Made by a program: the position numbers and the translations under genes | Part shown: in pieces, positions 1 to 27,168 of the stretch | How positions within the stretch are numbered: the first letter of the stretch is position 1 | How the letters are laid out: each line of letters starts with the position of its first letter | Virus record (IMG/VR): IMGVR_UViG_3300030114_000036 | Coordinates: 1-27,168 of that record | DNA: 27,168 bases | Strand: one strand, 5' to 3' | From: a virus | The notes under the pieces: generated by a model | What the model was told of the DNA's origin: nothing | The model's input: the letters and a program-made list of their open reading frames with translations, nothing else | Databases searched by the model: none

Positions 1-133
1 TATTCTTCAAAAAACCATATAATTTATCCTTATAAGCATAAAACAAGACAGCAAAAGCTTCTTCGTCTCCATTTTGAAGGCGTAAAAGAAGTTCTGCTTC
101 TTGATCTTTTATTTGCTTAAAATCGGCGTTCAT
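1..133 (-). CDS. ECF-type RNA polymerase sigma factor (N-terminal part, cut by window edge)
   Basis: The minus strand reads from an ATG at 133 to the window edge without a stop, giving 44 residues. The stretch LLLRLQNGDEEAFAVLFYAY followed by KDKLYGFLKN is typical of sigma-70 region 2 at the start of Bacteroidetes extracytoplasmic-function sigma factors: an acidic GDEEAF turn, then aromatic residues. Such proteins direct RNA polymerase to a small regulon, often through an anti-sigma factor encoded nearby. It lies outside the tRNA fragment at 366-410, so I take it as host chromosome and not prophage. The family call is firm for so short a piece; the regulon cannot be judged. Confidence 0.8.
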   Translation of the reverse strand, partial: MNADFKQIKDQEAELLLRLQNGDEEAFAVLFYAYKDKLYGFLKN

Positions 134-320
134 TGTCTTTTAGTAAGAAAAATAATTATAATCGTTGCAAATGTACAGTTATTTATTGTTTTTCGCGTGA
201 TGTTGTTGAAAAAAATCTAATCATTTCACAACAAATATTAATATCTCATTCTAGAAATGCAAATGTAGAGTTTTTTGCGACAAAACAAAATACCCTAAAA
301 AAGGTATAATCGATATCTAA

Positions 321-351
321 CAAAAAAAGGCTTACACTTTCGCGTAAACCT
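321..351 (-). terminator. Rho-independent terminator of the interrupted tRNA-Pro locus
   Basis: Read on the minus strand, AGGTTTAC (351-344) pairs with GTAAGCCT (335-328). Two further inner pairs close a GAAA tetraloop, and a run of seven T follows. It sits 15 bases downstream of the tRNA 3' end, as expected for the original host tRNA terminator. Confidence 0.8.
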
Positions 352-365
352 TTGATAAATAGCAG

Positions 366-410
366 TCGGGATGACAAGATTCGAACTTGCGACCACTGGT
401 CCCCCAGACT
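366..410 (-). other. tRNA-Pro 3' fragment: prophage attachment site (att)
   Basis: The minus strand carries the 3' half of a tRNA: anticodon loop with GGG, anticodon 3' stem ACCAG, a T-arm containing GTTCGAATC, and the acceptor half TCATCCCG plus discriminator A at 366. This fits tRNA-Pro(GGG). The 5' half (acceptor, D-arm, first anticodon stem strand) is absent: above 410 the sequence changes to unrelated AT-rich DNA. Tyrosine integrases commonly use the 3' half of tRNA genes as the core site. Because the 3' end points to the host sigma factor and terminator, this is the displaced host copy. An intact tRNA-Pro rebuilt with phage DNA, and probably the integrase, should lie at the far prophage end, outside this window. 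The 411-522 stretch shows nothing recognisable. Confidence 0.75.
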
Positions 411-522
411 AATTTCAATCCTATATAATCAATTGCAAAACAATAAGTTGTAAACACTCAGAAAAATGATTGCAGTTATATTACGGTTATTAACTCTATT
501 TTTGGGTTGAAATATACCTCAA

Positions 523-1017
523 TTATCCTTTCGATTTTATGAATTTTACGTTCGATTCTTTGTCTAGTTCGATAATACAGCTATCCAAAACTAAAGCCCC
601 CATTTTATTTTTTGCCCTGTATGAATGTTTGATTTTATATCCGCAAAAGTTACCCTTGTAGCTTGTTGATTTGTTTAGGATAGTATCAGAAATAGCCGTT
701 CTTTGTTTAGATAGTTCTTTATTTTCCTCTATTATTTTATCTAGCTCAGAGATGCTCTCTGTCTTTTCTATTTTATCCGATAGTTGCATAACTCTCTCCG
801 ATAACTCGTCTTCTTTGTGTTGAAGCTCGATACCTTCTTTGCTTTCATTGAATGGACTAAACACACTGTCAATTTTTCCAAAGCTAACACTTTCGTAGCT
901 TTTTGGATCGTCTAATTTAGATAGCATAAACTTTTTTACATTGTCTTTCGCTTTACTCTCTGGACTATTCGAGCAAGATAAAACAAAGAAAGGAATAAGA
1001 AATAATAACTTTTTCAT
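523..1017 (-). CDS. Predicted lipoprotein, probable lysogeny-expressed accessory gene
   Basis: 164 residues. A signal peptide MKKLLFLIPFFVLSC ends in a lipobox, with the lipidated cysteine at residue 15 followed by SNS, so the mature protein should be membrane anchored. Residues 50-105 are charged and probably coiled coil. The C-terminal part, with GYKIKHSYRAKNKMGA and a following beta-rich stretch, resembles a domain frequent in uncharacterised Bacteroidetes lipoproteins. The gene begins 17 bases after the repressor stop in the same direction, with no promoter or terminator visible between them, so it is probably co-transcribed with the repressor in the lysogen. That context suits superinfection exclusion or lysogenic conversion, but no function can be read from the sequence. 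Confidence 0.8.
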   Translation of the reverse strand: MKKLLFLIPFFVLSCSNSPESKAKDNVKKFMLSKLDDPKSYESVSFGKIDSVFSPFNESKEGIELQHKEDELSERVMQLSDKIEKTESISELDKIIEENKELSKQRTAISDTILNKSTSYKGNFCGYKIKHSYRAKNKMGALVLDSCIIELDKESNVKFIKSKG

Positions 1018-1034
1018 TTTAATTAATTTAATGT

Positions 1035-1748
1035 TTATTTACTGTTTGAATTAAATACCATCGTTCCTCCATTCTTTTTTACCACATATCCCAATACCAG
1101 AGATATTCTATTTATAGAACGCCATGGAATATCAAAAGGCTCATGTATCAATCTACCATCAGGATATGTTTCAGGATTAGTGCTATACGCGGTTATATGT
1201 GTATCAATTTTCCCTTTCTGCAATCGCTTAGTAACTCTATATTCTGATGTTTCGATAGTATAGTCAAGTCCTGGAATTACTAATTCTCTATCTTGAACCT
1301 CTTTTAGTGCTAATACACATCCTCCTGGATATTCAATCATACTCTCGCCATAGTGCCTTATCGCAGCTGTAGCGTCCTTAAACCAATCTCCTGCATCTAT
1401 GTAATCAGTAGGCATAGACTTTCCATCAGTGCTAGCTACCATTTCATTATTCCCACCTATTGAAGAAACATCGTCATAAAATGGTATAAGTTTTTTACTG
1501 CTCACTCCTGATTTAAGCATATCCCCATCTCCAGTATTTAGCCAATCTGAATTGAATATGTCTCCAAATTTCTCATTTATTTTTTTGAATAGATTAGTAG
1601 TCAAATACCTACTATTACCACTAAATGCAGATGTTAGATTTGTATAATTAACCTCCAATTGTTCTGAAAAGTCAGTTTTAGTCTCAACCCTACCAATGCC
1701 ATATAAATGAGCATAAACATTTTTCAATATTTCTAATTTATCTTTCAT
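1035..1748 (-). CDS. CI-like phage repressor, HTH plus S24/LexA-type domain
   Basis: 237 residues from ATG at 1748; a TTG five codons earlier is less likely. Residues 1-65 form the DNA-binding part (FSEQLEVNYTNLTSAFSG resembles an XRE-type helix-turn-helix). From about residue 85 (LIPFYDDVSSIGG) a LexA/CI peptidase fold follows. Ser136 in HYGESMIEYPGG and Lys174 in YRVTKRLQKG match the Ser-Lys dyad, so RecA-stimulated self-cleavage is possible, but no clear Ala-Gly cleavage bond is visible in the linker and some relatives do not cleave. It should maintain lysogeny by binding the TACAA-N7-TTGTA sites at 1759, 2537 and 2568. The first of these lies 11 bases upstream of its own start codon, suggesting autoregulation. 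It is the first gene of a leftward operon with the lipoprotein gene. Confidence 0.88.
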   Translation of the reverse strand: MKDKLEILKNVYAHLYGIGRVETKTDFSEQLEVNYTNLTSAFSGNSRYLTTNLFKKINEKFGDIFNSDWLNTGDGDMLKSGVSSKKLIPFYDDVSSIGGNNEMVASTDGKSMPTDYIDAGDWFKDATAAIRHYGESMIEYPGGCVLALKEVQDRELVIPGLDYTIETSEYRVTKRLQKGKIDTHITAYSTNPETYPDGRLIHEPFDIPWRSINRISLVLGYVVKKNGGTMVFNSNSK

Positions 1749-1758
1749 AAGTTTAAAG

Positions 1759-1775
1759 TACAAGTTTTGTTTGTA
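1759..1775. promoter_or_regulatory. Putative repressor operator O1 (TACAA-N7-TTGTA)
   Basis: TACAAGTTTTGTTTGTA has the same inverted-repeat ends and spacing as the two sites at 2537-2553 and 2568-2584. Its last two bases are the first two of the -7 box at 1774-1781. It lies between the repressor gene and the divergent 54-aa ORF, so one bound dimer could block the rightward promoter and sit in the repressor leader. Confidence 0.65.
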
Positions 1776-1781
1776 TATTTG
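1774..1781 (+). promoter_or_regulatory. Rightward promoter, -7 box TATATTTG
   Basis: TATATTTG matches the Bacteroidetes -7 consensus TAnnTTTG. A convincing -33 TTTG is not seen about 19 bases upstream (there is TTT at 1752-1754), so this may be a weak or regulated promoter. It shares the 13-mer TTGTATATTTGCA with the early promoter at 2583. It would drive the 54-aa ORF starting at 1819. Confidence 0.55.
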
Positions 1782-1818
1782 CAGTTCAAATTATTTTATT
1801 CACTAAAAAATTAAAGTT

Positions 1819-1983
1819 ATGCTAATCAAAAAAATTACAGAAATTGAAAGCTCGACTTCTTTTGGAGTTGTTCAAAAGCAAGGTACATTCATTGAGGATG
1901 TTCCTACCTCAACAACTATTTGGTATTTTATTGGAATACCTTTCAGAAAAGACATTATAAGGGCTTCTAAATCCAAATCATAA
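1819..1983 (+). CDS. 54-aa small protein at the immunity region
   Basis: ATG at 1819 to TAA at 1981-1983 gives 54 residues beginning MLIKKITEIESSTSFGVVQ, with a hydrophobic aromatic middle (TTIWYFIGIPF) and a basic end (RASKSKS). It resembles no family I know and has no clear helix-turn-helix. It is divergent from the repressor and follows an operator-overlapped TAnnTTTG promoter, which is where a Cro or antirepressor would be expected. The last 17 bases overlap the end of the convergent membrane-protein gene. Promoter, operator and position argue that it is a real gene; the function is unknown. Confidence 0.5.
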   Translation: MLIKKITEIESSTSFGVVQKQGTFIEDVPTSTTIWYFIGIPFRKDIIRASKSKS

Positions 1984-2449
1984 CAATGGCATAAGCCGCA
2001 AAACAAATAACAGACAACATCAATGAAATCAACCCCACTTTTCCAGCGTAAGTATAAAACATTGAAACGCCTTTTGTGCGCGCTGAAGTATCAGAGGCGT
2101 GAGAAGTATCGCCGAAAGCTCGACTTCTTATTTCTGATACATACTGATTCGCCAAGTCTCTACGAGCGAGAACGAAACTGTATAAACAGACATATACGCC
2201 GAGGATACCAAGCACTAGTGATGCAAATGATAAACTGTACAACAGACGAAGACAGAAGGATGCAAAGTAATTTTCTACACTGGGCAGCACACCCATATAC
2301 ATGCGACCTATACTCACAATTATTCCAAAGAATGTCAGGCTCACTGCTCCCACCGATTTCAGAAAATCTAAATGGGTTTCAAAACTCTTTAAACTCAGCT
2401 CAGTTATAGCATTACCCTCCTGAACAGTAATCTTACTTTTCTCTTCCAT
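1967..2449 (-). CDS. Three-helix membrane protein of unknown function
   Basis: 160 residues from ATG at 2449; a GTG two codons earlier is an alternative. Hydrophobic segments lie near residues 33-50, 66-94 (long, perhaps a helix plus re-entrant part) and 136-158. A polar loop of about 40 residues rich in Ser, Arg and Asp lies between the second and third. The soluble N-terminus (MEEKSKITVQEGNAITELSL) is amphipathic. The gene lies between repressor and early promoter but points left, like the repressor, so it could be expressed in the lysogen; superinfection exclusion is one possibility. The opposite strand also has an open frame (2023-2409), but hydrophobic patterning and leftward context favour the minus strand. 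Confidence 0.65.
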   Translation of the reverse strand: MEEKSKITVQEGNAITELSLKSFETHLDFLKSVGAVSLTFFGIIVSIGRMYMGVLPSVENYFASFCLRLLYSLSFASLVLGILGVYVCLYSFVLARRDLANQYVSEIRSRAFGDTSHASDTSARTKGVSMFYTYAGKVGLISLMLSVICFAAYAIVMIWI

Positions 2450-2462
2450 AACCACTTCTATT

Positions 2463-2495
2463 TAAGCCCGTCAGAAATGATGGGCTTTTTTATTT
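2463..2495 (+). terminator. Rho-independent terminator for rightward transcription
   Basis: AAGCCCGTC (2464-2472) pairs with GATGGGCTT (2479-2487) through nine pairs, one of them G-T, around a six-base loop, followed by TTTTTATTT on the plus strand only. It would end the transcript from the 1774 promoter, which must therefore run antisense through the membrane-protein gene, and would insulate the early promoter. Confidence 0.7.
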
Positions 2496-2536
2496 CAATA
2501 AATCCAAATATGCTTCACCGTTAATAAACATTAAAA

Positions 2537-2584
2537 TACAAGCTTTATTTGTACTATTTATTGCATATACAAATAAAGCTTGTA
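2537..2584. promoter_or_regulatory. Paired repressor operators O2 and O3 in a 17-bp perfect inverted repeat
   Basis: TACAAGCTTTATTTGTA (2537-2553) and its exact reverse complement TACAAATAAAGCTTGTA (2568-2584) are separated by 14 bases. Each arm is itself a TACAA-N7-TTGTA site, the same form as the site at 1759. The centres are 31 bases apart, about three helical turns, so two dimers would sit on the same face of the DNA and could contact each other. The right arm overlaps the early -7 box, and the -33 box lies between the arms, so occupancy should block polymerase. Confidence 0.75.
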
Positions 2585-2590
2585 TATTTG
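2561..2590 (+). promoter_or_regulatory. Early (lytic) operon promoter
   Basis: TTG at 2561-2563 (in TTATTG) and TATATTTG at 2583-2590 are 19 bases apart, matching the Bacteroidetes -33/-7 arrangement. Transcription should start near 2597, giving a leader of about 70 bases before the first early gene at 2669. Confidence 0.75.
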
Positions 2591-2595
2591 CATCG

Positions 2596-2611
2596 TGTTA
2601 CAATTGTAACA
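2596..2611. promoter_or_regulatory. Perfect 16-bp palindrome at the early transcription start
   Basis: TGTTACAATTGTAACA is a perfect palindrome covering the expected start site of the early promoter. Its 12-base core TTACAATTGTAA recurs at 15584-15595 in the late control region. This suggests a binding site for a second regulator distinct from the CI-like operators. Confidence 0.55.
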
Positions 2612-2668
2612 GCAAAATAACGAAATAGAATTGAATGTCGCAAATATAACGACAATAATATTAAGGTT

Positions 2669-2896
2669 ATGGAAAAAATAAACAAAAGCAGATTAATGAA
2701 AAGAGCTTGGTACTTAGTAAAAGAAAAGTACTACTCGCTGTCTTTCGCCTTAACAACGGTTTGGGCTGAAATGAAAGAAGCAATCAAAAGGAAAATCAAC
2801 GAGTCTGCTCCAGTTCAAGAAATGCAAACCTCATGGACTCCAAACCCTCAATCAATGCAAGATTACTATAACTCAAATTCATACAAAGGCGATTAA
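2669..2896 (+). CDS. Small early protein of unknown function
   Basis: 75 residues and the first gene after the early promoter. The N-terminal half (RLMKRAWYLVKEKYYSLSFA then LTTVWAEMKEAIKR) is a short helical region of a kind seen in many small Bacteroidetes phage and mobile-element proteins, with conserved Trp and basic residues. The C-terminal 25 residues are polar, rich in Asn, Ser and Tyr and probably disordered. First position in the lytic operon suggests an early regulatory or takeover role, but that is inference only. Confidence 0.7.
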   Translation: MEKINKSRLMKRAWYLVKEKYYSLSFALTTVWAEMKEAIKRKINESAPVQEMQTSWTPNPQSMQDYYNSNSYKGD

Positions 2897-2909
2897 TAAC
2901 TAAAACAAA

Positions 2910-3170
2910 ATGAAAGAAGAAATCAAAGAACGCAAAACAAAATTGGAGAAACAGAGTGCTGTTATGTCCATTGAGGCAGCTTGCCTAGAATTAGAAATTG
3001 GAGAAGCAAAAGAGTTCAAGTTGAAAGATCTTGAAACACTACAGAGCCTAAAAACTAGATTCAACAGAATTAAAAACTCTTTGGGTAGGAGTTTCTCAAC
3101 CGAGTTAACCGGTAGTAAAGTAATTGTAACAAGAATCGAAAATGACGGTAATACTCGACATCAGCAATAA
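2910..3170 (+). CDS. Small early protein, helical, unknown function
   Basis: 86 residues starting MKEEIKERKTKLEKQSAVM, highly charged and predicted helical over residues 1-55, with a short beta-like end (GSKVIVTRIEND). It starts 13 bases after the previous stop. Its last 29 bases overlap the start of the HTH gene at 3142, which suggests coupled translation. No family recognised. Confidence 0.65.
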   Translation: MKEEIKERKTKLEKQSAVMSIEAACLELEIGEAKEFKLKDLETLQSLKTRFNRIKNSLGRSFSTELTGSKVIVTRIENDGNTRHQQ

Positions 3171-3366
3171 ACGGTGGTTTGCGGAAAAAGAAGCAGTCGT
3201 TTATACAAGCTTTTCAACTGAAACACTACGAGAGGCTAGAGACTTAAATAAGCTACCATTCAGAAAAAAGGGCACAAAGATAATCTACGAGAAAAAGGAT
3301 CTAGACGCTTACATGGAGGGCTTAGAACTACATAAGGACGGTAAAATTAAAACCTATAAAAGATAA
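3142..3366 (+). CDS. Excisionase/MerR-like HTH DNA-binding protein
   Basis: 74 residues. WFAEKEAVVYTSFSTETLRE (about residues 12-31), then RDLNKLPFRKKGTKIIYEKKDLDAYM, is the winged HTH layout of the HTH_17/excisionase group: a helix, a recognition helix ending in Arg-Glu, then a wing with a basic tip and a DLDAYM-type helix. Such proteins act as directionality factors or local transcription regulators. In the early operon it could be the excisionase or a regulator of later promoters. The integrase is not in this window, so pairing cannot be tested. Confidence 0.7.
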   Translation: MTVILDISNKRWFAEKEAVVYTSFSTETLREARDLNKLPFRKKGTKIIYEKKDLDAYMEGLELHKDGKIKTYKR

Positions 3367-3369
3367 ATT

Positions 3370-3570
3370 ATGACCTGGAAAACAATTTTTCACACAGCAG
3401 AAAACCGGATGGAACATGATTTCGGTGGTGGCAATACAGTAGTTGTAGATTTCAATCACAACATGGCCTATAAGCTCCGAAATGGAGATGTAAAAGACAG
3501 TTTCAGCGTGGCCGGAATGCTCCTTGAAACATTCACTCAGATTTTAGAGAACATTGCTAAATCAATCTGA
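3370..3570 (+). CDS. Small early protein of unknown function
   Basis: 66 residues starting MTWKTIFHTAENRMEHDFGG. The first 45 residues alternate hydrophobic and polar (NTVVVDFNHNMAYKL), suggesting a small beta sheet; the last 20 form a hydrophobic helix. It starts 3 bases after the HTH gene stop and ends 1 base before the next ATG. No family recognised. Confidence 0.65.
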   Translation: MTWKTIFHTAENRMEHDFGGGNTVVVDFNHNMAYKLRNGDVKDSFSVAGMLLETFTQILENIAKSI

Positions 3571-3571
3571 T

Positions 3572-3775
3572 ATGTGCAGCGAGTGTCACGGAGCTTATCA
3601 ATGCTCACAGTGCGGAGATGGAGAGGTTCTCAGAGAACAAGAGCCTATCGGATTCAAATGCGATAATTGCGGTGAAGTAAAACCGCTAACCCTATGCGAC
3701 GGATGGTCGATGTGCGATGAATGCATCGCAATTCACGAAGAGCAATTACAAGAACTAATCACTCAAATCTACTAA
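3572..3775 (+). CDS. Small zinc-ribbon-like protein with four CxxC motifs
   Basis: 67 residues from ATG at 3572, one base after the preceding TGA; a TTG 18 bases upstream would overlap the previous gene and is less likely. Four motifs CSEC, CSQC, CDNC and CDEC could bind two zinc ions. The C-terminal helix is acidic and glutamine-rich (HEEQLQELITQIY). Such small treble-clef or ribbon proteins in early phage operons often bind nucleic acid or host proteins, but no specific role can be assigned. Confidence 0.7.
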   Translation: MCSECHGAYQCSQCGDGEVLREQEPIGFKCDNCGEVKPLTLCDGWSMCDECIAIHEEQLQELITQIY

Positions 3776-3776
3776 A

Positions 3777-4016
3777 ATGACAACAATTCAAAGAATTGAA
3801 AAGGCAATGGAAATAGCTGATATAGCAGACAGGATCGAATCAGCACTACACCTTGAAATGCAACTAAAAGCAACTAAAGAACAAGGGAAAGAGCTATACA
3901 TGTATGTCGGTGGAAAATACCTCGACAGGCAAATCAGAATTGCTGAGGCTCGCAAGAAGCGAAACGAGAAAAGGTTTGATAAAATCATAGGGCTATGCGA
4001 ACTTACAAGCAACTAA
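3777..4016 (+). CDS. Small helical early protein
   Basis: 79 residues, almost entirely predicted helix (RIEKAMEIADIADRIESALH, then LEMQLKATKEQGKELY), with a basic segment RKKRNEKRFDK near the end. It begins 1 base after the previous stop and overlaps the next gene by 22 bases. Coupled, dense packing supports it as real. Function unknown. Confidence 0.6.
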   Translation: MTTIQRIEKAMEIADIADRIESALHLEMQLKATKEQGKELYMYVGGKYLDRQIRIAEARKKRNEKRFDKIIGLCELTSN

Positions 4017-4240
4017 CCATTGATGGACTGGTAGAGACAAAGCGAGTTTGGGTTCGTGATAAGAAAGGCAAGTTCTCTAAAAAGGGAATGTCAAACGAAG
4101 AAAGGCTCTATCGTGAAAATAACGTCCTCAAAGCAAAGAATCACTCATTAGAAAGACAACTCAAAAACAAAGACTTCCAACTGGAAGCATTAGAAAATAA
4201 ATTATGGACACAGCAAAATTCAAAGAAACAACAAGCCTAG
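3995..4240 (+). CDS. Small coiled-coil early protein
   Basis: 81 residues. The N-terminus (TYKQLTIDGLVETKRVWVRD) is followed by a basic linker KKGKFSKKG and then a coiled coil over about residues 35-75 (NNVLKAKNHSLERQLKNKDF). Its last 37 bases overlap the start of the RecT gene. A role as partner of the recombination proteins is possible by position only. Confidence 0.6.
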   Translation: MRTYKQLTIDGLVETKRVWVRDKKGKFSKKGMSNEERLYRENNVLKAKNHSLERQLKNKDFQLEALENKLWTQQNSKKQQA

Positions 4241-5109
4241 ATCTAACAGGCTTTTCCGAGGTCAATTTTTTAGACTGTCCGGATAGAAGAGATTTAGTAA
4301 AACAGATACCGGTAGCAATTCAATTCATCACAACGCTGATGAAAATTCACCGAATCAGTCAGGAGGAGGCAGAGACAATTTTCTCGAAAGAATCACTCTA
4401 CTACAGAAAGTCATTTCAGACAAATGCAAAACTGATGGAGTGCACCGGGATAAGTCTTTACTCTGCATTTTTAGAGATCGCAGTAAATAACCTATCTATC
4501 CAACCGGGGCAAAAGTCAGAGGCTTTCCTTGAGAGTCGCTCAACAAAAGTAAAACAAAACGGAGCAGCTGATTCGTGGATACAAACTGCAAATTTTGTAA
4601 TCACGGCTTACGGTGAATTAAATCTAAGAATCCGATCCGGTCAAATCATCCGAATGAATAACCCTATCATTCTCTACGATGGAGATCATTTCCAACCAAA
4701 AACGAATGAACGAGGAGAGTTGACAATCGAATATATGCCGTGCATTCCTCGCGAATCAAAAACGATATTTGGATCGTATGTGTGTATCGTTTTGCCGAAC
4801 AATGGAATTGATTTTAAGTGGTTGCTACTAGATGACATTGAAAGATTAAAGAACTACTCACTGAAGCAAAATAAAACCTCTGCAAATGCTCTATACACTT
4901 CACAAGATGGAGGGATTGACCCGGGCTTCTTGAGTACAAAGACAATCAAACACGCAATGGCAGCCTACACAAAATTGAGAATAGGTGAATTTGTAAGCTT
5001 TGAGGGCGAAATTGAAGAGGTGGAAGCTAGTCCCTCGTTTGCAGCCGAAACGCAAACAGAAGAGAAAGCCCCTGGGGTAGTAGTTTTCGATGATTCAGAA
5101 GGATTTTAA
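4204..5109 (+). CDS. recT: RecT-family single-strand DNA annealing protein
   Basis: 301 residues. The core about residues 75-250 matches RecT: YSAFLEIAVNNLSIQPGQ is the early helix seen in RecT as ...a.LNiA..gLsl.P; then come FVITAYGELNLRIRSGQI, a YDGDHF segment, GSYVCIVLPNNG, and LSTKTIKHAMAAYTKLRIGEF at the end of the fold. The C-terminal 45 residues are acidic and probably disordered (VEEVEASPSFAAETQTEEK region). RecT-type proteins anneal complementary single strands and work with a 5'-3' exonuclease; here a PD-(D/E)XK nuclease gene follows two genes downstream. The start overlaps the preceding gene, but no later ATG would keep the N-terminus of the fold. Confidence 0.88.
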   Translation: MDTAKFKETTSLDLTGFSEVNFLDCPDRRDLVKQIPVAIQFITTLMKIHRISQEEAETIFSKESLYYRKSFQTNAKLMECTGISLYSAFLEIAVNNLSIQPGQKSEAFLESRSTKVKQNGAADSWIQTANFVITAYGELNLRIRSGQIIRMNNPIILYDGDHFQPKTNERGELTIEYMPCIPRESKTIFGSYVCIVLPNNGIDFKWLLLDDIERLKNYSLKQNKTSANALYTSQDGGIDPGFLSTKTIKHAMAAYTKLRIGEFVSFEGEIEEVEASPSFAAETQTEEKAPGVVVFDDSEGF

Positions 5110-5128
5110 ACAACACAAATAAATTATC

Positions 5129-6322
5129 ATGACAACAGATTTATCAACAACAGATTCAGGACTATTGGAAGTTCAAAAACTTCAAGAGATAGTCGCAACA
5201 GCACCGGAGATTTTACAGCTAAATATCTCTAGCAAGACAAAAGCTATCGAAGCGGGTCAAAAATTAGTCGAAATTGCCAAAACTGGAATGAATGACTTTA
5301 ACGATGAACAGCTATCTATCTTTTTATCGAAAGCAAAAAAGACAATCGACTCAATGAACGAAAGGCGCAAGCCATTTACTCAAATTGTCGATGCAGTGAA
5401 AAAACAGTTCACTACTCTTGAAAGTGAACTAAAACCTATCATGGACGAAATCAAGTCCATTCGTGACAGTTACGCTACTGAGAAGATGAAAGCAAAACAA
5501 GAAGCTGATCGTATCGCTCAGGCAAAGTTGGACAAAGACAAAGAGATTATCGAGATTCGCAGACTTTGTGATATCGAGATCGGAAGCTTTTTCAACGAGT
5601 GTATCACCAATACAAAAAAGGATATCGCTGCTTTCTTCAACGAATTAAACCTTGAGACTATTGAGGGAGCGGATCAAGTCTTTTCTACCACTTCAACGAA
5701 CTTTGATATTCGCTACTCCATTCCTGAAACAATCGAGCTTGGAAACTGCATGACTCACACCAATGTCGAAGATGTGAACAAAATTATCAAGGATGCTCTC
5801 TCAGTTAATTACTCAACTAAAAAGTATGATTACACCCGCGAGATAAACTCAACTATCAAAGAATATCGCGATAAAATTCCATCTAAAAAAGCAGAGTTGA
5901 TTGAGATATCAAAGGCCGGAGAGGAAGAAAAGAAACGACTTGAAGAATTAGCTACTAAGCGACAACTAGAGGAAGCGGATAGACTGAAAAAGCAAGCCGA
6001 GGATCTAGCTTTAAAATCAGAAGAGGAGGCCTCAATTAATGCCAGTGCATCAACAGCCGGCGCAATGATTGACGCAAGCGTGGCAAGTGCTGAAACTCCA
6101 AATGTAAAAGAGGGATATCTTATCACTCTGAAGTCAACCGCCGGATATTTACTTCTAGTCCAATTTTGGTTTGAGAAAGAGGGAAAATCACTCTCAGCAG
6201 ATAAGTTTGAGAAGTTTACTTTCGACCGCGTGAAAAGATTTTGTGAGGCTTATGCAGCCAAAAATGAAGAACTTATTCAAAACCCCCTACTTTCCTACGA
6301 ACCTATTTATAAGGCAAAATAA
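5129..6322 (+). CDS. Coiled-coil protein between RecT and exonuclease, possible Gam-like accessory
   Basis: 397 residues. Residues 25-130 are helical (LVEIAKTGMNDFNDEQLSIF; KKTIDSMNERRKPFTQIVDA; FTTLESELKPIMDEIKSIRD) and recall the N-terminal part of phage proteins that accompany RecT/RecE systems. A central globular part follows (about 140-245). Residues 250-300 form a strongly charged coiled coil (EEEKKRLEELATKRQLEEAD), then an Ala/Ser linker and a C-terminal domain (GYLITLKSTAGYLLLVQFWF). The slot between annealing protein and exonuclease suggests a recombination accessory such as a host-nuclease inhibitor, but the sequence does not prove it. Its TAA overlaps the next ATG by one base. Confidence 0.75.
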   Translation: MTTDLSTTDSGLLEVQKLQEIVATAPEILQLNISSKTKAIEAGQKLVEIAKTGMNDFNDEQLSIFLSKAKKTIDSMNERRKPFTQIVDAVKKQFTTLESELKPIMDEIKSIRDSYATEKMKAKQEADRIAQAKLDKDKEIIEIRRLCDIEIGSFFNECITNTKKDIAAFFNELNLETIEGADQVFSTTSTNFDIRYSIPETIELGNCMTHTNVEDVNKIIKDALSVNYSTKKYDYTREINSTIKEYRDKIPSKKAELIEISKAGEEEKKRLEELATKRQLEEADRLKKQAEDLALKSEEEASINASASTAGAMIDASVASAETPNVKEGYLITLKSTAGYLLLVQFWFEKEGKSLSADKFEKFTFDRVKRFCEAYAAKNEELIQNPLLSYEPIYKAK

Positions 6323-6981
6323 TGGATCCTTATTATTCAAGAAATGAAGTGTCAAACTCGGATTTGAGTTGGCTTAAAAACCAAATCTTTCCCAGGGCGA
6401 TGCCCGATTCTAAATCAGCATACAGGTTTGGAAATCTAATCGATGCAATGATAACCGAGCCGTATCGGGTTGACTATTTCAAGCGATCACTCGATGGAGA
6501 AGTTTTCTCAATTGAAGAATTTACACAGGCAGAGAACATGAAAAAGGCCTTTTGGAATGATGACTTCAGTAGAATGATTGCAGAAAAAGCAGACGGTCAA
6601 AAGAAAATGACAGCACTCCGACAAATGGACTATAAAGGTTTTGATTTCGAACTAAACACCCGCTGTAAGTGGGATTTATGGAGGCAAGACTGGAACTGGG
6701 GAGGTGACATTAAAAGCACGGCAGCCACATCACAGAAAGAGTTTGAAACAGCTTGCAGGTATTTTGATTACGACCGACAAAGAGCGTGGTACATGGACAT
6801 TGCCGGAAGCGATAGAGATGTTTTAATCGGAATATCAAAGAAAAACTTCAAGGTATTTAAAATATCAATCAATCGTGATTCAGACTTTTACAAAGACGGC
6901 CGAGATAAATACTTAGAACTTTCTTTCAGATGGTTTCTACTGTATGGAGATTCAAAACCTATAAAAACTTACGAAACATAA
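6322..6981 (+). CDS. PD-(D/E)XK exonuclease, RecE/lambda-exo-like
   Basis: 219 residues. It begins YYSRNEVSNSDLSWLKN, the substrate-entry motif of RecE/Exo VIII-type nucleases (a Y..r..iSnS.L..l pattern). AYRFGNLIDAMITEP follows (the helix that often carries His in relatives; here Asp). The catalytic core is CKWDLWRQ, then WGGDIKSTAAT, where D-x-K (Asp, Ile, Lys) is the PD-(D/E)XK signature, then FDYDRQRAWYMDIAG, the conserved Q..aY helix. The protein should resect 5' strands to feed the RecT protein. It is compact compared with E. coli RecE and corresponds only to the nuclease domain. The start ATG directly abuts the previous stop. Confidence 0.82.
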   Translation: MDPYYSRNEVSNSDLSWLKNQIFPRAMPDSKSAYRFGNLIDAMITEPYRVDYFKRSLDGEVFSIEEFTQAENMKKAFWNDDFSRMIAEKADGQKKMTALRQMDYKGFDFELNTRCKWDLWRQDWNWGGDIKSTAATSQKEFETACRYFDYDRQRAWYMDIAGSDRDVLIGISKKNFKVFKISINRDSDFYKDGRDKYLELSFRWFLLYGDSKPIKTYET

Positions 6982-7010
6982 ATAATTAATCAAATTTAAA
7001 ATAAATAGTT

Positions 7011-7292
7011 ATGACACAAGAGGAAATCAAATCACACTTCGAAAGCATATCCGGAGTAAAACTAGAAATCAAAGACGGTAAATTTTATTATGGAGGTTAT
7101 CTCGACTTGAGAGGAACAGCAATCGCTTCATTGCCCGATAACCTGACAGTGGGAGGTTCTCTCGACTTGGAAGGAACAGCAATCGCTTCATTGCCCGATA
7201 ACCTGACAGTGGGAGGTTATCTCGACTTGAGAGGAACAGCAATCGCTTCATTGCCCGATAACCTGACAGTGGGAGGTTATCTCGACTTGTAA
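7011..7292 (+). CDS. Leucine-rich-repeat phage protein, N-terminal fragment ending at an in-array stop
   Basis: 93 residues: an N-terminal helix (MTQEEIKSHFESISGVKLEI) followed by repeats of 20 residues of the form GGYLDLRGTAIASLPDNLTV. These resemble the short bacterial LRR class with the LP..L repeat core. The frame ends at TAA (7290-7292), exactly where other repeats have AGA or GAA (TTG-AGA-GGA or TTG-GAA-GGA). One G to T change from a GAA unit explains it. The same frame continues open to 8063. Without the stop the protein would be 350 residues. The fragment alone lacks the C-terminal domain and is unlikely to be fully functional. Confidence 0.7.
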   Translation: MTQEEIKSHFESISGVKLEIKDGKFYYGGYLDLRGTAIASLPDNLTVGGSLDLEGTAIASLPDNLTVGGYLDLRGTAIASLPDNLTVGGYLDL

Positions 7293-7597
7293 GGAACAGC
7301 AATCGCTTCATTGCCCGATAACCTGACAGTGGGAGGTTATCTCGACTTGAGAGGAACAGCAATCGCTTCATTGCCCGATAACCTGACAGTGGGAGGTTCT
7401 CTCTACTTGAGAGGAACAGCAATCGCTTCATTGCCCGATAACCTGACAGTGGGAGGTTATCTCGACTTGAGAGGAACAGCAATCGCTTCATTGCCCGATA
7501 ACCTGACAGTGGGAGGTTCTCTCGACTTGAGAGGAACAGCAATCGCTTCATTGCCCGATAACCTGACAGTGGGAGGTTATCTCGACTTGGAAGGAAC
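7092..7597 (+). repeat. Tandem 60-bp in-frame repeat array (about 8.4 copies)
   Basis: Seven complete 60-base units (7141-7560) flanked by partial ones encode a 20-residue repeat. Only three places vary: TAT or TCT (Tyr/Ser), GAC or TAC (Asp/Tyr), and AGA, GAA or TAA (Arg/Glu/stop). The third variable codon falls at 7110, 7170, 7230, 7290 and so on up to 7590. Because each unit is 60 bases, unequal recombination changes copy number without changing frame. The near-identity implies recent expansion or ongoing homogenisation. Confidence 0.95.
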
Positions 7598-8063
7598 CAT
7601 CGACACAAGCAAAGTAAATCGAAACATTGACGAAGAATCATTCTTTTCATGGAGAAAAAACAAATACATAAAAGCTGACGGTATTTTCTCTAAGGTGATT
7701 TCACACAAAAGGAATGTATTCAAAATTCAGAAAATAGGAAAAACAAAAGAGTCTTATTTGGTCACTGACGGAAACGGAAAATTCTCGCATGGCGATACGA
7801 TCAAGGAGGCGAAAGAGGATCTTATTTTCAAGATTTCAAATCGTGATAAATCTGATTACAAAGGCCTGACTCTTGAAAGTAAAATGAGTTTTGAAAAAGC
7901 AATCGAATGCTATCGAATCATAACCGGTGCTTGCAGTTTTGGAACTAAAGATTTTGTTTCAAATAGACTCATCAAAAAGGAAAAGGAGTACACTATCGCT
8001 GAAATGATTGAAGTTACAAAAGGAGAATACGGAAACTCAACTTTTAGCCAGTTCTTTTCGTAA
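7311..8063 (+). CDS. Leucine-rich-repeat phage protein, C-terminal part (separated from its start by a nonsense codon)
   Basis: This is the continuation of the reading frame begun at 7011, after the TAA at 7290. The frame has no early ATG; the listed start is a TTG inside the next repeat, so independent translation is doubtful and the locus is best seen as one interrupted gene (7011-8063). After the last repeat (about 7596) comes a non-repeat domain of about 155 residues (ESFFSWRKNKYIKADGIFSK, SYLVTDGNGKFSHGDTIKEA, SFEKAIECYRIITGACSFGT, EMIEVTKGEYGNSTFSQFF). A similar C-terminal domain accompanies such repeats in other Bacteroidetes phage proteins, as far as I recall. Function unknown; LRRs usually bind protein ligands. 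Confidence 0.6.
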   Translation: MPDNLTVGGYLDLRGTAIASLPDNLTVGGSLYLRGTAIASLPDNLTVGGYLDLRGTAIASLPDNLTVGGSLDLRGTAIASLPDNLTVGGYLDLEGTIDTSKVNRNIDEESFFSWRKNKYIKADGIFSKVISHKRNVFKIQKIGKTKESYLVTDGNGKFSHGDTIKEAKEDLIFKISNRDKSDYKGLTLESKMSFEKAIECYRIITGACSFGTKDFVSNRLIKKEKEYTIAEMIEVTKGEYGNSTFSQFFS

Positions 8064-8482
8064 TGGCAAAAACTATCCGCTATCAAAAACTAAACGGTAG
8101 AATTCAATTTCCGGATAAGCTATTGACGAATATCGAAAATATGATTGATGAATCAACCGATGGAGATCATGTTATCTCCATCGGAAAGCCAAAAAGGAGT
8201 ATTGATCAAAACGCTTTGATGTGGATGTGGTTCCGATGCCTTTCTGAAGACACTAAAAGCGAGCCTGGGGAATTCTATCAATACTATTGCGAAAGATACC
8301 TATCAGAGCGATGCACCTATACTGGTAATAAGTTCAAATCAGGAGGTACATCCACTCTCAAATCAAACGAATTCACAGATTTTTTAAACAAGATACAATC
8401 CGATGCAGCATCGGAGTTCAGGGTTATACTTCCAATCCCTGAAGACTTATACTGGGAAGAATTTTACAATCAATTCAAATAA
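8063..8482 (+). CDS. NinB-like recombination protein
   Basis: 139 residues. KPKRSIDQNALMWMWFRCLS matches the NinB signature of a basic residue, Q-N and a Trp-rich helix; FKSGGTSTLKSNEFTDFLNK and AASEFRVILPIPEDLYWEEF match the later helices, including the ST..L...EFT.F pattern. Lambda NinB (Orf) binds single-stranded DNA and assists Red or RecBCD-independent recombination. Its position between the RecT/nuclease block and the helicase fits this. The ATG overlaps the preceding TAA by one base. The family call is moderately sure. Confidence 0.6.
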   Translation: MAKTIRYQKLNGRIQFPDKLLTNIENMIDESTDGDHVISIGKPKRSIDQNALMWMWFRCLSEDTKSEPGEFYQYYCERYLSERCTYTGNKFKSGGTSTLKSNEFTDFLNKIQSDAASEFRVILPIPEDLYWEEFYNQFK

Positions 8483-8489
8483 AAAAATT

Positions 8490-9128
8490 ATGGACAAAAT
8501 TAAAAAAGCGAGTTTAAAAAAGGGTAGAACATTAGAAATCACCCTTACGGAAATCATTACTGTAGACCAGGGAACAGTAGAAAACGAAGTCGGCAAGAAG
8601 TGTAATTATCTCGCACATATCGACCTAATCACAGCCTTTGGACAATTAGATCATCACTTGCAGAGCGTTTGCGAAATGGGCGGAAGCTCGGAAGACTTTC
8701 ATGTGTCGGGCTTCACTCTTGGCGGAGAGGATGGAGAGGGTGTGGTTCTTATTGGAAGCAAGAAATTAAGTACTGGAAAGGTTTTAAATCTTGTAACTCC
8801 TTTCATTGAATTCTACGATGGGGACTATGCAGCAGCGGATGACTTATTCACGGACATTGAAGTTCTGACAGCTGAAGTGAAAGAGTACTTAAATGGCAAG
8901 TGTGCTGTAAAACAAATCGAAATCAACTTCGATGAGAGCGACGAAAATTCAGAGGTGAACATCGCTACCAGTGAGGAGCCAAAGAAACGAGGCAGAAAGA
9001 AAAAAGTAGCAATCCAACAACTTGAACGAGTTGATAGCTTTAGTACAGACGGAGTGGAAACATTCGAAGTTCCAGTTATGGGTAAAATAATCGTCGATGA
9101 AGAGGAGAATTTAGAAACAGCAGTTTAA
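8490..9128 (+). CDS. Hypothetical early protein with AT-hook-like basic motif
   Basis: 212 residues from ATG at 8490, eight bases after the previous stop; an upstream in-frame ATG at 8403 lies inside the NinB-like gene and is less likely. Residues 1-145 look like one globular alpha/beta domain (LITAFGQLDHHLQSVCEMGG, GFTLGGEDGEGVVLIGSKKL, LVTPFIEFYDGDYAAADDLF). A basic patch KKRGRKKKVA follows, of AT-hook type (GR flanked by Lys), and an acidic C-terminus. A DNA-binding role in recombination or replication is plausible. No family recognised. Confidence 0.75.
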   Translation: MDKIKKASLKKGRTLEITLTEIITVDQGTVENEVGKKCNYLAHIDLITAFGQLDHHLQSVCEMGGSSEDFHVSGFTLGGEDGEGVVLIGSKKLSTGKVLNLVTPFIEFYDGDYAAADDLFTDIEVLTAEVKEYLNGKCAVKQIEINFDESDENSEVNIATSEEPKKRGRKKKVAIQQLERVDSFSTDGVETFEVPVMGKIIVDEEENLETAV

Positions 9129-9138
9129 TAATTAGCGT

Positions 9139-10764
9139 ATGACACAAATAGAATTAATAAATCCGCTACTTATAGCGGAAAGCGCAATGAACCCACGTAG
9201 GTTCTTTACTAAAGAATCAGTACAGGAGCTATCAGAGAGCATCAGCAAACAAGGATTACTACAGCCTATTACGGTTAGACCATTCCCTGAAATGAAAATC
9301 GAAGCGCCAAAACACCTAAAAGGTAAACCCTGCTATCAGATTGTTTGCGGAGCTCGCAGGTACAAGGCTTCAATACTTGCAGGACTTGAAACCATTCCTT
9401 GTATAGTTCGCGAAATGACAGATGAAGAGGCTTTCGATGCAATGATTACCGAGAACCTACAACGCAAAGATGTGGAGCCAATGGATGAAGCCAGGGCTTT
9501 TAATGAACTTCATAAACGCGGAACTTCATTTGAAGAGTTAGCAGCTCGATTCGGAAAATCAGTATCATTTATCCGACTTCGTATCAAGTTGAATGATTTA
9601 GTTCCTGAACTAGCCGAACTACTTGAAAAGAAAGAACTTCAGATAAGCCACGCTCAAGAAATTTGCAAACTATCTATTGAAGAGCAATCGAATATTTTTA
9701 GTGATCACTATTCTCCATCTGCCAAAAATTGGAATAAATGGAGTGATGAAAACATACAAAAAATTAAAAGAAACCTATCGCAGACTTTCAAAGATCTTGA
9801 TAGAGTAGGTTTTGACAAAACTGATTGTATTGATTGTAAGAGTCGATGTGGTGCTAATGTCCTATTTCTGGAATATGAATCAAACAGTTGTCAAAATCCT
9901 ATATGCTATAAGCAGAAAGACAATGACTATAGAGTTCAATTAGCAAAAGAAAAAGCTGATTCCGGTTCAATTTTATTTTTTAGCAAAGACTACCAGAATG
10001 AAGTAACTGAAAAGCTAACCGAGCTGGGATATGAACTCAAACCATTTGACTACAGTAAATATCGTAAGATTGGAATCGAAGAGCTTCCAGAAAGAGAGGA
10101 GTACGACGAAGACGATGAAGATCATCAATCTGAAGAAGAATACCAAGAAGAATGCTCCGAGGCACAAAAAGCAATTGACGAACAAAACGAACAAATTGCT
10201 AACGGTGAATTGATCCCATGTTGGGCGGTAAATATCTATGCTAAGGATGAATTCTTCTACATTAAAAATAATGGAATTCAGCAAGATGGTGCAACGCCTG
10301 AAGCACTTGCACAGAGCAATAAGATCGTAGAGCTTCAATCAAAAGATAAACGTAATGCTGAAATTAAAGTAGAGAAAATTACTGAGGAGCTTAAGATGCT
10401 CATTTCTAAAAGTGATTATGATACTTACTCCTACCCGACTACAGATCTTGAGAATGAAATCGTAATAGCTGCTATGATTAGCAAATGTGATTGGAGTTTT
10501 ATAAGACAAATTGAGCGCGATTTTGACAAAAACATCTCTTACTTGGAAAATTGCAAAGCAATCATCGGAACTCCTTTAGAAGCCAAAATAACGAGGGCGT
10601 TTATTAAAAACCATGTGACTAGTTATGCATCATCTGTCAGAGAACAGCTAACTGCACTAAGTAAGGAGGCTTACAACGATGATTCACTCAAGATCGAACT
10701 CAAGCATGAAGAGACCTATCTCAAAAGAAAAGAAAAGATCGATGAACAAATCAAACTACTGTAA
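9139..10764 (+). CDS. ParB/Spo0J-like protein with cysteine-rich central insert
   Basis: 541 residues. The first 200 residues are a ParB N-terminal domain: a NPR motif (MNPRRFFTKESVQELSESIS), QGLLQPITVRP, CGARRYKASILAGLETIPC (the GERR-type nucleotide-binding motif, here GARR), TENLQRKDVEPMDEARAF, then an HTH (FEELAARFGKSVSFIRLRIK). Residues 230-256 have cysteines C230, C233, C237, C251 and C256, a possible zinc site. An acidic stretch follows near residues 315-340 and a helical C-terminus. ParB proteins bind CTP and centromere-like DNA, but no ParA is encoded nearby. The overlap with the SNF2 helicase gene (ATG inside the last codons) suggests the two work together in replication or DNA processing. 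Confidence 0.85.
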   Translation: MTQIELINPLLIAESAMNPRRFFTKESVQELSESISKQGLLQPITVRPFPEMKIEAPKHLKGKPCYQIVCGARRYKASILAGLETIPCIVREMTDEEAFDAMITENLQRKDVEPMDEARAFNELHKRGTSFEELAARFGKSVSFIRLRIKLNDLVPELAELLEKKELQISHAQEICKLSIEEQSNIFSDHYSPSAKNWNKWSDENIQKIKRNLSQTFKDLDRVGFDKTDCIDCKSRCGANVLFLEYESNSCQNPICYKQKDNDYRVQLAKEKADSGSILFFSKDYQNEVTEKLTELGYELKPFDYSKYRKIGIEELPEREEYDEDDEDHQSEEEYQEECSEAQKAIDEQNEQIANGELIPCWAVNIYAKDEFFYIKNNGIQQDGATPEALAQSNKIVELQSKDKRNAEIKVEKITEELKMLISKSDYDTYSYPTTDLENEIVIAAMISKCDWSFIRQIERDFDKNISYLENCKAIIGTPLEAKITRAFIKNHVTSYASSVREQLTALSKEAYNDDSLKIELKHEETYLKRKEKIDEQIKLL

Positions 10765-12422
10765 TGAATATACAAAAGTCAGATAAGTATTTTATCATAA
10801 CTTTTAATTACAGACCAAATCTTGTTGAGGCCGTTAAACTACTCCCAGGTAAACACTGGGATGGCCTCAACAGATGTTGGTTGGTACCGATAGAGTACGA
10901 AGGCAGCGTGACAGAGTTCGCCGCTAAATATGGTTTCAAGTTTGGACGAACGGTAGTGACAAGCGAAGATGTCGCTTATGATTTACCACCGATGCCGGAA
11001 CTTGAAAAAGAGCTTAACCTTGCAGATGGGTTTAACCCATACCCTTATCAAAAACAAGGGATTGCAAAGGGACTTGAATTAAAGCGCTTTCTCAACGGAG
11101 ATAAGCCAGGACTAGGAAAGACAATGCAAGCTATCGCAACGGTTCACACCGCTAACGCTTACCCTTGCTTAGTGATTTGCCCATCTACTCTAAAAGAGAA
11201 CTGGAAACGTGAATTTAAAAAGGTAACCGGGAAAGATAGATCGTTGATTCTTGAGGACTCAAATAAGAGAACCTTTCCACAGTTTCACAATACCGGACTT
11301 TCAGATACTTTCATTACGAATTTTGAGAGCTTGAAAAAATTCTTCGTTCACCGGATGACGAACACAGAGGGTCAAAGATTGACATTGAAACATATTCAAT
11401 TCAAGCCGGAGATATCAATGTTCAAATCAATAATCATTGATGAAAGCCACAGAGTGAAAAACGGATCTGCTCAAAGTTCAAAATTCTGCATGGGAATATC
11501 ACAGGGAAAAGAATATGTCATTCTTCTATCCGGAACACCGGTGATAAACAACCCAAAGGACTTAGTTAGTCAGCTTCACATTATGGGGCGCTTGCCGGAC
11601 TTTGGAGGCTACAACGGATTTGTTCAACGCTATTGCGCCGGGACTAGTGGAGCGAGTAACTTAAGAGAGCTTAATTACAGACTCAACAAAGTTTGCTTCT
11701 TTCAAAGAGAAAAGCACGATGTACTAAAAGACTTGCCGGCAAAGGTTCGACAAACGGTAATTTGCGAAATCAACAACCGAAAGGAGTACATAGATGCCGA
11801 GGCGGATCTTGTAAGGTATCTCAAAGACTACAAGCAAGCTTCAGACGAAAAGATACAGAAGTCAATGAAAGGAGAAGTGATGGTCCGTATCAATGTACTA
11901 AGACAAATCTCAGCCAGGGGAAAAGTAAAAGAAGTTGTCGAGTTTGTAAATGATATGCTGGAGCAAGATGAGAAAGTGATCTTATTTGTCAACCTACATG
12001 AAGTGGGTAATGAGCTAAGAAAACATTTCCCGAAAGCAGTAGCAGTCACAGGCCTTGACTCGAAAGAGCAAAGACAATCAGCAGTTGACAGATTCCAAAG
12101 CGATCCTACTTGTACTTTGATCATCTGCTCTATTAAGGCAGCAGGGGTTGGACTTACCCTAACAGCTTCGAGTAATGTTGCTTTCGTGGAGTTCCCTTGG
12201 ACATTTGCAGACTGTGAGCAGTGTGAGGATAGAGCACATCGAATCGGTCAATTAGACAGTGTAACGGCTTATTACTTCCTTGGTAGAAATACCATTGATG
12301 AAAAGATTTATAAGATTATTCAAACCAAAAAGGATATGGCTTCAACAATCACCGGAAGCACTGAACAGGTAGAAGAATCAACAGTAGATTTAATTGCAAA
12401 CTTATTTGAAAAATCATTATGA
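10764..12422 (+). CDS. SNF2-family DNA-dependent ATPase/helicase (SMARCAL1/HARP-like)
   Basis: 552 residues. Residues 10-60 resemble a HARP-like domain (PGKHWDGLNRCWLVPIE). The helicase core follows: Q-like motif PYPYQKQGIAKGLE, Walker A DKPGLGKT (113-120; Lys-Pro replaces the usual Glu-Met), Walker B DESH (226-229), SGTP (256-259), and the C-terminal half with KVILFVNLHEVGNEL, ICSIKAAGVGLTLTASSNV and the motif VI CEDRAHRIGQ. All residues needed for ATP hydrolysis are present. SMARCAL1-like enzymes anneal or remodel forked DNA. In this early operon a role in replication-fork remodelling or recombination is likely. Confidence 0.9.
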   Translation: MNIQKSDKYFIITFNYRPNLVEAVKLLPGKHWDGLNRCWLVPIEYEGSVTEFAAKYGFKFGRTVVTSEDVAYDLPPMPELEKELNLADGFNPYPYQKQGIAKGLELKRFLNGDKPGLGKTMQAIATVHTANAYPCLVICPSTLKENWKREFKKVTGKDRSLILEDSNKRTFPQFHNTGLSDTFITNFESLKKFFVHRMTNTEGQRLTLKHIQFKPEISMFKSIIIDESHRVKNGSAQSSKFCMGISQGKEYVILLSGTPVINNPKDLVSQLHIMGRLPDFGGYNGFVQRYCAGTSGASNLRELNYRLNKVCFFQREKHDVLKDLPAKVRQTVICEINNRKEYIDAEADLVRYLKDYKQASDEKIQKSMKGEVMVRINVLRQISARGKVKEVVEFVNDMLEQDEKVILFVNLHEVGNELRKHFPKAVAVTGLDSKEQRQSAVDRFQSDPTCTLIICSIKAAGVGLTLTASSNVAFVEFPWTFADCEQCEDRAHRIGQLDSVTAYYFLGRNTIDEKIYKIIQTKKDMASTITGSTEQVEESTVDLIANLFEKSL

Positions 12423-12643
12423 TAGTAAAAGTAGAAATGTACACAGTAGAGTGCGACAATTGCAAAACAACAAGAGGACAAGACTCTGAATATTCATGTT
12501 GGAATGATGAATCTTATGCCCTAGATGAGGCAATGGATCACGATTGGATAGAACATGATGGAAAACACCTTTGTCCTGATTGCTATAAAAGAGATGAAAA
12601 CGATAGCATAATAATCACCGAGCAGAAAAATGATAACAACTAA
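12419..12643 (+). CDS. Small CxxC protein
   Basis: 74 residues, starting in an ATGA overlap with the helicase stop. Two CxxC pairs, CDNC near residue 13 and CPDC near residue 52, separated by an acidic Trp-containing middle (DESYALDEAMDHDWIEHDGK), suggest one zinc ribbon. The C-terminal tail is acidic and overlaps the NinG gene by 14 bases. Function unknown. Confidence 0.65.
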   Translation: MIVKVEMYTVECDNCKTTRGQDSEYSCWNDESYALDEAMDHDWIEHDGKHLCPDCYKRDENDSIIITEQKNDNN

Positions 12644-13031
12644 GAAGAAAAAAACAAAAAGCAGCTTAGTTGCTTCACTCGACAAAGTATTCTCCCAGTT
12701 CATTAGACTGAGAGATACGCAAGGAGGTTTCGGTCGGTGTATCTCTTGTGGAAAAGTAGTCACTTACAAAGATTCAGATTGCGGTCATTATATCAATAGA
12801 AAGCACATGACGACCCGATACGATGAAAAGAACTGTAATGCTCAATGTCGCTCATGCAATCGTTTCGATGAGGGAAATATGCAAGGCTATCGCAGAGGGT
12901 TACTCGCTAAGATAGGAGAGAAAGAAACTGATCTCCTGGAAGTAAAAAAACACGGAACCTCAACAATGGGGGCATTTGAATTAGAGTTATTAATCAAAGA
13001 GTATAAACGAAAAGTAAAAGAGATATCATGA
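12630..13031 (+). CDS. ninG: NinG (Rap)-like recombination nuclease
   Basis: 133 residues. After a basic start, RFGxx-type zinc motifs typical of lambda NinG appear: GRCISCGKVVTYKDSDCGHY, then INRKHMTTRYDEKNCNAQCR, SCNRFDEGNMQGYRRGL. This is the C..CG...CGH...R....RYDE.N...QC..CN....G....YR pattern of the NinG family. Lambda NinG (Rap) cuts branched DNA such as Holliday junctions and D-loops. It is shorter than lambda NinG (about 200 residues) but keeps the metal-binding core. It overlaps both neighbours by a few bases. Confidence 0.85.
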   Translation: MITTKKKKTKSSLVASLDKVFSQFIRLRDTQGGFGRCISCGKVVTYKDSDCGHYINRKHMTTRYDEKNCNAQCRSCNRFDEGNMQGYRRGLLAKIGEKETDLLEVKKHGTSTMGAFELELLIKEYKRKVKEIS

Positions 13032-13210
13032 GAAAATCATATCATTTGAAGTCAGATACAAAATCAGTCAGTCATGTTGTAGGTATCATCAAAGGTAATG
13101 GTAAGCCATTGCGAGCAAAGTCAATCGGTAGAAATGCTCCGTGTAAGTGCGGATCAGGAAAGAAATCAAAAAGCTGTTGTGGATCAGAAACTAAATACTT
13201 CAAGCAATGA
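13028..13210 (+). CDS. Small SEC-C motif protein
   Basis: 60 residues. The C-terminal GRNAPCKCGSGKKSKSCCG is a textbook SEC-C zinc-binding motif, as found at the end of SecA and in many small proteins. The N-terminal 30 residues are basic and lack a recognisable domain. An ATGA overlap links it to NinG. SEC-C modules bind ribosomes or nucleic acid in the few studied cases; its use in the phage is unknown. Confidence 0.75.
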   Translation: MRKSYHLKSDTKSVSHVVGIIKGNGKPLRAKSIGRNAPCKCGSGKKSKSCCGSETKYFKQ

Positions 13211-13386
13211 CACTAGAACTCGAAAGACAACAACTCAAGAAGCAGCGCAATGCTGAAAAGGAACAACTCAACAGAGATGATCTTGAAAAGGTAGACATAG
13301 CTACAACTCTTTGTAATAGTCTCTCCCTCGATCAGATGAAAAGTATTCTTTGGTATGCTAAAATCCTAATAAAAGAATCGGTATGA
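13207..13386 (+). CDS. 59-aa small early protein
   Basis: ATG at 13207 overlaps the previous TGA (ATGA) and the frame ends at TGA 13384-13386, overlapping the next ATG at 13383. Residues 1-30 are a charged helix (ERQQLKKQRNAEKEQLNRDD); the end is hydrophobic (LDQMKSILWYAKILIKES). The two tight junctions argue for a translated gene. No family recognised. Confidence 0.6.
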   Translation: MTLELERQQLKKQRNAEKEQLNRDDLEKVDIATTLCNSLSLDQMKSILWYAKILIKESV

Positions 13387-13589
13387 TGGCAATAGATATA
13401 ATCAATCAGATAGAAGCGGACAAGATAAGCCGCAAAATAGAGCCTCACTTTGCAACAGTTGTAGAGATATTTAATAAAGTCTCAGGGCTTGAAAAATCAA
13501 TACTTATAGCTGAATTAAAGGAGTTAGTAAAAGAGAGAAAGATAATGGTAGGTAGAACTATCAACACTGAATATATTAAGGTTTTATAG
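13383..13589 (+). CDS. 68-aa small early protein
   Basis: Starts with ATGATG at 13383 (either ATG possible) and ends at TAG one base before the initiator gene. The sequence is helical (IDIINQIEADKISRKIEPHF) with a helix-turn-helix-like second half (NKVSGLEKSILIAELKELVK). Being directly upstream of the replication initiator it might be a replication accessory, but this is positional inference only. Confidence 0.6.
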   Translation: MMAIDIINQIEADKISRKIEPHFATVVEIFNKVSGLEKSILIAELKELVKERKIMVGRTINTEYIKVL

Positions 13590-13590
13590 C

Positions 13591-14349
13591 ATGAATTATA
13601 TAGAATTGATTAATAACTTTTGGAGATTGAACAAAGAGCATTCTTTCACATCAAACGAGACACAAGTGTATTTTAAATTATTAGATACCTGTAATTCATT
13701 GGGCTGGAAAAATCCATTTAATCAATCAAATTTATTCATATGTGCCGAGTGCGGTATGAGTGAGCCAACATTAATCAGGGTTAGAAATAGTTTAAAGCAA
13801 TTGGGCCTGATAGATTTTACAAGCGGAAAAGTAAAGAGGCAATATACAAGTTACGCAATAATAGGCTTAAATAATTTTAGCCTAAGTAGTACCCAAAGTG
13901 TATACCTAAGTGATACCCTAAGTAGTACCCAAAGTGACGAAAAAAGTTTAGACAACATTAAACAAGATAAACTAAACAAAAAAGAAAAGAAGAAAGAGAA
14001 ACCCGACAACCCAGTCTTCGATGAGTTCATCAAAAAGTATAAATTATCGCTTGATGAATGCAAACAAGAATTCCTGTCTGATGAATTACACATTCATCGG
14101 TTATTAAAAAATTTCAATCTTGATAAAGTTGATTTGCTTAGTTGGGTAGATGCTTACTTCATTCAACAAGAGAACGAGGGTGTAACAGAAAAAACAATCA
14201 TGGAGGCTAAATCCCACTTTGGGAGATGGCTTCCTTTAAAAATTCAAAATGGAAAAGATAGGAAAATTAGTGAAAGTGAATCAATCACTACTACCATCCA
14301 AAGCAATATCGAGCGACTTATCGCTGAGGATAGAACGCGTACGAACTGA
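13591..14349 (+). CDS. Phage replication initiator (lambda O / DnaD-like), carrying iterons in its gene
   Basis: 252 residues. Residues 1-95 form a winged-helix domain (HSFTSNETQVYFKLLDTCNS; CGMSEPTLIRVRNSLKQLGL; a wing ending RQYTSYAIIGL) of the type seen in phage replisome organisers. Then comes a linker encoded by 12-bp repeats (LSSTQSVYLSDTLSSTQSDE) and a Lys/Glu-rich stretch. A C-terminal helical domain (residues about 140-230, SLDECKQEFLSDELHIHRLL, WVDAYFIQQENEGVTEKTIM) may contact the host helicase loader. The arrangement copies lambda O: N-terminal DNA binding, origin repeats in the middle of the gene, C-terminal partner binding. No DnaB or DnaC homologue is seen here, so host replication proteins would be recruited. 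Confidence 0.75.
   Translation: MNYIELINNFWRLNKEHSFTSNETQVYFKLLDTCNSLGWKNPFNQSNLFICAECGMSEPTLIRVRNSLKQLGLIDFTSGKVKRQYTSYAIIGLNNFSLSSTQSVYLSDTLSSTQSDEKSLDNIKQDKLNKKEKKKEKPDNPVFDEFIKKYKLSLDECKQEFLSDELHIHRLLKNFNLDKVDLLSWVDAYFIQQENEGVTEKTIMEAKSHFGRWLPLKIQNGKDRKISESESITTTIQSNIERLIAEDRTRTN
13883..13942 (+). repeat. Putative replication origin: 12-bp iterons
   Basis: Five consecutive 12-base units: TAAGTAGTACCC, AAAGTGTATACC, TAAGTGATACCC, TAAGTAGTACCC and AAAGTGACGAAA (the last diverges at its end). Units 1 and 4 are identical. The consensus is WAAGTRNTACCC. They lie in the middle of the initiator gene and are followed by an A-rich stretch (about 13938-14000) suited to strand opening, as in lambdoid origins. 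Confidence 0.7.
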
Positions 14350-14893
14350 TTTTGGAAATTATGAACAGTTCCTGACTAGATTTAATCCAAGCATTCAGAA
14401 TGCCATAGCTGCCCGCTGTGCTGATTTTGCAGACTGTTTTGATATGAGATACCCGAAACTGTCTTTAATTGGTCATACGTACGGAAATGAAGCTATAATC
14501 GAATGGATCAAAATACAATTCTTTGATTTAAACAACTTCACCGGGGTAAAGGAAAAGCTAAACGAAGCTCAGATAAACCAATTATCAAGTTTGTTTTATT
14601 TCGATTGCTATTTCTTGAACATTGCCGAGGTCGCTCTATTCTTTCTAAAATTTAAACTAGGGAAGTTCGGAGAGTTTTTCGGGGTCGTGGATCCTTTAAA
14701 AATCATGAACGCTAAAAATCAGTTTTTATCAGATCGGAAAGTGGCTCTTGACAGACATAAGTCAAAAAAGAACCAAGAGATTGCAGACGCTAATCGGGAA
14801 ATGTGGGCAAAGAATATCAACGGCCTTGCAGAGTACCGAAAAGCAAAACGGAAACGAATATTCAATTTAAAGAAAAGGAGGAAAAGGAAATGA
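14249..14893 (+). CDS. Hypothetical protein downstream of initiator
   Basis: 214 residues if ATG at 14249 is used, overlapping the initiator gene by 101 bases; GTG codons at 14267 or 14273 are alternatives. The body is helical and aromatic (NAIAARCADFADCFDMRYPK; LNNFTGVKEKLNEAQINQLS; GKFGEFFGVVDPLKIMNAKN) and the tail is very basic (KRKRIFNLKKRRKRK), so it probably binds nucleic acid. Proteins of this type follow replication genes in several Bacteroidetes prophages as I recall, but I know no tested function. A helicase-loader-like role is possible by position. Confidence 0.7.
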   Translation: MEKIGKLVKVNQSLLPSKAISSDLSLRIERVRTDFGNYEQFLTRFNPSIQNAIAARCADFADCFDMRYPKLSLIGHTYGNEAIIEWIKIQFFDLNNFTGVKEKLNEAQINQLSSLFYFDCYFLNIAEVALFFLKFKLGKFGEFFGVVDPLKIMNAKNQFLSDRKVALDRHKSKKNQEIADANREMWAKNINGLAEYRKAKRKRIFNLKKRRKRK

Positions 14894-15360
14894 GTTTAGA
14901 TATTCAGATCGAACCGTACATAGAATTATCGTGGCATGCATTCGAAAGAGATGCTCACCCATGTATGCAAGATAAAAAAGAAACGTTCCTGCATAGCGTA
15001 GAGATCCCAAGGTCAATGTATGATCGGTGGATGTGGTTGTTTGATTGGAGAACGGCAAAGTATAAATGCAGATGGCCGAGAAAGAGGATTACTCTTTATC
15101 ACCACTACTTTGATAAAAAATCGGGAATGGATCTAGGATATGGAACACTTCTCCAAAAATACATATCGGCAAAAGGCCAAGTGACTAAGGTTGCTAACAA
15201 CATGATAAAATATAAAGAGGAGCGAAAGAAAACTTTATTCTTTGATGAAAGCACCGATGAGCTATATCTAAAACTAGCAGATAAACTAAAACAGAAACAA
15301 GCCAACTTAGCATTTGCAGAGGAAGAAATGCTAAGATCAGTAAACCAAACCCAGGATTAA
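14890..15360 (+). CDS. Hypothetical protein, last gene of the early operon
   Basis: 156 residues from ATG at 14890, which overlaps the previous TGA (ATGA) and follows an AAAAGGA stretch; an upstream in-frame ATG at 14803 lies deep in the previous gene and is less likely. The sequence is rich in Trp, His and basic residues (MYDRWMWLFDWRTAKYKCRW, PRKRITLYHHYFDKKSGMDL), with a helical C-terminus (LYLKLADKLKQKQANLAFAE). No family recognised. A terminator follows 73 bases after its stop. Confidence 0.7.
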   Translation: MSLDIQIEPYIELSWHAFERDAHPCMQDKKETFLHSVEIPRSMYDRWMWLFDWRTAKYKCRWPRKRITLYHHYFDKKSGMDLGYGTLLQKYISAKGQVTKVANNMIKYKEERKKTLFFDESTDELYLKLADKLKQKQANLAFAEEEMLRSVNQTQD

Positions 15361-15433
15361 AACTAACAATTAAACCGGCATAAAAGGAATGTCGCTTTAG
15401 TTAGCGATGTAGAATATCTTTCCTAGGGTTATG

Positions 15434-15470
15434 AATACACCAATGAGAAATCAAAGGTGTATTTTTTTTG
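15434..15470 (+). terminator. Terminator at the end of the early operon
   Basis: AATACACC (15434-15441) pairs with GGTGTATT (15456-15463) around a 14-base loop, followed by a run of T through 15469. It separates the early operon from the packaging genes. The 73 bases before it (15361-15433) contain a small hairpin TCGCT/AGCGA at 15392-15407 and no ORF. Confidence 0.8.
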
Positions 15471-15659
15471 ATGTTTATTGAAAAAAGTTTTCGTGAAACT
15501 TTGTGAAGAATTAATGAAATAAATGTAAATGCAAAAAATCTAGATATCAGATGATTAAGCAAAATAAAAGAAAACAAAGTGAATTACAATTGTAATACTA
15601 AACGAATAAAAAGCTAAATATCAATCAATTATATCCATTTTTATACGAAATAAAGTTTC
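15471..15659. other. Late control region, noncoding
   Basis: About 190 AT-rich bases without an ORF. It holds an inverted repeat AAAGTTT-TCGTG-AAACTTT (15484-15502) and the 14-base palindrome ATTACAATTGTAAT (15583-15596). Both are candidate regulator sites upstream of the late promoter. Confidence 0.5.
15583..15596. promoter_or_regulatory. Palindrome shared with the early promoter
   Basis: ATTACAATTGTAAT is a perfect palindrome whose 12-base core TTACAATTGTAA is identical to that at 2598-2609. Here it lies about 65 bases upstream of the late -7 box, a position suited to an activator; at the early promoter it covers the start site, suited to repression. Confidence 0.5.
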
Positions 15660-15667
15660 TACATTTG
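15660..15667 (+). promoter_or_regulatory. Late (packaging/tail) promoter, -7 box TACATTTG
   Basis: TACATTTG fits TAnnTTTG and lies 39 bases before the HNH start codon. No good -33 element is visible 19-21 bases upstream (T-rich only), consistent with a promoter that needs an activator. A TTGTA-N8-TACAA inverted repeat follows it (15665-15682). Confidence 0.5.
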
Positions 15668-15705
15668 TAAGGAATAATACAAATAAACTTGCAAACTCAT
15701 TGACT

Positions 15706-16206
15706 ATGCCAGCACCTAAAGAAGACTTTAAACAAATCAAAGGGACGAATTATAAAATATCAGATTTCGGCAATGTAATAAATGACAAAAGCGGGAAGAT
15801 ACTTAAAAGAGGTGTAAATACAGAGGGGTATGCATTTGTAAATCTAAAAGGGAAATCTGTAAAAATACACAGGCTCGTTGCTTTATACTTTATCCCAAAT
15901 GAAAATGAATTAAATGTTGTGAACCATAAAGATGGGGATAAATTAAATAACTCGGTAACAAATTTAGAGTGGTGTACTCAATCATATAATTTAAAGCATG
16001 CATATTCGATTGGATTAAAAAAGCCAGTTATCAATGTTGAATCAAAAAATGGATTCTCAAAGAAAGTGAAAGACACTAATACTGGTAAAATATTTGATTC
16101 AGTAACTCAAGTGATTAGAATAGGAAATTATGGAATAAAATATTCAACATTAAAGTCAATGTTGAATGGACAAAATCCAAATTATACAACATTAAAATAT
16201 GTTTGA
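15706..16206 (+). CDS. HNH homing endonuclease with NUMOD4 domain
   Basis: 166 residues from ATG at 15706. After MPAPK, a NUMOD4 DNA-binding motif begins at once (EDFKQIKGTNYKISDFGNVI), then the HNH core VKIHRLVALYFIPNENELNV and VNHKDGDKLNNSVTNLEWCT, with the expected His, His and Asn, then a NUMOD1-like C-terminal part (KIFDSVTQVIRIGNYGIKYS). Free-standing HNH endonucleases cut a target site lacking their gene and spread by repair. The first five codons copy those of the small terminase gene, so this element appears inserted at the terminase start and uses its start codon and translation signals. Its base composition is more AT-rich than its neighbours. The TGA overlaps the next open frame. 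Confidence 0.88.
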   Translation: MPAPKEDFKQIKGTNYKISDFGNVINDKSGKILKRGVNTEGYAFVNLKGKSVKIHRLVALYFIPNENELNVVNHKDGDKLNNSVTNLEWCTQSYNLKHAYSIGLKKPVINVESKNGFSKKVKDTNTGKIFDSVTQVIRIGNYGIKYSTLKSMLNGQNPNYTTLKYV

Positions 16207-16226
16207 TATGTGTGCAGCACCTAAAG
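15710..16226. mobile_element. Homing endonuclease insertion flanked by a 12-bp direct repeat
   Basis: CAGCACCTAAAG occurs at 15710-15721 and at 16215-16226, 505 bases apart, just inside both ends of the HNH gene. Deleting 15710-16214 joins ATGC to the second copy and gives ATG CCA GCA CCT AAA GGA CAC, in frame with the small terminase gene and under its original start. This looks like the precise footprint of the insertion. Confidence 0.75.
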
Positions 16227-16717
16227 GACACAAGATGTGGGGAAACCCAGTAAAGCCAAAAAGCTATTCACCCGAAAAGCTTTGGAAAGTATCATGTGAG
16301 TATTTTGAATGGGTAAATGAAAACCCATGGATGCTGATAGAACAGCCAAGACAACCTCAAAAACTACCAAAAGATTATTCAAAACGCAAGTATGGAAGTA
16401 TTGAGAACTTCACAAGTCAGGTAGTAAAGATTCCACAACAAAGAGCATACTCCATTGAGGCACTATGCAACTACCTAGATATTAGCAAATCAACATTTGA
16501 AAGATATTCTAAGGAGTCTGAGTACGAAACGTATTGGGACGTCTGCTTACGTGTAAGACAAATCATCGACGCTCAACATTTCGAGGGTGGAATGTCAGGA
16601 GCATTCAATTCCAGATTGACGATGAGTAAGCTGGGACTTGCAGAGCGTCAAGAACTCACCGGAAAGGATGGAGATCCGATAAAACTAGAGCAGATAACAG
16701 GAATGAAAGTATTGTAA
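16208..16717 (+). CDS. terS: Terminase small subunit, 5' end displaced by homing endonuclease
   Basis: 169 residues from ATG at 16208; another ATG at 16199 overlaps the HNH stop. The N-terminus MCAAPKGHKMWGNPVKPKSY follows the duplicated target. A central HTH, RAYSIEALCNYLDISKSTFE, then the EYETYWDVCLRVRQIIDAQH helix and FNSRLTMSKLGLAERQELTG are the layout of small terminases in Bacteroidetes phages. The protein recognises the packaging site and loads the large subunit. Before the insertion the start was probably MPAPKGHK; now translation must restart after the HNH gene, which may lower its level. Its stop overlaps the large-subunit ATG by one base. Confidence 0.85.
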   Translation: MCAAPKGHKMWGNPVKPKSYSPEKLWKVSCEYFEWVNENPWMLIEQPRQPQKLPKDYSKRKYGSIENFTSQVVKIPQQRAYSIEALCNYLDISKSTFERYSKESEYETYWDVCLRVRQIIDAQHFEGGMSGAFNSRLTMSKLGLAERQELTGKDGDPIKLEQITGMKVL

Positions 16718-18051
16718 TGGAAATTACATTCAACACATACGGAAATGAAAAGCAAAAGGAAGTTTGCAAACTGTGGACCGATGACTCAGTAACAGATATT
16801 GCTTATGGAGGATCAAAAGGTTCAGGAAAAACATATTTAGGTTGCTCTTTGATATTCAGCGATGCTCTTACTTATCCTGAAACATTCTATTTTATTTCTC
16901 GTAGACAGCTGATTGATTTAAGGAAATATACAATTCCGTCTATCCATGAAGTATTTGAGGATTGGAAGTTGTCGCAAAAATACTTCAAGTATCAAGGTAA
17001 TGATAACTACTTCCAGCTATACAATAAAAGTCGAGTCTACTTGCTTGATGCAGCGTATAAGCCAACTGATCCAATGTATCAAAGATTTGGATCAATGCAA
17101 ATGACTCGTGGTATGATTGAAGAGGGAGGCGAGTTTAATATCGAGGCGAAAAGTAATCTCCAGGCAAGCATTGGCCGATGGAAGAATGATGTCTATAATC
17201 TAACTCCAAAATTACTAATCACCTGTAATCCGGCAAAAAACTTTCTTTATTCTGATTATTATAAAAAGCATAAAGACGGAAAACTGGAAAACTGGAAGCG
17301 GTTTGTTCAGGCATTACCACAAGATAATAAACAACTTCCTGAAGGGTATTTGCTAAATCTAGAAAGAACGCTTTCAAAAAATCAGAAAGAGCGATTGCTG
17401 TATGGAAACTGGGAGTTTGACGATGATCCTACACTGTTGGTTGATTACGATGCGATATGCGATTGCTTCACGAATGAACATGTAAAAGTAGGTGGCGATA
17501 GAAGTATAAGTGCTGATTTAGCGATGAAAGGTCGCGATAGATTTGTTGCTGGATCTTGGAGAGGTTTAGTTTGTAGGGTTGCAATTGATAAGCCTTACTC
17601 TCCTGGAAAGATGATTGAAACTGATTTAAAATCACTAATGGCATCAGATGGAGTTGGAAGAAGTAGAACAGTTGCAGATAGTGACGGATTAGGTTCTTTT
17701 CTTGAAAGTTATATTGAGGGTATAAAAGAGTTTCATAATGGTGGAACTGCTATCAACTCAACAAAGTATGCAAACTTAAAATCCGAATGCGCTTATAAAC
17801 TTGCTGATGTGATTAATAAACGTGAAATCAGGATCATTTGTACAAAGGAGCAAGAAGAGCGAATAAAAGAGGAGTTAGCAGTTCTAAAGGAAGTTTCCGG
17901 ACTAGATGATACTCAGAAGAAACGCATTATATCCAAAGAGGAAATGAAAGCAATCTTAGGTAATTCACCGGATTACTTGGATATGCTAATCATGGGAATG
18001 TATTTTTTATTAAAACCAAAACAAAAAGGTATTCGAAAGATATCCTACTAA
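16717..18051 (+). CDS. terL: Terminase large subunit (packaging ATPase and nuclease)
   Basis: 444 residues. Walker A GGSKGSGKTYLG at 31-42, a Walker B region ending in acidic residues (TRGMIEEGGEFNIE, about 128-141), and a coupling motif in KLLITCNPAKNFLY. The nuclease half (about 250-430) shows ISADLAMKGRDRFVAGSW with its first metal-binding Asp, VADSDGLGSFLESY with the second, and SPDYLDMLIMGMYFLL with the third. This is the HK97/SPP1-type terminase layout of the phage_terminase_3 group. It translocates and cuts DNA at the portal. Length and motifs are complete. Confidence 0.92.
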   Translation: MEITFNTYGNEKQKEVCKLWTDDSVTDIAYGGSKGSGKTYLGCSLIFSDALTYPETFYFISRRQLIDLRKYTIPSIHEVFEDWKLSQKYFKYQGNDNYFQLYNKSRVYLLDAAYKPTDPMYQRFGSMQMTRGMIEEGGEFNIEAKSNLQASIGRWKNDVYNLTPKLLITCNPAKNFLYSDYYKKHKDGKLENWKRFVQALPQDNKQLPEGYLLNLERTLSKNQKERLLYGNWEFDDDPTLLVDYDAICDCFTNEHVKVGGDRSISADLAMKGRDRFVAGSWRGLVCRVAIDKPYSPGKMIETDLKSLMASDGVGRSRTVADSDGLGSFLESYIEGIKEFHNGGTAINSTKYANLKSECAYKLADVINKREIRIICTKEQEERIKEELAVLKEVSGLDDTQKKRIISKEEMKAILGNSPDYLDMLIMGMYFLLKPKQKGIRKISY

Positions 18052-18062
18052 AAATCGAAATC

Positions 18063-18263
18063 ATGAGTAAATCAGAATTAGTTGAACTTTACACTATCTA
18101 TAGCAGAATGCTACTTATAGCCATTGTATTACTACTCCTTTGCGGCCTTGGTCTTGTGTTTAATCCTAAGGCCTTTGCACTTCCTGTCACATTAGATTTG
18201 ATTCTAACAATAGGATTATTCATTCTCAAAGAACGAACTGCTAAAAAGATAACAAAATGCTAG
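18063..18263 (+). CDS. Small membrane protein with two helices
   Basis: 66 residues. Hydrophobic helices near residues 15-33 (MLLIAIVLLLLCGLGLVF) and 40-56 (LPVTLDLILTIGLFIL), with a basic C-terminus (KERTAKKITKC). Size and topology fit a holin or another small phage membrane protein, but no lysis enzyme is next to it and holins share no diagnostic motif. Location after the large terminase is unusual for a lysis gene. It overlaps the next gene by 7 bases. Confidence 0.7.
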   Translation: MSKSELVELYTIYSRMLLIAIVLLLLCGLGLVFNPKAFALPVTLDLILTIGLFILKERTAKKITKC

Positions 18264-18700
18264 CCGAATTAAAAACAATCGTTGAAACGTGTGCTACTGT
18301 AACAGTAAATGAAGTGGTTAGTCCTCTTTATCCAGTTGAGTACGAAGAAAACAGAATGATGAATCTTAATGCAGACGAAAAGAGTCTAGATGCTCGCTTT
18401 GCCTACATAGAGGAGTTTGTCAGTGGTGCATACGCTAAAGGTAAATTCGTCAAACAAAAGACTACCCAGGTGCAGATTTACTTCTGTAGGTTCTGTGAGC
18501 TTCAGAACACGGCAATGGAAAGAGAGGCACTCAGGAATCAGATTGAAAGTGAAGCCGTACTTCCATTTATGGAGGCTTACAACAATTCAGGAAAGTTTGA
18601 CAGAGTGGATATATTCAAGTTCTACACCCCTCTACCCCGCTTTGATGCGAACGAGGTGTCTATCATGCTTCAGTTCGATTGTAAACAAAATATGTGCTGA
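18257..18700 (+). CDS. Phage structural protein, possibly tail terminator-like
   Basis: 147 residues of mixed alpha/beta character (VQIYFCRFCELQNTAMEREA, FDRVDIFKFYTPLPRFDANE, VSIMLQFDCKQN). The size and the late beta strands recall tail terminator proteins, which are about 130-150 residues and lie upstream of tail genes. No motif proves this. A 108-base gap without a gene follows. Confidence 0.65.
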   Translation: MLAELKTIVETCATVTVNEVVSPLYPVEYEENRMMNLNADEKSLDARFAYIEEFVSGAYAKGKFVKQKTTQVQIYFCRFCELQNTAMEREALRNQIESEAVLPFMEAYNNSGKFDRVDIFKFYTPLPRFDANEVSIMLQFDCKQNMC

Positions 18701-18808
18701 TAAAACGTAAGCAAAACGACACGTTTAAATCTAATAAATGAGGTTTGTCCATCGGCAAGTATCAAACAAAAGAAACAAAAACGCAATTTTTAATATCAAA
18801 TAGTCAGA

Positions 18809-19309
18809 ATGAGCAAATTTTATAAAGAACTTAGGAAGAAATTAAGACTTACCGTTCCAAAATCAGAGCGGATTGATATTAAAGCGGGTAAAATGAATTT
18901 CGGCCATCGGATCCAACTAGGTAAAATACTAGCCAGTGACTCTGGGGAGTTCGAAAAGATAGAAAGCATATTCATTTGCCTACATGGTTTCAAGCCCAGG
19001 AGTACAAGTTACAAGAAATATGTAACCTATTTCAAAGACATAACAGAAGGAATTCGCTTTTGGATGGGGAAAGAAGTCGAGTTGCTGAACTACGAACCCA
19101 CACCTGAAGAGAAAAGAGCTGGAGTCAAAGACTTGAGTAAAAAGGTGGGTGAATTCGGAACTGTAAAAGCGCTAGCTAAAGCATACAGTAAGGATCCTGA
19201 TGAAATATTGCACTGGGAGTATGGGAAAGTATTCGGAATCCTCTACACCGATCTAGAAGAGTACAAATTTCAAGTAAGATACAACAAAGTAATCGAGTCG
19301 AAAAGATGA
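18809..19309 (+). CDS. Phage protein, possible tail assembly chaperone
   Basis: 166 residues. The middle (GEFEKIESIFICLHGFKPRS; DITEGIRFWMGKEVELLNYE) and the C-terminal stretch (FGTVKALAKAYSKDPDEILH, WEYGKVFGILYTDLEEYKFQ) are helical and acidic. A 'dpdeil.w.yg.vf..l' segment of this sort is seen in tail assembly chaperones that bind the tape measure protein. Its place upstream of the tape measure gene fits, but other structural genes lie between, and I see no frameshift site. The ATG follows a leader without a clear Shine-Dalgarno. Confidence 0.6.
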   Translation: MSKFYKELRKKLRLTVPKSERIDIKAGKMNFGHRIQLGKILASDSGEFEKIESIFICLHGFKPRSTSYKKYVTYFKDITEGIRFWMGKEVELLNYEPTPEEKRAGVKDLSKKVGEFGTVKALAKAYSKDPDEILHWEYGKVFGILYTDLEEYKFQVRYNKVIESKR

Positions 19310-19755
19310 ACGCGGATCAAATCCTTTACGAAGAGCTTCAGTCGCTTGAATCGGACATTGTTCAACGGCACGTACAAGCCGGACAGGTTGCATCAGGAAA
19401 GACAAAAGAAGCTTTCGAACTAAACATAGGAGGCCTGACAGGTCAATTACTCGGGGCTAGTTATTTGGGAGTTTTGAAAGGTGGACGAAAGCCCGGGAAA
19501 GTGCCGAAAGACTTCATCGATATTTTAAAACGATGGGTGGAGGCGAAAGGGATTTCTTTCCAAAACGAAGAGCAGTTCAATCTTTGGGTGAATGCTGTCA
19601 AATGGAAAATAATGAAAGAGGGAACGAAACTTTATAGGTCCGAGCAAACGCAAGACATTTTCGATACACCAATTGAGCAGTTCAACAAAAGGATCTCAGA
19701 CCGAATAATCAACTACTACGAACAGGAATTAGTCAACGACATTTTTAATTTTTAG
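19306..19755 (+). CDS. Phage neck or tail-completion-like protein
   Basis: 149 residues, overlapping the previous stop (ATGA). LGVLKGGRKPGKVPKDFIDI, then LKRWVEAKGISFQNEEQF and NAVKWKIMKEGTKLYRSEQT, with a DIFDTPIEQF end, is a pattern I associate with small head-tail joining or tail-completion proteins of Bacteroidetes phages (basic loop, then W-V-E-A-K-G-I helix). The evidence is pattern memory, not a proven family match. Confidence 0.55.
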   Translation: MNADQILYEELQSLESDIVQRHVQAGQVASGKTKEAFELNIGGLTGQLLGASYLGVLKGGRKPGKVPKDFIDILKRWVEAKGISFQNEEQFNLWVNAVKWKIMKEGTKLYRSEQTQDIFDTPIEQFNKRISDRIINYYEQELVNDIFNF

Positions 19756-19757
19756 CC

Positions 19758-20837
19758 ATGAACATAACCCTATACCCCGGAGATCTACACACCATTTTCA
19801 ACCCTTGTATTATCAAGGCTGAAAAGCAAGCAGAAACAAAGGCTAAGATCTATCTCGCTTTTGGAAACTGGACAGCAAAGCCAGTCGAGTATATCACGCT
19901 TGAGCGCGAATACCTAAATAATGAAGCTTACTTTGATATAAAGAATATCCTTAGAAACGGAATAAGTGATGGCATCACTCCAATATCCGGCACTCCATGT
20001 TGGGTAGATCGGATGTTTTTTGTTGAATACACCGTCTTTAATGATATTGACGCAAAGATGTACAACGCTACGGCTGTCAATGCAGTTGTTCAGGTTCAAG
20101 AATCATCCGCTCTGACTGATAAGCGGGGACATTTCATGACAAAATTTGACAGGTTGAAATACTTTGCTGGTTATCCTCTGGAGATTGTAAGCTTTGCATT
20201 TCGCACCGGTGATACATTCATACGATTTGACGGCTTAGACTTCACTCAGGTAGCTGCCAATGTGTTTGTGATTCCTATTGTTGATAAACATAACTCAATA
20301 GAAATATCAAATCAGAACTTTGATAAATTTTTGAGAGATAACCAGGGCCGGATTATCACAGATAATGATTACGAGCCTATCACGGTACCGGCGGGCGATG
20401 ACTACAAACAATTCATGATGCCTATTGACTCACCAGATATGCCGGACAATCCTTTCTATATTCGTTGGGTCAATCAACAGGGAGGCTGGGACTATTGGAT
20501 GTTTGGTTATCGTCAATTTGCTAGCCGATCAGTATCAAATCAAATCACTTTCAATCCATACGTTCAAAATCAAGAGCTAGTGAAAGGATTTGAAAAAGTA
20601 GTAGGAATGGAAGCGGGCGAAAAGATAAAGGCCGGATCATCCTCTATCAGTGAAAATGATTACGAGTGTGTAAGCCGGTTGATTTACTCTCCATATATCG
20701 AATGGTTCAATGAGGCATCAGGGCTTTGGCAATCAATCACGCTTGACGGAGATGGAAAGAATGAGAACGACACCAACGCGACATCAAAAGACATTGAGTT
20801 TACTTTTAATCTCCCAACCCCACAACTACAATTTTAA
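19758..20837 (+). CDS. Phage tail protein (probably distal or tube-associated)
   Basis: 359 residues, mostly beta. Notable are VDRMFFVEYTVFNDID, FMMPIDSPDMPDNPFYIRWV and the motif RWVNQQGGWDYWMFGYRQFA near residues 233-252, conserved in tail proteins of Bacteroidetes phages as I recall. The C-terminus (SPYIEWFNEASGLWQSITLD) is also beta-rich. It pairs with the larger beta protein at 21060; both precede the tape measure gene, which suits a tail tube, distal or baseplate part. The TAA overlaps the next ATG. Confidence 0.65.
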   Translation: MNITLYPGDLHTIFNPCIIKAEKQAETKAKIYLAFGNWTAKPVEYITLEREYLNNEAYFDIKNILRNGISDGITPISGTPCWVDRMFFVEYTVFNDIDAKMYNATAVNAVVQVQESSALTDKRGHFMTKFDRLKYFAGYPLEIVSFAFRTGDTFIRFDGLDFTQVAANVFVIPIVDKHNSIEISNQNFDKFLRDNQGRIITDNDYEPITVPAGDDYKQFMMPIDSPDMPDNPFYIRWVNQQGGWDYWMFGYRQFASRSVSNQITFNPYVQNQELVKGFEKVVGMEAGEKIKAGSSSISENDYECVSRLIYSPYIEWFNEASGLWQSITLDGDGKNENDTNATSKDIEFTFNLPTPQLQF

Positions 20838-21058
20838 TGAGCGCCTACGAAATCATATTATCAATGGAGCAAACAATGTTGGACAAAATGATGTCATCTG
20901 GTTTGCTCCGCTCTACTGTATCGAGGGACTTCAAGATATACGAGTTCTACATTAATGAGCGAAAAACAAATACTTGTATGCAGTCACGAACTAACACGGC
21001 CGAATACTTCCACCTGTCTGAAGAATCTATTTCGAAAATAATTCAAAAAATGAGATGA
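20837..21058 (+). CDS. Small HTH-like protein inside the tail operon
   Basis: 73 residues starting MSAYEIILSMEQTMLDKMMS. The C-terminal part (YEFYINERKTNTCMQSRTNT, then AEYFHLSEESISKIIQKM) resembles a helix-turn-helix: a short helix, a TAEYFHLSEESI turn and recognition helix SISKIIQK. The frame is tightly packed (1 base overlap upstream, 1 base gap downstream). A DNA-binding protein in this location could be a regulator of late expression, but HTH resemblance in a short protein is weak evidence. Confidence 0.6.
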   Translation: MSAYEIILSMEQTMLDKMMSSGLLRSTVSRDFKIYEFYINERKTNTCMQSRTNTAEYFHLSEESISKIIQKMR

Positions 21059-21059
21059 T

Positions 21060-22925
21060 ATGTACAAACTTTACATTGAAATAGAAATTGGAGATACTAC
21101 TTTTTGGAAACTTGCAGACCTGGGAGATGATAAACCCGCAATGACAAAACAAGCGAATGATATCGCAGAGTTAAAAGATAGACAGGCGGATTACTCCCAA
21201 TCATTAAAGCTCCCTCCTACTCACAATAATTGTCAGATGTTCGGCTTTTCTGATCAGCTGGATGTAATAACTGACTTTCCTTACAAACGACATAATTGCA
21301 GATTATTTTCAAATGACTCATTGATTGCCGGGATAGGATCCTATCTTATACTTACGAAAGCAAACAAGTATTTAGAAGTTCAGATTCTCAGTTCTAATGC
21401 TGACTTCTTTTCAATGCTTGAATCAAAGCCAATGAGTGAGCTTGATCTGACGAGCGAATTAAATCAGGGACATTGCCAACGATCAGGCTATGGTTTCTTT
21501 GATGACTACAACTCTTCGAACGACAAAGGCTGGTGTATGGCAGCCGCTATCTACACCAAAGGTGAACAAATAATACCTAACAATGCCGGAGGAAATCAGT
21601 ACCCTTTCGTTTTTGTGAAATATGTTATTGATAAGATATTGCATGCAAACAATTACATGCCATTAATCACCAATGTCCCATTGATTGAAATGTCAAAAAA
21701 GGCAATCAATATTAGCACTCTTATTCCTGATACCAATAGCCTTTTGATTTACAACGCATCAGCAAAGTGTGAGAATAGAGGTTCAATTGATACTACTACA
21801 TTGGTAGCCTTTGATATCCTTACTACCGGAACAGGATCATTAGTTCAAAGCACTAGTCCGATAGGGATACTTTACAACGCACCAGCAGCGTGCAAGGTTA
21901 CTATTAATTTTTCAGTTGTTGGAACCGGGAATATTGGAAGCCGACAAGTTGTTGAGATCCGAAATAAAACAACAGACATAGTAATTTACACAAATGATTT
22001 TACACTGGCAGTTAGTGGAGAGACAAGGACGTTTACTCAGGAGGTAGAGCTTGCAGAGCTAGACCAAATTCAAGTAAAGGTGCAAAGTGTTCGAGTAATG
22101 CCAGTTGCTAAATACAACTTCTTTGTAAATACGATCACATTCACAAACGTAGTTGCTGATACAATCCCATTGACTGGAGTTATCCCTTTTGCTCCAAATC
22201 TAGGCTTTGATACGCAACTAGATTTCTTTCGAATGTTCACCCAGCTGTACGGATTGACAGTGCAGGTAAACAACGATACAAAAGAAGTATTCGCTTACAC
22301 GATGCAAAAATTGTATGACAACAAATCACTGAAGAAAGATTGGAGTAACAAGGTCAACGATAATAAAACAGACAAGTATTTTACCGTTCGCAGTTACGGC
22401 CAAAAGAACAACATAAAATTCGATGATAACTCGACCGACATCGTAACGGATAAAGGCGTGTTCTCTATCATGAATGAAACGCTACCACTAGAGAAAGATT
22501 TATTCTCTATCAAGTTAGAAGCCGGATTTGATGCACTCTCTATGGGAACCTCAGTGGCAAGCATTCCGCTTGAGGATGTAAAAGTAGATGGAGAGGTAAC
22601 AACACGAGCGTTCAAAGATGGAAAGCCTCACATCGTTGAAATAAGCAATGGTCAGGTTACATTTATGAGTGCTCAAATGAATGCTAAGATAGCCAATCAC
22701 GTAAACGCTCAATCATTCGTTGATAACTATTACGCTCGATTAATCGAAATGTTATACCGGGCAAAATGGATAGACGAAGAGTTCTGGCTTACTGATAAGG
22801 ATATTGAAGAATTCGACCACTTTATCCCGGTCTATATTCAAAAATACGGAGCGTTCTTTTACGTGAATAAAATTAAGAATTATATCAGTGGTCAACTAAC
22901 TAAATGCGAAATAATTAAACTATAA
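21060..22925 (+). CDS. Large beta-rich phage tail/baseplate protein
   Basis: 621 residues. It begins MYKLYIEIEIGDTTFWKLAD and has repeated beta segments (LIAGIGSYLILTKANKYLEV; NKYFTVRSYGQKNNI; DHFIPVYIQKYGAFFYVNKI). Residues 235-345 (IDTTTLVAFDILTTGTGSLV and ACKVTINFSVVGTGNIGSRQ regions) look like an inserted beta-sandwich domain such as those on tail tips. It lies directly upstream of the tape measure gene, ending 3 bases before its ATG. Role in tail tip or baseplate is inferred from place and fold type. Confidence 0.7.
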   Translation: MYKLYIEIEIGDTTFWKLADLGDDKPAMTKQANDIAELKDRQADYSQSLKLPPTHNNCQMFGFSDQLDVITDFPYKRHNCRLFSNDSLIAGIGSYLILTKANKYLEVQILSSNADFFSMLESKPMSELDLTSELNQGHCQRSGYGFFDDYNSSNDKGWCMAAAIYTKGEQIIPNNAGGNQYPFVFVKYVIDKILHANNYMPLITNVPLIEMSKKAINISTLIPDTNSLLIYNASAKCENRGSIDTTTLVAFDILTTGTGSLVQSTSPIGILYNAPAACKVTINFSVVGTGNIGSRQVVEIRNKTTDIVIYTNDFTLAVSGETRTFTQEVELAELDQIQVKVQSVRVMPVAKYNFFVNTITFTNVVADTIPLTGVIPFAPNLGFDTQLDFFRMFTQLYGLTVQVNNDTKEVFAYTMQKLYDNKSLKKDWSNKVNDNKTDKYFTVRSYGQKNNIKFDDNSTDIVTDKGVFSIMNETLPLEKDLFSIKLEAGFDALSMGTSVASIPLEDVKVDGEVTTRAFKDGKPHIVEISNGQVTFMSAQMNAKIANHVNAQSFVDNYYARLIEMLYRAKWIDEEFWLTDKDIEEFDHFIPVYIQKYGAFFYVNKIKNYISGQLTKCEIIKL

Positions 22926-22928
22926 ATC

Positions 22929-25900
22929 ATGTCAGATACTACAGAAAAAAAGATACTCCTAACCGTAAACATGAAAACGGAGGAGGCCATAAAGAACATG
23001 GCTGATGCTCAAGCGGGAATTCAAAAACTCCGTGCAGAGAACAGAGAAATGGCAAAGGATTACGGAAAGAATTCTGAAGCTATCGCCGTAAATAATATTC
23101 AGATAAAAAACTTATCTGCATCAATAGCATCAAGTCAGAAAATTGCTCTTGCAAATACAGCATCCGTGAACGGCGAAACTGGGGCTTATAGAAAAGCCGA
23201 GTTGCAACTGGCTGTTTTGAATCAGAAAGCTAAAGATATGGCATTTACTTACGGATCTATGGACATAAGAACCGTTGAAGCTAGTAAATCAGCTAAGGAG
23301 TTAAGCGATAAATTAAAAGACGTAGACACTGCAACCGGTTCAAATGTTAGGAGAGTTGGAGATTATAAAGATGAGATAATAAAAGCAGTCAAGGAGCTTA
23401 CAGCACTTAAAGAGACTACTGCTGAAATGGAGAAAGAGCAAAAAATGCTCCAAAGCACAAATCAAACGGGAACCGATGAGTACAAGCTACTAACAAAAAG
23501 TATAGAGGATAACCAATCGAAAATAAAATCCCTTGAGGGTGGAACGAATGGAGTGATTGGATCAATGTCAAAAATGCCGGGTACTCTTGGTCAGGTTGGA
23601 TCAGGTCTTCAGGGAATGAAAGAGGGGTTCTCTGCAACTACAAAACAGATGTGGTTAATGGTTGCTAATCCTATTGGAGCCATTATTGCAGCTATAGCAT
23701 TAGCCTTATTTGGACTGTACTCAGTTTTTAAAAACTTCAAGCCGGTAGTAGATGCAGTCGAACAGTCATTAGCGGCATTAGGAGCTATATTCGATGTCTT
23801 AAAAAATACTGTGATAGCTTTATTCACTGGTCAAAAATCATTGACCGAAAGCACTAAGGGGTTAGGTTCAGCAATGGCTGGAGCCGCAAAGCAGGCGGCC
23901 GAATTAAAGAAAGCGCAACAAGAATTAGAGGATAGTCAAGACGGTATCGACATTAAGAATAAGAGAGATGAAACTCAGATTCAAAAATTAATGCTACAAT
24001 CAAAAAATAGAACTTTATCGGAACAAGAAAGAATTAAACTACTCGATGAAGCTCAGAAAAAAAGTACTGAAATATTCAAGCGAAGTAAAGCGCAAAATGA
24101 TGAGGAGGTAAAACTAGCAGAAAATAAAATTATAATAGGTAAAAATCTAACTGCAACAGAAATAAAACGCCTTAGAACTGAGGGATCAGCGTACGCACGT
24201 CAACTTCAAGATAAAAGACAAATATCAGATGATGAAATAAAAACCCTAACATCTGCATTATTAAAACGTGAGGATATCAATCAACAGGATATTTCAATCC
24301 AGGAGAAAGCACAAAACAAAAAAGATACACTCGAAGATGCTGCAATTGCCAAAAAAGAGAAAGCAGAGGAAAAGGCAAAACAGCAACAGGAAAAGAACAG
24401 AGCCAGTGTTGAGAAACAACAGGAAAAGGAATTAAAATCTCTTGAAAATATATATAACCTTAAAGTAAAAAAGCAAAAAGATTTCAATGCTGAGTTACTT
24501 ACAAATGATACGTACTACACTGAACGTATCGGGATGATTGAGTCAAATTGGAATGATGAAAAAAAGATAATTGACAAAGAGCTAGCATATAAAAAAATCA
24601 ATGCAGAGGAGGCCACTCTTAAATATGTAGATGCCGAAAAGAAAAAGAATGACTCGATCAAGGAATTGAATAAATCTAAACTTGATACGATAGTTTCATC
24701 TCTTCAGTATGAATTACAATTAAATAAATCAAAGAGCGATGAGTTAATCGCTATGTCAAAACAAACTGATTTCCAGAAATATGAAAATACTTTATCTACT
24801 ATAAAAAAGGAAGAGGAAGAAAAGATAAAAGAGCAGAATGCAAAATTATCCTCTGACTCGGAATACCAATCTGAACACGATAGACAGGTAGAACTTATCA
24901 GGCAGAATGGGCGAACAGCAACAGCACAGGCTAATGCAGACTGGGAAGAAAAAGAACGTCAGCGAAATAAAGACATTCAAACAACAAACCTAAATAATCA
25001 GCTTGCAGCAGTAATAGATAACATCGACCTGGAGTTTCAATTAAAGGCTGAAAAGTTAGAGCAAGAACGAAAACAAGAAATTGAGGCTGCAAAACTAACC
25101 GGTGAAAGTGTTGCTCTTATCAATGCGAAGTATGCAAAGCTTGACACTGATTTAGATACTGAAAAATTCAAGGCTAAGTTTGAGTCAATTAAAAAGTATG
25201 CTGATTCAGTAGTAGGGATTCTTAGTGGAGCGAACGATCTAAACAAAGCCATTGAGGCCGGGCAACTACAAGATGCCGAGGATGCCAATACCAAAAAGAT
25301 TGCTGATTTAGACTCAAGACTCAAGAAAGGATCAATCAGTCAAAAAGAACATGATAAGCAAGTTGCTGCATCAACGGCTGATCTTGACAAGAAGAAAGCA
25401 AAGATAACACACGATGAGGCCGTAAGGGAAAAGGAACTGAATGTCGTAAAGGCAATTATCAATACAGCTTCAGCGGTAGTTGAAGCATTGCCAAACATTC
25501 CTCTATCAATTGCAGTAGGCTTAGCCGGGGCTTTAGAGATTGGGACAATTGTCGCTACTCCAATTCCAAAGGCATCCCTAGGTAATGTATTCAAAGGAAA
25601 CTCTCACGCGCAGGGAGGAATACCAGTCGAAGTAGAGGGAGACGAAATGATACTTACTAAAGGCGTATATCGTAACCCGGCGCTTAGGCAGATGGCAAGT
25701 ATGATTAATGAGATGGGCGGAGGGATCCCATTGGGAAGCAAAAGCGCAAGTACAATATTCGCAAGCGGAGGAACTCCAAAATTTACAAACGATGGAGGTT
25801 ATACGGCTCGAAAATCAAACGAGTCAAGCGGTATAAGTAAAGAAGACATTCAGGACGCTATGGAGCGAGCAGTCGCAAAAATAAATGTCAGGATAGCAAT

Positions 25901-25961
25901 CGAGGATATTAGGAAAGCAGATCAGAACTACACCGATGTGCAAGCGAGGGGAACTTTTTAA
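22929..25961 (+). CDS. Tail tape measure protein
   Basis: 1010 residues, the largest gene. Residues 1-215 are helical and coiled coil (KMKTEEAIKNMADAQAGIQK; NRE and NQIK stretches). A hydrophobic segment at 242-268 (VANPIGAIIAAIALALFGLY) may help membrane passage. Long Lys/Glu/Gln coiled coils run through about 320-720. A second hydrophobic region follows at 843-880 (IPLSIAVGLAGALEIGTIVA), then a Gly-rich tail (GNVFKGNSHAQGGIPVEVEG, EMILTKGVYRNPALRQMASM). The layout is diagnostic of tape measure proteins, which set tail length and enter the host at injection. If 1.5 A per residue holds, the tail would be roughly 150 nm, which is an inference. Confidence 0.93.
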   Translation: MSDTTEKKILLTVNMKTEEAIKNMADAQAGIQKLRAENREMAKDYGKNSEAIAVNNIQIKNLSASIASSQKIALANTASVNGETGAYRKAELQLAVLNQKAKDMAFTYGSMDIRTVEASKSAKELSDKLKDVDTATGSNVRRVGDYKDEIIKAVKELTALKETTAEMEKEQKMLQSTNQTGTDEYKLLTKSIEDNQSKIKSLEGGTNGVIGSMSKMPGTLGQVGSGLQGMKEGFSATTKQMWLMVANPIGAIIAAIALALFGLYSVFKNFKPVVDAVEQSLAALGAIFDVLKNTVIALFTGQKSLTESTKGLGSAMAGAAKQAAELKKAQQELEDSQDGIDIKNKRDETQIQKLMLQSKNRTLSEQERIKLLDEAQKKSTEIFKRSKAQNDEEVKLAENKIIIGKNLTATEIKRLRTEGSAYARQLQDKRQISDDEIKTLTSALLKREDINQQDISIQEKAQNKKDTLEDAAIAKKEKAEEKAKQQQEKNRASVEKQQEKELKSLENIYNLKVKKQKDFNAELLTNDTYYTERIGMIESNWNDEKKIIDKELAYKKINAEEATLKYVDAEKKKNDSIKELNKSKLDTIVSSLQYELQLNKSKSDELIAMSKQTDFQKYENTLSTIKKEEEEKIKEQNAKLSSDSEYQSEHDRQVELIRQNGRTATAQANADWEEKERQRNKDIQTTNLNNQLAAVIDNIDLEFQLKAEKLEQERKQEIEAAKLTGESVALINAKYAKLDTDLDTEKFKAKFESIKKYADSVVGILSGANDLNKAIEAGQLQDAEDANTKKIADLDSRLKKGSISQKEHDKQVAASTADLDKKKAKITHDEAVREKELNVVKAIINTASAVVEALPNIPLSIAVGLAGALEIGTIVATPIPKASLGNVFKGNSHAQGGIPVEVEGDEMILTKGVYRNPALRQMASMINEMGGGIPLGSKSASTIFASGGTPKFTNDGGYTARKSNESSGISKEDIQDAMERAVAKINVRIAIEDIRKADQNYTDVQARGTF

Positions 25962-25990
25962 TTTTTGAAGTTGTGATAATTTGTTGATGG

Positions 25991-26025
25991 AATGGCTGGG
26001 CTGAGAAGTTCGGCCATTTTTATTT
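25991..26025 (+). terminator. Terminator after the tail operon
   Basis: AATGGCTGGGCT (25991-26002) pairs with AGTTCGGCCATT (26007-26018) through twelve pairs, several of them G-T, with a GAGA loop, followed by TTTATTT. It lies 29 bases after the tape measure stop and separates the tail genes from the head protease. Confidence 0.8.
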
Positions 26026-26032
26026 AGCGATG

Positions 26033-26089
26033 TTGTAAGAATTTTTACAAACATTAATTTTTAAACACCTCTATTTTTGTGAAAAATAG
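26033..26089 (+). promoter_or_regulatory. Promoter/regulatory region of the head gene block
   Basis: TATTTTTG at 26072-26079 fits the -7 box TAnnTTTG, 15 bases before the ATG; the -33 region is poor. It lies in a perfect inverted repeat CTATTTTT-GTG-AAAAATAG (26071-26089), and a second inverted repeat TTGTAA-N6-TTACAA (26033-26050) lies upstream, with half-sites related to the shared palindrome at 2598 and 15584. Confidence 0.5.
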
Positions 26090-26094
26090 AGACA

Positions 26095-27168
26095 ATGAAA
26101 GAGATTAAAGTTTACAAACCGATTGACAAAGAAGACATATTTTGGTCTTGGTTGACCGATATGGACGGGGGAGAGTCTTTCTCTTTTTCTGCTGATACGA
26201 TCCACAAAATATTTGATGAAAATCCAGAGGAAACTGAGTTCAAATTTAATATAAACTGTGATGGCGGTACAACCTCTGAGGGGTTAAGGATTTATGATGT
26301 ACTCCGGACTTCAGGTAAAACTCTATTTTGCAATGTTGAGGGAGGTTGCCACTCTATGGCTATTGTCCTACTATTGGCAGCCCCAAAAGAAAATCGTACG
26401 GCAAACCCAAACAGCCGTGCATTAATTCACGAAGTACGTGGTGGTTCATGGGACTATTTGAAAGCCGATGAATTAAGAATTTTAGCCGATGAGATTGATA
26501 GAGAGCAAAACGCTATTCTTGACATTTACGAAGAAAGAACCGGCTATGATAGAGCGACTCTTGAAACTCTCATGAAAGAAGAAAAGCAACGCACAGCCTC
26601 AGAGTTGCTTCAATACGGATTTATTTCAAAAATAAATACTTACAGTACTAATTTAAAACCCAAAAACCAAATGACAAAACCAACTGGAAAGGTTCAGGAG
26701 TTACTCAACAAAGCCAAAGAGCTAGGTAAGAGTATCACTAACCTATTAGAGGGAGGCGAACCTGTGAACTTCGAGTTCAAGGATGCCGATGGTATGGTAT
26801 TGTTCACAACGGAAAAAGAGGATGACAGCATCGCTGTAGGTGATGCTGCCTCTCCCGATGGAACATACGAACTACCCGATGAAAGAACGGTTATCGTTGC
26901 CGGTGGAGTTGTGACAGAAATCACAGAGCCGCAAGCCGATGCAACCGAAGTGGAAAACCTTGTAGCCGAAAATCAATCATTGAAAGATGAATTGCTTAAC
27001 GCTCAAAACCTGATCACTGAAATGAGTAACGAGCTGAATAAACACGTTACAAGCAATTTCGTGGCAACTCCTAGAACCCGCGTTCCTGGAAAGCAAAATA
27101 CAAAAGCCCTAACGGCTGAAGAATTGAAAAACGAGGCTCGCGAAAAACGTGCCGTAATGCAAGGAGGA
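26095..27168 (+). CDS. ClpP-like head maturation protease with C-terminal extension (partial)
   Basis: 358 codons are open to the window edge with no stop. Residues 1-190 are a ClpP/S14 fold: INCDGGTTSEGLRIYDVLRT, the nucleophile Ser87 in EGGCHSMAIVLLLAAP, and His112 in NSRALIHEVRGG. The Ser-His spacing of 25 matches ClpP; the third residue is likely in the EIDREQN helix region. Such proteases process phage heads. From about 200 a second part follows (FEFKDADGMVLFTTEKED; SPDGTYELPDERTVIVAGGV; TEVENLVAENQSLKDELLNA), a beta segment then a coiled coil, as in protease-scaffold fusions or proteins joined to a decoration-like domain. ATG at 26095 follows the promoter repeat. The capsid gene should come next. 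Confidence 0.85.
   Translation, partial: MKEIKVYKPIDKEDIFWSWLTDMDGGESFSFSADTIHKIFDENPEETEFKFNINCDGGTTSEGLRIYDVLRTSGKTLFCNVEGGCHSMAIVLLLAAPKENRTANPNSRALIHEVRGGSWDYLKADELRILADEIDREQNAILDIYEERTGYDRATLETLMKEEKQRTASELLQYGFISKINTYSTNLKPKNQMTKPTGKVQELLNKAKELGKSITNLLEGGEPVNFEFKDADGMVLFTTEKEDDSIAVGDAASPDGTYELPDERTVIVAGGVVTEITEPQADATEVENLVAENQSLKDELLNAQNLITEMSNELNKHVTSNFVATPRTRVPGKQNTKALTAEELKNEAREKRAVMQGG

Follow-up and report, generated by a model that had tools for sequence, protein, structure and literature searches.

Our analysis revealed that the gene at positions 7011-8063 of the window, by which we mean the whole 27,168-bp stretch of DNA analysed here, belongs, as judged from its sequence, to a large undescribed phage family with about 80 loci in IMG/VR. 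We consider it rather probable that this gene encodes a two-part binding protein whose leucine-rich-repeat (LRR) array turns over by recombination among its own units, and that the TAA codon interrupting its reading frame is a by-product of such turnover. The window is a virus record of a tailed phage with RecT, exonuclease VIII-like, NinB, ParB-like, helicase, NinG and terminase genes. The features needed here are listed below, where x1-x3 are the three variable codons of each unit and L numbers are the loci compared.

4204..5109, + strand: RecT-like single-strand annealing protein (SSAP), upstream of the LRR gene
6322..6981, + strand: exonuclease VIII-like / DUF3799 protein, upstream of the LRR gene
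7011..8063, + strand: gene combining LRRs with the C-terminal domain, its 350 codons interrupted by a single internal stop; homologous at its start to the intact L005 gene
7011..7091, + strand: N-terminal segment preceding the array (MTQEEIKSHFESISGVKLEIKDGKFYY), with a homologous start in L005 and L052
7092..7597, + strand: leucine-rich-repeat array of 8.4 in-frame 60-bp units, the full units having an identical backbone and three variable codons each
7290..7292, + strand: TAA stop at x3 (the third variable codon) of the unit 7272-7331, read in frame 1
7339..7352, + strand: stretch holding all three differences from L003/L031, at 7339 (x1), 7344 (x2) and 7350 (x3, TGA in L003)
7593..8063, + strand: conserved C-terminal domain with no assigned function; His, Lys and Cys invariant in 58 relatives
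8063..8482, + strand: NinB/Orf-like recombination mediator, downstream of the LRR gene

The repeat structure described by the first-pass annotation was recovered in full, since TRF reports a single strong tandem array at 7092-7597 (8.4 copies with a period of 60, 95% matches and no indels), and frame 1 of 7011-8063 gives 350 residues whose sole internal stop is the TAA at 7290-7292, in a position where the other copies have GAA or AGA; this TAA is one base away from the Glu codon at x3 of the sister units, and the frame behind it is open through to 8063. What that annotation had not seen is that the variation is restricted to three codons per unit, and that the stop falls in one of them. In the eight full units the variable sites are 8, 13, 19 and 20 of the 60 bases, all nonsynonymous and with zero synonymous differences among the units, and they lie in codon 3 (x1, TAT/TCT), codon 5 (x2, GAC/TAC) and codon 7 (x3, AGA/GAA/TAA), so that the residue choices are S/Y at x1, D/Y at x2 and R/E/stop at x3.

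Relatives were found by scanning IMG/VR with the part 3' of the array, which gave 29 and then 80 loci, and further ones occur in three bacterial MAGs or genomes, in the isolate phages Tetrasphaera TJE1 and Riemerella CRP5 and CRP6, and in Dulem virus 31. They have in common a tandem-repeat solenoid followed by a conserved C-terminal domain of about 140 residues, in which H66, K80 and C114 are invariant among 58 aligned sequences (A1/A2 alignments), and the window protein carries the characteristic motifs HGxTxxEA, YRxxTGACxxG and GxYG behind its repeats. No family for this domain was found in Pfam, PHROGs, NCBIfam or PADLOC, and no significant fold match in PDB (best E 0.2), while its BFVD matches are only unannotated or LRR-named phage proteins; moreover, a search of plasmids found no member, and a literature search nothing on a phage family of this architecture. 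The repeats in front of the domain are mostly 20-residue LRRs, and in distant members they become glycine-rich, SGDYAQLAS, NSSVEA or CTIKAG repeats. For instance in L085, L088, L090, L091, L095, L096, L097 and L100, the same domain stands behind GYGSGD (glycine-rich), NSSVEA or SGDYAQLAS repeats, where again a few positions alternate between two residues.

The repeats of the window belong to the LRR superfamily. The closest structure, PDB 8z5u chain 0, an LRR protein of the bacterial polar flagellar motor, shares the 20-residue pattern LPxxLxVxGxLxLxxTxI (E 5e-33, Foldseek probability 1.00, 34% identity), and matches extend to the LRRs of SspH/SlrP; it differs in that its repeats are diverged, this C-terminal domain is lacking, and it is part of a bacterial motor rather than the product of a phage early-region gene. 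The Pfam LRR models all score below their cut-offs on the window protein. For L005, an intact relative, structure prediction gave a solenoid with good confidence (pLDDT 86).

As the first-pass annotation had stated, the C-terminal domain shows no damage: it is identical in L003, which is of the window's own strain, and differs from that of L002 by 11 synonymous and 2 nonsynonymous codons, a ratio that points to purifying selection. This bears on simple decay, in which the phage lineage no longer needs the gene. A nonsense codon so early in the gene would suit such a history, the next in-frame ATG being at 7884, too late to retain the C-terminal domain; but the gene has no other lesion and its domain is conserved as described, and we regard decay as very improbable. 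Re-initiation behind the TAA was also considered, GGAGG occurring about 10 bases before an in-frame TTG in every unit; but the next in-frame ATG is the one at 7884, and Bacteroidota generally make little use of Shine-Dalgarno sites, and we therefore give this route little weight. Stop reassignment was likewise rejected, because TAA, TGA and TAG end 15, 9 and 4 of the 28 other genes in the window.

Across 28 relatives' arrays, amino-acid-changing variation is found at x1 in 21, at x2 in 23 and at x3 in 23, and synonymous variation at the same codons in 1, 2 and 0, respectively. In the seven-unit array of L042, the eleven-unit array of L049 and seven units of the window, all 51 of the 51 backbone bases are identical, yet each holds five or six unit types; and although x2 and x3 are only 6 bp apart, all four of their combinations occur in L019, L022, L042 and L049, which together with such identical backbones fits the exchange of existing codons in short tracts. 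Targeted mutagenesis of the variable codons, for example by a diversity-generating retroelement, would also agree with a variation limited to x1-x3 and with two different x3 stop codons in one strain. We consider it extremely improbable, however, as no reverse transcriptase is found in the window, the L003 record or 13 other virus records (no RVT_1 match in the first two, which are possibly fragments), the variation is not adenine-specific, and within arrays the variable codons show next to no change at their third positions, unlike what random mutagenesis would leave.

Comparison of closely related genomes, which the first-pass annotation had called for, revealed differences of the same kind, and two pairs from different metagenomes speak most strongly for change in the array. 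The window and L003/L031, the same strain from another metagenome, differ at 3 positions in 13,660 bp, namely x1, x2 and x3 of a single unit, and L023 and L024, the same phage from different metagenomes, differ at 3 positions in 4,723 bp, all in x1 and x3 of one unit, although in both pairs the unit concerned is the outermost one beside a contig end, the least reliable part of an assembly. The gene of the isolate Riemerella phages is 741 bp in CRP5 and 609 bp in CRP6, and these 132 bp are 2 x 66 bp, in frame, with the reservation that the circular CRP5 record opens inside the array and its unit number may thus be mis-trimmed. Taken together, these sequences support in-frame recombination of the array in this gene family.

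A precedent is provided by the TAL effectors of Xanthomonas, which likewise consist of near-identical tandem repeats with few code residues. Experimentally selected TAL effector arrays change by repeat loss and by recombination between repeats, where a code position had changed, its new codon came from a sister repeat, and misalignment of the tandem repeats without RecA has been inferred as a rearrangement route (PMC7845958). The array differences and the unit change between CRP5 and CRP6 match this mode of change, measured in the TAL effectors, by which near-identical repeats swap units or lose them. The likeness concerns array evolution only: TAL effectors are plant-pathogen effectors with another fold, a helical DNA-binding repeat of 33-35 residues, and a proven DNA code, whereas the phage array is a solenoid of 20-residue LRRs, in which any code would be hypothetical.

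For the stop codon, the first-pass annotation had proposed a reversible recombination switch. Such a dedicated switch, in which the stop unit is retained and exchange aided by RecT and the exonuclease toggles the gene, would profit from several of the observations: loss of any unit preserves the frame because the units are in frame, the RecT, exonuclease and NinB genes flank the gene (the former two just upstream, as annotated), whole units have changed between CRP5 and CRP6, and several unrelated phages, among Edno5, EBPR podovirus 1, TJE1, CRP5/6, L047, L049 and L052, have an SSAP gene near an LRR gene, as do all of those named. However, none of the 20 other arrays that are complete from the start codon to the C-terminal domain carries a stop. 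Moreover, of the 42 relatives' records only 10 give a match to a RecT or ERF model, a count that covers these two SSAP families only and includes many fragmentary records, and the arrays of L016 and L019, phages without detectable RecT or ERF, are equally homogeneous. A conserved partnership with RecT was accordingly rejected, it being plausible that RecT is a helper rather than a required partner, and we judge a dedicated stop-based switch unlikely, indeed clearly improbable. What stands of the proposal are the in-frame units, the two-unit change in the Riemerella phages, the same-strain array differences, the undamaged C-terminal domain and the stop-free copies of the gene in L002 and L005.

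Besides the window, the only stop-bearing arrays are those of L003 and L047, both with the stop in outermost units at contig ends: in L003 it is a TGA at x3 of the outermost unit, and in L047, another phage, two neighbouring units (positions 1-232) both have TGA for their first Gly codon, so that the nonsense unit appears copied; a reading of TGA as Gly was discarded there, as TGA ends another gene of L047. In IMG/VR, minus the window's own record, neither the stop-bearing unit nor the gene start had a second exact copy. Of the 80 loci, 44 have a contig end in the 1.1 kb upstream of the C-terminal domain and 7 have one in the 1 kb downstream of it, that is, over half of the relatives' contigs break in or beside the array. 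The longest exact self-repeat of the window array is 112 bp as read and 167 bp with the stop codon masked; in most other assembled metagenomic arrays it is 67-119 bp (108-119 bp in L005, L016, L019, L023 and L042; 135 in L022 and 147 in L071), and in L049 and L052, apparently isolate genomes, it reaches 179 and 235 bp. The largest assembler k in the pipeline behind these contigs we take to be 127. The odd unit, by keeping the self-repeat at 112 instead of 167 bp, thus makes it easier for an assembler whose k goes up to 127 to get across the array, and the rare stop-bearing unit may explain why the window array assembled at all.

The same figures, with most assembled arrays lying just under 127 and the other stops sitting at contig ends, would be expected if the stop were a sequencing or assembly artefact, in which an erroneous or very rare k-mer path was kept while the true path formed an unresolvable loop. 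This is possible, though we hold it to be rather unlikely, as the window stop is internal to the array and flanked on either side by about 200-300 bases of assembled repeat, x3 is also a stop, albeit a different codon, in another assembly of this strain, and both stops hit a naturally variable codon, x3 holding only about 10% of the single-base nonsense routes in the units. We conclude that the TAA represents a nonsense allele, either recent or in the minority, made and removable by array turnover, or else an error that was selected in the same way.

Altogether, the turnover explanation would run as follows. The solenoid of near-identical 20-residue LRRs would display on one of its faces the three variable residues of every repeat, forming a binding surface, and the conserved C-terminal domain would probably carry out or anchor the activity, for which the invariant Cys and His leave room for a putative enzymatic function. 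The array would evolve by swapping, losing and gaining units in register among its near-identical repeats, through misalignment at replication or single-strand annealing, for which RecA, RecT or ERF would not be strictly needed; such exchange would keep the backbone uniform, while selection would keep the three variable residues diverse. The TAA would then be a recent or low-frequency nonsense allele of x3 in one unit, gained and lost with its unit, and over-represented among assembled contigs since a short-read assembler can get through the array thanks to the odd unit. By eye, neither a signal nor a membrane segment can be made out in the LRR protein, and the gene is frequently found among replication and recombination genes, which suggests a role in intracellular recognition, perhaps of a host factor or defence.

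The arrangement recalls the variable lymphocyte receptors (VLRs) of lamprey and hagfish, which likewise have LRR units with a conserved backbone and variable residues on one face (VLR-B profile, E 1e-6). VLRs are assembled somatically from donor cassettes, whereas the units of the phage array vary in place within one array. Closer at hand, the LRR protein of Edwardsiella phage Edno5 (AYP69195.1; L105:5962-6705) shows the same S/Y, D/Y and R/E choices and is encoded close to exonuclease VIII and RecT, but Edno5 is a gammaproteobacterial phage and the protein has another C-terminal region; conversely, the 'ribonuclease inhibitor' of Riemerella phages CRP5 and CRP6 has the C-terminal domain in common and lies near an ERF gene, but its repeat is of 22 residues. 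One may speculate about a modular recognition code, in which one amino-acid lexicon would recur, spelled in different codons, in Bacteroidota and Edwardsiella phages, and the two-way choices S/Y, D/Y and R/E of each unit would be rewritten by repeat recombination toward a changing target, e.g. a host protein of defence, nonsense units serving to switch the gene off for a time; we consider this improbable.

The family is undescribed and widespread, and its recognition surface appears to be rewritten via repeat recombination far faster than the remaining genome. If this is true, phages would own a VLR- or TALE-like tuning of a binding protein, together with a conserved C-terminal domain that is directly testable. 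It also means that short-read assemblies of such arrays would be biased to alleles with odd units, nonsense ones included.

Several further observations were made in the course of the comparison. In L052 (3155-4429), a 12-unit array with a near-perfect backbone, small deletions in the variable region of two adjacent units jointly restore the frame. The public record of EBPR podovirus 1 (L106:10-642, JF412294.1) starts part-way through an LRR array that lacks annotation and precedes RecT and exo, and its assembly probably stopped at this array. The phage L027 carries a tandem pair of LRR arrays, at 3449-4405 and 4601-4900. Finally, a NUMOD4/HNH endonuclease gene (15700-16206; Pfam HNH_3, NUMOD4) adjoins the terminase genes of the window and is probably a homing endonuclease.
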